Positions 1-64,000 of a DNA stretch of 64,000 bases are shown here, piece by piece (positions within the stretch are counted from its first letter, which is position 1; the number at the start of each line of letters is the position of its first letter). Source of the DNA: Streptomyces sp. H39-S7. GTDB taxonomy: Bacteria; Actinomycetota; Actinomycetes; Streptomycetales; Streptomycetaceae. The notes beneath the pieces are model-generated. The model ran no database searches and had not been told where the DNA came from. It saw nothing but the letters and a program-made list of their open reading frames with translations. The translations under genes were made by a program, and so were the position numbers. The stretch covers positions 182,094 to 246,093 of the forward strand of contig NZ_JAPVLU010000002.1 in assembly GCF_027158205.1 (NCBI RefSeq), written 5' to 3'.

Positions 1-794
1 TGCCGGGTCCGTTCCACGCTTCCGATGACGCCGGGGCGCTCGCTGTAGGCGAATATCGCGGAGTGGCGCGCGACCTCGCCGCGCACCGGGCTCACCCGGT
101 GCAGCGAGTAGCGCCCTTTGAACAACTGCAGGTCACCCGGTTGCAGGGGAAGGCGCCGGGTCAACCGCTCGCCCCGGCCGTCCACCACATCCCGGACGTC
201 GTCGAAATTCTCGTCCTGTGCGGTCCGAATGTTCGGGCAGTACTCGAAGACGCCGCCCGTCTGCGCCTGCTGGGTGAGCATGCTCACGGTGAACTCGTTG
301 GTGTCGAAGTGCCAGGGGTGCTCCAGGCCCGGCGCGATGACGTTGAGAACCAGCCCGGACAGCGGGTCCGCCAGCTCGTGCAGCTCCGGCAGTGCGAAGC
401 AGCGGGCGATGAAGTGCTGGAACACCCTGTCGGAGTAGAGCCGGCTGATGAGGGAGTCCGCGGGGATGCGGTCCCGTGCGACGAACGCGTTACCCCGCTC
501 GAAGGGCTTCCGGCCCGGATGGTCCTCCGGGAGCGCCGAGTCCACCGCGATGTTGTAGACGTTCACCGTCTCGACGTCGTGGTGCGCCCGGGGGGCGATG
601 GCCGAGCACTCCTGCCGCAGCACATCGCGCAGCGACGGGAGGATGAAGTCCGGCAGCACGGTGCAGCCGAGAGTCGACAGGTCGCGCCGGGCACGGGCAA
701 CCACGGCCTGTCCCGGGGCGCTCGCGAGTTCCGACAGGGGATAGCGAGCCGTGTCGACCACCTGATCAAGCGTCAGGGACGGTAAAGGGCGCAT
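1..794 (-). CDS. Fe(II)/2-oxoglutarate-dependent oxygenase (HalD/BesD-like fold), C-terminus cut by window edge
   Basis: The visible 264 residues read as a non-haem iron/2-oxoglutarate enzyme. The metal triad looks complete: HFD (H162, D164) inside WHFDTNEFTVSM, followed by QTGGVFEY, and the distal His in YSLHRVSPVR (about H232), with nearby Arg residues that could bind 2-oxoglutarate. This arrangement resembles the amino-acid-modifying HalD/BesD family, but the halogenases replace the Asp by Gly. Keeping Asp predicts a hydroxylase. An in-frame TGA lies four codons upstream of the ATG, so this is the first possible start. Codon 4 is TTA (783-785 on the plus strand), suggesting dependence on the bldA tRNA. 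The substrate is unknown and the end of the gene is missing. Confidence 0.75.
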   Translation of the reverse strand, partial: MRPLPSLTLDQVVDTARYPLSELASAPGQAVVARARRDLSTLGCTVLPDFILPSLRDVLRQECSAIAPRAHHDVETVNVYNIAVDSALPEDHPGRKPFERGNAFVARDRIPADSLISRLYSDRVFQHFIARCFALPELHELADPLSGLVLNVIAPGLEHPWHFDTNEFTVSMLTQQAQTGGVFEYCPNIRTAQDENFDDVRDVVDGRGERLTRRLPLQPGDLQLFKGRYSLHRVSPVRGEVARHSAIFAYSERPGVIGSVERTR

Positions 795-870
795 GTGATC
801 CCGTCAGTAACTCGGCTTGTGGGAAGGGCACTTGAAGTTCCCACAGTGGCGCCGTGTTGTCTGTGACGCG

Positions 871-2025
<1,155 letters not shown>

Positions 2026-2082
2026 GCTGTCCACACTCTCCGCCCGCGGGCCCGGCCGGAAGGCGGCGCCTGCCTATGGGGG

Positions 2083-2099
2083 CATAACCTGGGCTTATG
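2083..2099. promoter_or_regulatory. Inverted repeat CATAA-N7-TTATG, probable LysR operator
   Basis: The spacer between the divergent transporter and LysR genes holds the perfect inverted repeat CATAA-N7-TTATG. It contains a T-N11-A core typical of LysR-type binding sites, and the last three bases are the LysR start codon. CATAAC nine bases before the ATG could serve as a -10 element for a leaderless LysR mRNA. Binding is inferred from position and symmetry. Confidence 0.45.
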
Positions 2100-3041
2100 A
2101 GCACAGCGAGCGACACCGGTGACCGCGTCCCCCGGGCGGGCCTGGCCCACCGGGTGCCCGACCTCGGCGCGATGGAGCTGCTGCTGGCCGTCGCCCGGCT
2201 GGGCAGCCTCGGCCGGGCCGCCCGTGAGCTGGGCATCAGCCAGCCGGCCGCGAGCAGCCGGGTGCGGGCCGTGGAGCGGCAGCTGGGGGTCGCGCTGGTG
2301 AACCGCTCGCCCACCGGGTCCACCCTCACCGACGCGGGCGCGCTCGTCACCGAGTGGGCGCGCCGGGTCGTGGAGTCGGCGGAGGCGTTCGACGTCGGAG
2401 CGCGGGCGCTGCGCACCCGGCGCGACTCGCGCCTGCGGGTCGCGGCGAGCATGACCATCGCCGAGTACCTGCTGCCGGGGTGGCTCATCGTGCTGCACGG
2501 CCGGCACCCCGACACCGCCGTGTCACTGTTCGCGGGGAACTCGACCGCCGTCGCGGAACGCGTCATCAGCGGTGGCGCCGACCTCGGCTTCGTCGAGGGT
2601 CTCGACGTGCCCGGCGGTCTGGACGCCGCGGTCATCGCGCACGACCGGCTGGTCGTCGTGGTGGCGCCGTCACACCCCTGGGCGCGGCGGCGCAAGCCGC
2701 TGTCCGCGGCGGAACTCTCCGCCACCGCCTTCATCCTGCGCGAGCAGGGCTCGGGTACCCGCCAGGTGCTGGACGCCGCCCTCGCGGGGCACGGCGGCCT
2801 CGCCGTGCCGCTGCTCGAACTCGCCTCGACCACCGCGCTCAAGGGGGCCACGCTGAGCGGCGCGGGCCCGGCCGTGCTCAGCGAACTGGCGGTGGCCGAC
2901 GAGCTGGCCGCCCGCCGGCTGGTCGAGGTCCCGGTGGACGGCATCGCGCTGGAACGCGTCCTGCGCGCCGTCTGGCCCACCGGACACCGCCCGACGGGCC
3001 CCGGCCGCGACCTGCTGTCGCTCACCCGCCGGCCGGCGTGA
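2097..3041 (+). CDS. LysR-family transcriptional regulator
   Basis: The 314-residue length is normal for the family. The N-terminal winged helix-turn-helix is clear at about residues 22-80 (MELLLAVARLGSLGRAAREL, then ISQPAASSRVRAVERQLG). The remainder is the effector-binding domain, including the GADLGFVEGL and EQGSGTRQVLDAAL segments typical of CysB/CbbR-like members. It probably regulates the divergent TDT transporter and itself through the palindrome overlapping its start codon. The effector is unknown. The ATG is followed by a non-conserved tail of about 20 residues, so a slightly later start is possible. Confidence 0.9.
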   Translation: MSTASDTGDRVPRAGLAHRVPDLGAMELLLAVARLGSLGRAARELGISQPAASSRVRAVERQLGVALVNRSPTGSTLTDAGALVTEWARRVVESAEAFDVGARALRTRRDSRLRVAASMTIAEYLLPGWLIVLHGRHPDTAVSLFAGNSTAVAERVISGGADLGFVEGLDVPGGLDAAVIAHDRLVVVVAPSHPWARRRKPLSAAELSATAFILREQGSGTRQVLDAALAGHGGLAVPLLELASTTALKGATLSGAGPAVLSELAVADELAARRLVEVPVDGIALERVLRAVWPTGHRPTGPGRDLLSLTRRPA

Positions 3042-3146
3042 CAGCGCGTACGGCCCGACGCCCGGATTCGGCCAAGCCGGTCATGTGACCTGCCTGTAAC
3101 CGCCGTACTTACGGGATTCTCATGCTGTGGCCTTAGGGTGACGGCC

Positions 3147-4073
3147 GTGACGATGACGACCCCTCCCGGCTGGTATCCAGAGCCCGGGCACACAGGCAAC
3201 GGCCCGGCCCTGGAACGGTGGTGGGACGGCACCGCGTGGAGCGAGTACACGCGGACCGCCCTGGCCCCGGCGGACCAGGCGGCCCCCGGCAGTCCGTCCT
3301 ACGCGCCCTACCCCGGTGCGGGCGGGCCGGACCGGCCCGCCCGCAGGGGAGGGGTGATCGCGATCGGCGTCGTCGCCGTCCTCGTCCTGGTCGGCGGTGT
3401 CGTCGGCGGCGTCGTCATGCTGAAGGACAGCGGCGGTGACAAGGGCGCGGACCAGGCGGCCCCGTCCGCGAGCGCGCCGCGCACCCCGGGCGACGGACCG
3501 AGCGGTGCGCCCGACGCTCCTTCGCAGGGACCCGAGCAGGCGCCCAAGACCAGTGGCGTCGTGGTGGACGCCCTGGACAAGATCAGTCTGCCGATCCCGG
3601 CCGGCTGGCAGGGCAGGGCGAGCGCCGGCGGCGCGGGGCTGACCATCGGCGGCTACCCGTGCGTCGCCGACCCCACGCAGAACTGCGTGCGCGGCGGCGT
3701 GTTCTCCGTGCCGGCCGCGGTGGCCAAGCTCAAGAGCACGACGCCGGAGGCGGCCGCCAAGGAGGACATCGCGCCCAACGCGGAGCAGTCCTACTCGGGC
3801 GGTCTCACCTCCCACAAGGAGCTGCTGTCGCAGCCGGTCACCGTCGCCGGGCAGCAGGGGTACCTGGTGCGCTGGCAGGTCGTGACGAAGGTCGGCGACG
3901 ACGGCTACGTCCAGTCGCTCGTCTTCCCGTCACCGTCCGACCCGAAGCAGCTCGTCCTGGTCCGCTACGGCTTCGACATCAACGCCCAGGCCCCCGGGCT
4001 CGACGTGATGGACCAGATCACCAAGGGCATCAAGGCCGCCACCGGCTCCGGCACGGGCGGCACCGGCGTCTGA
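3147..4073 (+). CDS. DUF2510 domain membrane protein
   Basis: The N-terminus carries the short Trp-rich DUF2510 motif (PPGWYPEPG ... RWWDGTAWSEYTR). A Pro/Gly linker and one transmembrane helix follow (GVIAIGVVAVLVLVGGVVG, about residues 70-92), then a low-complexity linker and an extracytoplasmic domain of about 190 residues with a Cys pair (YPCVADPTQNCVRGG). The topology is a cytosolic DUF2510 and an outside globular domain. The function is unknown; such proteins are common in actinobacteria. GTG at 3147 has an AGGG eight bases upstream; GTG 3138 and ATG 3153 are alternatives. It converges on the next gene and shares a terminator with it. Confidence 0.8.
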   Translation: MTMTTPPGWYPEPGHTGNGPALERWWDGTAWSEYTRTALAPADQAAPGSPSYAPYPGAGGPDRPARRGGVIAIGVVAVLVLVGGVVGGVVMLKDSGGDKGADQAAPSASAPRTPGDGPSGAPDAPSQGPEQAPKTSGVVVDALDKISLPIPAGWQGRASAGGAGLTIGGYPCVADPTQNCVRGGVFSVPAAVAKLKSTTPEAAAKEDIAPNAEQSYSGGLTSHKELLSQPVTVAGQQGYLVRWQVVTKVGDDGYVQSLVFPSPSDPKQLVLVRYGFDINAQAPGLDVMDQITKGIKAATGSGTGGTGV

Positions 4074-4080
4074 GCGCCCG

Positions 4081-4107
4081 ACCGCCCCCGCCGGCGGCGG
4101 GGGCGGT
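4081..4107. terminator. Bidirectional hairpin terminator
   Basis: A perfect 12-bp inverted repeat (ACCGCCCCCGCC / GGCGGGGGCGGT) with a 3-base loop lies between two convergent genes and touches the stop codon of the minus-strand gene. There is no U-tract, as is usual in Streptomyces. Confidence 0.75.
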
Positions 4108-5309
4108 CACAGGAACGTCTTGCCCTCGCCCCGGTAGGTCGGCACCGTCGCGGTGACCCGGTCGCCCTCCACGAGCTGCAGCTCCGCGAAGCGCTCGCAC
4201 AGCTCCCCGGCCTTGGCATGCCGGAACCACACCTTGTCGCCGATCAGCAGATCGTCCGCGGGCGATCCGATCAGCGGCGTCTGCACCTCGCCGGGACCCT
4301 CCTGCGGGTCGTAGCGCAGGCCCTGCGGCAGGTACGGCACGGGCAGCCGGTCGGCGCCCGCGGCGCCCGACGCCGGGTAGCCGCCGCCGAGCACGGTCAC
4401 GATGCCCACCCCGGGGCGGCGCACCACCGGCTGCGCGAACAGCGCCGCCGGACGCCCGTGGAACGACGTGTAGTTGTCGAACAGCCGCGGCACGAACAGT
4501 CCGGAGCCCGCCGCGATCTCGGTGACCGCGTCCTCCGCCGCCGTGTGCTGCACACTGCCGGTCCCGCCACCGTTGACGAACTCCAGCTCGGGGGCGACGG
4601 CGCGCACCGCCCGCACCACCTCGGCCCGCCGGGCCGCCAGTTCCCTGCGCGCCGCCGACTGCATCAGCCGGATCGCGCGCGAGCGCAGCGGCCGGCCGGC
4701 CAGCGAGTCGCCGACGCCGGCCACATGACCCTCGTACGCCATGATCCCGACCAGCCGGAACCCGGGCCGGCGGGCGACCGCGCGGGCCAGCTCGGCCAGC
4801 TGGGCGGGCTCCCGCAGCGGCGAGCGCAGCGCGCCGATGCGCACCCGGCCGCCCAGCATCCGCAGGGAGGTGTCGAGTTCCAGGCAGACCCTGACCCGTT
4901 CCGATCCGCCGCGGCGGGCCGCGTCGATCAGGTCCAGCTGGGCGAGGTCGTCGACCATCACCGTCACGGCGGCGGCCAGCTTCGGATCCCCGGCCAACTC
5001 CGCGAAACCGTCGCGGTCGGCGGACGGGTACGCCAGCAGCACGTCCTCGAAGCCCGCCCGCGCCAGCCACAGCGACTCGTCCAGCGTGAACGACATGAGG
5101 CCCGCGAACCCGTCACGGGCCAGCACCCGTTCCAGCAGCGCCCGGCACCGCACCGACTTGGACGCCACCCGGATCGGCTTCCCGCCGGCCCGGCGCGTCA
5201 GATCGGCGGCGTTGGCGTCGAAGGCCTCCAGATCGACGATGGCGACCGGGGCGTCGAGATGGGCGGTGGCCCGGTCGTACCGGGCGCGGTCGGCTGCGGG
5301 ATCAGACAT
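4107..5309 (-). CDS. PLP-dependent amino acid deaminase/aldolase (D-threonine aldolase/DSD1-like)
   Basis: A 400-residue protein with the alanine-racemase-type N-terminal barrel. APVAIVDLEAFDANAADL leads into IRVASKSVRC, where the Lys is the expected PLP-binding residue. The C-terminal part contains EFVNGGGTGSVQHT (phosphate-binding region) and VTVLGGGYPASG, with HAKAGELCERF near the end, as in fold-III D-threonine aldolases and D-serine dehydratases. The likely reaction is cleavage or deamination of a D-hydroxyamino acid in the cytosol; the exact substrate cannot be set. The ATG at 5309 is the first that keeps the conserved N-terminus; much longer readings in this frame are spurious GC-rich extension. 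Confidence 0.8.
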   Translation of the reverse strand: MSDPAADRARYDRATAHLDAPVAIVDLEAFDANAADLTRRAGGKPIRVASKSVRCRALLERVLARDGFAGLMSFTLDESLWLARAGFEDVLLAYPSADRDGFAELAGDPKLAAAVTVMVDDLAQLDLIDAARRGGSERVRVCLELDTSLRMLGGRVRIGALRSPLREPAQLAELARAVARRPGFRLVGIMAYEGHVAGVGDSLAGRPLRSRAIRLMQSAARRELAARRAEVVRAVRAVAPELEFVNGGGTGSVQHTAAEDAVTEIAAGSGLFVPRLFDNYTSFHGRPAALFAQPVVRRPGVGIVTVLGGGYPASGAAGADRLPVPYLPQGLRYDPQEGPGEVQTPLIGSPADDLLIGDKVWFRHAKAGELCERFAELQLVEGDRVTATVPTYRGEGKTFL

Positions 5310-5664
5310 GCGCGCAGCTTGCCAGACCGCGACTACCGAGCGGTAGGGGTCTCGGGACACCCACAGGTTCCGAGCGGTACGCGGCGGCCCGGCGGCGCAC
5401 CGGGGGAGCGCCGGGTCGGAACATCCCGGTACCGCCGGATCTGCGCGGCCCGGCGGCGGCGCACGTCCCGCAGTACCCCTCGCGACCTGCGCCGTCCCCG
5501 ATCCACCGCATTGCCGGAGCCCGTAGAGTGGCGCCCTGACCGTTTCCGACGCCGGGCGGCGCCCGTTCCGCGGGCGGGATCCGGCGTCCCGGGCGGGCCA
5601 CCTCCCGGCGGCAGCTCGGCGGACACGGGCTGGGCCGCGTACGGACCTACACGAGGGAGCGCCG
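5310..5664. other. Divergent intergenic spacer, no gene seen
   Basis: This GC-rich 355-base gap lies between the divergent aldolase-like gene and the Pro-rich membrane protein gene. A TAGAGT at 5524-5529 could be a -10 element for the rightward gene, but I find no convincing -35 partner. Neither strand holds an ORF with a ribosome-binding site and plausible composition. Confidence 0.5.
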
Positions 5665-6783
5665 GTGAGCACGGGGGTCGAGAACGGACCGGGGCAGCCG
5701 TCCCCTCCGCAGCCGCCCGCGTTCCCCGCGCTGTACCCGACGACTCCGCCGCGGCCCGTGCACCGCCCCGCCGCCCGCGAGCCGATCGCCGCCCGCCGCC
5801 CGCAGGACCCGCCGCCCGCAGCACCGACCGTCCCGCCGCCGCCCGGCACGCCACCCCCGCCGGCCGCCGCCCCGTCACCGTTCCTGTCGCGGCACCCCGC
5901 ACCTCCGCGCCCTCCCGTGCCACCACCGCCGCAGCGGCACACGTGGGAGGGCCCGACGCCCCGACCGGTCCCCCCGGCCGCGCCGTTCCGGGTCCCCGCG
6001 CCGCCCGCCCGCCCGCCGCGTACGGCCGGCGGCCGGACCGCGTCGGCGCTCTGCCTCGTCCTGGGCCTCGGGCTGTTCACCGGTGCCGCCACCGGCGCGC
6101 TGATCAACCACGACCCCGCCGCGGCCGGACCGGCCCAGAGCGCCTACGCCCGCGCCGGCGAACTGTGGCACAGCGTGCCGGTCGACACCCTCCTGCCGCC
6201 CGTCGTGAGCCGGCCGGGCGCCGGGCCCGGGGGCGCCGACCGCACCTACACCCGGATCGGGGTCGCCCCGGCATCCGGCTGCGCGGGCGCGTTCGACCCG
6301 CTGCTGGCCAAGGTGCTGGCCCCGGTGGGCTGCGTCCAGGTGGTGCGCGCCACCTACGTCGACGCCACCTCCAGCCGCGTGACCACCGTCGGCCTGCTGG
6401 TCACCGGCGGCGACGCCGCCGGCATGAGCGCGCTGAACCGTCGTTGGACCAGCGAACACCTCGGCTCCCGGACGGATCTGATGCCCCACCCGGTCGCGTT
6501 CCCCGGCACCGCGGCGGCCTCGTTCGGCGACGCGCAGCGGGCCAGCTGGACGGTGAACGTCTCCGCGACCCTCCCCGTCGTGGTCTACGCGGTGAGCGGC
6601 TTCGCGGACGGCCGCCGGGTCGCCGAACCCCAGCCGGCCGCCGTGGCCACCGCGCCGGGCGCCACCTCCGCCCCGGCCCAGGCCGGCCTCGGCACCGACG
6701 CCCTCGTCCTCGCCGCCGACCTCGACGCCCGGCTGCGCAAGAGCGTCACCAGCGACGCCACGTCCGCCCGGGAGGCATCGTGA
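5665..6783 (+). CDS. Pro-rich single-pass membrane protein, partner of mycosin-like protease
   Basis: The 372 residues comprise about 120 of Pro/Ala-rich, probably disordered cytoplasmic sequence, one transmembrane helix (ASALCLVLGLGLFTGAATGAL, about 129-149) and an extracytoplasmic domain of about 220 residues with two Cys (SGCAGAFDPLLAKVLAPVGC). I do not recognise a family with certainty. GAGGGA eight bases before the GTG start supports it. The stop codon overlaps the GTG of the downstream subtilase (GTGA), so the two are translationally coupled and the outer domain may be a substrate, anchor or partner of that protease. Confidence 0.75.
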   Translation: MSTGVENGPGQPSPPQPPAFPALYPTTPPRPVHRPAAREPIAARRPQDPPPAAPTVPPPPGTPPPPAAAPSPFLSRHPAPPRPPVPPPPQRHTWEGPTPRPVPPAAPFRVPAPPARPPRTAGGRTASALCLVLGLGLFTGAATGALINHDPAAAGPAQSAYARAGELWHSVPVDTLLPPVVSRPGAGPGGADRTYTRIGVAPASGCAGAFDPLLAKVLAPVGCVQVVRATYVDATSSRVTTVGLLVTGGDAAGMSALNRRWTSEHLGSRTDLMPHPVAFPGTAAASFGDAQRASWTVNVSATLPVVVYAVSGFADGRRVAEPQPAAVATAPGATSAPAQAGLGTDALVLAADLDARLRKSVTSDATSAREAS

Positions 6784-7997
6784 GAAACTCCGCCGCCCTC
6801 GGGCGTACCGCCGCCGTCGCGCTGGCGGCCCTGCTCGCCGTGCTGCCGGCCACGTCCGCGCGCGCCGACTCGATCCGCGACGCGGAGTGGACGCTGGACG
6901 CGATGCACGCCCACGACGCCTGGCGCACCAGCCAGGGCGCGGGCGTCACCGTCGCCGTACTGGACACCGGCGTCGACGCCACCCACCCCGACCTGGCGGG
7001 ACAGGTACTGCCCGGCAACGACCTCATCGGCTTCGGGGCCGGGCCCGGCGACAGCACCTGGGCCAAGCACGGCACCGGCATGGCCGCGATCATCGCCGGC
7101 CACGGCCACGGCCCGGGATACTCGCAGGGCGTCCTCGGTATCGCGCCCCGCGCCAAGATCCTGCCGGTCCGGGTGATCCTGGAGGAGAAGGACCCGCGGC
7201 GCGACGAAGCCCGCTCGAGCCGGGGCAAGGCGGTACCGGAGGGGATCCGCTGGGCCACCGACCACGGGGCCGGCGTCATCAACCTGTCGCTCGGCGACGA
7301 CAGCGCGACCGCCGCGCCCACGGCGGACTACGACAACGCGATCCAGTACGCCCTCAACAAGGGCGTGGTCGTCGTGGCGTCGGCGGGCAACGGAGGCGAG
7401 CAGGCGGACCGGGCCTCGTACCCGGCCGCCTACCCGGGAGTGATAGCCGTCGCGGCGGTGGACCGGGTCGGCGCGCACGCCTCGTTCTCCACCCGGCGCT
7501 GGTACGCCTCCGTCTCGGCGCCCGGGGTCGACGTGATCCTGGCCGACCCCAACCGCAAGTACTACGAGGGGTGGGGGACCAGCCCCGCCTCGGCGTACGT
7601 CTCCGGTGCGGTGGCCCTGATCCGCTCCGTCCATCCGAAGCTGAGCCCCGCGCAGATCAAGACGCTCCTGGAGAGCACCACCCGCGAACGCCCGGCCGGC
7701 GGGCGCAACGACGCGGTCGGCACCGGTCTGGTGGATCCGGCCGCGGCGCTCAAGGCGGCGGCCAAGCTCGAACCCCGGACCGAGGCGCCGGCCCCGGCGC
7801 CCTCCGCGCGGCGGTACTTCGGAGCCGGTCCGACGATCACGCTCTCACCGGCCGCGGACGCCGGCGGTCTCGGCGACGGCGTGGCGATCACCTGCGCACT
7901 GCTGGGCGGCGTCCTGGTCGCCGCGGCGGCACTGCTCTGGTTCCGCCCCCGCCTCGGCCGCCCGAGGCGCCGGGGTACGCACGGCATACCTACCTGA
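6780..7997 (+). CDS. Mycosin-like S8 subtilisin-family serine protease
   Basis: A 405-residue exported protease with a signal peptide (ALGRTAAVALAALLAVLPATSARA). The catalytic Asp is in VAVLDTGVDATHPDL, the His in KHGTGMAAIIAG, the oxyanion region in VVVASAGNGG and the Ser in GTSPASAYVSG. A C-terminal hydrophobic helix (ITCALLGGVLVAAAALLWF) and an Arg-rich tail would anchor it in the membrane with the catalytic domain outside. This is the layout of type VII secretion mycosins (MycP), yet no EccB/EccC/WxG gene is nearby. The GTG start overlaps the previous stop codon, giving translational coupling. Its last 8 bases overlap the convergent serine hydrolase gene. Confidence 0.88.
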   Translation: MRNSAALGRTAAVALAALLAVLPATSARADSIRDAEWTLDAMHAHDAWRTSQGAGVTVAVLDTGVDATHPDLAGQVLPGNDLIGFGAGPGDSTWAKHGTGMAAIIAGHGHGPGYSQGVLGIAPRAKILPVRVILEEKDPRRDEARSSRGKAVPEGIRWATDHGAGVINLSLGDDSATAAPTADYDNAIQYALNKGVVVVASAGNGGEQADRASYPAAYPGVIAVAAVDRVGAHASFSTRRWYASVSAPGVDVILADPNRKYYEGWGTSPASAYVSGAVALIRSVHPKLSPAQIKTLLESTTRERPAGGRNDAVGTGLVDPAAALKAAAKLEPRTEAPAPAPSARRYFGAGPTITLSPAADAGGLGDGVAITCALLGGVLVAAAALLWFRPRLGRPRRRGTHGIPT

Positions 7998-8934
7998 ACG
8001 CCCCCACCGCCGCCTGCGCGACGTCCTCGGCCAGGGCGATGCCCGCGGCCTGCGTGAGGTGTCCGCTGGACAGGACCGCGACGAGGTAGGTGTTCCCGTC
8101 CGCGGCGACCCGGCCGATGCTGTTGATGTCCCACCGCCCGGTCGTGGTGCGCCGCAGCCAGCCGTTCTTGAGCGCGGTGTCGGACGCCGTCTCGGCGGCG
8201 GCCGTGACCCCCCAGTCCTGGCCGACGGATATCCGCTCCATCAGCCCCCGCAGATACGCCCGCGAGCCGGCGTCCAGCGGCGGGTCGTCACCGAACACCG
8301 CCCGCAGCAGCCGCAGCTGGTCCGCGGCCGTGGTCCTGGTGAGCCCCCACAGGTCGCCGTCGCCGCCCACGGTCCCGGTCAGCCCGAGCCGTTCATTGGC
8401 CTCGGCGAGGCCGTCCGCGCCGTCCACGGCGTGCCACAGGGCGGTCGCGGCCTCGTTGTCGCTCTGCTCGATCATGACGGTGGCGTACGCCTTCTCCTGG
8501 GCGGTGAGGTCACGCCCGGCGTCCTGTGCCCGCAGCAGCAGCGCCGCGAGGATGTCGACCTTGACGATGCTCGCCGTGTCGTACGTCCCGTTCCCGTACA
8601 CCGCCTGCGCGCCGGACGCGGTGTCCAGCACGGCGACGGAGAAGTCGGCGGCGGTCGCGCCTGCCACCGCGCCGAGCGCGTCGCTCAGCTGCTCGTCCCG
8701 GTCCGCGATGTCCACGCTCCGCGCCCCCTCCCCGGCCGGCTGCTCCGTACCCGTCGAGGATGCCGCGGGGACGGCCGGACGCGCCACTGCCCCGGCCGGC
8801 GGCCGCGCCATCGCGTGGACGCCCGCTATGACCCCGCCACCCGCCAGTACGACGGCCGCGATGGTCGCGATGATGGCGGTACGGCCGGTACGACGGGTCC
8901 GGTGCCGGTTCTGAGCTCGCATTCCTTCGAGCAT
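7990..8934 (-). CDS. Exported serine hydrolase with class A beta-lactamase fold
   Basis: About 314 residues, with an N-terminal transmembrane or signal segment (TAIIATIAAVVLAGGGVIAG) after a basic start, a low-complexity linker and a penicillin-binding/class A beta-lactamase domain. The nucleophile motif is SIVK (SxxK), followed by QSDNEA (SDN motif) and KNG in place of KTG near the C-terminus. The altered third motif and the lack of a clear Glu166-type omega-loop motif argue for a DD-peptidase or esterase-like role outside the membrane rather than a true beta-lactamase. ATG at 8922 is an alternative start. Confidence 0.8.
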   Translation of the reverse strand: MLEGMRAQNRHRTRRTGRTAIIATIAAVVLAGGGVIAGVHAMARPPAGAVARPAVPAASSTGTEQPAGEGARSVDIADRDEQLSDALGAVAGATAADFSVAVLDTASGAQAVYGNGTYDTASIVKVDILAALLLRAQDAGRDLTAQEKAYATVMIEQSDNEAATALWHAVDGADGLAEANERLGLTGTVGGDGDLWGLTRTTAADQLRLLRAVFGDDPPLDAGSRAYLRGLMERISVGQDWGVTAAAETASDTALKNGWLRRTTTGRWDINSIGRVAADGNTYLVAVLSSGHLTQAAGIALAEDVAQAAVGAFR

Positions 8935-9035
8935 GGGGACCGAATCTGCGCGCACTCTGAGACGCGGATGAACAACCCGTAAGAAAACGGGCGGGACGCC
9001 GGGACACAGCCGCCAACGGGTGCCGGCCGGGTCCA

Positions 9036-9053
9036 TATACGCTGCTCAGCGTG
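9036..9053 (+). promoter_or_regulatory. Probable -10 element and leaderless start of the SseB-like gene
   Basis: TACGCT at 9038-9043 fits the TANNNT -10 pattern and lies seven bases before the GTG start. No Shine-Dalgarno sequence precedes that GTG, so transcription probably begins at or next to it, giving a leaderless mRNA. Confidence 0.4.
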
Positions 9054-9785
9054 TCACTCAAGAATATCCCCGACCCTGGCTTCGCGGACGACGACGGTTC
9101 GGCCGACGCGGCGCTGGCCGCCGCGCTCGCCGCCTACGCCGCGGACGGCCGGGCCGAGCCCGGCGTCCTCGCCGCGCTCCCCGGCGCCCGGCTGCTGGTG
9201 CCCGTCGTCGCCGTCCTGGGGGAGGCCGAGACCGGACCCGACGGCCTGCGCCGCGAGAAGACCAGCGACATGGCGGTGCCCACCATCGAGGCCGCCGACG
9301 GACGGCGGGCACTGCCCGCCTTCACCTCCGTCGCCTCCCTCGCCCGCTGGCGCCCCGACGCCCGCCCGGTCGCCGTACCGCTGCACCAGGCACTGCGGGC
9401 CCTCGCGCACGAGAAGGCCGACACCCTGCTGATCGACCTGGCGGGACCGGCCCCGTACGCCCTCACCGGCCCGGCGCTGCGCGCCGTGGCCGAGGGGCGC
9501 GAGCACGTGGAACCGCTCGCCGATCCGGAGGTGCTCGGCGCGCTGCGCGCGGCCGTCGCCGCGGAACCCGGTGTGCTGCGCGCGTACCTGTCCCCGGCGG
9601 GCGACTCGGACGGCACTCTCGGCCTGGTCCTCGCCCAGGGCGCGGCCGTGGCCGAGGTGGCCCGGCGGATCGCGACCGCGCTCTCCGCCGACGAGGTGCT
9701 GCGGGCCCGGCTGGTCCGCGGGCTCGACCTCGCACTGCTGGGCGCGGACGCCGAGGTGTCGGGCACTCCGCTGTTCGCGCGCTGA
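9051..9785 (+). CDS. SseB-like protein
   Basis: The 244-residue cytosolic protein contains the SseB N-terminal-type domain: ALAAALAAYAADGRAEPGVL, then ARLLVPVVAVLGE, then KTSDMAVPTIEAADGRRALPAFTS. Actinobacterial proteins of this kind are common and mostly uncharacterised. The C-terminal half continues with an alpha/beta pattern but no catalytic motif I can name. The start is a GTG without an upstream ribosome-binding site, matching a leaderless transcript. The gene stands alone between divergent and co-directional neighbours. Confidence 0.75.
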   Translation: MSLKNIPDPGFADDDGSADAALAAALAAYAADGRAEPGVLAALPGARLLVPVVAVLGEAETGPDGLRREKTSDMAVPTIEAADGRRALPAFTSVASLARWRPDARPVAVPLHQALRALAHEKADTLLIDLAGPAPYALTGPALRAVAEGREHVEPLADPEVLGALRAAVAAEPGVLRAYLSPAGDSDGTLGLVLAQGAAVAEVARRIATALSADEVLRARLVRGLDLALLGADAEVSGTPLFAR

Positions 9786-9934
9786 GCGACCCGGCCCGGC
9801 CCGGCCGCCGGGCGGTCGGCGTCCGCGCCACGTTCCGCCGTTCGCCGAAGTGTGCGATGCGCCCCAGGGACAGAGAATGCGAGGGCGGGCGGATGAAGCA
9901 CGCATACGGGCGATAACGGATATACGGAGGCTTC

Positions 9935-10723
9935 ATGGACAAGCGGACAGTGACCTGTGAGTTCCTGGGCACGCTGCTGCTCGTCTTCTTCGCCGTCGGT
10001 TCCGCGGTGCTGGCCGGGGAGTACATCGGCACCCTCGGCATCGCCCTGGCCTTCGGCTTCATGCTGCTGGCGCTGGCCTACACGTTCGGCCCGATCTCCG
10101 GCTGCCATGTGAACCCGGCCGTCACCCTCGGCATGCTGGTCGCCGGGCGGATCAACGTCAGGACGGCCGTCGAGTACTGGATCGCCCAGCTGCTGGGCGC
10201 CATCGCCGGGGCCGCGCTGCTCTTCCTGGTGGCCAAGCAGGTGCCGGGGCTGCGGACCAGCGGGGCGTTCGGCACCAACGGCTACGGCAGCCGGTCCGCG
10301 GTCGGCATCAACACCGGGGGCGCGTTCGTCGTCGAGGTGGTGCTGACGTTCCTGCTGGTGTTCGTGGTGCTCGCCGTCACGCACAAGGTGGCCGTGATCG
10401 GCTTCGACGGTCTGCCCATCGGCCTCGCGCTCGCCGTGGTCCACCTGGTCGGCATTCCGCTGACCGGTACGTCGGTGAACCCGGCGCGCAGTCTCGGCCC
10501 GGCCCTGTTCGCGGGCGGGGCGGCGCTGTCGCAGCTCTGGCTGTTCATCGTGGCGCCGCTGATCGGCGGCGCGCTGGCGGCGCTGGTGCACCACGTGACC
10601 CATCCGCCGCAGGCCGCCCGGCACGGCGGCCTGCGGGTGGACGACCTGGCCGACCGGACCGCCGGCGTGGCCGACGACCCGGGGCCGGACAAGCCGGGGC
10701 CGGACAAGCCGAAGGCGACCTGA
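9935..10723 (+). CDS. Aquaporin/MIP-family channel
   Basis: A 262-residue integral membrane channel. Both half-helix pore motifs are present: CHVNPAVTLG after the second helix and TSVNPARSLGP after the fifth, with six transmembrane helices between and around them. The second NPA followed by Arg is the selectivity-filter residue. It resembles AqpZ-type water channels more than GlpF because the loops are short. The polar C-terminal tail of about 45 residues contains a GPDKPGPDKP repeat. GGAGG lies four bases before the ATG. Confidence 0.9.
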   Translation: MDKRTVTCEFLGTLLLVFFAVGSAVLAGEYIGTLGIALAFGFMLLALAYTFGPISGCHVNPAVTLGMLVAGRINVRTAVEYWIAQLLGAIAGAALLFLVAKQVPGLRTSGAFGTNGYGSRSAVGINTGGAFVVEVVLTFLLVFVVLAVTHKVAVIGFDGLPIGLALAVVHLVGIPLTGTSVNPARSLGPALFAGGAALSQLWLFIVAPLIGGALAALVHHVTHPPQAARHGGLRVDDLADRTAGVADDPGPDKPGPDKPKAT

Positions 10724-10795
10724 CGCGCTCGCGCCCGGCCGCCCCGGTGGTCCCGTCCGTGCCCCCGCCTCGGCTGCAGGGCTCGGCTGGAGGGC

Positions 10796-11149
10796 TCAGC
10801 TGTAGACGGGCCCGGTGAACTTCTCGCCGGGGCCGTGGCCGGGCTCGTCCGGCACCAGGGAGGCCTCGCGGAAGGCCAGCTGCAGCGACTTCAGGCCGTC
10901 CTTCAGCGGGGCGGCGTGGTAGGTGCTGATCTCCGGCGCGCCGGCGGCGACCAGGCCGGCCAGCGCGGTGATCAGCTTCCGGGCCTCGTCCAGGTCCTTG
11001 TGTTCCGGACCCTCCTCGGCGAGGCCCAGGTTGACGGCCGCCGCGCTCATCAGGTGGACCGCTACCGTGGTGATGACCTCGACCGCGGGGACGTCCGCGA
11101 TGTCGCGGGTCATCGCGTCGAAGTCGGGGCTCTCGTTCTCGTCACTCAT
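10796..11149 (-). CDS. DUF1844 family protein
   Basis: A 117-residue acidic cytosolic protein matching the DUF1844 pattern, in which a helical core (VITTVAVHLMSAAAVNLGLAE) is followed by DLDEARKLITALAGLVAA. In streptomycetes this small protein is regularly encoded just upstream of and divergent from infC, as here. The function is unknown. The ATG at 11149 is preceded by GAGG; a GTG nine bases upstream is possible. It converges on the aquaporin gene. Confidence 0.8.
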   Translation of the reverse strand: MSDENESPDFDAMTRDIADVPAVEVITTVAVHLMSAAAVNLGLAEEGPEHKDLDEARKLITALAGLVAAGAPEISTYHAAPLKDGLKSLQLAFREASLVPDEPGHGPGEKFTGPVYS

Positions 11150-11215
11150 GGCCCTCACGATAGGCGACCGCCCGGCAGGGGGACGCGACGGGTGCGGTCG
11201 GGTACCGCGCGCCGA

Positions 11216-11245
11216 TTACGGGCTTCCCCAGGTCACTGGTATGCT
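11216..11245 (+). promoter_or_regulatory. Candidate promoter of the infC operon
   Basis: TATGCT at 11240-11245 makes a fair -10 element, with a weak -35 TTACGG 18 bases upstream. It lies about 300 bases before infC, leaving room for the structured leader. Confidence 0.4.
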
Positions 11246-11392
11246 TGCAAATCGACCGGTCGGACACACCTGTGCCCGGCCCACAAGTGGAGGCTCCGAT
11301 CTCCCACCCGACCGACCGAGAGGTTGGCGGGTCCGGTCAGGCAGCGTTCTCCGGTGGATGGTTTCCCCCGGAGGCCGAACGCGCTGCCCGAT

Positions 11393-11466
11393 GCGCCCCG
11401 CGGTGTTCCGTGGCGGTGCTCCCGGTTTTGAGGAGCTCTGCCTGTGACCTGTATGGGGCGTTTTTT
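11393..11466 (+). promoter_or_regulatory. Attenuator-like leader of infC
   Basis: Within the untranslated leader of about 300 bases, GCGCCCC (11393-11399) can pair with GGGGCG (11455-11460), which is followed directly by six T residues. This gives an intrinsic-terminator-like structure with inner hairpins between the arms. Position and form recall the L20-responsive leaders upstream of infC-rpmI-rplT in Firmicutes. The resemblance is functional inference, since I see no primary-sequence match to that RNA family. Confidence 0.5.
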
Positions 11467-11547
11467 GCGTTCTGTTACAGGGGTCGGACGACCAGACGTT
11501 ACGCGGCTGTCCGCCAGGCGGCCGCGTGGTGCAACCGAGGAGGCCCC

Positions 11548-12294
11548 ATCAGCGCCGAGCCCCGCATCGTCGAGCCTCGCATCAACGACCGCATTCGCGT
11601 CCCCGAGGTGCGACTCGTCGGTCCCAGTGGTGAGCAGGTCGGCATCGTGCCGCTTGCCAAGGCCCTGGAGCTTGCGCAGGAATACGACCTCGACCTGGTC
11701 GAGGTCGCAGCGACCGCACGTCCGCCCGTGTGCAAGCTCATGGACTACGGGAAGTTCAAGTACGAATCGGCCATGAAGGCCCGTGAGGCGCGCAAGAACC
11801 AGGCGCACACGGTCATCAAGGAGATGAAACTCCGGCCGAAGATCGACCCGCACGACTACGACACCAAGAAGGGCCACGTCGTCCGCTTCCTGAAGCAGGG
11901 CGACAAGGTCAAGATCACGATCATGTTCCGTGGTCGCGAGCAGTCCCGCCCCGAACTGGGCTTCCGACTGCTGCAGCGGCTGGCGTCCGACGTGGAGGAA
12001 CTCGGCTTCATCGAGTCGAATCCGAAGCAGGACGGCCGAAACATGATCATGGTTCTCGGTCCTCACAAGAAGAAGACCGAAGCGATGGCCGAAGCCCGCG
12101 AGGCAGCGGCCGTCCGCAAGGCCGAGCGTCAGGGCTACGGCTCGGACGACGACTCGGAGGAGCAGGACGAGTCCGTCGACGGCACCGTCGAGAACTCCGA
12201 GGCTTCCGATGAGTCCGCCGAGGCGCCCGCCGCCGAAGCGCCGGTCGTCGACGAGGCTGAGAAGCCCGCTGACAAGCCGGTCGAAGGCAACTGA
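11548..12294 (+). CDS. infC: Translation initiation factor IF-3, AUC start
   Basis: The 248 residues contain the full IF-3 signature: [35 protein letters not shown] and the C-terminal [32 protein letters not shown] and [14 protein letters not shown]. An acidic tail of about 50 residues follows. IF-3 binds the 30S subunit and proofreads start codons. No ATG, GTG or TTG lies in frame anywhere near the conserved N-terminus; GAGGAGG ends four bases before ATC, so AUC is the likely start. Rare AUU/AUC/AUA starts in infC of other bacteria allow IF-3 to repress its own translation. It heads the infC-rpmI-rplT operon. Confidence 0.93.
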
Positions 12295-12348
12295 GACCGC
12301 GTAGGACCCCGGAGCACCGTTCCGGGATGGAAGACAGTACTGACGCTC

Positions 12349-12373
12349 TCCGTCCGCACCTGTGGCGGACGGG
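12349..12373 (+). promoter_or_regulatory. Hairpin between infC and rpmI
   Basis: CCGTCCGC (12350-12357) pairs perfectly with GCGGACGG (12365-12372) shortly before the GAGGAG of rpmI. It may be an attenuator, a processing site or a translational control structure; the sequence does not decide. Confidence 0.35.
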
Positions 12374-12402
12374 AGGGCCAGCGACGAGGAGACTACGGCG
12401 AC

Positions 12403-12597
12403 ATGCCGAAGAACAAGACGCACAGCGGTGCCAGCAAGCGCTTCAAGGTCACCGGCAGCGGCAAGATCATGCGTGAGCGCGCCGGCCGTCGTCACCTGCT
12501 CGAGCACAAGCCGTCGAGCAAGACGCGCCGCCTCGCCGGCACGGTCGTCCTGGCCAAGGCCGACACCAAGAAGATCAAGAAGCTTCTCGGTCTGTGA
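12403..12597 (+). CDS. rpmI: 50S ribosomal protein L35
   Basis: A 64-residue basic protein beginning [20 protein letters not shown] and containing [16 protein letters not shown] and KIKKLLGL, diagnostic of bL35. The length is exactly that of the family. It is the middle gene of the conserved infC-rpmI-rplT operon, about 110 bases after infC. GAGGAG lies upstream of the ATG, though farther than usual. Confidence 0.97.
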
Positions 12598-12708
12598 CAG
12601 CCGCGCCCCATCGTCCGTGAGGACGCCGAGGGGCGCGACGTCCAACCGGGATCCCATCGCTTTCGGCCCGCGTGAGTCCCCCCGCGGTCCCCTACAAGGA
12701 GTTATCAA

Positions 12709-13092
12709 GTGGCACGCGTCAAGAGGGCTGTAAACGCCCACAAGAAGCGCAGGGCAATCCTCGAAGCGGCGAAGGGTTACCGCGGTCAGCGCTCGCGCCT
12801 GTACCGCAAGGCCAAGGAGCAGGTCACCCATTCCCTGGTCTACAACTTCAACGACCGCAAGAAGCGCAAGGGCGACTTCCGTCGGCTGTGGATCCAGCGC
12901 ATCAACGCCGCTGCCCGTCAGAACGACATGACGTACAACCGCCTCATCCAGGGTCTGAACGCCGCCAACATCGAGGTGGACCGCAAGATCCTCGCTGAGC
13001 TGGCCGTCAACGACCCCAACGCCTTCGCGGCGCTGGTCGAGGTCGCCAAGAAGGCGCTGCCGACGGACGTCAACGCGCCCAAGGCCGCCTGA
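12709..13092 (+). CDS. rplT: 50S ribosomal protein L20
   Basis: The 127-residue bL20 starts [20 protein letters not shown] and contains [20 protein letters not shown] and [20 protein letters not shown]. bL20 binds 23S rRNA early in 50S assembly, and in several bacteria it represses its own operon by binding the leader. The start is GTG with AAGGAG seven bases upstream. A strong hairpin follows the gene, suggesting the operon ends here. Confidence 0.97.
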
Positions 13093-13148
13093 GAACGACG
13101 CGACGGGGTACTGCCGGGGTCGCCCCGAGTGATCCCCCCGCAGTCCCC

Positions 13149-13175
13149 GGACCCGCAGGCTGAGCCTGCGGGTCC
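13149..13175 (+). terminator. Hairpin terminator after rplT
   Basis: A perfect 12-bp stem GGACCCGCAGGC / GCCTGCGGGTCC with a 3-base loop lies about 60 bases after the rplT stop codon. Confidence 0.7.
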
Positions 13176-13251
13176 GTGTGCTGTCCCGCGCCCAGGGCCT
13201 GTCCGGCCGAACGCCACCTTCCCGGATCCACCCCAGAAGCGAGCACTCCGC

Positions 13252-14115
13252 ATGGCGAGCCCCGAGCCCGAGCTGACCTCCTTGCGATCCCCGCGTGTCA
13301 CGGCGGCCCACCGCCTGGCCAAGCGCAGCTTCCGCGGCAAGGAGCGACGGTTCATCGCCGAGGGCCCGCAGGCGGTCAGGGAGGCCATCGGCCACCCCGG
13401 TGGCCCCGCCGGACGCACCCTCGTCGAGCTCTACGCGACCCCCGAGGCCGCCGAGCGCCATGCCGGCATCGTCGCGGCCGCGCGCGCGATCGGGGCCCCG
13501 GTGCTCACCGCCACCGACGAGGTCGTCGCCGAGATCTCCGACACCGTCACCCCGCAGGGCATCGTCGGCATCTGCCGCTTCCTGGACTCGCCGTTCGAAG
13601 AGATCCTGGCGTCGGGACCCCAGCTGGTCGCGGTCCTCGCGCACGTCCGCGACCCCGGCAACGCCGGGACGGTGCTGCGCTGCGCGGACGCGGCCGGCGC
13701 CGACGCGGTGATCCTCACCGACGCCTCCGTCGACCTGTACAACCCCAAGTGCGTCCGCGCCTCGGTCGGCAGCCTCTTCCACCTGCCCGTCGCCGTCGGG
13801 GTGCCCGTCGAGAAGGTCGTGGCCGGTCTGCGCGCGGCGGGAGTGCGGCTGGTCGCCGCCGACGGAGCCGGGGTACGGGACCTGGACGCCGAACTCGACG
13901 AGGGCACCATGGGCGGCCCCACCGGCTGGATCTTCGGCAACGAGGCCTGGGGCCTGCCGGAGGAGACCCGCGCGCTCGCGGACGAGGTGGTGCGCGTTCC
14001 GATCCACGGCAAGGCCGAGAGCCTCAACCTCGCAACGGCCGCCGCCGTGTGCCTCTACGCCTCCGCCCGGGCGCAGCGTGCGCCCGGAGGGTGCCGCTCC
14101 GTCACATCCAGCTAG
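13252..14115 (+). CDS. TrmH/SpoU-family 23S rRNA 2'-O-methyltransferase (TsnR-like)
   Basis: A 287-residue knotted methyltransferase. The three SpoU motifs are clear: VRDPGNAGTVLRCADAAGAD, GWIFGNEAWGLPEE and VPIHGKAESLNLATAAAV. An N-terminal substrate-binding domain (RLAKRSFRGKERRFIAEGPQ) precedes them. The enzyme would use S-adenosylmethionine to methylate a ribose in 23S rRNA or tRNA. Its place directly after rplT is conserved in streptomycetes and suits a ribosome-assembly role. The ATG at 13252 keeps the conserved start; longer readings upstream run through the rplT terminator. Confidence 0.88.
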   Translation: MASPEPELTSLRSPRVTAAHRLAKRSFRGKERRFIAEGPQAVREAIGHPGGPAGRTLVELYATPEAAERHAGIVAAARAIGAPVLTATDEVVAEISDTVTPQGIVGICRFLDSPFEEILASGPQLVAVLAHVRDPGNAGTVLRCADAAGADAVILTDASVDLYNPKCVRASVGSLFHLPVAVGVPVEKVVAGLRAAGVRLVAADGAGVRDLDAELDEGTMGGPTGWIFGNEAWGLPEETRALADEVVRVPIHGKAESLNLATAAAVCLYASARAQRAPGGCRSVTSS

Positions 14116-14158
14116 TAGGGTTGCGGCCCGGGGGAGCCCTGAGAAGGGGGGTGCGGGG

Positions 14159-15289
14159 ATGGACGTCGCGGCTACCGGGAGCACCACGCGTGCCACGCTC
14201 GCGGACTGGGCGGCGGGCCTGGGCGAGTACGGCCTGACGCCCGACGACCTTCCCGACGGACTCGTCGTCGCGGACGAGGACGGCCGGGTCATCTGCTTCA
14301 ACGCCGCCGCCGCCCGCATCACCGCGCTGCACCCGGCCGACGTGCTGGGCGCGCCCATCGAGCGGGCGCTGCCGCTGGAGGACCTCGAAGGCCGCCGCTG
14401 GTGGTCGCTGACCGACCCGTACCAGGGGCTCGCGATCAGGGTGGGCCAGCCGGAACGGAACCTGCTGCTGCCCGGCGGCCGTGAGGTGCTGGTCTCCGCG
14501 CGGTATGTGCGCACCCACCCGACCGGGCCGGTCCGCCGGCTCGTCGTCGCCCTGCGCGGCACCGAGGCGCGGCGCCGCACGGAGCGCAGCCACGCCGAGC
14601 TCATCGCCACCGTCGCGCACGAGCTGCGCTCGCCCCTCACCTCGGTCAAGGGGTTCACGGCCACCCTGCTGGCCAAGTGGGAGCGGTTCACCGACGACCA
14701 GAAGAAACTGATGCTGGAGACCGTCGACCAGGACGCCAACCGCATCACCCGGCTCATCGCGGAGCTGCTCGACATCTCCCGGATCGACTCCGGCCGCCTG
14801 GAGGTGCGCCGGCAGCCGATCGACGTCGCCGCGATGGTGCTGCGGCACGTGGAGTCGCACGTGGCCGCCGGGCAGTCCAGGGAGCGCTTCCGGATCGACG
14901 TCACCCAGCCGCTGCCCGCCCTGTGGGCGGATCCCGACAAGATCGACCAGATCCTCGGCAACCTGCTGGAAAATGCGGTGCGGCACGGCGAAGGACAGGT
15001 CACCATCGAGCTGGCGCCCTCCTTCCTGAGCGCCCCCGACAAGGACCGCGCGGAAGGTACGGCACTGACGGTGAGCGACGAGGGCCCCGGCATCCCCGAG
15101 GAGTCGATGAGCCGCGTCTTCACCCGCTTCTGGCGGGGGAGCAAGCGCGGCGGCACCGGCCTGGGCCTCTACATCGTCAAGGGCATCGTCGAGGCGCACG
15201 GCGGGACGATCGCGGTCGGCCGCGCTCCCGGCGGCGGCGCCCAGTTCCGATTTATCCTGCCCGTCGGGGCGCCGGCGTTCATGGCCTGA
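14159..15289 (+). CDS. Orphan PAS-domain sensor histidine kinase
   Basis: The 376 residues have no transmembrane helix. A PAS domain occupies about residues 30-130 (LPDGLVVADEDGRVICFNAAA). HisKA follows at about 145-210 with the phospho-acceptor His in ATVAHELRSPLTSVKGFTA, then HATPase_c with the N box NLLENAVRHG, G1 DEGPGIPEE and G2 GGTGLGLYIVKG. No response regulator is adjacent, so it is an orphan kinase between the rRNA methylase and pheS. A purine-rich stretch (GAGAAGGGGGG) precedes the ATG. The signal and partner are unknown. Confidence 0.9.
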   Translation: MDVAATGSTTRATLADWAAGLGEYGLTPDDLPDGLVVADEDGRVICFNAAAARITALHPADVLGAPIERALPLEDLEGRRWWSLTDPYQGLAIRVGQPERNLLLPGGREVLVSARYVRTHPTGPVRRLVVALRGTEARRRTERSHAELIATVAHELRSPLTSVKGFTATLLAKWERFTDDQKKLMLETVDQDANRITRLIAELLDISRIDSGRLEVRRQPIDVAAMVLRHVESHVAAGQSRERFRIDVTQPLPALWADPDKIDQILGNLLENAVRHGEGQVTIELAPSFLSAPDKDRAEGTALTVSDEGPGIPEESMSRVFTRFWRGSKRGGTGLGLYIVKGIVEAHGGTIAVGRAPGGGAQFRFILPVGAPAFMA

Positions 15290-15319
15290 GCCATGGCCCT
15301 TCCGGTCCGACGGGCGTGA

Positions 15320-16548
<1,229 letters not shown>

Positions 16549-16549
<1 letters not shown>

Positions 16550-19074
16550 TGCGGATCCCGCTTTCTTGGCTGCGGGAGTACGTCGACCTGCCCGCCGGCG
16601 AAACCGGCCGTGACGTCCAGGCCAAGCTCATTTCCTCCGGCCTCGAGGTCGAGACCGTCGAGCAGCTCGGCGCCGGCCTGACCGGCCCGCTGGTGGTCGG
16701 CAAGGTCCTCACCATCGAGGAGCTGGAGGGCTTCAAGAAGCCGATCCGCTTCTGCACGGTCGACGTCGGCACCGCCAACGGCACCGGTGAGCCGCAGGAG
16801 ATCGTCTGCGGCGCCCGGAACTTCGCCGTCGGCGACAAGGTCGTCGTGGTGCTGCCCGGGGCGACGCTGCCCGGCGACTTCAAGATCGCCGCGCGCAAGA
16901 CCTACGGCCACACCTCGCACGGCATGATCTGCTCGGCCGCCGAGCTGGGCATGGGCGACGACCACGACGGCATCATCGTGCTGCCGCCGGAGCACGAGGC
17001 CGGCACCGACGCCATCGCGCTGCTGGAGCTCGTCGACGAGGTGCTCGACATCGCCGTCACCCCGGACCGGGGCTACTGCCTGTCGATGCGCGGTGTCGCT
17101 CGCGAGACCGCCATCGCCTACGGGATCTCGCTGAGCGACCCCGCGCTGCTCGACGTGCCGTCGCCGAACGCCTACGGCTACCCGGTCAAGGTGGGCGACC
17201 CCGTCGGCTGCGACCGCTTCACCGCCCGCACCGTGGTCGGCCTCGACCCCGAGGCCCGCTCGCCGATCTGGCTGCAGCGCAGGCTGCAGAAGGCCGGCAT
17301 GCGGCCGATCGGCCTGGCCGTGGACGTCACCAACTACGTGATGCTGGAGCTCGGTCAGCCGCTGCACGCCTATGACCGGGCCCGGGTCGACGGCCCGATC
17401 GGCGTCCGCCGCGCGCAGCCCGGCGAGAAGCTCACCACGCTCGACGGCGCCAAGCGGGTGCTCGACGCCGAGGACCTGGTGATCACCGACAACAGCGGTG
17501 TGATCGGTCTGGCCGGCGTCATGGGCGGCGCCAACACCGAGATCGCGGACGCCGTGCGCGACGAGACGACGGGCGAGGTGCGCGGCACCACCGACGTCGT
17601 CATCGAGGCCGCGCACTTCGCGCCGGTCGCGATCGCCCGCACCGCCCGCCGGCACAAGCTGTCCTCCGAGGCGTCCAAGCGCTTCGAGCGCGGCACCGAC
17701 CCGCAGGCCACGTCCGCCGCCGCACAGCGCACGGCCGACCTGCTGGTGCTGCTCGCGGGCGGCACCGCGGAGCCGGGCGTCACGGAGGTCATCTCCCCGT
17801 CGGCCCCGCGCTCGATCTCCATCCCGGCCGACCACCCGGACCGCGTCGCGGGCACCGAGTACGGCCGCGAGACCGTGGTGCGCCGGCTGCAGGAGGTCGG
17901 CTGCGACGTCTACGGCTCCGACGAGCTCGTCGTCACCGTGCCGAGCTGGCGTCCGGACCTCACCGACCCGAACGACCTCGCGGAAGAGGTCATCCGGCTG
18001 GAGGGGTACGAGAACCTGCCGTCGACGCTGCCCAAGCTGCCGTCGGGCCGCGGTCTGACCGGATCGCAGCAGCTGCGCCGCCGGGTCGGCCGCGCGCTGG
18101 CCGGCGCCGGCTACGTCGAGGTGCAGAACACGCCGTTCCTCGGCGAAGCCGCCTTCGACCAGCTCGGCCTGGACGCGGACGACGCGCGCCGCCGCACCGT
18201 CAAGCTCGTCAACCCGCTCTCCGACGAGGAACCGGCGATGCGCACGACGCTGCTGCCGGGGCTGCTGGGCACGCTGCGCCGCAACATCGGACGGGGCGCG
18301 CACGATCTGGCCCTGTTCGAGACCGGCCTGGTCTTCCGCCCCACCGGCGACGAGTCGGCGCCGCCGCGGCTGCCGGTCGACCGCCGGCCCACCGACGAGG
18401 AGATCGCGGCCCTGAACGCCGCGCTGCCCGAGCAGCCGCGCCGGGTGGCCGTCGCCCTGTCCGGCGCGCGCGAGCAGGCCGGCGTCTGGGGCAAGGGGTA
18501 CGCGGCGAGCTGGGCGGACTCCGTCGAGGCGGCACGCACCGTCGCCCGCGAGGCCGGGGTCGAGCTGATCGTCCGCCAGGACCAGCACGCCCCGTTCCAC
18601 CCGGGCCGCTGCGCGGCGCTGCTCGCCGTCGTGGAGGGCGAGGAGATCCTGGTCGGCCACGCCGGTGAACTGCACCCGCGGGTCCTCAAGGCGCTGCACC
18701 TGCCGGACCGGACCTCCGCCATGGAGCTCGACCTGGACCGGGTGGAGCGGGCCTCCTCCGGTCCGGTGCCGGCGCCCCGGGTGTCCACCTTCCCGGTGGC
18801 CACGCAGGACGTCGCCCTGATCACCGACGCGTCCGTACCGGCCGCCGAGGTGGAGGCCGCACTGCGCTCCGGCGCCGGTGACCTGCTGGAATCGCTGCGG
18901 CTGTTCGACATCTACACCGGTGAGCAGGTGGGCGAGGGCAGGAAGTCCCTCGCCTACGCCCTCCGCTTCCGGGCCGCCGACCGCACGCTGACGGCCGAGG
19001 AGACGACCGCCGCCCGCGACGCCGCCGTCGCCGCGGCCACCGCGGCCACCGGCGCGGTCCTGCGCGGCGCGTGA
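16549..19074 (+). CDS. pheT: Phenylalanine--tRNA ligase beta subunit
   Basis: The 841-residue beta subunit is full length. It begins [15 protein letters not shown] and carries the tRNA-binding (EMAP-like) domain at about 40-160 with [17 protein letters not shown], the B3/B4 editing domain with [14 protein letters not shown], the B5 DNA-binding-like domain, the pseudo-catalytic core ([20 protein letters not shown]) and the C-terminal ferredoxin-fold anticodon-binding domain ([17 protein letters not shown]). It charges tRNA-Phe together with PheS and removes mischarged Tyr. It is translationally coupled to pheS and followed by a strong terminator. Confidence 0.96.
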
Positions 19075-19098
19075 GCGCCAGGGCCTGACCGAACGCCG

Positions 19099-19132
19099 AT
19101 GGGGCGCACCCGAATCTCCGGGTGCGCCCCAT
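19099..19132. terminator. Strong hairpin terminator after pheT
   Basis: A perfect 14-bp stem ATGGGGCGCACCCG / CGGGTGCGCCCCAT with a 6-base loop, followed by TTTC, lies between the convergent pheT and NTF2-like genes and could act in both directions. Confidence 0.85.
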
Positions 19133-19172
19133 TTCGTCGGTCCTGGCCCGGTCAAGGGCCGCGAACCCGGGC

Positions 19173-19532
19173 CTACTCACGGGATTCCGGCCGGTCCAGG
19201 ATGCGCAGCCAGCTGCCGTCCGGCTGACGGCGTGCCACCTGGGCGCGGCCGCCGGTGCCGTCGGCGGAGCGGGTCGCGGTCAGCGCCAGATCGCCGTTGA
19301 CCAGTGTGGGCAACGGGTCTTCCAGCGTGAAGCGCGGTGCCTGCCGCAGCAGCTGCTCGATGACGCCGCGGATCGCCTCCCGGCCGACGGTCTCGCTGCC
19401 GGGCGGGAATCCCAGCACGGCGCCGGGCTCGTAGAGCGCGGCGACCCCTTCGGCGTCGCCCGCGTTCGCCCGCTCCACGAAGAGCCGGGCCAGGTCCTCG
19501 GGGTGTGCGGCGGCTTCTCGGGTGGTGGTCAT
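19173..19532 (-). CDS. NTF2-like (SnoaL/YybH-type) small protein
   Basis: A 119-residue cytosolic protein with the cone-shaped NTF2-like pattern: LARLFVERANAGDAEGVAAL, then YEPGAVLGFPPGSE, then REAIRGVIEQLL, and a C-terminal sheet ending WLRILDRP. Family members include ketosteroid-isomerase-like enzymes and many proteins of unknown role. No catalytic Asp/Tyr set can be assigned. The ATG is preceded by GAGGAGGGC. It converges on pheT. Confidence 0.75.
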   Translation of the reverse strand: MTTTREAAAHPEDLARLFVERANAGDAEGVAALYEPGAVLGFPPGSETVGREAIRGVIEQLLRQAPRFTLEDPLPTLVNGDLALTATRSADGTGGRAQVARRQPDGSWLRILDRPESRE

Positions 19533-19820
19533 GGTGTTCGCCCTCCTCGTGACGTTCGCCGGATGATGCGTTCCTCCTTCTCAGGGTGCGGCGCTCGGAG
19601 GCAGAAGTCGAAGACATAGATCGTATGAGGGACAGAAGTATGCGTTATGCGTCAGCGCCTGTCTGTGGCACGGGGTTTCTTCGCTCGATCGAGTGATTCT
19701 GTAGGGCGGGCCGTCGCGCGTGAGGTATGGATCGACAGAATCGGTCACGACGCGGGGCCCGTTCCTGTGGAGGCGTACCGTCGCCCACCGCGCCAACGGC
19801 TGCGAGGGGGAGCCGGCGGG

Positions 19821-21035
19821 ATGATCCGTATCAGAGCAGTTTCCGGGGTGCCCGGCCTCCCGGCCGTCCTGCTGTTCGTGCTGCCCGGCGTCTGGTGCGG
19901 GCTGGTGCTGGCGGCCGCGTCGGTGGCGCCCGGGGTGCGGCTGCTGCCGGCGCTGGCGGTGGCACCCGCCATCGCGTGCGTGGGCAGCGGCCGGCGGCAG
20001 TGCGTGCTGGCCAGCGGTGCCACGGCGCTCGTCGCGCTGATGTCCGAAGCCGTGGGACAGAGTGCCCGCGAGGCGGAGGAGAGCCTGGGGACCGCGGTGG
20101 CGGTCCTCGCCGTGGTGGGCCTCTGCTTCTGGATGGCCGGCCGCCGGGCGGGGATGACCGCGGAGCTGGAACGCACCCGGGAGATCGCCGTCGCCACCCA
20201 GCGGGTGCTGCTGCGGCCACTGCCGGCGCGGGTGAACGGCTACGCCGTGGCGGGCGAATACCTCTCGGCCAGCGAGGGCGCCCGGGTCGGCGGCGATCTG
20301 TACGAGGTGCTGGCCACGCCGTACGGGCTGCGCGCGGTGCTCGGCGACGTCCGGGGCCACGGCCTGACCGCGATCGACTCCGTCGCCGCGCTGCTCGGCG
20401 GTTTCCGCGAGGCCGCGCACGACGAACCGGAACTGACCGGGGTGCTGGCCCGGCTGGACCGCTCGCTCCACCGCCACCTGCGGCAGCGCTCGTGCGCCGA
20501 GCACCCGGCGGTGGCGGACGCCGAGTCGCAGAACCCGGTCGCCGAGGAGTTCGTCACCCTGCTGCTGGTGCAGCTGGGCGACGACGGGACGCTGGAGAGC
20601 GTCAACTGCGGTCATCCGCAGCCCTATGTGGTCGGGCCCGACGCGGACGGCGAGCGGCCGCGGCCGCTCGCGCTGGGGGAGCCGCTGCCCCCGCTGGGCC
20701 TGCTGGACGACGCCGACCGGGCAACGCCGGCCCACCACGGCGTGCTGCTGCCCGGCCAGGCACTGGTGCTCCACACCGACGGACTGCAGGACGCCCGCAG
20801 CACGTCCGGGACGTTCTTCCCACTCCCCGAAGCCATGGCGGCCGCGGCCGCCATCGCGCGGATCGGCGGCGCAGTGGCCGCAGCACCCCTCGCCCGCGCG
20901 CTGAGCGCCGCTGCCCTGCGGCACACCGGCGGACGGCCGACGGACGACATAGCCCTGCTCGTCCTGCACCGACAGGCGGCACCCCTCCCGCTGCGGCACC
21001 GTCGCGCCGCACTGTCGGGAACGCCGCGCCACTGA
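19821..21035 (+). CDS. Membrane-anchored SpoIIE-type PP2C phosphatase
   Basis: The 404 residues begin with about three to four hydrophobic helices (LPAVLLFVLPGVWCGLVLAA and following, residues 10-115). A short linker leads to a SpoIIE/RsbU phosphatase domain at about 125-385. The metal-binding Asp residues are in VGGDLYEV, LGDVRGHGLTA, HTDGLQDAR and PTDDIALLVL. Such enzymes dephosphorylate anti-anti-sigma factors in the cytosol. No anti-sigma partner is adjacent. The ATG at 19821 follows a purine-rich stretch (GAGGGGGAGCC). The 288 bases upstream hold no gene; part of that stretch (19605-19640) is unusually AT-rich. Confidence 0.85.
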   Translation: MIRIRAVSGVPGLPAVLLFVLPGVWCGLVLAAASVAPGVRLLPALAVAPAIACVGSGRRQCVLASGATALVALMSEAVGQSAREAEESLGTAVAVLAVVGLCFWMAGRRAGMTAELERTREIAVATQRVLLRPLPARVNGYAVAGEYLSASEGARVGGDLYEVLATPYGLRAVLGDVRGHGLTAIDSVAALLGGFREAAHDEPELTGVLARLDRSLHRHLRQRSCAEHPAVADAESQNPVAEEFVTLLLVQLGDDGTLESVNCGHPQPYVVGPDADGERPRPLALGEPLPPLGLLDDADRATPAHHGVLLPGQALVLHTDGLQDARSTSGTFFPLPEAMAAAAAIARIGGAVAAAPLARALSAAALRHTGGRPTDDIALLVLHRQAAPLPLRHRRAALSGTPRH

Positions 21036-21048
21036 CGTGGGGAGCGTC

Positions 21049-21372
21049 CTACCAGGAGAGGCCCGACAGGCGGAGGTTCCGGCGCACGGCCGGCAACGCC
21101 GCGGTCATCGCCGCCGGCGCGGCGCCCGCGTCCAGGTCCAGCGCGGTGAACGGGGCGGACTCCGTCAGGTGCAGGGCGCGTGACATCGCGGGGCGGGATG
21201 CCTCGGTGCGGGACGCCGCGGGCACGAAGAAGCAGTGGTCGGGGTCCGGTGCGGCCGGCAGGCAGGCGTCACAGCACCAGACGGGGAAGTCGCCGCCCTC
21301 ACGCGGGCGCAGCGTGCCGACCCGCGTCGTCCCGGCGCCGCTCGCCGCGCAGCGGAAGCATGTACCGGTCAC
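21049..21372 (-). CDS. Small Cys-rich (zinc-ribbon-like) hypothetical protein
   Basis: A 107-residue protein with two Cys pairs, FRC preceded by TC (CFRC) and CCDAC, spaced about 25 residues apart and able to bind one zinc. The remainder (RALHLTESAPFTALDLDAG) is unlike any family I can name. GGGAGG seven bases before the GTG at 21372 strongly supports this start over longer readings. It ends 13 bases from the convergent phosphatase gene. The function is unknown. Confidence 0.6.
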   Translation of the reverse strand: MTGTCFRCAASGAGTTRVGTLRPREGGDFPVWCCDACLPAAPDPDHCFFVPAASRTEASRPAMSRALHLTESAPFTALDLDAGAAPAAMTAALPAVRRNLRLSGLSW

Positions 21373-21562
21373 GGTCGGGCCTCCCGGAGATCGTTGCGGA
21401 CCGCACCACCCGCCCTGCCGCGGTGTGCCTGGCAACGCAGGGCGAGTGGTGCGGGGTTGGCCGCCGCCAATGCACGAGGGGGAGTCGGCGGCCTGGACCA
21501 CAGTCAATCCCCCCGCCCACGCCGGGGGGAGCGTGTGCGACCGGCATATGCGGGTGCTCCGC

Positions 21563-21585
21563 TCACACCCCGTGTGAACGGGGTG
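21563..21585. promoter_or_regulatory. Nested palindromes upstream of the NsdA-like gene
   Basis: Two overlapping inverted repeats occur here: TCACAC-CCC-GTGTGA and CACCCCGT-GTGA-ACGGGGTG. Only one can form as a hairpin at a time, but both could be protein-binding sites. They lie 41-63 bases before the ATG, just upstream of a possible -10 (TACGCT at 21590). Confidence 0.45.
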
Positions 21586-21625
21586 GGACTACGCTGCGCG
21601 CAGTGGGCGAAACCAGGGGGCCCGG

Positions 21626-22963
21626 ATGGAACCCAACACGCTGTTCGACGCCGTTCTCGACGAGGCGGGTGCCTCGCACGCGGGACTGGCCGCCCGGATC
21701 AACGCGCTGGGCCGGGCCCGAGGGGTGCCGCTCCGCTACGACCGCACGGCGGTGACCCGCTGGATCAAGGGCCAGCGGCCCCGCGGCGAGGTGCCCGACC
21801 TGATCCGGGAGGTGCTCGGCGGCCTGGTGCAACGTCCGCTGTCCCTCGCCGACATCGGGATGGACCGGGGGGCGGTGGCCCCGACGGCGGGTTCCCCGCT
21901 GACCGGATTCGTGGAACGTGCCACGGCGTTATGGCGTGCCGACGAACAGCAGCGCCCCCATGTGCGCACCGCGCCCGTGCTGACCGGACCCAAGGCGGTC
22001 ATGCCGCTGTGGGAGTGGGAGAACCCGCCGGAGGACATGGACGTCTCCCGGACCGGGGTGCAGCGGGTGACCGGCGCCGACGTGGCCATGCTGCACGCCG
22101 CCCGCGCGCACTACGAGGAGCTGTACCGGGGCGCGGGCGGCGTGGCCACCCGCGACCGCGTCGTCGGCTTCCTCAACGTCCAGGCCGCGCCGCTGCTGCG
22201 CGGACGCTACTCCGACCCGTTGGGCCGGCAACTGCACCGCGCGGTCGGGGCGCTCGTCGGGATCGCCGGGATCTGCGCCTACGACACGGACGCGCACGGG
22301 CTCGCGCAGCGCTACTTCCACCAGTCGCTGCGGCTGGCCAAGGCGTCGGGGGACCGGGGCCTCGGCGCCTGCGTGGTCGGCATGCTGGTCTACCAGTCGC
22401 TCCATCTGCGCGACTACCGGCAGGCGGTGGCGTTCGCCGAGGCGGCGCTGCGCACGGCGGGTCACAACGTCACCCCGGCGCTGGCCGCCGACCTGTACGC
22501 GATGCAGGCCAAGGCGTACGGGCGGCTCGGCGACCGGCCCAGCGCCCACCGCTGCGCCCGGCTCGCCGAGACCGCGGAGCAGCGCATCCGGGCCGAGGAG
22601 GAACCCGCGGAGACCGCCTATGTCCAACCGGGTCTGGTGGACGTTCAGTTGGCCGAGACGTACATGAGCCTCGGTGAGCTGCGGCCCGCCCTCGAACACG
22701 CGGTCCAGGCGGTGACCGCGCCCTCGCACGCGCGCGGACGGGTGCACCGGCTGGCCGTGCTGACCCATGTGGAGCTGCGCCGGGGCGAGGCCGATCACGC
22801 CGCGACCCTCGCGGTCCGGATGGTGGAGCAGGGGCGGGGTATGGAGTCGCAGCGGCTGCGCGACCGGTTCGCGGCGGTCCGCAGTCATCTGGCCACCTAC
22901 GACAACGTGCTGGCGGTCCAGGCCGCGGGGCTCATCGACGAGCTGCTCCGCGTTCCGCTGTGA
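21626..22963 (+). CDS. NsdA-like TPR regulatory protein with a TTA codon
   Basis: The 445 residues resemble the NsdA-type regulators of Streptomyces development and antibiotic production. An N-terminal helix-turn-helix-like module (LAARINALGRARG, then RYDRTAVTRWIKGQRPRGEVPDLI) is followed by a central LWRADEQ and PLWEWENPPEDMDVSRTG block, then TPR-like helices (AQRYFHQSLRLAKASGDRGL, AVAFAEAALRTAG). Residue 102 is encoded by TTA (21929-21931), rare in this genus and read only by the bldA tRNA, implying developmental timing of translation. It is transcribed alone behind nested palindromes. The family assignment rests on pattern memory and could be a paralogue. Confidence 0.75.
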   Translation: MEPNTLFDAVLDEAGASHAGLAARINALGRARGVPLRYDRTAVTRWIKGQRPRGEVPDLIREVLGGLVQRPLSLADIGMDRGAVAPTAGSPLTGFVERATALWRADEQQRPHVRTAPVLTGPKAVMPLWEWENPPEDMDVSRTGVQRVTGADVAMLHAARAHYEELYRGAGGVATRDRVVGFLNVQAAPLLRGRYSDPLGRQLHRAVGALVGIAGICAYDTDAHGLAQRYFHQSLRLAKASGDRGLGACVVGMLVYQSLHLRDYRQAVAFAEAALRTAGHNVTPALAADLYAMQAKAYGRLGDRPSAHRCARLAETAEQRIRAEEEPAETAYVQPGLVDVQLAETYMSLGELRPALEHAVQAVTAPSHARGRVHRLAVLTHVELRRGEADHAATLAVRMVEQGRGMESQRLRDRFAAVRSHLATYDNVLAVQAAGLIDELLRVPL

Positions 22964-23015
22964 CGTTGCTGCGAGCTGCGATGTTGTCACCATCCGAAAG
23001 GAAGGTGGCGGAATC

Positions 23016-23546
23016 GTGCAATGGAAGAACCTTAGTGAGCGAACCGTGTACACAAATCGCTGGATGCGCGTCAATCTCGCTGATGTCGAACTGCCCGACG
23101 GGCGGCACCTCGACCACTACCTGATCAGGCTGCGGCCCGTCGCGCTGGCGACCGCGGTCAACGAGGCGAACGAGGTGCTGCTGCTGTGGCGGCACCGCTT
23201 CATCACCGACAGCTGGGGGTGGGAGTTGGCGGCCGGGGTCGTCGAGGACGGCGAGGACATCGAGACGGCGGCGGCCCGGGAGATGCTGGAGGAGACCGGT
23301 TGGCGCCCGGGGCGGCTGCGGCACCTGCTGACGGTCGAGCCCTCCAACGGCCTAACCGACGCACGTCACTTCGTCTACTGGTCGGAGGAGGCGGAGTACG
23401 TCGGCCATCCGGAGGACGACTTCGAGTCGGACCGCCGGGAGTGGGTGCCGCTCAAGACCGTGCCGGACATGGTCGCGCGCGGTGAGGTCCCCGCGTCGAA
23501 CATGGCCGCCGCGCTCCTGATGCTGCATCACCTGCGCCTTGGCTGA
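23016..23546 (+). CDS. Nudix hydrolase
   Basis: The 176 residues contain a perfect Nudix box, GVVEDGEDIETAAAREMLEE followed by TGW, which binds Mg2+ and cleaves a nucleoside-diphosphate-linked substrate. The N-terminal strand pattern (SERTVYTNRWMRVNLADVEL) is like ADP-sugar pyrophosphatases, but the substrate is not determined. The start is GTG at 23016; an ATG one base off is out of frame. The 3' end overlaps the convergent small membrane protein gene by 19 bases. Confidence 0.88.
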   Translation: MQWKNLSERTVYTNRWMRVNLADVELPDGRHLDHYLIRLRPVALATAVNEANEVLLLWRHRFITDSWGWELAAGVVEDGEDIETAAAREMLEETGWRPGRLRHLLTVEPSNGLTDARHFVYWSEEAEYVGHPEDDFESDRREWVPLKTVPDMVARGEVPASNMAAALLMLHHLRLG

Positions 23547-23776
23547 TGCTCGCGGCCGAGCAGACTGTTCAGGACGTGGAGCGCGGCAGCCCGCCGTGCG
23601 GGCCTGCGGGACCACACGGCGGGTGCGGCGGCGCCGATCAGCAGCAGGAGCGAGAGGACGGCGACCGCGACCGCGGGCAGCAGCGCCCGGCGTCCGCCGA
23701 CCAGGATGGTGAGGGTGCTGAGAGGGAGGCTGAGGATCACGGGTGAGAGTGCTCTATGGGGATGGTCCGGTCTCAT
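23528..23776 (-). CDS. Small two-helix membrane protein
   Basis: The 82-residue ORF has two hydrophobic segments (LSPVILSLPLSTLTILVGG and LLPAVAVAVLSLLLLIGAAA) and a basic, Arg-rich C-terminus. I do not recognise a family. No clear ribosome-binding site precedes the ATG at 23776. A GTG at 23740 is an alternative start that would begin inside the first hydrophobic stretch. It is divergent from the DNA-binding protein gene and converges with the Nudix gene. It may not be real. Confidence 0.45.
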   Translation of the reverse strand: MRPDHPHRALSPVILSLPLSTLTILVGGRRALLPAVAVAVLSLLLLIGAAAPAVWSRRPARRAAALHVLNSLLGREHQPRRR

Positions 23777-23799
23777 GTAAAAATAGTGAAGCACGTGAG

Positions 23800-23812
23800 A
23801 GACGTTTCGTCT
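23800..23812. promoter_or_regulatory. AGACG-TTT-CGTCT inverted repeat in an AT-rich divergent spacer
   Basis: The short spacer between the small membrane protein and the DNA-binding protein contains an AT-rich run (GTAAAAATAGTGAA) and the perfect inverted repeat AGACG-TTT-CGTCT. It is a plausible operator, perhaps for the adjacent helix-turn-helix protein. Confidence 0.4.
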
Positions 23813-23831
23813 ACGAATTGGGACGGTGGGC

Positions 23832-24230
23832 ATGGTGGGCAGTGAGCGCCGCGATCAGCTGTCCCGGTTGGTCCTGGAGGCGCAGACGGCGGGGGACTCG
23901 TACCAGGACCTCGCCGACCGGGCCATCGACCCGGTGACCGGAGCCACCGTCTCCAAGCCGTACCTGCACAAGCTCGCCCGCGGCCAGGTCGCCACGGCGC
24001 CCGGCCCCGTCCAGCTGCGGGCGATCGCCGCCGCCCTGCGCCGGCCGGCCGCGCTCGTGCAGCGGGCCGCCGCCGAGCAGTTCCTCGGCTGGGTCTCGGA
24101 CGAGGTGCAGGGGTACGACGACGACATGCGCGTCATCGTCACGTACGCCGAGGCGATGCCGCCGGCCGAGCGCAGGCAGCTGCGCGCGACGGTCGAGGCG
24201 TGGGAGCGGGCACGGGCCGAGGAGCGGTAG
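23832..24230 (+). CDS. XRE-like helix-turn-helix DNA-binding protein
   Basis: A 132-residue protein with an N-terminal Cro/C1-like domain: RLVLEAQTAGDSYQDLADRA, VSKPYLHKLARGQVATAPGP and LRAIAAALRRPAALVQRAAA. This is the layout of actinobacterial XRE regulators that read a degenerate helix-turn-helix. The C-terminal helix (PPAERRQLRATVEAWERARA) could dimerise. The target is unknown; the palindrome just upstream suggests self-control. GTG starts lie at 23826 and 23835; ATG 23832 is preferred. Confidence 0.75.
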   Translation: MVGSERRDQLSRLVLEAQTAGDSYQDLADRAIDPVTGATVSKPYLHKLARGQVATAPGPVQLRAIAAALRRPAALVQRAAAEQFLGWVSDEVQGYDDDMRVIVTYAEAMPPAERRQLRATVEAWERARAEER

Positions 24231-24270
24231 CGCGGTGCCGGACGACCCCGGTGCGGGCTACGGCGATGTC

Positions 24271-24307
24271 CGGCCAAAGGGCCGATCGGCCGTGCGGTAG
24301 TTGGCCG
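24271..24307. repeat. Inverted repeat CGGCCAA-N23-TTGGCCG
   Basis: Seven-base perfect arms lie 40 bases downstream of the helix-turn-helix gene, and the interior also contains GGGCC/GGCC self-complementary stretches. It could be a terminator or an operator for the following small gene. Confidence 0.35.
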
Positions 24308-24412
24308 GTAGGGCTGTTGCCGGGGTGCGGACCCGGCGGTACGTTGCCCGGTGACGCGCATCCGGTGCCTGGATTCCGCCGGCCGCGCGCGTGCCACCGA
24401 TGGGGAAACACC

Positions 24413-24631
24413 GTGATCCGGATCGTCTATCTCCTGGCCCCTCTCGAGCCCGATGTCGGCGCGGTCGTCCGCGAACGCCGCGGCCGGGTCGAGGTCTATC
24501 TCTCGGACCGCCACCACACCCGTGACGGAGTCGCGGCCCTCAACAGCGCCTGCGAGGAGCTGCTCGCGGCAGGGCACTGGTTCCAGCTCTGGAAGGGCGA
24601 GATCGTCTCCATCCGGTCGCCCGAGCACTGA
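24413..24631 (+). CDS. Small conserved-looking hypothetical protein
   Basis: A 72-residue basic-acidic protein beginning MIRIVYLLAPLEPDVGAVV, with a predicted beta-alpha-beta pattern (RGRVEVYLSDR, GVAALNSACEELLAAGHWFQ). No catalytic motif or membrane helix is seen, and I cannot assign a function. GGGGA six bases before the GTG start supports translation. It ends 31 bases before the convergent TetR gene. Confidence 0.6.
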   Translation: MIRIVYLLAPLEPDVGAVVRERRGRVEVYLSDRHHTRDGVAALNSACEELLAAGHWFQLWKGEIVSIRSPEH

Positions 24632-24662
24632 CCGGGCGGCCGGTCCCGTGAACGGCCGCGGG

Positions 24663-25283
24663 TCAGCGCGCCGGTCCGGCCGCCTTCAGGGCAGTCACGG
24701 TGGCCGCCGCGAGGTTGTCGAGGTAACCGGTGGGGAGCGCGGAGCGGATCACGGCGAGCCGCCAGTAGAGCGGGCCCGCGATCAGGTCCAGGGACAGGTC
24801 CGCGTCGGTCCCCGCCGCCAGCTCGCCGCGCTCGACCGCCTTGCGCACGACGGCCGCCGAGATCCCGCGCTGGGTGTCGCGCAGCGCCGTCTGCAGCGCG
24901 GCGGCGATCTCCGGGTTGCGGGCCGCCTCGGCGAGCAGGTCAGGGATGATCTGCGACGCGACCGGATGCCGCAGGGCGCGCGCGGTGACCTCGAGCAGTA
25001 ACCGGACGTCACCGAGGAGCGAGCCGGTGTCCGGCGCGGGCATGCCCTGGACCGCCACGGCGGACACCGTGTCGAGGACCAGCGGCAGCTTCGAGCGCCA
25101 GCGCCGATAGACCGCCGCCTTGCCGACGCCGGCCCGGCGGGCGATCCCCTCGATGGACATCCGGCCGTAGCCGACCGCCGCCAGCTCATCGAAGACGGCG
25201 CTGCGGATGGCGTCCGTCACGTCCTCCCGGAGCACGGCGGCTCCCGCGGGGGCGCGACGAGGGGTTCGGGGCTCCGTAGGCAT
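24663..25283 (-). CDS. TetR-family transcriptional regulator
   Basis: At 206 residues the length is typical. The N-terminal helix-turn-helix is at about 22-68: AIRSAVFDELAAVGYGRMSI, then EGIARRAGVGKAAVYRRW. The C-terminal ligand domain belongs to the TetR_C group with IIPDLLAEAARNPEIAAAL. It is divergent from the TagGH-type exporter genes, 143 bases away, and is the obvious candidate to regulate them or itself. The spacer contains ACGGAACGGTTGCGTTCCAT, with GGAACG/CGTTCC half sites that could be its operator. Confidence 0.88.
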   Translation of the reverse strand: MPTEPRTPRRAPAGAAVLREDVTDAIRSAVFDELAAVGYGRMSIEGIARRAGVGKAAVYRRWRSKLPLVLDTVSAVAVQGMPAPDTGSLLGDVRLLLEVTARALRHPVASQIIPDLLAEAARNPEIAAALQTALRDTQRGISAAVVRKAVERGELAAGTDADLSLDLIAGPLYWRLAVIRSALPTGYLDNLAAATVTALKAAGPAR

Positions 25284-25305
25284 GCCACCGAGCCTAGCGC
25301 GACGA

Positions 25306-25334
25306 GGCGACGGAACGGTTGCGTTCCATCCAAG
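25306..25334. promoter_or_regulatory. GGAACGGTTGCGTTCC inverted repeat, candidate TetR operator
   Basis: GGAACG (25313-25318) and CGTTCC (25322-25327) are exact inverse complements separated by three bases. They sit between the TetR start and the exporter gene, and a further CCGTTCC occurs about 45 bases downstream (25371-25377). Confidence 0.5.
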
Positions 25335-25426
25335 AAATGCTCTACGGTCGAGTCACGCGACGAGACGGATCCGTTCCGTCGTGGCGTATTCACTCCCCGT
25401 TTTCGCCTCGAACGAAAGCGCGTCAC

Positions 25427-26347
25427 ATGACCTTGCACACGGACGCCCCCGCGGCGGCGCAGGACCTGGACAGGCCCGACGGCGGGCTGTCGGCCGCTGA
25501 TCTGGCGGCGAAGTACGGGCTGTCGGTCAGTGGTGCCCGGCCGGGCCTTGCGGAGTACACCCGGCAGTTGTGGGGCCGGCGGCACTTCATCAATGAGTTC
25601 GCGAAGGCGCGGACGCACGCGCAGTACACCGATGCGCGGCTGGGTCAGCTGTGGCAGGTGATGACGCCGTTGCTGAACGCGGCGGTGTACTACCTGATCT
25701 TCGGGTTGTTGCTGGGGACCGATCGTGGCGTGGACAACTTCATCGCGTTCCTGGTGACGGGCATCTTCATCTTCACGTTCACCCAGTCGTCGATCATGAG
25801 TGGGGTGAAGGCGGTCTCGGGGAATCTGGGGCTGATCCGGGCGTTGCACTTCCCGCGGGCGTCGATGCCGATCGCGTTCACGTTGATGCAGTTGCAGCAG
25901 TTGCTGATGTCGATGCTGGTGCTGTTCTCGATCGTGTTGATGACCGGTGAGGTGCCGACCTGGTCGTGGCTGCTGGCGATTCCGGCGTTGTTCATCCAGT
26001 CGGTGTTCAATGCCGGTCTGGCGCTGGTGGTGGCGCGGTTGGGCAGCAAGATGACGGACCTGGCGCAGTTGATGCCGTTCATTCTGCGGACGTGGATGTA
26101 CACGTCGGGTGTGATGTACAGCATCGCCAATTTCACGAAGGACGCACCGTATTTCGTGCGGCTCCTGCTGGATGTCAATCCCATCGCGGTGTACATCGAT
26201 CTGATGCGTTTCGCGTTGATCGACAGTGTGACGGCGGAGCAGATGCCGCCGCACGTGTGGGCGGTCGGAGTGGGCTGGGCGGTCCTGGCGGGCGTCGGCG
26301 GGTACGTGTATTTCTGGAAGGCTGAGGAGAAGTACGGCCGTGGCTGA
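25427..26347 (+). CDS. ABC-2 type polysaccharide/teichoic acid export permease (TagG-like)
   Basis: The 306 residues have a cytosolic N-terminus of about 65 residues and six transmembrane helices. The amphipathic entry helix and YTDARLGQLWQVMTPLLNAA are diagnostic of O-antigen/teichoic acid permeases, as is the late VNPIAVYIDLMRFALID. It would flip a lipid-linked polymer with the ATPase encoded next; the two genes overlap by 8 bases. The middle of the gene uses many more G- and T-ending codons (TTG, GTG, GCG, CGG) than its neighbours. Confidence 0.88.
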   Translation: MTLHTDAPAAAQDLDRPDGGLSAADLAAKYGLSVSGARPGLAEYTRQLWGRRHFINEFAKARTHAQYTDARLGQLWQVMTPLLNAAVYYLIFGLLLGTDRGVDNFIAFLVTGIFIFTFTQSSIMSGVKAVSGNLGLIRALHFPRASMPIAFTLMQLQQLLMSMLVLFSIVLMTGEVPTWSWLLAIPALFIQSVFNAGLALVVARLGSKMTDLAQLMPFILRTWMYTSGVMYSIANFTKDAPYFVRLLLDVNPIAVYIDLMRFALIDSVTAEQMPPHVWAVGVGWAVLAGVGGYVYFWKAEEKYGRG

Positions 26348-27170
26348 GACAGCGGAGATCGACAAGAGCGCCACCGGTACCGATCACCCAGCCGCCGTCG
26401 CGGCCCCGGCCGAGAGCCGGATCCCGACGGTCATCGCGGATGACGTCCACATCGTCTACCGGGTGCACGGCGCGGGGAACAGCAAGGGCAGCGCGACGGC
26501 CGCCCTCGGGCGCATCATCTCGCGCAAGTCCTCGCCCAATGTCCGGCTGGTGCACGCGGTGCGCGGGGTGAGCTTCACCGCGTACCGGGGCGAGGCCATC
26601 GGCCTGATCGGGTCGAACGGGTCGGGCAAGTCGACGATGCTGCGGGCGATCGCGGGTCTGCTGCCGCCGGAGAGCGGCCGGGTCTACACCGACGGCCAGC
26701 CGTCACTGCTGGGCGTGAACGCGGCGCTGATGAACGACCTGACCGGTGAGCGGAACGTCATTCTGGGCGGTCTGGCGATGGGTATGACGCAGGAGGAGAT
26801 CCGCGAGCGCTACCAGGGCATCGTGGAGTTCTCGGGCATCAACGAGAAGGGCGACTTCATCTCGCTGCCGATGCGCACGTATTCCTCGGGCATGGCGGCG
26901 CGGCTGCGGTTCTCCATCGCGGCGGCCAAGAACCATGACGTGCTGATGATCGACGAGGCGCTCGCCACCGGCGACCGCTCCTTCCAGCGGCGCTCCGAGG
27001 CCCGGATCCGCGAGCTGCGCAAGGAGGCGGGCACGGTCTTCCTGGTCAGCCACAACAACAAGTCGATCCGTGACACCTGCGACCGGGTGCTGTGGCTGGA
27101 GAAGGGCGAGCTCCTGATGGACGGCCCCACCGAGGAAGTCGTCAGCGCCTACGAGAAATCCAACGCGTAA
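26340..27170 (+). CDS. ABC transporter ATP-binding protein (TagH/Wzt-like)
   Basis: A 276-residue nucleotide-binding subunit. Walker A is GSNGSGKST, the signature YSSGMAARLRFS (SSGM rather than LSGGQ, as in teichoic/O-antigen exporters), Walker B VLMIDEALATGD and the switch His in FLVSHNNKSI. An N-terminal extension of about 35 residues precedes the core. The C-terminal glycan-binding domain of some Wzt proteins is absent. It pairs with the permease encoded upstream, and a terminator follows. Confidence 0.92.
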   Translation: MAETAEIDKSATGTDHPAAVAAPAESRIPTVIADDVHIVYRVHGAGNSKGSATAALGRIISRKSSPNVRLVHAVRGVSFTAYRGEAIGLIGSNGSGKSTMLRAIAGLLPPESGRVYTDGQPSLLGVNAALMNDLTGERNVILGGLAMGMTQEEIRERYQGIVEFSGINEKGDFISLPMRTYSSGMAARLRFSIAAAKNHDVLMIDEALATGDRSFQRRSEARIRELRKEAGTVFLVSHNNKSIRDTCDRVLWLEKGELLMDGPTEEVVSAYEKSNA

Positions 27171-27199
27171 ACGTATGAACGTATAACCGCATAAAAAGG

Positions 27200-27231
27200 A
27201 ACCGGCCCGCCGTGCGAACGGCGGGCCGGTT
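27200..27231. terminator. Hairpin terminator between convergent genes
   Basis: A perfect 14-bp stem AACCGGCCCGCCGT / ACGGCGGGCCGGTT with a GCGA loop is preceded by AAAAAGG and followed by TCTCC. It serves the exporter operon and probably the convergent dehydrogenase. Confidence 0.85.
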
Positions 27232-27252
27232 TCTCCGTATTCAGCCGTGCTG

Positions 27253-28110
27253 TCAGTACTGGTAGAAACCGGCGCCGGTCTTTCGTCCCAGCCGGCCCGC
27301 GTCGACCATGCGCTGCAGCAGCGGGGGAGCGGCGTACAGCGGCTCCTTGAATTCGTGGTACATCGAATCCGCGATAGCGGCGATGGTGTCGAGGCCGATG
27401 AGGTCGGAGAGCTTGAGCGGACCCATCGGGTGCGCGCAGCCCATTTCCATACCGTTGTCGATGTCCTCGCGATTGGCGATTCCGGACTCGAACATCCGGA
27501 TCGCCGACAGCAGGTACGGGACCAGCAGCGCGTTCACCACGAAGCCGGAACGGTCCTGGGCGCGGATCGCGTGCTTGCCGAGGATGTCGGTGACGAGGCT
27601 CTCGGTGCGCTTGAGGGTCTCGTCGGCGGTGGTGAGGGCCGGGATCAGCTCGACGAGCTTCTGCACCGGGGCCGGGTTGAAGAAGTGGATCCCGATCACG
27701 TACTCGGGGCGCGAGGTGGCCACCGCGAGTTTCACCAGCGGAATGGACGAGGTGTTGGAGGCGAGGATCGCGTCCGGCCGGGTCACCACCTGGTCGAGGA
27801 CCTGGAAGATCTCCGTCTTGACCTGCTCGTTCTCGACGACGGCCTCGATCACGAGGTCGCGGTCGGCGAACTCGCCGAGGTCGGTGGTGAAGCTCAGGCG
27901 GGCGAGCGTCGCGTCGCGCTCCTCCTCGGTGATCTTGCCGCGCTCCGCGGCCTTGCCGAGGGAGTTCGTCAGCCGGGTACGGCCGAGCTCCAGAGCCTCG
28001 CCGGTGGTCTCCGCGACCCGGACGTCCAGTCCGGCGCGGGCGCAGACCTCCGCGATACCGGAGCCCATCTGCCCGGCCCCCACCACTCCGACGCGCTGGA
28101 TGTCGCTCAC
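27253..28110 (-). CDS. 3-hydroxybutyryl-CoA dehydrogenase
   Basis: A 285-residue NAD(P)-dependent enzyme. The Rossmann motif VGVVGAGQMGSGIAEVCARA is at the N-terminus. The catalytic His-Glu pair lies in VIGIHFFNPAPVQKLVELIP, with SNTSSI and DRSGFVVNALLVPYL also present. It interconverts acetoacetyl-CoA and 3-hydroxybutyryl-CoA, feeding PHB or butyryl-CoA/ethylmalonyl-CoA metabolism. The length is normal for the stand-alone form. The gene is single, with a GTG start. Confidence 0.92.
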   Translation of the reverse strand: MSDIQRVGVVGAGQMGSGIAEVCARAGLDVRVAETTGEALELGRTRLTNSLGKAAERGKITEEERDATLARLSFTTDLGEFADRDLVIEAVVENEQVKTEIFQVLDQVVTRPDAILASNTSSIPLVKLAVATSRPEYVIGIHFFNPAPVQKLVELIPALTTADETLKRTESLVTDILGKHAIRAQDRSGFVVNALLVPYLLSAIRMFESGIANREDIDNGMEMGCAHPMGPLKLSDLIGLDTIAAIADSMYHEFKEPLYAAPPLLQRMVDAGRLGRKTGAGFYQY

Positions 28111-28264
28111 TCGTAAGCCTTTCGCTGTGGTACAGGAATAAGCGGGCGGACCACGCGGTAGCGGGCCCGCCCGCGTCGACGTTACTCCGCCCGTGTGGAG
28201 GATTGCTCCAGCCCCCCGACCCCACCATCATCAGCGGGACAGCACCCGACGATCAGGGGGCACG

Positions 28265-29524
28265 ATGGGGCACATCACTCGCAGGACCTTCGCCGTGGGC
28301 GCCATCGGCACCGCGGGCGCGGTGGCGGCGGCGGTCGCCACCGGGACACCCGCCGCGGCGGCCGTCACGGCACGGGACGCGGCACGGGAGCGGCCCGCGC
28401 GGCAGTTCCGCGGCATGTGGATCGCGACCGTCGCCAACACGAACTGGCCGTCCGCGCCCGGTCTGCCGGCCGCCGAGCAGCGGCGGGAACTGCTCTCGCT
28501 GCTGGACACCGCCGTCGAGCGCCGGCTGAACGCGGTGATCCTCCAGGTGCGGCCCACCGCGGACGCGCTGTGGGAGTCGCCGTACGAGCCGTGGTCGCAG
28601 TACCTCAGCGGGACCCAGGGCCAGGACCCCGGCTGGGATCCGCTCGGCACGGCCGTGCGCGAGGCGCACCGGCGCGGCCTGGAACTGCACGCCTGGTTCA
28701 ACCCGTACCGCATCGCCAACCACACCGACCCGAGCCGGCTCGTCCCGACCCACCCCGCCCGGCTGCACCCCGAGTGGGTCGTCCCGTACGGCGGGAAGCT
28801 GTACTACAACCCGGGGCTGCCACAGGTGCGCCGGTTCGTCCAGGACGCGATGCTCGACGCCGTGCGGCGCTACCCGATCGACGCGGTGCACTGGGACGAC
28901 TACTTCTATCCGTACCCGGTGGCGGGGCAGGCCTTCGACGACGACGCCGCGTACGCCGCCCACGGTGCCGGCTTCCCGGACCGGGCGGCCTGGCGGCGTG
29001 ACAACACCGACCGGCTGGTGCGCGAGACGGCTCTCCGCATCCAGCGGATCCGGCCGCGGACCCGTTTCGGGATCAGCCCCTTCGGGGTGTGGCGCAACCG
29101 GGCGACCGACCCGCTCGGCTCCGACACCACGGCGGGCGTCCAGACCTACGACGACCTGTACGCCGACACCCGCGGGTGGGTGCGGAAGGGGTGGATCGAC
29201 TACATCGTCCCGCAGGTGTACTGGAACATCGGGTTCCCGGCAGCCGACTACGCCAAGCTCGTCCCCTGGTGGGCGGACGTGGTCTCCGGCACGGGCGTCG
29301 ACCTGTACGTGGGGGAGGCGCTCTACAAGGTGGGCGTCGCGGGCCAGCCCGCGGCCTGGCAGGACCCCGCCGAGCTCTCCCGCCACCTCACCTTCGACCG
29401 GGACCACCCGCAGGTGCGCGGCAACGTCTTCTACTCGTCGACCCAGGTGGTGGCCGACCCGCTCGGCGCGATGACCCGCGTCGTCGCCGACCACTACGGA
29501 ACCTGCGCGCAGCCACCGCGCTGA
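28265..29524 (+). CDS. Tat-exported glycoside-hydrolase-like (GHL10/DUF187) protein
   Basis: The 419-residue product starts with a Tat signal (TRRTFAVGAIGTAGAVAAAV, cleavage near AAA). The domain then has RQFRGMWIATVANTNWPS, LNAVILQVRPTADALWES, LELHAWFNPYRI and VDAVHWDDYFYPY-like segments (PIDAVHWDDYFYP), typical of the YngK/DUF187 glycosyl hydrolase-like family that acts on the cell wall or extracellular glycans. The Asp-Asp pair in WDDYF is the probable catalytic region. AGGGGG lies just before the ATG. A large terminator follows. Confidence 0.88.
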   Translation: MGHITRRTFAVGAIGTAGAVAAAVATGTPAAAAVTARDAARERPARQFRGMWIATVANTNWPSAPGLPAAEQRRELLSLLDTAVERRLNAVILQVRPTADALWESPYEPWSQYLSGTQGQDPGWDPLGTAVREAHRRGLELHAWFNPYRIANHTDPSRLVPTHPARLHPEWVVPYGGKLYYNPGLPQVRRFVQDAMLDAVRRYPIDAVHWDDYFYPYPVAGQAFDDDAAYAAHGAGFPDRAAWRRDNTDRLVRETALRIQRIRPRTRFGISPFGVWRNRATDPLGSDTTAGVQTYDDLYADTRGWVRKGWIDYIVPQVYWNIGFPAADYAKLVPWWADVVSGTGVDLYVGEALYKVGVAGQPAAWQDPAELSRHLTFDRDHPQVRGNVFYSSTQVVADPLGAMTRVVADHYGTCAQPPR

Positions 29525-29538
29525 CGCCCCGGGGCCTG

Positions 29539-29601
29539 GGGCCCGCGACAACCGCCGTGCCCGCCAAGTCCGCTCCCGGACACGGCGGTTGCCGCGGGCC
29601 C
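29539..29601. terminator. Long imperfect hairpin terminator
   Basis: Two 21-base arms pair with one mismatch (GGGCCCGCG...CCGTG with CACGG...CGCGGGCCC), enclosing 21 bases. They lie 15 bases after the glycoside-hydrolase-like gene. Confidence 0.75.
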
Positions 29602-29652
29602 GCCGCCGGATAATCGTTCGATCAAGGGCATCGCGCCTGTTAACGTCACGGT

Positions 29653-30387
29653 GTGGCGAAACTCAATCAGATCATCGCGGTCGAGAAGGGCGTCAAGTCC
29701 AAGTCCCATCAGGAACTGACCGCTTCCCATCACGACCTGCAGAAGCCCGCTCTGCTCTCCGGGATATCCCGGACCTACCAGCCGAAGGACGAGGAGGGCG
29801 AACAGCTGCCCCCCGAGTCGACCCGGGTCCAGATCAAGACCGAGGACGTGCTGCGGACGACCGCGGTCACCCTCACCCGGCTCTTCGACGTCACCGCCAC
29901 CAAGGACTGGGCGAACTGCGAGGCCCGCGCCGATGTGACGGTCGACGGTCGCGCGCTGGTGCGCGAAGTGCCGGTGTCGTACCTGCTGTTCCTGGAGAAG
30001 CAGCTGGTGGACCTGCACACGTTCATCCGCAAGCTCCCGGTGCTCGACGCCGCGGAGTCGTGGAACCTCGACCCGTCGAGTGACGCGTGGAAGACCGAGC
30101 CCGTACGCACGATCCGTACGAAGAAGGTGCCGCGCAACCACGTCAAGGCCGAGGCGACGGAGAAGCACCCCGCCCAGGTCGACGTGTACTACGAGGACGT
30201 GCCGGTCGGCTACTGGACGACCGTCAAGTTCTCCGGCGCCCTTCCCGCCCGGCGGGTCAACGAGCTGCTCGAGCGGGTGGAGAAGCTGCAGAACGCGGTC
30301 AAGTTCGCCCGCGAGGAGGCCAACAGCGCGGAGGTCACCGACCAGCGGGTCGGGGACGCCGTACTCGGCTACCTCCTCGGTTCGTAG
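29653..30387 (+). CDS. Conserved actinobacterial protein of unknown function
   Basis: A 244-residue soluble protein starting MAKLNQIIAVEKGVKSKSHQ, with helical N- and C-termini (LEKQLVDLHTFIRKLPVLDA; RRVNELLERVEKLQNAVKFA) around a beta-rich middle (VRTIRTKKVPRNHVKAEATE, QVDVYYEDVPVGYWTTVKFS). I recognise the sequence style from streptomycetes but no function. There is no signal peptide or catalytic motif. The start is GTG. It precedes the non-coding locus with the tRNA-like modules and ends in a small terminator hairpin. Confidence 0.75.
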   Translation: MAKLNQIIAVEKGVKSKSHQELTASHHDLQKPALLSGISRTYQPKDEEGEQLPPESTRVQIKTEDVLRTTAVTLTRLFDVTATKDWANCEARADVTVDGRALVREVPVSYLLFLEKQLVDLHTFIRKLPVLDAAESWNLDPSSDAWKTEPVRTIRTKKVPRNHVKAEATEKHPAQVDVYYEDVPVGYWTTVKFSGALPARRVNELLERVEKLQNAVKFAREEANSAEVTDQRVGDAVLGYLLGS

Positions 30388-30406
30388 GCGCCACACCCAA
30401 CAGACC

Positions 30407-30428
30407 CCCTCCGCCTGTGTGCGGAGGG
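30407..30428 (+). terminator. Hairpin terminator before the tRNA-like locus
   Basis: CCCTCCGC (30407-30414) pairs perfectly with GCGGAGGG (30421-30428) across a CTGTGT loop, 20 bases after the preceding stop codon. Confidence 0.65.
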
Positions 30429-30473
30429 TGCGCGAGGAGCGCAAAGCTCAGTTTGAAGCTTGTCGTGACGACG

Positions 30474-30546
30474 CGGTTCCAGTGGGGGTTCGAGTCCCTC
30501 TCCCGGCACCACCGGCCGGGGTAGCCCAACTGGCAGAGGCAGACCG
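30474..30546 (+). ncRNA. Circularly permuted tRNA-like module A
   Basis: Read in order, the module holds the 3' half of a tRNA and then its 5' half. CGGTT (anticodon-stem 3' strand), a 5-base variable loop, a T arm (GGGGG-TTCGAGT-CCCTC), the acceptor 3' strand TCCCGGC, discriminator A and an encoded CCA come first. After a 3-base linker come the acceptor 5' strand GCCGGGG, T8-A9, a D arm with GG in the loop, one base, and GACCG. The acceptor strands pair 7/7 (one G-U), GACCG/CGGTT pairs 5/5 (one G-U), and the latter extends by two more pairs outward. Every spacer has the canonical length. The two free ends lie where the anticodon loop should be, so no anticodon can be read directly. Confidence 0.7.
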
Positions 30547-30617
30547 CGATCAATCTCAGACTCTTGCTCCAGACTCAGCATTCGCCGCCGATCGCCGGAT
30601 CCACGGGTTCGGGCTTG
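30547..30617 (+). other. Linker between the two tRNA-like modules
   Basis: This stretch contains no ORF with a ribosome-binding site. It has two close copies of CAGACTC (near 30556 and 30569), and TTGCTCC (30564-30570) could pair with GGAGC at 30436-30440 upstream of module A, closing a long-range stem around it. The role is unknown. Confidence 0.4.
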
Positions 30618-30693
30618 GTCGTCAGGTGCCGGTTCGAATCCGGTCCGCCGCTCTCCTTCCTGCGGCGGTAGTTCAATGGCAGAACAAGTCGAC
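30618..30693 (+). ncRNA. Circularly permuted tRNA-like module B (tRNA-Gly-like acceptor)
   Basis: A T arm (GCCGG-TTCGAAT-CCGGT), acceptor 3' strand CCGCCGC and discriminator T precede, after a 9-base linker, the acceptor 5' strand GCGGCGG, T8-A9 and a perfect D arm (GTTC-AATGGCA-GAAC). The acceptor strands pair 7/7 and the D stem 4/4. G1-C72, C2-G71, G3-C70 and U73 are bacterial glycine identity elements. No CCA is encoded. The anticodon stem is less certain: CGAC/GTCG gives four pairs but with non-standard spacing. The inside-out order is the same as in module A, 110 bases upstream. Confidence 0.6.
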
Positions 30694-30749
30694 GTGAAAC
30701 TGACCCGCACCCCATCGCGCCGGCGTGTGCATATGGGCGGCATCAACAG

Positions 30750-30780
30750 GGGCCCGGGAGCTGGACACGCTTCCGGGCCC
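30750..30780 (+). terminator. Hairpin terminator after the tRNA-like locus
   Basis: A 12-bp stem (GGGCCCGGGAGC with GCTTCCGGGCCC, one G-U pair) and a 7-base loop lie about 55 bases after module B. With the hairpin at 30407 it brackets the locus as a separate transcription unit. Confidence 0.7.
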
Positions 30781-30855
30781 TGCTCCATGTCCACGGCGCC
30801 GCCGCCCGGCGGCGTGGCCGGGGCGGCCGGGGGATTCGGCTAGCCTGAGGGCACA

Positions 30856-32010
30856 ATGAACCGTTTGACGACGTCATCGGGTGCGTACGACCTCACCCGC
30901 TTCCCCGAGGACCCCCGCGACAGGCTCCGTGCCTGGGACGCCTCCGACGAGTACCTGCTGCGGCACCTGGACGGCATCGACGCGGAGCCCGTGGACCTCT
31001 CCGGCACCGTCGTCGTGCTGGGCGACCGGTGGGGCGCGCTGGTCACCGCGCTCGCCGCGCACCGGCCCGTATCGATCACCGACTCCTACCTGGCCCAGCA
31101 GGCGACCCGGGCGAACCTGGCGCGCAGCGGGGCCGGGGCCGGCGCGGTGCGGCTGCTCTCGGCCATGGACCCCGTCCCTGACCGCATCGACGTCCTGCTG
31201 GTGCGGGTGCCCAAGAGCCTCGCCCTGCTGGAGGACCAGCTGCACCGGCTCGCACCGCGCCTCCACGCGGGCACCGTCGTCGTCGGCACCGGGATGGTCA
31301 CCGAGATCCACAGCTCTACGCTCACCCTGTTCGAGGAGTTCATCGGCCCGACCAGGACGTCGCTGGCCGCGAAGAAGGCCCGGCTGATCTTCAGCACGCC
31401 TGCCGCCGCGCCCACTCGCACGGACAGCCCGTGGCCGCGCACGTACGAGCTGCCCGCCGACGTCGGCGCGGCCTCCGGCCTGGCCGTCACCAACCACGCG
31501 GGCATCTTCTGCGCGGAGCGCCTCGACATCGGCACCCGCTTCTTCCTGCGGAACCTCCCGCAGCGCCAGGGCCCCGAGCGCGTCGTCGACCTGGGCTGCG
31601 GCAACGGGGTGGTCGGAACGGCCGCGGCCCTGGCCGACCCCGGCGCCGAGGTGACGTTCATCGATGAGTCCTACTCCGCGGTGGCCTCGGCCGAGGCCAC
31701 CTTCCGGGCCAACACCGGACCGGACGCCAAGGCCGAGTTCGTGGTGGGCGACGGCCTGTCGGCCGTGCCCGCCGGGTCGGTGGACCTGGTGCTGAACAAC
31801 CCGCCGTTCCACAGCCACCAGGCGACCACCGACACGACGGCCTGGCACATGTTCACCGGCTCCCGCGACGCGCTGCGCACCGGGGGCGAGTTGTGGGTCA
31901 TCGGCAACCGGCACCTCGGGTACCACGTGAAGCTGCGCAAGCTCTTCGGGAACTGCGAGGTCGTCGCGAGCGACCCGAAGTTCGTCATCCTGCGAGCGGT
32001 CAAACGCTGA
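30856..32010 (+). CDS. RlmG/RsmC-like rRNA guanine-N2 methyltransferase
   Basis: The 384 residues form two domains. The N-terminal half (about 1-180) is a degenerate methyltransferase fold, and the C-terminal half holds the active Rossmann domain with SAM motif ERVVDLGCGNGVVGTAAALA and catalytic NPPF in LVLNNPPFHSHQ. This tandem layout is that of RsmC (16S G1207) and RlmG (23S G1835); the target base is not decidable here. It stands alone downstream of the tRNA-like locus, with an ATG start. Confidence 0.88.
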   Translation: MNRLTTSSGAYDLTRFPEDPRDRLRAWDASDEYLLRHLDGIDAEPVDLSGTVVVLGDRWGALVTALAAHRPVSITDSYLAQQATRANLARSGAGAGAVRLLSAMDPVPDRIDVLLVRVPKSLALLEDQLHRLAPRLHAGTVVVGTGMVTEIHSSTLTLFEEFIGPTRTSLAAKKARLIFSTPAAAPTRTDSPWPRTYELPADVGAASGLAVTNHAGIFCAERLDIGTRFFLRNLPQRQGPERVVDLGCGNGVVGTAAALADPGAEVTFIDESYSAVASAEATFRANTGPDAKAEFVVGDGLSAVPAGSVDLVLNNPPFHSHQATTDTTAWHMFTGSRDALRTGGELWVIGNRHLGYHVKLRKLFGNCEVVASDPKFVILRAVKR

Positions 32011-32025
32011 TCGCTCACGGCGGGC

Positions 32026-32943
32026 TCACCCGGCCGCCGCGTCCCGCAGGGCGTCGATCAGGGCGAGCAGGGCCGGCGCGGCCGGTGAGGTCTCGCGTAC
32101 CGCGGCGTAGATCGACCGGACCGGCTCCGGTCCGCGTACCTTCCGCACGGCGACGCCGGGATGGCGGTGCCCCAGGCCCAGTGTCGGCATCAGGCCGACC
32201 CCGAGACCGGCGGCGATGAATCCCTGCGCGGTCGCGTGGTCCTTGCTCTCGACCACGAAGTCCGGGCTGAAGCCCGCCGCCGCGCAGGCGTCGACCACGG
32301 ACGCGAGGCAGGGGCCCGCGGGCCATTCGTTGCCGACCCACGGCTCGTCGGCCAGCTCGCTCAGGTCCAGCGTCTTCTGCGCCGCGAGCCGGTGGCCCTT
32401 GGGCAGGACGGCGCGGTAGGGGTCGTCGAGCAGGTGCACGAGCCGGACGCCCGGACCGGGCAGATCGCGCGGGTGGACCACGATCGCCACGTCGGCCCGG
32501 CCCTGCCGTACGTCGGTCAGGGGGCCGCTGTCGGGAGAGGCCGGGGACTCCTCGGAGTCGTCGAGCCGGAGGTCGATCCGCACGCCCGGGTGTTCGGCGC
32601 GCAGCCGCGCCAGCGCGGGCGCGACCAGCGTCGCGCCGGCCGTGGCGAAGTAGCGGATCGACAACTGACCGGTGCGGCCGGCCCGGAGGTCGGCCAGCGC
32701 CGTCTCCGCCTCGGCGACGTTCCTGCTGATCACGGCCGCGTGCTCGGTGAGCAGCAGCCCGGCCGCCGTCGGCCGCACGCCGCGGCCGAAGCGTTCCAGC
32801 AGCGCGGTCCCGGCCTGCTTCTCCAGCGCCGCCACCTGTTGACTGACCGCGGAGGGGGTGTACCCCAGGTTCACCGCCGCCGCGGTCACCGAACCACTGG
32901 TGACGACCGCCCGCAGCACTTGCATCCGTCTCACATCGAGCAT
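32026..32943 (-). CDS. LysR-family transcriptional regulator
   Basis: A 305-residue LysR protein. The helix-turn-helix is at residues 5-60 (MQVLRAVVTSGSVTAAAVNL, YTPSAVSQQVAALEKQAG). The effector domain contains LPKGHRLAAQKTLDLSELAD and GFIAAGLGVGLMPTLGLGH. It is divergent from an EamA-type exporter, the classic pairing in which the regulator controls metabolite efflux. A CGGTGATCACCG palindrome sits in the 105-base spacer. Confidence 0.9.
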   Translation of the reverse strand: MLDVRRMQVLRAVVTSGSVTAAAVNLGYTPSAVSQQVAALEKQAGTALLERFGRGVRPTAAGLLLTEHAAVISRNVAEAETALADLRAGRTGQLSIRYFATAGATLVAPALARLRAEHPGVRIDLRLDDSEESPASPDSGPLTDVRQGRADVAIVVHPRDLPGPGVRLVHLLDDPYRAVLPKGHRLAAQKTLDLSELADEPWVGNEWPAGPCLASVVDACAAAGFSPDFVVESKDHATAQGFIAAGLGVGLMPTLGLGHRHPGVAVRKVRGPEPVRSIYAAVRETSPAAPALLALIDALRDAAAG

Positions 32944-33005
32944 GTAGGAGAGCTTAATGGTGTGTGCAACTCTTTTCTCTTGTCCTGTCGGGTCGTTCGG
33001 AGGCA

Positions 33006-33017
33006 CGGTGATCACCG
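33006..33017. promoter_or_regulatory. Palindrome CGGTGATCACCG between divergent LysR and EamA genes
   Basis: This perfect 12-base palindrome lies 32 bases before the EamA GTG start, in the only spacer shared with the LysR gene. It is a candidate operator, though not the T-N11-A form. Confidence 0.4.
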
Positions 33018-33048
33018 GAGACCGGAAGAGCGACGAGGGAGACAGCGA

Positions 33049-33999
33049 GTGAGCGGCGGCGGCAGTGGTGGATCCGGTCCGATGGCGTTGGTGCGGATGG
33101 GCGTCCTCGCCCTGCTGTGGGGATCGACGTTCCTGTGGATCAAACTGGCGCTGGACGGACTGTCGCCCGCCCAAGTGACCTTCACCCGGTGCGCGTTGGG
33201 TTCGGTGGTGCTTCTCGGCATGTGCCTCTCGGCACGCCGCGGACTGCCGCGCGACCGCGCGACCTGGGGTCATGTCGTGGTGGCGGCCTTCTTCTGCAAC
33301 GCCCTTCCCTTCGCGTTGTTCAGCGTCGGTGAGCAGACGGTCGACTCCGGCGTGGCCGGCGTCCTCAACGCGACCACCCCGCTGTGGTCCCTGCTGATCG
33401 GCGTCGTCATCGGCACGGAACGCCGGCTCCACCCCGCCCGGCTGGGCGGACTGCTGCTCGGATTCGCCGGCACGCTGCTGATCTTCGCCCCGTGGGGCCG
33501 GGCCGGACTGGTCAGCTGGGGCGCCGCCGCGATGCTCGGGGCGGCGGCGAGCTACGCCGTCGCGTTCGCCTACATGGGACGCCATCTCGTCGGCAAGGGC
33601 ACCGCCACCATCGCGCTCTCCGCGTCCCAGCTCCTCGCTGCGACGGGACTCAGCGCGCTGGCCCTTCCGCTCGGCGGCCTGGCGCCCGTGCATCCCGGTC
33701 CCGCGGCCCTGTCGGCCGTCCTGGTCCTGGGGATCTTCGCCACCGGCGTCACCTTCCACCTCACCTACCGGCTGATCGCGGACGAGGGTGCCACCAACGC
33801 CTCCACGGTCGGATACCTGCTGCCGGTGGTCTCGGTGGCGCTGGGCGCGATCGTGCTGCACGAGAACGTCGGCCTCAGGACCGTCGCGGGCATGGCCGTG
33901 GTCCTCGTCGGCGTCGGCATGACCCGCCGCCCGGCGCGACCGCGCGCACACGCGGAGATCGCGGCGGCGCCGGCGATCGAACCCGCCGGCCGTCAGTAA
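33049..33999 (+). CDS. EamA/DMT-family permease
   Basis: A 316-residue membrane protein with ten predicted helices in two EamA repeats, the first starting MGVLALLWGSTFLWIKLALD and the second near WGAAAMLGAAASYAVAFAYM. Members export amino acids, purines or other metabolites; the substrate is unknown. GAGGGAG eight bases before the GTG supports the start. It is likely regulated by the divergent LysR protein. The last 7 bases overlap the convergent response regulator gene. Confidence 0.88.
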   Translation: MSGGGSGGSGPMALVRMGVLALLWGSTFLWIKLALDGLSPAQVTFTRCALGSVVLLGMCLSARRGLPRDRATWGHVVVAAFFCNALPFALFSVGEQTVDSGVAGVLNATTPLWSLLIGVVIGTERRLHPARLGGLLLGFAGTLLIFAPWGRAGLVSWGAAAMLGAAASYAVAFAYMGRHLVGKGTATIALSASQLLAATGLSALALPLGGLAPVHPGPAALSAVLVLGIFATGVTFHLTYRLIADEGATNASTVGYLLPVVSVALGAIVLHENVGLRTVAGMAVVLVGVGMTRRPARPRAHAEIAAAPAIEPAGRQ

Positions 34000-34664
34000 C
34001 CGGCCGGACGGATCAGGCCCGTCTCGTACGCGAAGACCGCCGCCTGGGTCCGGTCGCGGAGGCCGAGTTTGACCAGGATCCGGCTGACGTGCGACTTCAC
34101 GGTCTGCTCGGCCACCACCAGGCGTACGGCGATCTCCGCGTTCGACAGCCCCTGGGCGATCAGGGAGAGGACCTCGGTCTCCCGTTCCGTCAGGTCGCCG
34201 AGGCGCTCCTTGAGCGGGGCGCGCGGCGCGCCGGCCAGCCGGGAGAACTCGGCGATCAGGCGCTTGGTGACGTTCGGGGCGAGCAGCGCGTCGCCGGCCG
34301 CCACCACCCGTACCGCCTGCGCGAGTTCGGCCGCCGACGCGTCCTTCAGCAGGAAGCCGGACGCCCCGGCGCGCAGTGCCTCGTACACGTACTCGTCGAG
34401 GTCGAAGGTGGTCAGGACGAGGACCCGCACGGTGGAGCCGGCGGGTTCCGTGACGCGGCGGGTCGCCTCGATGCCCCCGAGGCGGGGCATCCGTATGTCC
34501 ATCAGCACCACGTCGGGGGCGAGTTCGGCCACCTTGGCGACGGCCTCGACGCCGTCCACGGCCTGGCCGACGACCTCGATGCCCGGCTCGGCGTTGAGCA
34601 GCACCGTCAGGCCCTGGCGGACCATCATCTGATCGTCGGCGATCAGGACACGGATGGTCGTCAT
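33993..34664 (-). CDS. NarL/FixJ-family response regulator
   Basis: The 223 residues comprise a receiver domain at 1-120 (VLIADDQMMVRQGL; phospho-acceptor Asp in DVVLMDIRMPRLGG; Lys in FLLKDASAAEL) and a LuxR-type helix-turn-helix at about 150-210 (LTEREVEVLSLIAQGLSNAE-like, here LTERETEVLSLIAQGLSNAE, and VKSHVSRILVKLGLRDR). The start overlaps the stop of its kinase gene by 4 bases, so the pair is co-translated. Confidence 0.94.
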   Translation of the reverse strand: MTTIRVLIADDQMMVRQGLTVLLNAEPGIEVVGQAVDGVEAVAKVAELAPDVVLMDIRMPRLGGIEATRRVTEPAGSTVRVLVLTTFDLDEYVYEALRAGASGFLLKDASAAELAQAVRVVAAGDALLAPNVTKRLIAEFSRLAGAPRAPLKERLGDLTERETEVLSLIAQGLSNAEIAVRLVVAEQTVKSHVSRILVKLGLRDRTQAAVFAYETGLIRPAGY

Positions 34665-35956
34665 GGGGTGTCCTCGGCGGGGTCGGCGGGCGGGACAGGG
34701 GGTCGTGCGGGCAGTATCGCGGTCACTTCGTAACCGCCGTCGGGGGTGGGCCCGGTGGCCAGTTCGCCGCCCAGCATCACGGCCCGCTCGCGCATCCCGA
34801 GCAGGCCGTGGCCCGCTCCCCGTGAGGGCGGTCCCGCCCGGTCCGGCGCGGCGTTGGTGACCCGGACCCTGACCCCCGACGCGTGGTGCCCGACCTCCAC
34901 CAGGACCGCCGCGCCGGGCGCGTGCCGCATCGCGTTGCTGAGCGCCTCCTGCACGATGCGGAACGCCGACAGCTCGACGCCGGGTGGCAGGGGCCGCGGC
35001 TCCCCGGTGGTCCGGACGGTGACGGGGAGCCCCGTGCCGCGCACATTGGCGACCAGCTCGTCCAGCCGGTCGAGGGTGGGTTGCGGGGTGTGCCGGGTGC
35101 TGTCCGGCAGTGCGTCCTCGGAGCGCAGTACGCCGAGGACGTGGCGCAGTTCGGTGAGCGCGTCGACCGCGTTCGCGCGGATGCCCGCCAGGGTCTCCCT
35201 GAGCTCCTCGGAGGGGTTCTCGACCAGGTGCGGGGCGACCTGCGCCTGGATGGAGATCACCGACATGTGGTGGGCGACCACGTCGTGCAGTTCACGGGCG
35301 ATCCGGTTGCGCTCCTCCAACAGGGTGCGCCGCGCCCGCTCCTCGGCGGTCAGCTCCTCCTGCACGACCAGTTTCCGGCGGGCCACTCCCAGGCCGCGCA
35401 GCGCGGCGCCGAGCGCCGTGGTGGTCGTGAAGGCCAGGGCGCCCAGCCGGACGACGTTGGTGAGTCCGCCCGTGGAGACGGACGCGGTGCACAGCAGGCC
35501 CGCCAGAAGGCTGATCACCAGCGCCTCGGCCGCGACCCGGGGGCGCACCCGCAGCGCGAGCAGGAACAGCATCAGGGACTGCTGGACGAGGCCCGCGCCG
35601 GTCCAGGGGAAGAGCGTGGAGGCGGCCACGTCGGCCTGCGCCGCGGCCACCGTCGTGGCGATCGTCGACGCCCACCAGGCCGGGACCGGACGGAACAGCA
35701 CGGCGACGAGCGCCGCCGCCTGGATCCCGGCGAGCAGCAGGCTGATCGGCCTGACCGCCCCGTAGTAGACGGCGTACTCGTTCGCGCTGGCGATGAACAT
35801 GCCCACCGCGACGAACAGCAGGGGCACCGTGATCGCCGGCCGCCAGTCCAGCCAGTGCGGCAGTCCCGGGCGGGGCAGCGGATCGGCGCCCGTCCACAGG
35901 TCCTCGCGCAGCGCCCGCGGCACCCTCCGCAGGACCGTCCCCAGTCGTTCCGTCAT
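34661..35956 (-). CDS. DesK/NarX-type (HisKA_3) sensor histidine kinase
   Basis: A 431-residue kinase with about five to six N-terminal transmembrane helices (residues 30-185). A DHp helix follows with the phospho-acceptor His in RIARELHDVVAHHMSVISIQ, then an ATPase domain with IVQEALSNAMRHAPG and GAGHGLLGMRERAVMLGG. The input is probably sensed in the membrane. It is translationally coupled to the response regulator (ATGA overlap). The ATG at 35956 has a G-rich Shine-Dalgarno region; an in-frame start about 33 bases earlier is less likely. Confidence 0.92.
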   Translation of the reverse strand: MTERLGTVLRRVPRALREDLWTGADPLPRPGLPHWLDWRPAITVPLLFVAVGMFIASANEYAVYYGAVRPISLLLAGIQAAALVAVLFRPVPAWWASTIATTVAAAQADVAASTLFPWTGAGLVQQSLMLFLLALRVRPRVAAEALVISLLAGLLCTASVSTGGLTNVVRLGALAFTTTTALGAALRGLGVARRKLVVQEELTAEERARRTLLEERNRIARELHDVVAHHMSVISIQAQVAPHLVENPSEELRETLAGIRANAVDALTELRHVLGVLRSEDALPDSTRHTPQPTLDRLDELVANVRGTGLPVTVRTTGEPRPLPPGVELSAFRIVQEALSNAMRHAPGAAVLVEVGHHASGVRVRVTNAAPDRAGPPSRGAGHGLLGMRERAVMLGGELATGPTPDGGYEVTAILPARPPVPPADPAEDTP

Positions 35957-35981
35957 GTCCCCCCGCTTCAGAAGATCCACT

Positions 35982-37160
35982 TTAGGCACGCCGCGCCGCC
36001 GCCGAACGGGCGGGGCGGCCCTCGCGCACGACCGTGCTCCCCGTTCTCGGCCGTCCCTGTTCCCAGCGGCGGAACGCGGCCCAGCAGATCAGCAGTGCCA
36101 CCGCGAACACCGGGAGCCAGGCGAGCCTGGCGAGTACCCAGCCCGGCCCGTCGGGCTCCGTGTGCAGACCGGGCAGGGGCGCGCCGGCGAGGAGGCCGGT
36201 GGCGGTGACCGCCATCATCGCGGTCTGGTGCCAGAGGAAGACGGTCATCGCGGAGAGGTTGACCAGCGCCACCGCCGCCCAGGCGGCGGGCCGCGCGAGC
36301 ACCCGCCGCAGCGGACCGAGCAGCAGCAGCGCCGCTCCGCACTGGGCGAGACCGAAGGTGACGGCGGCCAGTGTCGGCGGGCCGAGGTTGGAGACCGCGG
36401 CACCCGGCACGCCGACCATGGCGGCGGGATAGCCGGCCCACAGCACGAGCCCCGCGGTACCGGCCGCACCGCCGGCCAGCAGCAGCCAGCCGGTCGTACG
36501 GCCCGGCATGCCGGCCCGCGCCCAGGCCGCGCCCAGGCAGTACGGGACGAGCCAGCCCGCCGCCACGTTGATCCAGCCGTATCGGGCCGGGCCGTCGAAA
36601 CCGAACCGGACCAGGTCGACGTACAGGACGACGACCAGCGGCCACAGCAGGTGCATCCGCCTGGCCAGCGGGGTCGCCGCGGTCAGGGCGGCGAAGACCA
36701 GGAGGAACCAGAGCGGCGACACGGCCAGCTTCACCAGCGTGCGCACGGTGTCCCAGCCCACTCCGGAGACGAGCATCGCGCCCGAGATCACGCTCCACAC
36801 CAGCAGGAAGGCGGCGACCGGCCGGAACAGCCGGGCCATCCGGGCGCCGAGCCACCGCCCGTACGTCGTACCCCGCGCCCGCGCCGCCGCGTAGCCCTTC
36901 GCACCCACGTGGCCGCCGACCAGGAAGAAGACCGCGAGGGTCTGGAACAGCCAGGAGGCCGGGGCGAGTCGGGGCAGGTGCTGGAGCGGTCCCGCTCCGC
37001 GCACCGTTCCGCTGTCGGAGACCAGCGCGGTCACCAGCCAGTGGCCGAGCACCACGCCGAGGATGGCGAGGGCGCGCAGGGCGTCGACGGCACGGTCACG
37101 GTCGGGCGGGGTGGCGGAGCCGATCCGCCGTACGAGGTCACGCACGGCGAGGTCACGCAT
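35982..37160 (-). CDS. Acyltransferase-3 family membrane protein
   Basis: About 392 residues with ten or so transmembrane helices. The N-terminal RDRAVDALRALAILGVVLGH holds the family R-x10-H signature, followed by FFLVGGHVGAKG and, late, LWHQTAMMAV. Members O-acylate surface sugars, peptidoglycan or antibiotics. GAGGAGGG five bases before the ATG at 37160 sets the start, which overlaps the end of the upstream alpha/beta hydrolase gene by 8 bases, so the two are co-expressed. A basic tail ends the protein. Confidence 0.85.
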   Translation of the reverse strand: MRDLAVRDLVRRIGSATPPDRDRAVDALRALAILGVVLGHWLVTALVSDSGTVRGAGPLQHLPRLAPASWLFQTLAVFFLVGGHVGAKGYAAARARGTTYGRWLGARMARLFRPVAAFLLVWSVISGAMLVSGVGWDTVRTLVKLAVSPLWFLLVFAALTAATPLARRMHLLWPLVVVLYVDLVRFGFDGPARYGWINVAAGWLVPYCLGAAWARAGMPGRTTGWLLLAGGAAGTAGLVLWAGYPAAMVGVPGAAVSNLGPPTLAAVTFGLAQCGAALLLLGPLRRVLARPAAWAAVALVNLSAMTVFLWHQTAMMAVTATGLLAGAPLPGLHTEPDGPGWVLARLAWLPVFAVALLICWAAFRRWEQGRPRTGSTVVREGRPARSAAARRA

Positions 37161-38121
37161 GACGGCCCTCCTCGGTGGGGTGCCCCTCGGAGACGATCCG
37201 GGCGATGTTCCGCAGGGCCACGGAACCGGGCTGCAGGTAGCCGCTGTGGCCGGCGGCGCCGGCGTCGAAGGTGTGGGCGCCGAACGTCCGCGACACCGGA
37301 TCGGTCCCGAACCCGACGGAGAGGAACGGCACCCGGATCCGCACATGCGGCACCGCGGCGATCCAGTCGCCGGTGCCCCGGCCCGCCCAGACGGCCGCCG
37401 GGGTGTGCAGGGCGCCGACGGTGTCGACGCCGGTGCCCGGGCTGCCGTAGAGCACGATGTCCGCGACCCACAGGTCCCGGGCGGCCAGGGCGCAGACGAC
37501 CGAACCGTAGGAGTGGCAGAGCAGCGAGGTCCGGGCGGCGGGCTTGACCTGGGCCAGCTCCGCCATGAAGGAGCGCAGTCGCGGCGCCGCGTGCTGGGCC
37601 AGGCCCGGCGTCAGCACCTCGGGGCTCACCGTGCCCGGCGTCCGGTACCCCAGCCAGGCGACGACCGCGGCCCGGTCGCCGAGCTGCTCCCGCAGCGCCA
37701 CCGCGCCGGCCCGGAAGCGCTCATAGGTGTCGAGGCCGGTGTCCGAGCCGGGCACCAGCACGGCGATCGTCCCGGCGCGGGACAGATCACCGAACACCTC
37801 GGCGGTGCGGCCGCCGTCCCGCCCGTCGAACCTGAGGAAGTGCCGCGCCGGATCCGCCATGGCGCGCAGCGCCCGCGCCCGTCTCCGGTCCCCGTGCTCC
37901 CCGGCCATCCGCTCGGCCGCCCGGATGCCCTGGCGGTTGGCGGCGTACCGCTCGGCGAGAGCGGCGGGGGTCGCGGCCCGCAGCGGGGCGAGCGCCACCG
38001 GCGCGGGCGCCGGGACGGCCGCGGGCCGGGCTGCCCCGGACACCGGGACCGCCACGGACGCGGCGACGAGGGCGGCGAGCAGGGTGCGGCGCAGACGGCT
38101 GAAGCGCGGGCGGGACGCCAT
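37153..38121 (-). CDS. Secreted alpha/beta hydrolase (DUF1023 type)
   Basis: The 322-residue product starts with a signal peptide (RRTLLAALVAASVAVPVSGA). The DUF1023 alpha/beta hydrolase domain has AGTIAVLVPGSDTGLDTYER, the nucleophile elbow LLCHSYGSVVCAL (Ser in HSYG), DIVLYGSPGTGVDT and a final His in GAAGHSGYLQPGS. It would be an extracytoplasmic esterase or lipase. It forms an operon with the acyltransferase encoded downstream (8-base overlap), suggesting an addition/removal pair acting on one envelope substrate. Confidence 0.85.
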   Translation of the reverse strand: MASRPRFSRLRRTLLAALVAASVAVPVSGAARPAAVPAPAPVALAPLRAATPAALAERYAANRQGIRAAERMAGEHGDRRRARALRAMADPARHFLRFDGRDGGRTAEVFGDLSRAGTIAVLVPGSDTGLDTYERFRAGAVALREQLGDRAAVVAWLGYRTPGTVSPEVLTPGLAQHAAPRLRSFMAELAQVKPAARTSLLCHSYGSVVCALAARDLWVADIVLYGSPGTGVDTVGALHTPAAVWAGRGTGDWIAAVPHVRIRVPFLSVGFGTDPVSRTFGAHTFDAGAAGHSGYLQPGSVALRNIARIVSEGHPTEEGRHA

Positions 38122-38291
38122 GGGGGAGTGGTCCTTCCGTACCGGGTGTCGTTCTTCCGGTACCGAAGTTATGGATCACACCCTGCGGTCGGCGTCCCGC
38201 CGGAGAGCGCACCTTGCGCGTAGCTCTCAAGTACTACGAGTACGGGCCGGGTTGGCCCCCGGCGGGCGGCCCAGGCCCTAGCCTGGGCCGC

Positions 38292-38861
38292 ATGGAAGAG
38301 CTCGACGGGGTGGAGATCATCGCCTTCGCGGACGCCGCGGCGTTCGAGGAGTGGCTGGCCGGGCACGTCACCCGCCACGAGGGTGTGTGGATCAAGATGG
38401 CCAAGAAGGGTTCCGGCATCCCGTCGGTCACGTCCGACGAGCTGGTCGACATCGGGCTGTGCCACGGCTGGATCTCCGGGCAGCGGCGTTCCCTCGACGA
38501 GCGGCACTACCTGCAGAAGTACGTGCCGCGCAGGCCCCGGAGCCTGTGGTCGCGGGTGAACGTGGAGAAGGTCGCGACGCTGACGGCCGCCGGACGGATG
38601 CGCGAGGCCGGGCTGGCCGAGGTGCTCAGGGCGCAGGAGGACGGGCGGTGGGCCGCGGCCTACGACCCGCAGCGGACGGCGACCGTGCCGCCCGACCTCG
38701 CGGCGGCGCTCGACGCGGACCCCGCGGCGAAGAAGGCGTTCGAGGCCCTCGACAGGACCGGCCGCTACCAGGCGATCCTGCCGCTGCTCCAGGCACTCAC
38801 ACCGGAGAGCCGGCGGGTCCGGCTCGAAAGGGCCCTGCGGACGCTGGCGGACGGCGGCTGA
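38292..38861 (+). CDS. YdeI/OmdA-family protein
   Basis: A 189-residue protein with the YdeI-type pattern: FEEWLAGHVTRHEGVWIKMA, VDIGLCHGWISGQRRSLDER, YLQKYVPRRPRSLWSRVNVE, then AFEALDRTGRYQAIL. Proteins of this family are linked to bacteriocin or stress protection in a few bacteria, but the biochemistry is unknown. It is probably cytosolic. There is no obvious functional tie to the arginine operon that follows. Confidence 0.82.
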   Translation: MEELDGVEIIAFADAAAFEEWLAGHVTRHEGVWIKMAKKGSGIPSVTSDELVDIGLCHGWISGQRRSLDERHYLQKYVPRRPRSLWSRVNVEKVATLTAAGRMREAGLAEVLRAQEDGRWAAAYDPQRTATVPPDLAAALDADPAAKKAFEALDRTGRYQAILPLLQALTPESRRVRLERALRTLADGG

Positions 38862-38917
38862 CCCCCGGGGTACGCACCAGCCGGCCCGCCGTTACGCACC
38901 CCCGCCATCCGCAACTC

Positions 38918-41143
<2,226 letters not shown>

Positions 41144-41147
<4 letters not shown>

Positions 41148-42052
41148 CCAACCCCACCGCGCGGAACCACACCGCGCTCCCCAAGGCCCGCATCCTCATC
41201 GAGGCGCTGCCCTGGCTCACCCGTTTCAGCGGCAAGACCGTCGTCATCAAGTTCGGCGGCAACGCCATGGTCGACGAGGAGCTGAAGGCGGCCTTCGCCC
41301 AGGACGTCGTCTTCCTGCGGCACGCCGGCCTCAAGCCCGTCGTCGTGCACGGCGGCGGCCCGCAGATCAGCGCCCAGCTCGACCGGCTCGGCATCGCGTC
41401 CTCCTTCACCGCGGGACTGCGGGTGACGACCCCCGAGACGATGGACGTCGTCCGGATGGTGCTCGCGGGCCAGGTCCAGCGGCAGCTGGTCGGGCTGCTC
41501 AACGAGCACGGCCCGTTCGCCGTCGGGATGACCGGCGAGGACGCGCACACCATGACCGCCGTCAAGCGGCACGCGGTCGTCGACGGGGAGCAGGTGGACA
41601 TCGGGCTGGTCGGGGAGATCACCGAGGTCGACCCGGGCGCCATCCAGGCGCTGCTGGACGACGGCCGGATCCCGGTCGTCTCGTCCATCGCCCGCGCCGA
41701 GGACGGTCACGTCTACAACATCAACGCGGACACCGCGGCCGCCGCGCTCGCCTCGGCGCTGGGCGCCGAGGTCCTCGTGGTCCTCACCGACGTCGAGGGG
41801 CTGTACGCCGACTGGCCGTCCAGCGAGGACGTGATCAGCCGGCTCACCGCGAGCGAACTGGAGAAACTGCTGCCCGGTCTGTCGAGCGGCATGGTGCCCA
41901 AGATGGAGGGCTGCCTGTACGCCGTGCGCCACGGCGTCGGCAGTGCGCGGATCATCGACGGCCGGGTGCCGCACTCGATGCTCCTCGAGGTGTTCACGGA
42001 CGACGGCATCGGCACGATGATCGTGCCGGACGCGCAGGGGGACGGGTCATGA
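41144..42052 (+). CDS. argB: Acetylglutamate kinase
   Basis: A 302-residue amino-acid kinase. The phosphate-binding [12 protein letters not shown] and [20 protein letters not shown] are at the N-terminus, with [19 protein letters not shown] and [17 protein letters not shown] later. It phosphorylates N-acetylglutamate. The N-terminal helix [20 protein letters not shown] resembles that of hexameric, arginine-inhibited enzymes, so feedback inhibition is likely. It overlaps argJ and argD by 4 bases on each side. Confidence 0.96.
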
Positions 42053-43251
42053 GCAACGAGCAACTGACGCAGCGCTGGCAGGACTCGCTGATGGACAACT
42101 ACGGGACGCCGCGCGTTCCGCTGGCCCGCGGCGAGGGCGCGAAGTTCTGGGACGCCGACGGCAAGGTCTACCTCGACTTCGTCGGCGGCATCGCGGTCAA
42201 CTGCCTCGGCACCGGCCATCCGGCCGTGGTCCGGGCGGTCTCCGAGCAGATCGGCACGCTCGGCCATGTCTCGAACCTCTTCATCGCCGAGCCCCCGGTG
42301 GCCGTCGCGGAGCGGCTGCTGCAGCTCTTCGGCCGCGCCGGCCGGGTCTTCTTCTCCAACTCCGGCGCGGAGGCGGTGGAGGCCGCCTTCAAGATCGGCC
42401 GGCTGACCGGCCGCCGGCACATGGTGGCGACCTCGGGCGCCTTCCACGGCCGGACGATGGGCGCCCTCGCGCTCACCGGCCAGCCGAAGAAGCAGGAGGC
42501 CTTCCACCCGCTGCCCGGTGACGTCACCCATGTGCCGTTCGGCGACGTGGACGCGCTGCGCGCCGCCGTCACCACCGACACCGCACTGGTGATCATCGAG
42601 CCGATCCAGGGCGAGAACGGCGTCGTCGTGCCGCCCGCCGGATATCTGCGGGCGGCACGGGAGATCACCACCGCCACCGGCACCCTGCTGGTCCTGGACG
42701 AGGTACAGACCGGCATCGGACGGACGGGCCAGTGGTTCGAGCACCAGGCGCACGGTGTCGAGCCCGATGTCGTCACCCTCGCCAAGGGCCTCGGCGGCGG
42801 TCTGCCGATCGGCGCGACGATCGCCTTCGGCGCGGCGGCCGACCTGTTCACGCCGGGTCGGCACGGCACCACCTTCGGCGGGAACCCGGTCGCCTGCGCC
42901 GCCGCGCTCGCCGTACTGGACACCATCGCGGCCGACGGCATCCTCGACAACGTCAAGCGGCAGGGCGACCGGCTGCGGCACGGGATCGAGGCGCTCGGAC
43001 ACCCGCTGGTCGATCATGTGCGCGGTGCCGGGCTCCTGCTGGGTATCGTTCTCACGGAGCCGCTCGCACCGCAGGTGCAACAGGCGGCTCAGGACGCCGG
43101 ACTCCTGGTGAACGCGGCCGTGCCCGACACGGTACGGCTCGCTCCTCCACTGATCCTCGGTGACGACGAGGTGGAGGCGTTCCTCCAGGCGCTGCCCGCC
43201 GTCCTCGACGCGGTACACAGGGACCAACGATCCGGAGAAACGCGACGATGA
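42049..43251 (+). CDS. argD: Acetylornithine aminotransferase
   Basis: A 400-residue class III PLP aminotransferase. [18 protein letters not shown] is near the N-terminus, with [35 protein letters not shown] (PLP-binding Asp-Glu region), [14 protein letters not shown] (Schiff-base Lys) and [16 protein letters not shown]. It converts N-acetylglutamate semialdehyde to N-acetylornithine. It overlaps argB and argR by 4 bases at each end. Confidence 0.95.
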
Positions 43252-43784
43252 CCGAGGCGCAGCACGCCGGCCAGGCCGTACCGCAGACCCGCACCGCACG
43301 CCACCGGCGGATCGTGGACATCCTCAACCGGCAGCCGGTGCGGTCGCAGAGCCAGCTCGCGAAGATGCTCTCCGACGACGGGCTGAGCGTGACGCAGGCG
43401 ACGCTCTCGCGCGACCTGGACGAGCTGGGCGCGGTCAAGATCCGCAACGCGGGCGGCGAGCTGATCTACGCGGTGCCGTCCGAGGGCGGCTTCCGCACCC
43501 CGCAGGCGCCGCTGGGGGAGTCGGTCAAGGAGGAGCGGATGGCCCGGCTGGCCGGTGAGCTGCTCATCTCGGCGGAGGCGTCCGCCAACCTGGTCGTCCT
43601 GCGCACCCCGCCGGGCGCGGCCCAGTTCCTGGCCTCCGCGATCGACCAGGCCGAGGTGCACGACATCCTGGGCACCATCGCGGGCGACGACACCCTCATG
43701 CTGATCAGCCGGGACGCGGCCGGCGGGCAGGCGTTGGCAGATCACCTGCTGCGGCTGGCGGCGGGCGACCACCGGCAGCACTGA
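43248..43784 (+). CDS. argR: Arginine repressor
   Basis: A 178-residue repressor with an N-terminal winged helix ([20 protein letters not shown], then [18 protein letters not shown]) and a C-terminal hexamerisation/arginine-binding domain ([37 protein letters not shown]). It is the last gene of argCJBDR, so it represses its own operon and probably argH through the ARG-box-like sites seen here. It is translationally coupled to argD and followed by a strong terminator. Confidence 0.96.
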
Positions 43785-45392
<1,608 letters not shown>

Positions 45393-45450
45393 CACCGGGC
45401 GGAGCGCCGGGCCGTGACGGCCTGGCCTCCGCCCGTTCTCCGGCAGTGGA

Positions 45451-45470
45451 ATGAGACGTTGATGTCTCAT
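45451..45470. promoter_or_regulatory. Palindromic operator ATGAGAC-N6-GTCTCAT
   Basis: Seven-base perfect arms (45451-45457 and 45464-45470) lie just upstream of a probable -10 TACGAT (45477-45482). A third half site, GTCTCATGAG, overlaps the TetR start codon. This is a strong candidate for autoregulation by the TetR protein. Confidence 0.65.
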
Positions 45471-45488
45471 GTGGACTACGATTGTCTC

Positions 45489-46037
45489 ATGAGCTTCGAT
45501 CGTGACCAGGTGCTGCGCGACGCCGCGGCCCTGCTGAGCCGCCGGGCCACCGCGTCCATGGACGAGATCGCCAAGGCGGCCGGCATCAGCCGCGCCACCC
45601 TCCACCGGCACTTCCCCGGCCGCGACGCCCTCGTCCGGGCCCTCGGCCTGCTCGGGATCGCACAGATGGACGAGCGGCTGGACGCCGCCCGCATAGAGGA
45701 GGGTGACCCGGTCGCGGCCGTGCGCCGGCTGATCGACGAGGCCATCCCCGTCTCCGGATTCCTGGCCTTCCTCTACGGCGAGAACCAGCTGTACGACCTG
45801 CCGGAGGTCACCGAGGGCTGGGCGCGGGTGGACGAACGGGTCAGCGCGCTCTTCCGGCGCGGCCAGGAGCAGGGGCTGTTCCGGTACGACCTGACACCCA
45901 CCTGGCTGGGCGAGGCGCTGTACGCCCTGATCGCGGCCTCGGCCTGGTGCGTCCAGGATGGACGTATGGCACGGAACGATTCGGCCCGTATGGTCTCCGA
46001 GCTGCTGCTCGGCGGGATGCTGCGGAGCGCGTCATGA
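45489..46037 (+). CDS. TetR-family regulator of the adjacent MFS pump
   Basis: About 182 residues. The helix-turn-helix is at 5-50 (QVLRDAAALLSRRATASMDE, AKAAGISRATLHRHFPGRDA), followed by a small helical ligand domain. The ATG at 45489 sits six bases after TACGAT, so the mRNA is probably leaderless. An in-frame ATG at 45462 would lie inside the palindromic operator. The stop overlaps the MFS start (ATGA), so repressor and pump are co-translated. Confidence 0.88.
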   Translation: MSFDRDQVLRDAAALLSRRATASMDEIAKAAGISRATLHRHFPGRDALVRALGLLGIAQMDERLDAARIEEGDPVAAVRRLIDEAIPVSGFLAFLYGENQLYDLPEVTEGWARVDERVSALFRRGQEQGLFRYDLTPTWLGEALYALIAASAWCVQDGRMARNDSARMVSELLLGGMLRSAS

Positions 46038-47587
46038 CCCGCGACGCCCTGCACAAGCCCGACGCCCCCGTGTCCCCGACGCCCCCGCACCCCTCCCGCT
46101 GGCTCGCCCTCGCCGTCCTGACGCTGGCGCTGCTGCTCGTCGCGGTCGACGCGACGGTACTCGGGCTGGCGATGCCGTTCCTGACCGAGGATCTGCAACC
46201 GTCCTCGACGCAGCTGCTGTGGATCGGTGACATCTACTCCTTCGTCATCGCCGGGCTGCTGGTCTCGATGGGCAGCCTCGGCGACCGCGTCGGCCGCAAG
46301 AAGCTGCTGCTCATCGGCTCCGCCGCGTTCGGCGGGCTGTCGGTGCTCGCCGCGTACGCGCACACCCCCGAAACGCTCATCCTCGCCCGCGCCCTGATGG
46401 GCGTGGCCGGGGCGACCCTGATGCCGTCCACCCTGGCGCTGATCCGCAACCTCTTCACCGACCCGCGCGAGCGCAGCTTCGCGATCGGCGTGTGGGGGGC
46501 GGCCTCGACGGCCGGCGCCGCCGTGGGGCCGGTCGTCGGCGGCATCCTGCTGGAGCACTTCTGGTGGGGCTCGGTCTTTCTGATCAACCTGCCGGTCATG
46601 GCGGTGCTGCTGATCGTCGGCTACAAGCTGCTGCCGGAGTCCCGCAACCCCGACCCGGGCCCCTGGGACCTGTTCAGCGTCGCGCTCTCGCTCGTCGGCA
46701 TGTTCGGCGTCGTGTACTGCATCAAGGAGCTGGCGGCCCACGGCCCCCGCACCGCCGCCTTCGCCGCCGGCGCCGTGGGCCTGGTCTGCCTCTACGCCTT
46801 CGTCCGGCGGCAGCACACGCTGCCCGCGCCGCTGCTGGACATGCGGCTCTTCCGTAACCGGGGCTTCTCCGCCTCGGTGCTGGCCGACCTGCTCACCGTG
46901 CTGGGCCTGTCCGGGCTGATCTTCTTCCTGTCGCAGTTCCTGCAGATGGTGCAGGGGCGCTCGCCGCTGGAGGCCGGGCTGTCGGAACTGCCGGCCATGG
47001 TCGGAGCCGTGGGGGCCGGGCTGTGCGCGGGCATGGCCGCCCGCCGGTTCTCCGTGCGGCTGGTCGTCGCGGGCGGCCTGGGCGCCAGCGGCCTGGCCCT
47101 GGCCGGACTGTTCGGCCTCACCCCGGACACGGGCTATCCGCTGCTCTTCGCCGTGCTGCTGATCGTCGGCGTGGGCGCGGGCTTCTCCTTCACCGTCACC
47201 GCCGACGTGATCCTCTCCAGCGTCCCCGAGGAGGAGGCCGGCGCCTCGGCCGCGGTCTCCGAGACGGCCTACGAACTCGGCGCCGCCCTCGGCATCGCGC
47301 TGCTCGGCTCCATCGTCACCGGCGTCTACTCCAACCTGACGCTGCCCACCGGCCTGTCGGCGGACAGCGCGGCGCAGGCCAAGGACTCCCTGGCGGGCGC
47401 CGTCGAGGTGGCGGAGACACTGCCCGGCGGGAGCTCGGACGCGCTGCTCGTGGCGGCGCAGGCCTCGTTCACCGACGGGCTGCGCATCGCGGCCATGGTC
47501 GGCGCGGTGGTGCTGCTCGGGGCGGCCGTCTGGGCCTGGCGGATGCTGCGCCACACCGAGCTGGCGACGTCCCGCACCCACCACTGA
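46034..47587 (+). CDS. MFS drug efflux permease, DHA2 (14-helix) family
   Basis: A 517-residue transporter. LLLVAVDATVLGLAMPFL forms motif D1 in the first helix, GSLGDRVGRKKLLLIGSAAF is motif A, LALIRNLFTDPRERSFAIGV leads into motif C (GAAVGPVVGGILLEHFWWGS), and 14 helices are expected. It resembles QacA/SmvA-type proton-coupled exporters of cationic drugs. It is controlled by the coupled TetR regulator. The substrate is unknown. Confidence 0.92.
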   Translation: MTRDALHKPDAPVSPTPPHPSRWLALAVLTLALLLVAVDATVLGLAMPFLTEDLQPSSTQLLWIGDIYSFVIAGLLVSMGSLGDRVGRKKLLLIGSAAFGGLSVLAAYAHTPETLILARALMGVAGATLMPSTLALIRNLFTDPRERSFAIGVWGAASTAGAAVGPVVGGILLEHFWWGSVFLINLPVMAVLLIVGYKLLPESRNPDPGPWDLFSVALSLVGMFGVVYCIKELAAHGPRTAAFAAGAVGLVCLYAFVRRQHTLPAPLLDMRLFRNRGFSASVLADLLTVLGLSGLIFFLSQFLQMVQGRSPLEAGLSELPAMVGAVGAGLCAGMAARRFSVRLVVAGGLGASGLALAGLFGLTPDTGYPLLFAVLLIVGVGAGFSFTVTADVILSSVPEEEAGASAAVSETAYELGAALGIALLGSIVTGVYSNLTLPTGLSADSAAQAKDSLAGAVEVAETLPGGSSDALLVAAQASFTDGLRIAAMVGAVVLLGAAVWAWRMLRHTELATSRTHH

Positions 47588-47609
47588 GAGCGGGACGCCC
47601 GGAGAACGG

Positions 47610-48278
47610 TCAGGCGGCCTTGGCCTTGGTGGCGTACATGTCGACGTACTCCTGGCCCGACAGCCGCATGACGTCGCTCATCACCTCGTCCGTGATGGCC
47701 CGCAGCACATAGCGGTCGCGGTCCATGCCCTCGTACCGGGTGAAGTCGAGGGGCGCGCCGAAGCGGATGGTCACCCGGTGGATGCGGGGCAGCTTCTTGC
47801 CCACCGGCTGTACGCGCTCGGTGCCGATCAGCGCGCAGGGAACGACGACGGCGCCGGTCATCAGGGCGAGCCGTGCGACACCCGTGCGACCCCGGTACAG
47901 CCGGCCGTCGGGGGAGCGGGTGCCCTCCGGGTGGATGCCGAAGATCTGGCCGTCCTCCAGCACCCGGCGGCCGGTCATCAGCGCGGCGGCGCCGCCACGG
48001 GCACCGTCCCGGTCCACCGGGATCATGCCGACGGTGGTGAAGAACGCGGCCTTCGCCCGGCCCCTGATGCCGCTCCCGGTCACGTACTCGTCCTTGCCGA
48101 GGAAGAACACCGGACGCGGGGCCACCAGGGTCATGAACGGCGAGTCCGAGAAGGCGAGGTGGTTGCCCGCCAGGATCACGGGTCCGGTGGCGGGGATGTT
48201 CTCGATTCCCTCGACACGCGGGCGGTACAGCACGCGGAGGAGCGGTACGAGCAGCGTATTGATCAGGAAACGGAACAA
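47610..48278 (-). CDS. 1-acyl-glycerol-3-phosphate acyltransferase (PlsC-like)
   Basis: A 222-residue membrane-associated acyltransferase. The catalytic NHxxxxD motif is AGNHLAFSDSPF, and the substrate-binding motif is FGIHPEGTRSPDGRLYRG. An N-terminal hydrophobic segment (FRFLINTLLVPLLRVLY) anchors it. It would make phosphatidic acid. The start appears to be a TTG at 48278 with GGAGGG four bases upstream; a GTG 63 bases earlier gives a longer, unlikely N-terminus. It converges on the MFS gene. Confidence 0.88.
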   Translation of the reverse strand: MFRFLINTLLVPLLRVLYRPRVEGIENIPATGPVILAGNHLAFSDSPFMTLVAPRPVFFLGKDEYVTGSGIRGRAKAAFFTTVGMIPVDRDGARGGAAALMTGRRVLEDGQIFGIHPEGTRSPDGRLYRGRTGVARLALMTGAVVVPCALIGTERVQPVGKKLPRIHRVTIRFGAPLDFTRYEGMDRDRYVLRAITDEVMSDVMRLSGQEYVDMYATKAKAA

Positions 48279-48391
48279 CGGGCCCTCCGGGCAGGGGATC
48301 GGTGGATCGCAGACCAGGGGCGCATGCCCACTGGCACACACCCCCTATGTATGAGGACGATACTTCCGTTCGCCGGGTGAGCGCACGCCGG

Positions 48392-48424
48392 GTTCACACA
48401 GCCGCTACGCACTGTTGACCTACG
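48392..48424 (+). promoter_or_regulatory. Possible PHO box upstream of the glycerophosphodiesterase
   Basis: GTTCACACAGC and GTTGACCTACG are spaced 22 bases apart, i.e. two 11-base PhoP repeat units with a degenerate unit between. Extracellular glycerophosphodiesterase genes are known PhoP targets in Streptomyces. The match is partial. Confidence 0.3.
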
Positions 48425-48556
48425 TTCCGCGCGTGTTTCGCCTGTGGTGGGCCGCACGAAAGGTGCGCGCGCCTACGATGCGCGGGTCGACCGGCAGGTG
48501 CCGCACGGGCGTTCGGCCGCAGTCACCGGGTCCATCACCGGACAGAGGGAGAGCTC

Positions 48557-49726
48557 ATGACGCACGACCAGCAGGGTTCAGGACCGGCCCGCAGGGCCGT
48601 CCTCGGCGCGGCGGCGGCCCTGGGGGCCGGCGGCGCGGTGTTCGCCCTGCCGGGCGCGGCGGAGGCGGCGGGCACGTCCGCCGGTCGCGGCGGACACGGC
48701 TCGTCCAAGCTGCCGGTGCCGACCGTCATCGGGCACCGCGGCGCCAGTGGCTACCGCCCCGAACACACCATCGGCTCCTACCAGTACGCCCTGGACATCG
48801 GCGCGGACGTCATCGAGCAGGACGTCGTGCCCACCAAGGACGGCCACCTGGTCTGCCGGCACGAGCCCGAGATCGGCGGCACCACCGACGTCTCGCAGCA
48901 CCCCGGGTTCGCGAGCCGCAGGACCACCAAGACCATCGACGGCACCGCCACCACCGGCTGGTTCACCGAGGACTTCACCCTCGCCGAGCTGAAGACGCTG
49001 CGCGCCGTGGAGCGGCTGCCGGCCAACCGGCAGCGCAACACCCTCTACGACGGCCGCTGGGAGATCCCCACCTTCGAAGAGGTGCTCCAGTGGGCCGACG
49101 AGCAGGGCCGCAAGCGCGGCCGCCCGGTGTGGCTGCACACCGAGACCAAGCACCCCACCTACTTCCGCAAGCTGGACCTCGGCCTGGAGGAGCGCCTGGC
49201 CAGGCTGCTGCGCCGCTACGGGCGCGACCGCCGGGACTCCCCGCAGTTCCTGCAGTCCTTCGAGCCGAGCAGCCTGCAGCGGCTGGGCTCGCTGGGCGCC
49301 GGCGCCCCCAAGGTCTTCCTGCTGTCCGGCCCGACCTCCCGCCCGTACGACTTCGTCGAGGCGGGCGACCCGCGCACTGTCGCCGACCTCGTCACCCCGG
49401 CCGGACTGCGGTGGATCGCGCGCTTCGCCCGGGGCATCGGCCCGACGCTGACGCTGATCATCCCCCTCGACGCCGCGGGGAAGCTCGGCACCCCGACCAC
49501 GCTGGTGCGCGACGCGCACGCCGCCGGGCTGATCCTGCACCCGTACACGATGCGCAACGAGAACACCTTCCTGCCCGTCGACTTCCGCAAGGGCACCGAC
49601 CCGAACGCCTACGGCGACTCCTTCGGCGCGTTCAGGACGTACTTCGAGCAGGGCATCGACGGGATCTTCTCCGACAACGCCGACACCGCGCTCCTCGCCC
49701 GCGAGGACTTCCTGAAGAACCGGTGA
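48557..49726 (+). CDS. Secreted glycerophosphodiester phosphodiesterase (GlpQ-type)
   Basis: A 389-residue exported enzyme. The leader ARRAVLGAAAALGAGGAVFA has an RR pair, so it is probably a Tat signal. The GDPD barrel begins VIGHRGASGYRPEHT (catalytic His-Arg), continues DVIEQDVVPTKDGHLVCRHE (metal-binding Glu/Asp and second His) and includes VWLHTETKHP, and ends IDGIFSDNADTAL. It hydrolyses glycerophosphodiesters, possibly teichoic acid, to glycerol-3-phosphate outside the cell. GAGGGAGAG precedes the ATG. Confidence 0.92.
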   Translation: MTHDQQGSGPARRAVLGAAAALGAGGAVFALPGAAEAAGTSAGRGGHGSSKLPVPTVIGHRGASGYRPEHTIGSYQYALDIGADVIEQDVVPTKDGHLVCRHEPEIGGTTDVSQHPGFASRRTTKTIDGTATTGWFTEDFTLAELKTLRAVERLPANRQRNTLYDGRWEIPTFEEVLQWADEQGRKRGRPVWLHTETKHPTYFRKLDLGLEERLARLLRRYGRDRRDSPQFLQSFEPSSLQRLGSLGAGAPKVFLLSGPTSRPYDFVEAGDPRTVADLVTPAGLRWIARFARGIGPTLTLIIPLDAAGKLGTPTTLVRDAHAAGLILHPYTMRNENTFLPVDFRKGTDPNAYGDSFGAFRTYFEQGIDGIFSDNADTALLAREDFLKNR

Positions 49727-49762
49727 CCTGTCCGCACCGGTTATCCACTCTGACGAGTGAAG

Positions 49763-49796
49763 ACGGCCGCGCCCGGCAACCGCCGGGCGCGGCCGT
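49763..49796 (+). terminator. Hairpin terminator after the glycerophosphodiesterase
   Basis: A perfect 15-bp stem ACGGCCGCGCCCGGC / GCCGGGCGCGGCCGT with a 4-base loop lies 36 bases after the stop codon and 16 bases before the next ATG. Confidence 0.85.
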
Positions 49797-49811
49797 GTCG
49801 TCCCGGCGATC

Positions 49812-50336
49812 ATGAACGTGTCGCTGCGTGAAGACGAACTGACCCGGCTGCGTCCCCTGGTCGCCGCGGAGGCGGCCGCGGAAGCGGTCTCCGGCGGCAT
49901 CGAGGCCGCCGACCTGGAGCAGGCGGTGTGGCTGCGGCTGCTGGAACTGGCCGTGCCGCCGTCCGATCCGGCCCGCTGGCTGCGGGCGGCGGTGCGGCGC
50001 GAGGTGCGCGAGGCCGCCCGCCGGGTCCGCCGTGAGCTGCGGTACACCCCGGGCCGCGACCCGGCGGCCGACCGCGGGCCGTCCGTCGAGGAACAGGTGC
50101 TCGGCGCCGAGCAGCGGGCGGCGGTGCACGCCGCCGTGGAGCGGCTGCCGGGACGCTGCCCGCAGGTGGTTACCGCCCTGATGTCCCGGTCCGACCCCAC
50201 ATACCAGGAAATCTCCCGCGAGTTGGGAATCTCACAGGGCAGTATCGGCCCTTTGCGCTCGCGCTGCCTCGGCTGCCTGCGCTCGATCCTGAAATCCGGG
50301 GTTGCATCCCCGGCAAGACGGGGTAAGGCACGGTAA
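49812..50336 (+). CDS. Sigma-70-like (ECF-type) small regulator
   Basis: A 174-residue helical protein. Its C-terminus matches sigma region 4: AAVERLPGRCPQVVTALMSR, then TYQEISRELGISQGSIGPLR and SRCLGCLRSIL. The N-terminal half (DLEQAVWLRLLELAVPPSDP, ARWLRAAVRREVREAARRVR) looks like a shortened region 2. No anti-sigma gene is adjacent. It starts directly after a strong terminator with no good ribosome-binding site, so it may be leaderless or start elsewhere. Confidence 0.78.
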   Translation: MNVSLREDELTRLRPLVAAEAAAEAVSGGIEAADLEQAVWLRLLELAVPPSDPARWLRAAVRREVREAARRVRRELRYTPGRDPAADRGPSVEEQVLGAEQRAAVHAAVERLPGRCPQVVTALMSRSDPTYQEISRELGISQGSIGPLRSRCLGCLRSILKSGVASPARRGKAR

Positions 50337-50540
50337 ACAGTCGGCGACAAGGCGTTCCTGGCGCGTTCGAGCGCGGCCGGATGCGGGTATTGCGAGGCAT
50401 CTACCGCGCCGGGGCGTTTGTGCGATCATCAGCGCCACGGAGACGGCGCACACCCGTACCAACTCCGGTCAGGCACACGTCCCGGGCGCGCATCACACCC
50501 TCATCAGCCCGGGCGGACTCGAAGGGGAGGCCTGCGGCCC

Positions 50541-51047
50541 ATGGGCATGAGCGTGACCATCTCTACGGCGGATCAAGGCGACGCCGAGAAGATCCTCAAA
50601 CTCCAGTACCTCTGCTACCAGAGCGAGGCGGAGCTCTACGGCGACTACTCCATAGAGCCGCTCACCCAGACCTTCGAGGCGCTGCGCGCCGAGCTGGCTC
50701 AGGGGTGCGTCCTGGTCGCGCGGCTCGGCGACGAGGTCGTCGGTTCCGTCCGCGGGGTCGTCGACGACGACGGCACCGCGCGGATCGCCAAGTTGATCGT
50801 CCACCCCCGTATGCAGCGGCACGGCCTCGGCGGCCGGCTGCTGCACGCCGTCGAGGAGCGGCTGTCCGCCGAGAGCGAGGCGAAGCGGTACCGGCTGTTC
50901 ACCGGCCACCGCAGCGACCTGAACCTGCGGCTGTACCGCAAGCTGGGGTACGAGCAGGTGGGCGACGCCGAACCGATCACCCGGCGGCTGAGCCTGGTCA
51001 CCATGGAGAAGGACGCCCCGAGGGCGTCGTTCGCCGCCAGCGCCTGA
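50541..51047 (+). CDS. GNAT-family N-acetyltransferase
   Basis: A 168-residue acetyltransferase. VGSVRGVVDDDGTARIAKLI forms the beta4 strand, HPRMQRHGLGGRLLHAVEER is the acetyl-CoA-binding motif A (R-x-x-G-x-G/A), and YRKLGYEQVG is motif B. The substrate is unknown. ATG 50541 has GGGGAGG ten bases upstream; ATG 50547 is also possible. The 204 bases before it hold no gene that I can support. Confidence 0.88.
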   Translation: MGMSVTISTADQGDAEKILKLQYLCYQSEAELYGDYSIEPLTQTFEALRAELAQGCVLVARLGDEVVGSVRGVVDDDGTARIAKLIVHPRMQRHGLGGRLLHAVEERLSAESEAKRYRLFTGHRSDLNLRLYRKLGYEQVGDAEPITRRLSLVTMEKDAPRASFAASA

Positions 51048-51060
51048 TCCGAACCCCTGG

Positions 51061-51531
51061 TTACCGCGTCTGCTGTGGCTGTGCCGACCTGCGCAGCCAC
51101 AGCAGCCCGGCGACGGGCAGCAGCAGGGGCAGGAAGAGATAGCCGATCCCGAAGTCCGACCACACGGTCGCGTCGGGGAACGCGGACGGGTCGACGAGGG
51201 TGAAGGTGCCCACCGCGATCACGCCGGCCAGTTCGGCCGAGCAGCACACCAACGCCACCCTGCGGGCCGCCTCACCGCCGCGCCACAGCGCGACGGTGAT
51301 CACCGCGTAGACGAGTCCGGCCACCGCCGACAGCACGTAGGCCAGCGGCGCGTCATGGAACTTCGTGAACATCTGGACGAGCGAGCGCGACACCGCCGCG
51401 ACGGTGAACACCCCGTAGAGGGAGAGCAGCAGCCGCCCGGGACCCCGGCCGATCCGCCCGGCCTCGCCCCCGCCGGCCCCCTCGTCGTGCACGGCCCGGT
51501 CACCGGATGCCTCGCGCGCGGGGTCAGACAC
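51061..51531 (-). CDS. Four-helix integral membrane protein
   Basis: The 156 residues have a polar N-terminal tail of about 35 residues and four hydrophobic helices (LLSLYGVFTVAAVSRSLVQM; YVLSAVAGLVYAVITVALW; ALVCCSAELAGVIAVGTFTL; YLFLPLLLPVAGLLWL). I recognise the type from streptomycetes but cannot give a function. It is the second gene of a two-gene operon: its GTG start lies 8 bases inside the preceding gene. Confidence 0.75.
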   Translation of the reverse strand: MSDPAREASGDRAVHDEGAGGGEAGRIGRGPGRLLLSLYGVFTVAAVSRSLVQMFTKFHDAPLAYVLSAVAGLVYAVITVALWRGGEAARRVALVCCSAELAGVIAVGTFTLVDPSAFPDATVWSDFGIGYLFLPLLLPVAGLLWLRRSAQPQQTR

Positions 51532-51892
51532 CGCCGCCTCCCCAGATGTCGAAAAGCCGTACTTCGAGCACGGCGAGGATCACTCCGCCCGCGGCGACGA
51601 TCGCCGATCCCCAGCGGGTGCGTTCGGTCAGCGACATGAAGCCGGCCGCCGGGATCGTGCAGGCGGCGCCGACCAGGTAGGAGACGAAGATCAGCGTTCC
51701 CTGGTCCGGCTTCTCGCCGCGCGAGAGCTTCACCAGGGCGATCACCAGCTGGACCAGCGCGAGCACCGAGACCACGGCCATGCCGATGAAGTGCCAGTCC
51801 TTGGTCGGCTGGTCCCGGAATGCGGCGAAGCCGCACCACGCCGCGAGCAGCAGCGCCGCGACCGAGACCGTGATGGTGACTGCGTCGAGCAT
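51524..51892 (-). CDS. Four-helix integral membrane protein
   Basis: The 122 residues have four transmembrane helices and short loops (VTITVSVAALLLAAWCGFAA; FIGMAVVSVLALVQLVIALV; LIFVSYLVGAACTIPAAGFM; AIVAAGGVILAVLEVRLFDI). The function is unknown. It is first in an operon with the second membrane protein, with which it overlaps by 8 bases, so the two may form one complex. The ATG lies 114 bases from the divergent leader peptide of the methionine transporter. Confidence 0.78.
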   Translation of the reverse strand: MLDAVTITVSVAALLLAAWCGFAAFRDQPTKDWHFIGMAVVSVLALVQLVIALVKLSRGEKPDQGTLIFVSYLVGAACTIPAAGFMSLTERTRWGSAIVAAGGVILAVLEVRLFDIWGGGGV

Positions 51893-51993
51893 GCCGCGAC
51901 TCTATTACGGGCCAAAAGGACCCGGACGCGACCCCCGGTTGTCCGCATAGTGAACACTCCGCCCGGAATGTGGGACGCGGTGTCCAGGTCTGC

Positions 51994-52009
51994 TTTACTG
52001 GATCACATG
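51994..52009 (+). promoter_or_regulatory. Candidate -10 of the metNIQ leader
   Basis: TTTACT (51994-51999) is a fair -10 element, and the leader-peptide ATG begins seven bases after it. No Shine-Dalgarno precedes that ATG, so the leader ORF is probably translated from a leaderless mRNA. Confidence 0.4.
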
Positions 52010-52087
52010 ACCACGACGAACAGCCGCTGCCGCGCGACCGAGGCGACCCCGCCCGGTGTTCGTTGTATGTGTCGAATGTGTGACTAG
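52007..52087 (+). CDS. Cys/Met-rich leader peptide of the metNIQ operon
   Basis: A 26-codon ORF ends RCMCRMCD just before its stop: three of the last six residues are Cys and two are Met, against a proteome poor in both. It lies about 130 bases before metN on the same strand. Short leaderless ORFs with Cys runs act as cysteine-responsive attenuators in mycobacteria. Here a mix of Cys and Met codons would suit control of a methionine importer by sulfur amino acid supply. The following leader has GGGCT-C-AGCCC, and its AGCCC could instead pair with GGGCT further on (near 52164). The peptide itself probably has no function. Confidence 0.6.
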   Translation: MTTTNSRCRATEATPPGVRCMCRMCD

Positions 52088-52213
52088 CGAAGGGCTCAGC
52101 CCCGCGTCACCTGTGGTTCCAGCGACTCCTTCTTCCTGCCGCTGATCTCCGCTTGGCCCCTGGACGGGCTGATCCGTGCCGCGATCCGAGAAGAATGCCC
52201 CTTGCGTGGTGCT

Positions 52214-53284
52214 ATGCCCGCCGCGCACTCGACAGTGACGGATACCCCTGTGATCACCACCACGGACCTGAGAAAGGTCTACCACTCGCGTGACCGCGAG
52301 ATCACCGCCCTGGACGGCGTCGATCTGCACGTCCGCGAGGGCGAGGTCTACGGCGTCGTCGGACAGAGCGGCGCCGGCAAGTCCACCCTCATCCGCTGCG
52401 TCAACCTCCTCGAGCGCCCCACCTCGGGCACCGTCGAGGTCGCCGGACGGGACCTGACCGCACTCGGCGGCCGTACCGACCGGGCCGGAGCCGCGCTGCG
52501 CGCCGCCCGCAGTGGCATCGGCATGGTCTTCCAGCACTTCAACCTGCTGGCCTCGCGCACCGTGCAGGGCAACGTCGAGCTGCCGCTGGAGATCCTCGGC
52601 GTCTCCGGCAAGGAGCGCTCCCGCAAGGCCCTGGAACTGCTGGACCTCGTCGGCCTCGCCGACAAGGCCCGCGCCTACCCCGCGCAACTGTCCGGCGGCC
52701 AGAAGCAGCGCGTCGGCATCGCCCGCGCGCTGGCCGGCGACCCCAAGGTGCTGCTCTCCGACGAGGCCACCTCGGCGCTCGACCCGGAGACCACCCGCTC
52801 CATCCTCCAGCTGCTGCGCGACCTCAACCAGCAGCTGGGGCTGACCGTGCTGCTCATCACGCACGAGATGGACGTCGTCAAGGCGATCTGCGACTCGGCC
52901 GCGCTGATGAAGAACGGCAGGGTCGTGGAGTCCGGCACCGTCGCCGAACTCCTCGCCACCCCCGGCTCCGAGCTCGCGCACGAGCTGTTCCCGGTCGGCG
53001 GGGAGCCGTCGGGACCCGACCGCACCGTCGTCGACCTCACCTTCCACGGTGAGAACGCCACCGAGCCGGTCGTCTCCCAGCTGGCGCGCACCTACAACGT
53101 GGACGTCTCGATCCTGGGCGCGGCCATGGAGACCATCGCCGGCCGCCAGATCGGCCGGATGCGGATCGAACTGCCGGGTCCGTTCGAGGACAACGTCGTA
53201 CCGATCGGCTTCCTGCGCGAGCAGGGCATCCAGGTCGAGGTGGCGCGGACCGCCGCCGCGCGTGTGAAGGAGACCGTCAAATGA
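52214..53284 (+). CDS. metN: Methionine ABC transporter ATP-binding protein
   Basis: A 356-residue ATPase. Walker A is GQSGAGKST, the Q loop GMVFQHFNLL, the signature QLSGGQKQRVGIARAL, Walker B VLLSDEATSALD and the switch His in LLITHEMDVV. The C-terminal NIL/ACT-like domain (about 280-350, MRIELPGPFEDNVVPIGFLR) senses methionine and inhibits transport in characterised MetNI systems. The start is ambiguous (TTG 52202, ATG 52214, GTG 52250); none has a strong ribosome-binding site. The stop overlaps metI (ATGA). Confidence 0.93.
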   Translation: MPAAHSTVTDTPVITTTDLRKVYHSRDREITALDGVDLHVREGEVYGVVGQSGAGKSTLIRCVNLLERPTSGTVEVAGRDLTALGGRTDRAGAALRAARSGIGMVFQHFNLLASRTVQGNVELPLEILGVSGKERSRKALELLDLVGLADKARAYPAQLSGGQKQRVGIARALAGDPKVLLSDEATSALDPETTRSILQLLRDLNQQLGLTVLLITHEMDVVKAICDSAALMKNGRVVESGTVAELLATPGSELAHELFPVGGEPSGPDRTVVDLTFHGENATEPVVSQLARTYNVDVSILGAAMETIAGRQIGRMRIELPGPFEDNVVPIGFLREQGIQVEVARTAAARVKETVK

Positions 53285-54012
53285 CCTGGGCCGAGATACA
53301 GCCGCTGCTCACGACGGCCTGTTGGGAAACCCTGTACATGGTGGGCTGGTCCACCGTGATCACGGCCGCGGTCGGTCTGCCGCTGGGTGTGCTGCTGGTG
53401 CTCACCGGCCGGGGCGGCCTGCTGCAGAACGTGGTGCTGAACAAAGTCATCGGCGTCGTCGTGAACATCACACGGTCGCTGCCGTTCATCATCCTGATGG
53501 TCGCGCTGATCCCCTTCACCCGCTGGCTCGTCGGCGCGGCGTTCGGGCTCAACGCCGCCGTCGTGATGCTGTCCGTCGGCGCGATCCCGTTCTTCGCGCG
53601 GCTCGTGGAGACCTCGATCCGCGAGGTGGACCCCGGCCTCGTCGAAGCGGTCCACGCGATGGGCGGCAACACCCGCACCGTGGTCGTCAAGGCGCTGCTG
53701 CCCGAGTCGCTGCCGTCGCTGGTCTCCGGCCTCACCACCACCGTCATCGCCCTCGTCGGCTACTCGGCGATGGCCGGCACGATCTCCGCGGGCGGCCTCG
53801 GCAACCTGGCGTGGACCTACGGCTACCAGCGGTTCGAGAACAAGGTCATGGTCGCCACGATCGTGCTGCTGATCGTCCTGGTCACCGTCGTCCAACTGGC
53901 CGGCGACCTGACCGCCCGCGCCCTGGCCCGCCGCGGCGGGCGGACGTCCGGCGCCCCCGTACTCCGCCTCCTGCGGACCGCCCGCGTCGCGCGGGCCACC
54001 GAGACCTCCTGA
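53281..54012 (+). CDS. metI: Methionine ABC transporter permease
   Basis: A 243-residue permease of the MetI type with five or six transmembrane helices. TLYMVGWSTVITAAVGLPLG is the first, NITRSLPFIILMVALIPFTR is characteristic, and the EAA loop is EVDPGLVEAVHAMGGNTRTV, contacting MetN. It carries methionine delivered by MetQ. It is translationally coupled to metN and followed 51 bases later by metQ. Confidence 0.94.
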   Translation: MTWAEIQPLLTTACWETLYMVGWSTVITAAVGLPLGVLLVLTGRGGLLQNVVLNKVIGVVVNITRSLPFIILMVALIPFTRWLVGAAFGLNAAVVMLSVGAIPFFARLVETSIREVDPGLVEAVHAMGGNTRTVVVKALLPESLPSLVSGLTTTVIALVGYSAMAGTISAGGLGNLAWTYGYQRFENKVMVATIVLLIVLVTVVQLAGDLTARALARRGGRTSGAPVLRLLRTARVARATETS

Positions 54013-54063
54013 CCCGCCGGACCCCTCCGGCTCGTACCATCCACTGAGAAAGAGGCACTTTTC

Positions 54064-54903
54064 GTGCGTAACGTCACCAAGATCACCACTGCTGTGCTCG
54101 CCGCCGGAGCCCTCTCCCTGGGCCTGAGCGCATGCGCCTCCAACCCGACCCAGAAGGACGGCGAGAACGACGCGCTGGTCGTCGCCGCGAGCCCCGTGCC
54201 GCACGCCGACATCCTGAAGTTCGTCAAGGACAACCTGGCGGAGAAGGCCGGACTGAAGCTGGAGGTGAAGGAGTTCGACGACTACGTCATACCGAACACC
54301 GCCACCGAGAACGGCGAGGTCGGCGCGAACTTCTTCCAGCACAAGCCGTACCTGGACGACTTCAACGCCAAGAACAAGACGCACATCGTCCCGGTCGTGA
54401 ACGTCGAGCTCGAACCGCTCGGCCTCTACCCGGGCAAGGCCAAGACGCTCGCCGAGATCAAGTCCGGCGACACCATCGCCGTGCCCAGCGACACCACCAA
54501 CCAGGGCCGCGCGCTGCAGCTGATCGCCTCCAAGGGCCTGATCACCCTCAAGCCCGGCGTCGGCGCCAACGCCAGCCTGCAGGACATCGCCGACGCCAAG
54601 GGCCTGAAGTTCAAGGACGCGAAGGCGGAGCTGCTGCCCAGCCAGCTGCCCGACGTCGCCGCCGCCGTCATCAACGGCAACGTGGCGCTCGGCGCCAAGC
54701 TCGACCCGGCCAAGGGCACCCTCGCCCTGGAGAAGGCCGAGGACAACCCGTACGCCAACTTCCTGGCGGTCAAGGAGGGCAAGCAGAACGACCCCCGGGT
54801 CGTGAAGCTCACCAAGCTCCTCAACTCCGACGAGGTCAGGAAGTTCATCGAGACCAAGTACCACGGCTCGGTCGTCCCGGCGTTCGGCAAGCCCGCCGCC
54901 TGA
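54064..54903 (+). CDS. metQ: Methionine-binding lipoprotein
   Basis: A 279-residue NlpA-family lipoprotein. The lipobox is LSAC (Cys about residue 24) after a hydrophobic leader. The mature part contains VVAASPVPHADILKFVKDNL, EVGANFFQHKPYLDDFN, and PVVNVELEPLGLYPGKAKTL, typical of MetQ. It captures methionine outside the membrane for MetNI. The start is GTG with AGAAAGAGG upstream. A terminator follows. Confidence 0.93.
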   Translation: MRNVTKITTAVLAAGALSLGLSACASNPTQKDGENDALVVAASPVPHADILKFVKDNLAEKAGLKLEVKEFDDYVIPNTATENGEVGANFFQHKPYLDDFNAKNKTHIVPVVNVELEPLGLYPGKAKTLAEIKSGDTIAVPSDTTNQGRALQLIASKGLITLKPGVGANASLQDIADAKGLKFKDAKAELLPSQLPDVAAAVINGNVALGAKLDPAKGTLALEKAEDNPYANFLAVKEGKQNDPRVVKLTKLLNSDEVRKFIETKYHGSVVPAFGKPAA

Positions 54904-54915
54904 CAGCCGGCCCGA

Positions 54916-54951
54916 CGCACCCCGGCCGCCCGACCAGGTGGCCGGGGTGCG
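54916..54951. terminator. Hairpin terminator between metQ and the convergent methyltransferase
   Basis: A perfect 12-bp stem CGCACCCCGGCC / GGCCGGGGTGCG with a 12-base loop lies 13 bases after metQ. Confidence 0.75.
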
Positions 54952-54966
54952 GTGCGTCGCCGTCCG

Positions 54967-55758
54967 CTACCTGCGCCGCACCCAGTACACGTCCGTCATG
55001 TACGGCATCTCGATGTCGCCGCCGCGCCGGGTCGGCTCGTGCGCGCCGAGCAGCGACTCCAGATCGGCCCGCACCCGCTCCTGCTCGGCCGCGTCCAGCA
55101 CCGCAATGTGGCTGGACGACATCATCCGCTCGACGACGTCCTCGACGGTCGTCGAATGCGGGTTGGGCCAGTGCCGCTCGTGCACCCGCCCCCAGCCCGG
55201 CCGCCCCTCGAACGACCGGCGCCAGCGGTTGTCGGGATCCCCGATCCCGGAGGCCAGCGGCGGGCTCGGCAGATCGCGCGGCGCCAGCCGGAAGAAGATG
55301 TCCTGGAAGTCCCGCACCCACGGCACCGAGGTGTCGTACGTGTTCCACACCAGGGCGAGCGCGCCGCCCGGCCGCAGCAGCCGCTCCACCTCGTCGAGCG
55401 CGTCCGTCTCCTGGAACCAGTGCCAGGACTGCGCCGCCACGACCGCGTCCGCGCAGCCGTCCGGCAGCCCCGTCGCCTCCGCCGTGCCCGCCGTCACTAC
55501 CACACCGGGCAGCAGCGAGGCCAGCCGCTCGCGCATCTCCGGCACCGGCTCCACCGCCAGCACCTCGGCCCCGGTCAGCGCCAGCAGCCGGGTGAACTTG
55601 CCCGTGCCCGCCCCGAGATCGACCGCCGTCCGGCCCGCCTGCAACGGCAGGGCGTCCGCCAGCGCGGCGAGCGCGGCCATGGGGTACGACGGACGGGAGC
55701 GCTCGTACAATCCCGCGGCCCGCTGCGATCCGACTCCTGCTGCGTGGTGCAATGTCAC
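54967..55758 (-). CDS. Class I SAM-dependent methyltransferase
   Basis: A 263-residue Methyltransf_11-type enzyme. The SAM motif is AVDLGAGTGKFTRLLALTGA, motif II EVLAVEPVPEMRERLASLLP, the post-I acidic strand ADAVVAAQSWHWF, and RLLRPGGALALVWN is motif III. This QSWHWF form is common in small-molecule methyltransferases of unknown substrate. The GTG at 55758 precedes the conserved LYERSRPSYP segment; longer readings are unsupported. Confidence 0.85.
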   Translation of the reverse strand: MTLHHAAGVGSQRAAGLYERSRPSYPMAALAALADALPLQAGRTAVDLGAGTGKFTRLLALTGAEVLAVEPVPEMRERLASLLPGVVVTAGTAEATGLPDGCADAVVAAQSWHWFQETDALDEVERLLRPGGALALVWNTYDTSVPWVRDFQDIFFRLAPRDLPSPPLASGIGDPDNRWRRSFEGRPGWGRVHERHWPNPHSTTVEDVVERMMSSSHIAVLDAAEQERVRADLESLLGAHEPTRRGGDIEMPYMTDVYWVRRR

Positions 55759-55943
55759 GCGGCCAGACGCTAGCAGGGTCGGATGGCGGCAGCCGATACC
55801 CGCCCCGGACGTCATACGGCCTACCCTGGAAGGGCGTTCGCGGATCAAGCTCCCGCGAACGGTTCTTCGAGCCCGCTCTGCGAATGTCGCGGCCGATGCT
55901 GCATGCTGTGCTCTCCACACATGCCCTGGTTACGGAGCAGCGA

Positions 55944-56591
55944 ATGACCTCCACCTTTCCGGACATCTCCATCAGTACGGAGCGGCTGGTGCTGCGCCCC
56001 TACGAGGAAGCCGACATCCCCGCCCTCGCGGAGATGATGAACGATGAGCTGGTCACCGCCTGGACCTCCGTCGCGCAGCCGTACACCGAGGACGACGCCC
56101 GCGCCTTCGCCACCCGGATCGCCCCCGCGGAACGCACCGAGGGCCGCGGCATCGTCTTCGCCGTCACCGAGTTCCTCACCCAGCGGCTGGTCGGCACGGT
56201 CCATCTGCAGAACACCGACTGGCGCATCCGCAGCAGCGAGATCGGCTACATGACGGCCCCGTGGGCCCGTGGTGAGGGATACGCCTCGGAGTCGGTGCTC
56301 GCCGTGACCCAGTGGCTCTTCGACGACCAGAAGTTCGAACGCCTCGAACTGCGCATCGCCGCCGACAACACCGCCTCCCAGCAGGTCGCCCAGAAGATCG
56401 GCTGCATCAGCGAGGGCGTGCTGCGCAACGCCGGCATAGTGCGCAGCAGGCCGGAGGAGGACCCGGGCGGCCGGTGGGCGGAGATCCGCACCGACCTGAT
56501 CGTGTGGAGCCTGCTCCCCGAGGACCTGGACGTACTGCCCGGCCGGTCCTCCGGGGACGAGGGGTACACGGCTTTCGCCGACTGGGAGTAA
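55944..56591 (+). CDS. RimJ/RimL-type GNAT acetyltransferase
   Basis: A 215-residue GNAT protein. ISTERLVLRPYEEADIPALA is the standard opening of RimJ/RimL-like enzymes, EIGYMTAPWARGEGYASESV is the acetyl-CoA motif A and LRIAADNTASQQVAQKIGCI is motif B. It could acetylate a ribosomal protein N-terminus or a small molecule. GGAG seven bases before the ATG supports the start. Confidence 0.88.
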   Translation: MTSTFPDISISTERLVLRPYEEADIPALAEMMNDELVTAWTSVAQPYTEDDARAFATRIAPAERTEGRGIVFAVTEFLTQRLVGTVHLQNTDWRIRSSEIGYMTAPWARGEGYASESVLAVTQWLFDDQKFERLELRIAADNTASQQVAQKIGCISEGVLRNAGIVRSRPEEDPGGRWAEIRTDLIVWSLLPEDLDVLPGRSSGDEGYTAFADWE

Positions 56592-56737
56592 ACGACCCTG
56601 CAAGGTCCACGTCAGCACTGCCGCCACCGTCGTCGGCACCCTCGTCGGCCAAGATCCGGTCCCGGGGTACTGTGCTTCCCCGGGGGCCGCGACCACACCC
56701 GGACACCGACCGCGACCACGCCCAGGAGACTGACGAC

Positions 56738-57940
56738 ATGGCCGACCGGGTCACCGTGATCGGGTGGGACGGCTCGCCGCCGTCCGAAGCCGCGCTGTCG
56801 GCGCTCACCGCAGCCACCCTGGTGGCCGGCACCCGCCGTCATCTGGACCTGCCGTACGTACCCGAGGCCGCCGAGCGGATCGTGCTCGGCAGCATCGAAC
56901 TGGCCGCCCGCCGGATCGCCAAGCACCGCGGCACCGCGGTGGTACTGGCCGACGGCGACCCGGGCTTCTTCGGCGTCGTGCGCGCCCTGCGCGACCCGGA
57001 GCATGGCCTGGAGATCGAGGTCGTGCCCGGCGTCTCCTCCGTCGCGCGGGCCTTCGCGCTGGCCGGCATGCCGTGGGAGGACGCCCGCGTCGTCGTCGCG
57101 CACAGCCGCTCGCTGCGGCGCGCGGTCAACGTCTGCCGCGCCTACCCCAAGGTCGCCGTGCTGACCGCGCCCGGCGCGGGCCCCGCCGAACTCGCCCTGC
57201 TGCTCGACGGTGTGCACCGCACCTTCGTCATCTGCGAGGCGCTCGGCACCGAGCAGGAACAGGTGAGCGTCCTCACCTCGGAGAAGGTCGCCGACCACGT
57301 CTGGCGTGACCCGAACGTCGTCCTGGTCGTCGGCGGGATGACCTCCGCCGACCCGGCGGTCGCCGGCCGCAGCGGCTGGATCGCCGGCCGCGATCCGGCG
57401 TTCCCCGGCGCCGTGCGCGGCTGGGGCCTGCCGTCCTCGGAGTACGGCGGCGACGGCTCGCACCAGCTGCGGGCGCTGCAACTCGCCCGGCTCGGCCCGC
57501 GCACCGGCGACCTGGTCTGGGACATCGGCTCCGCGGACGGGGCGTTCGCCGTGGAGGCCGCCCGGTTCGGCGCGGCCGTGATCGCGGTGGACCGGGACGA
57601 GGACGCCTGCGACTGGATCACGGCCGCCGGCCGCCGTTTCGGTGTCCAGCTCCAGGTCGTCCACGGCACCGCGCCGCAGGCGCTGGAGGACCTTCCCGAG
57701 CCCGACGTCATCCGGATCGGCGGGGGAGACGCGGAGGTCGTCACGGCGTGCGCCGCCCGGCGCCCGGAGCGGATCGTCGCGAGCGCGGGCAACCGGGACG
57801 AGGCGGAGGCGGTCAGCCGGGCCCTCGAAGAGGGCGGCTACGACGTCGAACGCGCCCTGCTGCAGACCGTCGAACTGGATTCCGGCTGGGCGGAACGCGA
57901 ACGCCTCGTCACCTTCGCCCTGTGTGGCCACCGCAGGTGA
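56738..57940 (+). CDS. cobL: Precorrin-6Y C5,15-methyltransferase (CbiE-CbiT fusion)
   Basis: The 400 residues form two domains. CbiE (about 1-200) is a tetrapyrrole methylase with VTVIGWDGSPPSEAALSALT, VVLADGDPGFFGVVRALRD and VVPGVSSVARAFALAGMPWE. CbiT (about 215-400) has the SAM motif VWDIGSADGAFAVEAARFGA and PDVIRIGGGDAEVV. It methylates C5 and C15 and decarboxylates precorrin-6Y in cobalamin ring synthesis. AGGAG nine bases before the ATG supports the start. It lies upstream of the BluB-CobT fusion on the same strand. Confidence 0.93.
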   Translation: MADRVTVIGWDGSPPSEAALSALTAATLVAGTRRHLDLPYVPEAAERIVLGSIELAARRIAKHRGTAVVLADGDPGFFGVVRALRDPEHGLEIEVVPGVSSVARAFALAGMPWEDARVVVAHSRSLRRAVNVCRAYPKVAVLTAPGAGPAELALLLDGVHRTFVICEALGTEQEQVSVLTSEKVADHVWRDPNVVLVVGGMTSADPAVAGRSGWIAGRDPAFPGAVRGWGLPSSEYGGDGSHQLRALQLARLGPRTGDLVWDIGSADGAFAVEAARFGAAVIAVDRDEDACDWITAAGRRFGVQLQVVHGTAPQALEDLPEPDVIRIGGGDAEVVTACAARRPERIVASAGNRDEAEAVSRALEEGGYDVERALLQTVELDSGWAERERLVTFALCGHRR

Positions 57941-58193
57941 CGCAGGGACCGCCGGTCCGACCGCACTGTGGACCCTTGGGCGGTCCTCCGGCACACGCGC
58001 GGTAGGCTGGCGGATCGTTGTGCCGTCGTCGTGCGTTGACGGATCGAGCGGTTTTCGATCCGCTGGTCATCCGTCGCCGCCGGACAGCACACGCGGTGCC
58101 GACGCGCCGCATTTCCTGCTTCCCGGCCGGTTCGACTGTTCCGGCTGGGGGTCGGACAGTGTGCGCGGCGCGGCGTTGGAAGGAGCGATACCG

Positions 58194-58214
58194 ATGGGCG
58201 AGGGGCACGCATGA
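58194..58214 (+). CDS. Six-codon minicistron preceding the BluB-CobT gene
   Basis: ATG GGC GAG GGG CAC GCA TGA has an excellent ribosome-binding site (GGAAGGAG, nine bases upstream), and its stop overlaps the start of the downstream gene (ATGA). It could deliver terminating ribosomes to the large fusion gene. That gene also has its own GAGGGG, so this may be coincidence. Confidence 0.35.
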   Translation: MGEGHA

Positions 58215-61200
58215 CTGACACCGGCCAGGTCCCGGGCGAGGGACTGCCGGAGAGCGCAGTCGGGGAAGCGGTTCCGCAGCCGCCCGCCGATCTGCACGGC
58301 AGCGCCGCTCACCAACCGACCGCTCCCAGCTGGGAGACGGACGCCTTGAGCGGCGACGGCACTCCCGCCTACACCTTCCTCGACCGGTCGGAGGCCCCCG
58401 GGGCGCCTGTCGACGACGACGAGGACCTGCTCCTGATGCCCAGTCTGCAGGGCTCCTGGAGCGACCCCCAGCCCGTCCCGCCACAGCCCGAGGTTGTCGT
58501 GGATCCCCTGAACGGCGAGGGACACGAGACCCACGAGTCCGCGGGACGCGACGCGGGATCCTTCGACTACGGGACGGTCCGGCTGACGCAGCCCGCCGTC
58601 CAGGAGCCGGCGGCCGAGCCGCTCGTCGCCGAGCAGGCGGCCGCCCAGCCGGCGCCGCCCCGGCGGCCGTTGCACATGGGCCCGCCGATGCCGGATCCGG
58701 CCTCCAGCGGTGTCTCCGTCCGCTCGCTCGCCGACCGCGGCCCGGCGACGGCCCAGGGCCTGCCGCCCGCCCCCCTGCGCGCGACCGGTGGCCCGGCCAC
58801 CGCGGGACCCGAGTACCTCGACGTACCGCACAGCGACTCCGCCGCGATCCCCGCGCAGCAGAACGGCGAGGCCCCCGAGCCGGCCGCCGTCGCCCGGCCG
58901 GGCACGCCCGTCCAGGGCAGCGCGTGGCCGTCGGCGGCGTCCGCCGCCCCGGTGGCGCAGCAGCAGGACCTCCCGCCCGTGGTCCTCGCGGCGGCGCCCG
59001 AGCCGCAGCCCGCGGCGGACGAGCCGTCCGTCCAGGCCGAGCGGTACGACCCGGTCCCGCCGCAGGCACCGGTCGTCCCGGTCCAGGGCATCCCGGAAAC
59101 GCCGCCCGCGGGCACTCCCGTCCCGGACGCCGTGCCCGCGCAGGACGCACCGATCGCCGTCGAGCCGGTGGTCCGGGCCGAGCCCGTCGAAGCCGTGCTT
59201 CCCGTCGCACCGGAGGCCGCTCCGGCCGTGGAGGTGCCGCCGCTTCCGGCCACCCCGGTCCACGCCGAAACGATCACTCCTGCGACGGCTCCCGTCCAGC
59301 GCCCGGTGGACGCGCCGCCGCCCGCGGCCGAGCCGTACGTCCTGCCCGACGCGCTGCCCGAGCCCATCGCCGCCCTGGAAGTGACGGCCCCGGCGCCGCC
59401 CGCACCGCAGGACGTTCCGGCGCCGCAGGCTCCCGTCCAGGAGCAGGCCGCCGCGCTCCCCGCCCCGATTCCGGCGGAGCAGCCGCCCGCGCCCGCCACG
59501 CCGGTCGCGGCCGAACTCCCCGGCGAGCCGGAGGAGTCCGCCGCCCCCGCCGAGGTCCCGGCCGAAGCCCCCGCAGCGCCCGTGCGGGGTCCCGCGGCCG
59601 ACGGGTACGAACCCGCCGTCCGGGACGCGGTACACCGGGTGATCCGCGAACGCCGGGACATCCGCAACGGCTTCCGCGACGACCCCATCCCGCACGAGGT
59701 GCTGCTCCGCGTCCTGGAGGCGGCCCACACCGCCCCCAGCGTCGGCCACTCGCAGCCCTGGGACTTCGTCGTCATCCGTTCCGCCAAGACGCGCGAGCGC
59801 ATGCACGAACTGGCCAACGAACAGCGCGACACGTACGCCAAGTCGCTGCCGAAGGCCCGCGCCAAGCAGTTCCGCGAGCTGAAGATCGAGGCGATCCTCG
59901 ACACCCCGATCAACATCGTCGTCACCGCCGACCCGACGCGCGGCGGCCGGCACACCCTCGGCCGGCACACCCAGCCGCAGATGGCCCCGTACTCCTCCGC
60001 CCTCGCGGTCGAGAACCTGTGGCTCGCCGCCCGCGCCGAAGGGCTCGGCGTCGGCTGGGTCAGCTTCTTCGACGAGCGCCAGATGGTCCGTGAGCTGGGG
60101 CTGCCCGAACACCTCGAAGTCGTCGCCTACCTCTGCATCGGCTACGTCGACGAGTTCCCCGAAGAGCCCGAGCTGATGCAGGCCGGCTGGTCCCAGCGCC
60201 GCCCGCTCTCCTGGGTGGTCCACGAGGAGGAGTACGGCAACCGGGCGCTGCCCGGCGAGGAGCCGCACGACCTGCTCGAGGAGACGCTGCGGGGCATCCG
60301 CCCGCTGGACGCCAAGGCGCTCGGCGAGGCCTGGGAGCGGCAGAAGCGGATGACGAAGCCGGCCGGCGCGCTCGGCATGCTGGAGATCATCTCCGCACAG
60401 CTCAGCGGCCTGTCCCGGCAGTGCCCGCCGCCGATCCCGGAGCCCGCGGCCGTCGCGATCTTCGCCGGCGACCACGGGGTGCACGCCCAGGGCGTCACGT
60501 CCTGGCCGCAGGAGGTGACCGCCCAGATGGTCGCCAACTTCCTCGGCGGCGGCGCGGTCTGCAACGCGTTCGCCAACCAGGTCGGCGCCGAGGTCTGCGT
60601 CATCGACGTCGGTGTGGCGTCGGAACTCCCCAGCACCCCCGGGCTGCTGCCCCGCAAGGTCCGGTACGGCACCGCGGATTTCACCGCCGGGCCCGCCATG
60701 ACCCGCGACGAGGTGCTGCGCGCCATCGAGGTCGGCATCGAGACCGCCCGCGACCTGGTCGCGGCCGGAAACAAGGCGCTGCTCACCGGTGAGATGGGCA
60801 TCGCCAACACCACCACCTCCGCCGCGCTCATCTCGGTCTACACCGGCCAGGACCCGGCCGAGGTGACCGGTCGCGGCACCGGCATCAACGACGAGATGCA
60901 CGCCCGCAAGATCGACGTCGTCCGCCGTGCGCTGGACCTGCACCGCCCGGACCCGGCCGACCCGATCGGCGTGCTGGAGGCGATCGGCGGACTGGAGCAC
61001 GCCGCCATGGTCGGCCTGCTGCTCGGCGCCGCGGCGCTGCGCACCCCGGTGATCCTGGACGGCGTCAGCGCCGGCGCCGCCGCGCTGGTCGCCCGCGCCA
61101 TCGCCCCCGAGGTGCTGGCCGCCTGCATCGCGGGCCACCGCAGCGCGGAGCCGGGCCACGTAGCGGCCCTCACCAAGCTGGGCCTGCGCCCGCTGATCGA

Positions 61201-61324
61201 CCTCGACCTGCGCCTCGGCGAGGGCACCGGCGCGCTGCTGGCACTGCCGCTGGTACAGAGCGCTGCGCGCGTCATGCACGAGGTTGCGACGTTCGACTCC
61301 GCGGGAGTCACCGAGAAGGGCTGA
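58211..61324 (+). CDS. cobT: BluB-CobT fusion: DMB synthase plus NaMN:DMB phosphoribosyltransferase, with long disordered N-terminus
   Basis: The 1,037 residues have three parts. Residues 1 to about 460 are Pro/Ala/Glu-rich and probably disordered, with no recognisable domain. About 465-690 is a nitroreductase-fold BluB (AVHRVIRERRDIRNGFRDDP, TAPSVGHSQPWDFVVIRSAK), which breaks down FMNH2 with O2 to make 5,6-dimethylbenzimidazole. About 690-1030 is CobT (MTKPAGALGMLEIISAQL, VAIFAGDHGVHAQGVTSWPQ, LTGEMGIANTTTSAALIS, catalytic Glu in RLGEGTGALLALP), which joins that base to ribose phosphate from nicotinate mononucleotide. The fusion would pass the lower ligand straight between steps. No cobalamin riboswitch is visible upstream. 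A GC palindrome follows. Confidence 0.92.
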   Translation: MTDTGQVPGEGLPESAVGEAVPQPPADLHGSAAHQPTAPSWETDALSGDGTPAYTFLDRSEAPGAPVDDDEDLLLMPSLQGSWSDPQPVPPQPEVVVDPLNGEGHETHESAGRDAGSFDYGTVRLTQPAVQEPAAEPLVAEQAAAQPAPPRRPLHMGPPMPDPASSGVSVRSLADRGPATAQGLPPAPLRATGGPATAGPEYLDVPHSDSAAIPAQQNGEAPEPAAVARPGTPVQGSAWPSAASAAPVAQQQDLPPVVLAAAPEPQPAADEPSVQAERYDPVPPQAPVVPVQGIPETPPAGTPVPDAVPAQDAPIAVEPVVRAEPVEAVLPVAPEAAPAVEVPPLPATPVHAETITPATAPVQRPVDAPPPAAEPYVLPDALPEPIAALEVTAPAPPAPQDVPAPQAPVQEQAAALPAPIPAEQPPAPATPVAAELPGEPEESAAPAEVPAEAPAAPVRGPAADGYEPAVRDAVHRVIRERRDIRNGFRDDPIPHEVLLRVLEAAHTAPSVGHSQPWDFVVIRSAKTRERMHELANEQRDTYAKSLPKARAKQFRELKIEAILDTPINIVVTADPTRGGRHTLGRHTQPQMAPYSSALAVENLWLAARAEGLGVGWVSFFDERQMVRELGLPEHLEVVAYLCIGYVDEFPEEPELMQAGWSQRRPLSWVVHEEEYGNRALPGEEPHDLLEETLRGIRPLDAKALGEAWERQKRMTKPAGALGMLEIISAQLSGLSRQCPPPIPEPAAVAIFAGDHGVHAQGVTSWPQEVTAQMVANFLGGGAVCNAFANQVGAEVCVIDVGVASELPSTPGLLPRKVRYGTADFTAGPAMTRDEVLRAIEVGIETARDLVAAGNKALLTGEMGIANTTTSAALISVYTGQDPAEVTGRGTGINDEMHARKIDVVRRALDLHRPDPADPIGVLEAIGGLEHAAMVGLLLGAAALRTPVILDGVSAGAAALVARAIAPEVLAACIAGHRSAEPGHVAALTKLGLRPLIDLDLRLGEGTGALLALPLVQSAARVMHEVATFDSAGVTEKG

Positions 61325-61339
61325 CGCCCTCGCACCCAC

Positions 61340-61359
61340 GGGGGCGGGGCCCCGCCCCC
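61340..61359 (+). terminator. GC palindrome after the BluB-CobT gene
   Basis: GGGGGCGGGGCCCCGCCCCC is a perfect 20-base palindrome lying 15 bases after the stop codon. It can fold as an 8-bp hairpin with a 4-base loop and probably ends the transcript. Confidence 0.6.
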
Positions 61360-61363
61360 TCCC

Positions 61364-61479
61364 GCGCCTGCGGCGGGCTGCCCTCAAACGCCGGGCGGGC
61401 TGGCTTGCGGCTGGGCTCAGCCGTAAGCCTGCCGGTTTCCTGCGCCTGCGGCGGGCGCCCTCAAACGCCGGGCGGGCTG
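61364..61479 (+). repeat. Direct repeat of about 38 bases, two copies
   Basis: GCGCCTGCGGCGGGC, then CCTCAAACGCCGGGCGGGCTG, occurs at 61364-61402 and again at 61442-61479, differing by one small indel. The CCTCAAACGCCGG core is a widespread intergenic sequence in streptomycetes, by my recollection. Confidence 0.7.
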
Positions 61480-61487
61480 AATGTCAG

Positions 61488-61551
61488 CCTGCCCGCCTGC
61501 CCGCCTGCCCGCCTGCCCGCCTGCCCGCCTGCCCGCCTGCCTGCCCGGCCT
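61488..61551 (+). repeat. Tandem 8-base repeat (CCTGCCCG)n
   Basis: Six exact tandem copies of CCTGCCCG are followed by a truncated CCTG and one more copy. With the duplicated element before it, this fills most of the 372-base gap between cobT and the CysG-type gene. No gene is seen in the gap. Copy number probably varies between strains. Confidence 0.9.
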
Positions 61552-61696
61552 GAATGCACCCGGGTGTGATCTTGCGCGCTGCGGTCAGGGGGCGTCGGAC
61601 CGTAAGGTTTGCGCAGGGGCCCGGCCCCGCACCCCAGCCGCTCCGAGGGAGCAGCGGCGCAGTAGAGAGAACTTCGCCCCAAGGAGCCGTACAGCC

Positions 61697-62929
61697 ATGG
61701 CCGACGACCGCAACGACGCTCCCGCCTACCCCGTCGGACTGCGGCTGTCCGGACGCCGGGTCGTCGTCCTCGGCGGCGGTACCGTCGCCCAGCGCAGGCT
61801 GCCGGCGCTGGTGTCGGCGGGAGCCGACATCGTGCTCGTCTCACCGTCGGCGACGCCGTCCGTCGAAGCGATGGCAGACGCGGGTGAGCTGCGGTGGGAG
61901 CGCCGTCCCTACCAGGAGGGCGACCTCGCGGACGCCTGGTACGCGCTGATCGCCACCACCGACACCGCGGCCAACACCGCCGCGTCCGCGGAGGCCGAGG
62001 CCCGCCGCGTCTGGTGCGTGCGCAGCGACGACGCCGAGGCCGCCACCGCCTGGACCCCGGCCACCGGACGCAGCGAGGGAGTCACCGTCGCCGTCCTCAC
62101 CGGACGCGACCCGCGCCGCTCCGCCGCGGTGCGCGACGCGGTCGTCGAGGGACTGCGGGACGGCACGCTGGTCGCTCCCCGGCACCGCGAGCGGACCCCC
62201 GGCGTGGCGCTCGTCGGCGGTGGCCCCGGTGACCCCGACCTGATCACCGTGCGCGGCCGGCGGCTGCTCGCCGAGGCCGACGTGGTGATCGCCGACCGGC
62301 TCGGCCCGCGCGACCTGCTGGACGAACTCCCGCCGCACGTCGAGGTGATCGACGCGGCGAAGATCCCCTACGGCCGTTTCATGGCCCAGGAGGCGATCAA
62401 CAACGCGCTCATCGAGCACGCCAGGGCCGGCAAGGCCGTGGTCCGGCTCAAGGGCGGCGACCCGTTCGTCTTCGGGCGCGGCATGGAGGAGGCCGAGGCG
62501 CTCGCCGAGGCCGGTATCGCCTGCACGGTCGTGCCCGGCATCTCCAGCTCCATCAGCGTGCCCGGCGCCGCCGGCATCCCGGTCACCCACCGGGGCGTCG
62601 CCCACGAGTTCACCGTCGTCAGCGGCCATGTCGCCCCCGAGGACCCGCGCTCCCTCGTCGACTGGGAAGCGCTCGCGAAGCTGCGCGGCACGCTCGTGCT
62701 GCTCATGGCCGTCGAGCGGATCGGCGCCATCGCCACCGCCCTCGTCCGGTACGGCCGCCCGGCGACCACCCCGGTCGCCGTCATCCAGGAGGGCACCATG
62801 GCCACGCAGCGGCGCGTGGACGGCACCCTGGCCACCGTCGCCCAGGTCGTCGCCGACGCGGAGATCCGCCCGCCGGCCGTCATCGTCATCGGCGACGTCG
62901 TATCGGTCGGCAGCGCCCTTCGACGCTAG
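61697..62929 (+). CDS. cobA: Uroporphyrinogen-III C-methyltransferase with precorrin-2 dehydrogenase domain (CysG/CobA-like)
   Basis: The 410 residues form two domains. The N-terminal siroheme-synthase-type NAD-binding domain (about 10-150) begins YPVGLRLSGRRVVVLGGGTV. The C-terminal SUMT domain (about 160-405) has VALVGGGPGDPDLITVRGRR, VVRLKGGDPFVFGRGMEEAE and VVPGISSSISVPGAAGIPVT. It makes precorrin-2 and possibly oxidises it to sirohydrochlorin, at the branch to siroheme and cobalamin. It is shorter than E. coli CysG, so the chelatase step is uncertain. AAGGAG ten bases before the ATG supports the start. Confidence 0.93.
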   Translation: MADDRNDAPAYPVGLRLSGRRVVVLGGGTVAQRRLPALVSAGADIVLVSPSATPSVEAMADAGELRWERRPYQEGDLADAWYALIATTDTAANTAASAEAEARRVWCVRSDDAEAATAWTPATGRSEGVTVAVLTGRDPRRSAAVRDAVVEGLRDGTLVAPRHRERTPGVALVGGGPGDPDLITVRGRRLLAEADVVIADRLGPRDLLDELPPHVEVIDAAKIPYGRFMAQEAINNALIEHARAGKAVVRLKGGDPFVFGRGMEEAEALAEAGIACTVVPGISSSISVPGAAGIPVTHRGVAHEFTVVSGHVAPEDPRSLVDWEALAKLRGTLVLLMAVERIGAIATALVRYGRPATTPVAVIQEGTMATQRRVDGTLATVAQVVADAEIRPPAVIVIGDVVSVGSALRR

Positions 62930-63004
62930 GACGCGGCCGACGCGTACCGGCCAGCCAGCCACCCCGGCGTTGGCATGTGCCGCGGGACAGGGCAGTATCA
63001 GCCT

Positions 63005-63823
63005 GTGGCTGAGCTCATCACGATCGACGACCCGGACGACCCGCGCCTCCATGACTACGTGGCACTGACCGACGTCGAGCTGCGGCGCCGCCGTGAGCCC
63101 GCCGAAGGGCTGTTCATCGCGGAGGGCGAGAAGGTGATCCGGCGTGCCCGGCTCGCCGGCTACCGCATGCGGTCCATGCTCCTGTCGGCCAAGTGGGTCG
63201 ACGTCATGCGCGACGTCATCGACGAGGTGCCGGCGCCGGTGTACGCGGTGAGCCCGGAGCTCGCCGAGCAGGTCACCGGCTACCACGTGCACCGCGGCGC
63301 GCTCGCGTCCATGGGCCGCAAGCCGCTGCCGGAGGCGGACGACCTGCTGGGCACCGCCCGCCGCATCGTGGTCATGGAGTCCGTCAACGACCACACCAAC
63401 ATCGGCGCCATCTTCCGCAGTGCCGCGGCGCTCGGCATGGACGCCGTGCTGCTCTCCCCGGACTGCGCCGACCCGCTCTACCGACGCTCCGTCAAGGTCT
63501 CCATGGGCGCGGTCTTCTCCGTGCCCTACGCCCGCCTCGACAGCTGGCCCCGCGACCTGGAGACGGTGCGCGCGGCCGGCTTCAAGCTGCTCGCCCTCAC
63601 CCCGGCCGACAAGGCCACCGACATCGACGAGGCAGCCCCGCACCGGCTGGAGCGGGTCGCCCTGCTCCTCGGCGCGGAAGGCGACGGGCTGTCCACCCAG
63701 GCCCTCGTCGCCGCCGACGAATGGGTCCGCATCCCGATGGCCCACGGCGTCGACTCCCTGAACGTCGGCGCCGCAGCGGCCGTCGCCTTCTACGCGGTGG
63801 CCTCCGGACGCCCCACTGCCTGA
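63005..63823 (+). CDS. TrmH/SpoU-family RNA 2'-O-methyltransferase
   Basis: A 272-residue knotted methyltransferase. An N-terminal substrate-binding domain (EPAEGLFIAEGEKVIRRARL) is followed by SpoU motif 1 SVNDHTNIGAIFRSAAALGM, motif 2 ALLLGAEGDGLSTQ and motif 3 IPMAHGVDSLNVGAAAAVAF. It is the second member of this family in the window and only distantly like the one after rplT. It methylates a tRNA or rRNA ribose; the site is unknown. The GTG start at 63005 has no strong ribosome-binding site. Confidence 0.88.
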   Translation: MAELITIDDPDDPRLHDYVALTDVELRRRREPAEGLFIAEGEKVIRRARLAGYRMRSMLLSAKWVDVMRDVIDEVPAPVYAVSPELAEQVTGYHVHRGALASMGRKPLPEADDLLGTARRIVVMESVNDHTNIGAIFRSAAALGMDAVLLSPDCADPLYRRSVKVSMGAVFSVPYARLDSWPRDLETVRAAGFKLLALTPADKATDIDEAAPHRLERVALLLGAEGDGLSTQALVAADEWVRIPMAHGVDSLNVGAAAAVAFYAVASGRPTA

Positions 63824-64000
63824 GGGGACGCGCAGGGGAGCCTGCGGCCACTTCGTGGGCCGTGTCAGCGCATTGACGACCGGCCGGGAGCGCTCGTCCA
63901 GCCGAAGGGGACGCGGCGGGGTGCCCCCGCAGGCGACGAGAATCCACGACCGTCACGGTGCGGACGGCCCGCGGGTTCGAGCGCCGAGGAGGTGCCCCGC

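Follow-up and report, generated by a model that had tools for sequence, protein, structure and literature searches.

The locus studied here raises the question of what is encoded by a bacterial sequence in which the 3' half of a tRNA precedes its 5' half. In a window of 64,000 nucleotides from Streptomyces sp. H39-S7 (i.e., the whole stretch of DNA that was analysed), the plus strand reads between positions 30472 and 30548 as a circularly permuted tRNA cloverleaf, hereafter module A: an anticodon strand, a 5-nt variable loop, the T arm, the acceptor strand and A-CCA are followed, 3 bases later, by a 5' half composed of the acceptor strand, TA, the D arm and the second anticodon strand. The initial annotation had reported a permuted order with canonical arm lengths at 30474-30546, as well as CCG alone separating the CCA end from the 5' acceptor, and direct reading of the sequence bore out both points (ACCACCG at 30508-30514, then GCCGGGG). 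The anticodon stem that it had described, GACCG/CGGTT, is also present, but the proposed length of 5 bp was too short, the anticodon-stem equivalent comprising 7 bp with one G-U pair. At this site no tRNA was called by ARAGORN and no Rfam family reached its gathering score; the only linear tRNA detected by ARAGORN in the window is an ordinary tRNA-Ser (GGA) at 49908-49981. Elsewhere in the window, a match to the Streptomyces sRNA Scr1601 was found at 11251-11466 (119.9 bits, with a gathering score of 100).

Beyond the stretch first annotated, about 145 nt past module A, comes a second inside-out module with its parts in the same arrangement (module B), and the two modules start about 85 and 230 nt past the stop codon of a gene encoding a DUF7873 protein (Table 1). 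The anticodon stem of module B in this genome has, by eye, only about 4 bp. A predicted hairpin, H1, starts 19 nt past the stop codon, and a strong GC hairpin that may mark the end of transcription follows module B, while a terminator scan requiring a T run found none at the locus. In phage loci (e.g., L031, L032, L033 and L065) module B is repeatedly followed, by eye, by a strong hairpin whose loop resembles CGGATATGA, perhaps a terminator.

Table 1. Elements of the DUF7873 locus, in window positions.
Feature	Position	Strand	Sequence	Evidence or remark
DUF7873 gene, 244 aa, presumed protein partner of the RNA	29653..30387	+		Pfam PF25283 match; modules downstream
Hairpin H1, predicted 5' hairpin of the RNA	30407..30428	+	CCCTCCGC/GCGGAGGG	Predicted folds
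Possible hairpin H2	30429..30443	+	TGCGC/GCGCA	Formed in one predicted fold, absent from another
Stalk A, 5' strand, hexamer track	30444..30471	+	CTNAnn repeats in relatives	Motif counts vs shuffles
Module A, anticodon-stem equivalent, 3' strand	30472..30478	+	CGCGGTT	Pairs with 30542-30548; matched lower than swapped in 77/96 loci
Module A, variable loop	30479-30483	+	CCAGT	Sequence
Module A, T arm	30484..30500	+	GGGGG-TTCGAGT-CCCTC	Sequence
Module A, acceptor, 3' strand	30501..30507	+	TCCCGGC	7/7 pairs with 30515-30521; family test without acceptor selection
Module A, loop/linker closing the acceptor stem	30508..30514	+	ACCACCG	Discriminator A, CCA, CCG
Module A, acceptor, 5' strand	30515..30521	+	GCCGGGG	Pairing, covariation
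Module A, D arm	30524..30540	+		After TA; D-arm type shared with linear tRNA-Leu
Module A, anticodon-stem equivalent, 5' strand	30542..30548	+	GACCGCG	Pairs with 30472-30478
Stalk A, 3' strand, second hexamer track	30549..30579	+		Predicted pairing with 30444-30471; coupling 78/96
Stalk B, 5' strand	30583..30617	+		Coupling with 3' strand; matched lower than swapped in 91/96
Module B, anticodon-stem 3' strand and variable loop (approximate)	30618..30627	+		Matched lower than swapped in 88/96
Module B, T arm	30628..30644	+		Sequence; family covariation
Module B, acceptor, 3' strand	30645..30651	+		Pairs with 30662-30668; covariation
Module B, linker	30652..30661	+	TCTCCTTCCT	Sequence (locus L010)
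Module B, acceptor, 5' strand	30662..30668	+		Sequence; covariation
Module B, D arm	30671..30685	+		D stem 97.7% paired over 44 rows, not selected on
Module B, anticodon-stem 5' strand (approximate)	30686..30693	+		Covariation
Stalk B, 3' strand (approximate end)	30694..30745	+		Coupling; predicted fold
Strong GC hairpin, possible transcription end	30750..30780	+		Sequence

The protein matches PF25283 over residues 1-242 of 244 (E 3.5e-121; 403.9 bits against a curated cut-off of 27), a family for which Pfam gives no function. Among 61 related genomes, DUF7873 occurs in 37, including 12 of the 14 genomes of another family in the same order, and in a phylum-wide genome sample it was found in 6 of 296, all within the window's own family. 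Phage records with DUF7873 numbered 73 when this protein was the query and 88 with a Vibrio phage homologue, and 7,583 of the 7,999 database proteins scored matched at E <= 0.001; 15 Prevotella phage records likewise encode relatives. A single-chain structure prediction reached a pLDDT of 92.9 and a pTM of 0.70, structure comparison of the predicted fold gave no clear relative, and the pI is 6.4; RNA binding is presumed from the linkage to the modules and from the conservation of some basic residues. The genes that neighbour DUF7873 in the window, GHL10, HCDH and RlmG, stand beside it in 2, 3 and 1 of the 80 named-genome loci, respectively, and since they rarely recur, the cassette may move. 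With crude ORF calling, the largest cluster of neighbouring ORFs contained 11 of the 159 IMG/VR loci; among the 80 named bacterial loci the largest (65) overlies the RNA region itself, and the second largest, with 29 loci, lies on the opposite strand about 1.1 kb downstream.

The occurrence of the modules was assessed in 276 DUF7873 loci among the matches listed, duplicates included, from relatives (30), GenBank phages (7), IMG/VR (159) and named genomes (80), by scanning the 900 nt downstream of the gene in the 264 loci that were long enough. The detector demands T-stem and acceptor pairing and was run under a strict and a looser rule, modules 120-260 nt apart being counted as a pair. Under the strict rule, 149 of the 264 downstream regions contained a module pair, compared with none of 264 dinucleotide-shuffled, 264 reverse-complement, 264 coding and 257 upstream sequences; any module was found in 244/264, with control counts of 0 (shuffled), 0 (reverse-complement), 0 (coding) and 5/257 (upstream). 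The looser rule yielded 245 loci with any module (3, 11 and 4 in the first three controls, and 17/257 upstream) and 166 with a pair, the commonest inter-module spacing being 145 nt. Another 19 of the 264 loci had no module, and a still looser, uncontrolled search suggests longer linkers in some of them.

Both modules were present in the GenBank phages Arthrobacter Racecar, Gordonia Phendrix, Rhodococcus NiceHouse and a Klebsiella jumbo phage, and pairs were likewise found in Streptomyces relatives. One module was detected in Gordonia Ziko, Pseudanabaena Pam2, Vibrio K479 and two Rhizobium phages, and none downstream of DUF7873 in Microcoleus phage My-WqHQDG; two IMG/VR contigs (L118 and L119), which encode a protein with 97% identity to the one of Pam2, carry both. 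By sequence and covariation, the permuted heads and their pairing, the tandem arrangement and the place after DUF7873 are established for phages, Streptomyces and related actinobacteria.

Compensatory changes between the two halves in relatives, on whose presence the initial annotation had made its reading depend, were found. When candidates were chosen by T arm and D arm alone, i.e., without acceptor selection (328 candidates in 225 of 264 loci), 6 or 7 of the 7 acceptor pairs formed in 296 of the 328, against 13.3% for swapped halves. The remaining helices were evaluated in 96 RNAs (39 bacterial, 57 phage) taken from 161 two-module loci after spacing, linker and length filters and thinned by 7-mer sharing, a set that leaves out loci with none or one module and includes one doubtful row (L065); the D stem, the anticodon stem and the stalks are not selected for by the detector. 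In these matched-versus-swapped comparisons, which may gain from a common base composition, the pairing of a strand with its own partner was the more stable one, relative to swapped partners, in 77/96 RNAs for anticodon stem A (p 6e-13), 88/96 for anticodon stem B (p 6e-17), 91/96 for the stalk B strands (Mb x V; p 5e-16) and 78/96 for the stalk A strands (U x M1; p 3e-9). Taken separately, the stalk A strands were coupled in 44/57 phage RNAs, and in bacteria alone the count was 19/39, which is not significant. Acceptor scores were lower for matched than for swapped partners in 96/96 and 95/96 RNAs, values raised partly by the selection on pairing. As controls, the 5' acceptor strand of A against the 3' acceptor strand of B showed no coupling (50/96), M1 x V gave 53/96 (not significant), U x V 56/96 (p 0.007), and U x Mb, in which Mb overlaps M1, 67/96 (p 5e-5).

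For module B, an alignment was built from 44 of the 48 rows with 7-9 nt linkers, having dropped three in which an extra base separates acceptor and D arm, and L065 as spurious-looking. In these rows 99.1% of the cells were paired, against 70.7% after shuffling, 15 of the 16 pairs had changed on both sides, and the D stem, on which no selection was made, was 97.7% paired. Folds constrained to the acceptors and T stems lay at most 3 kcal from the free minimum in 89/96 RNAs; in the predicted folds, at least 8 stalk A pairs were present in 34/39 bacterial and 38/57 phage RNAs, and at least 8 stalk B pairs in 32/39 and 44/57. Two consecutive units, each consisting of a head and a stalk, are well supported by these results, the stalks by prediction and coupling; each stalk is predicted as an imperfect duplex beneath its anticodon stem. 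On both sides, module A is flanked by hexamer-periodic tracks (CTNAnn, often CTGAAACTGA); the motif of the 5' track occurs in 39/39 bacterial and 45/57 phage RNAs, where mononucleotide shuffles gave 0.1 and 2.5. The tracks may be a protein-binding repeat or form small internal loops in a ladder; by eye they resemble alternating Lys/Arg-Leu codons, and are interrupted by stops in phages.

The initial annotation had also held that relatives with an ordinary linear tRNA at this place would make the present copy a decayed remnant. ARAGORN does call a 'tRNA' 30-42 nt past the DUF7873 match in 34 of the 80 named Streptomyces/Kitasatospora loci, and four such calls that were drawn all take the 3' strand of hairpin H1 as acceptor. 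This pseudo-acceptor was fully paired (7/7) in 1/39 bacterial and 0/57 phage RNAs and had at least 6 pairs in 12 and 3, and in bacteria its pairing was 4.82 with matched and 4.89 with swapped partners; the inside-out acceptor was 7/7 paired in 38/39 and 53/57 RNAs, in rows selected for pairing. Since the pseudo-acceptor pairs no better than swapped partners, the linear-tRNA calls look like artefacts and an ordinary linear tRNA at the site was rejected. The apparently false calls (L200, L209, L212, L229 and 30 more loci) were of tRNA-Phe, -Leu, -Ala or of undetermined type.

A pattern scan of viral contigs for a T arm followed by a D arm of the module A type, in which 80 loci were examined among at least 120 stretches, separated two kinds of loci. 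Each of the 13 listed loci that have DUF7873 was permuted and lacked a linear tRNA call at the site, whereas 63 of the 67 listed without DUF7873 were not permuted; in these, ordinary tRNAs were called on both sides in 53 cases and on one side in 10. The remaining 4 of the 67 were two chance matches in tandem tRNA-Leu genes, L354, which comes from the contig of the DUF7873-bearing L051, and L320. The latter phage locus (about 7500-9100) carries both modules, the second recognized by eye, without DUF7873 within its 14 kb; its modules adjoin degenerate tRNA-like pieces and an ORF that we take to be GIY-YIG-like.

Among known RNAs, YrlA (RF02553) stands closest, and at a relaxed threshold it is the best Rfam match of both modules, with 27.5 bits for A and 22.8 for B. 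These values lie under the YrlA gathering score of 69, as do the Ro60-linked copies in relatives (best of any kind, 50.4), so that this cut-off does not help to tell the two apart, and at E <= 0.001 the model is unspecific, with matches in 51/61 relatives and in 7/14 control genomes, e.g., E. coli. According to one source, YrlA comprises a stem, to which its 5' and 3' ends contribute, and a tRNA-like domain that recalls the D, T and acceptor arms; Rsr (Ro60) is bound by the stem and PNPase by the domain, and DusA and TruB modify the RNA (PMC8394870). Another reports that the YrlA structure PDB 6CU1 can be superposed on tRNA by way of a circular permutation (PMC11472068). The view of the initial annotation that no permuted tRNA had been described in bacteria hence needs amending: by that second account YrlA is a circularly permuted tRNA mimic (PMC11472068), and the Ro60-linked YrlAs in relatives share the inside-out order.

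The likeness to YrlA lies in the inside-out head (T arm, loop-closed acceptor, D arm) and in a stalk made from sequences on both sides of the head, which is here predicted, with coupling in 91/96 (B) and 78/96 (A). No Ro60 match (TROVE, PF05731) was found at E <= 0.001 in the window's own genome, and Ro60 was found in 28/61 relatives. We compared the modules with 12 loci in which a TROVE match adjoins a YrlA match, using 15 heads, of which two have the same sequence over the stretch displayed, and omitting one weak match; the same detector found inside-out heads in 12/12. Three of the twelve (L420, L421 and L430) have two consecutive heads with a separation of 157-235 nt, a layout reminiscent of the DUF7873 pair. 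The partner gene, however, is Ro60 in those loci and DUF7873 here, and DUF7873 RNAs, unlike YrlA, are usually paired at a near-fixed spacing. The motif TACTTC 5' of the T arm, a YrlA trait as observed in the Ro60-linked copies of this analysis, occurs in 11/15 Ro60-linked heads, compared with 0/96 A and 1/96 B modules, whereas a hexamer track before the head occurs in 83/96 A modules and 1/15 Ro60-linked YrlAs. A 5-bp stem at the anticodon place was found, in equal windows, in 46/73 A, 77/91 B and 6/14 Ro60-linked heads (swapped: 20, 28 and 22%; 3/14 in a smaller YrlA window); the stem is thus evident in the DUF7873 modules and doubtful in the Ro60-linked heads, but as only 14 of the latter were available, this contrast is not drawn as a distinction. 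With a like architecture, another protein and other stalk motifs, the DUF7873 RNAs are therefore not filed as YrlA. tmRNA has a tRNA-like part without a decoding anticodon, a likeness that extends to permuted tmRNA; the modules differ from it by a complete D arm and by two heads, and no tmRNA model was among the 6 Rfam matches up to E 10 in 30380-30860.

Our favoured reading, held with moderate confidence, is that the two RNA units and DUF7873 likely form a tRNA-mimic scaffold held by this protein, i.e., a Y-RNA-like ribonucleoprotein. The gene and the RNA would be transcribed together, and DUF7873, perhaps oligomeric (a guess as to its state), would grip the stalks, of which stalk A bears the hexamer-periodic tracks. 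The heads would then recruit or sequester a tRNA-binding factor, which could be an RNase, a processing or modifying enzyme, or a host effector that attacks tRNAs; DUF7873 would stand in the place of Ro60, with the Y RNA that links Ro60 to PNPase as the model. The near-fixed spacing of the pair with paired controls at 0, the covariation of acceptors, anticodon stems and stalk B, the closeness of the constrained folds to the free minimum, the specificity of the pattern scan and the likeness to YrlA are consistent with such a scaffold. Against it stand the protein's want of a fold match and its pI of 6.4, the unspecific nature of the weak YrlA match taken alone, the 19/39 stalk A coupling in bacteria alone, the 19/264 module-less loci, the single-module loci, L320 without DUF7873, and the encoded CCA, which hints at acceptor ends cut open and is needless for a closed scaffold.

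The CCA also bears on an alternative that we regard as unlikely, in which RNase P and 3' processing cut the linker, leaving nicked tRNA-like acceptor ends with a real CCA; the heads could then be charged, and act either as donors devoid of an anticodon or as true decoys of tRNA enzymes. CCA is encoded in 14/39 bacterial and 27/57 phage RNAs for module A and in 4/39 and 33/57 for module B, and it is rarer in nearby linear tRNAs (31/172) than in the phage modules, which speaks for processing. A closed loop could not receive CCA later, so the encoded sequence seems selected, and it fits either mimicry of a CCA end inside the loop or real cleavage. CCA is nevertheless missing from about half of the phage and most of the bacterial RNAs, module A linkers across the family loci are most often 7-nt loops, and two Ro60-linked YrlA linkers also read CCA by eye. 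A U before the 5' acceptor, found in 101/192 linear tRNAs, favours processing in phages (43/57 B, 27/57 A), but in bacteria it occurs in only 10/39 (A) and 19/39 (B). Further points on the side of processing and charging are the discriminator of module A, which is A in 35/39 bacterial and 42/57 phage RNAs, and its D arm, a type that, among the linear tRNAs of the fetched loci (duplicates kept), belonged to 109 tRNA-Leu and 2 'Stop' calls and to no other isotype. LeuRS is not known to make use of the anticodon.

From the Leu-type D arm and the mostly A discriminator comes a charged-head version for leucine, which we consider a long shot: DUF7873 and the twin inside-out tRNAs would be a two-gene machine of phages and streptomycetes, in which RNase P together with CCA-end processing opens the transcript and leaves pieces held by base pairing, the heads having genuine acceptor ends, being charged (head A with leucine) and having an anticodon stem without an anticodon, on a DUF7873-coated stalk. 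If true, these would be the first bacterial and phage genes for a permuted, split, anticodon-less aminoacyl-tRNA.

Quite unlikely, in our judgement, is that the structure acts in cis as a 3' UTR element of the DUF7873 mRNA rather than as a free RNA, in autoregulation, mRNA protection or the sensing of tRNA enzymes. The start of H1 so close to the stop codon agrees with this, as does a promoter scan of 29450-30900, in which no promoter-like site was found with the sigma-70 consensus as the only one used; the structure, however, exceeds such a need, and L320 has both modules with no DUF7873 in its 14 kb.

Distinctly improbable is an anti-defence decoy, in which the heads would titrate host factors that attack or process phage tRNAs. 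Many phages carry the modules, in some of them the DUF7873 gene sits within a tRNA array, and an ARAGORN call was obtained in 90/166 phage loci, a count that is unfiltered and includes some calls within the RNA region itself. The remaining 76/166 phage loci had no ARAGORN tRNA call in the stretch examined, though, the heads offer no anticodon loop as a target for anticodon nucleases, and the modules are kept in Streptomyces chromosomes.

The initial annotation had concluded that the RNA either needs joining of its ends or is a tRNA mimic without an anticodon. Our results favour the mimic; end joining fares poorly, the anticodon stem running on into a predicted stalk, and no anticodon loop was seen on joining the ends, by inspection and folding. 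Permuted tRNA genes have been described for algae and one archaeon (34 genes), with BHB motifs at the junction as a described trait (PMC3978253). The modules resemble them in having the 3' half before the 5' half with a short linker, and some also share the encoded CCA of the archaeal ones. They differ by lacking an anticodon loop, with a predicted stalk instead, and by being a tandem pair tied to one protein family in bacteria and phages. A decoding tRNA matured by joining the ends at the anticodon and removing the linker has the permuted order and CCA in its favour but is very improbable, given that no anticodon loop was seen and that the stem leads into a predicted stalk across the family.

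Finally, decayed tandem tRNA genes or chance have a virtually negligible probability: tandem tRNA genes can imitate the pattern, but did so in only 2 of the 67 listed loci without DUF7873, so that tandem remnants were rejected, while module pairs at 149/264 against 0 in controls, covariation of acceptors, stems and stalks, and the 13 listed DUF7873 loci without a linear tRNA all oppose decay, which is refuted by the covariation, and on sequence evidence the modules are not decayed tRNA genes.

Among open-licence full texts, no literature naming DUF7873 or describing such a module pair was found, and within the literature searched, circularly permuted tRNA mimicry in bacteria had so far been represented by one RNA, the partner of Ro60. 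For annotators, the present loci come with a warning, as ARAGORN calls of tRNA-Phe, -Leu and -Ala at DUF7873 loci are apparently false and public annotations may carry them. The findings raise the questions of which tRNA enzyme sees an inside-out tRNA and how phages benefit from it. The DUF7873 modules constitute a second permuted tRNA-mimic system, apparently independent of Ro60, with twin heads at a near-fixed spacing and a protein family of its own; DUF7873 thereby gains a likely RNA partner, and a ribonucleoprotein is predicted in phages of seven host genera as well as in Streptomyces.
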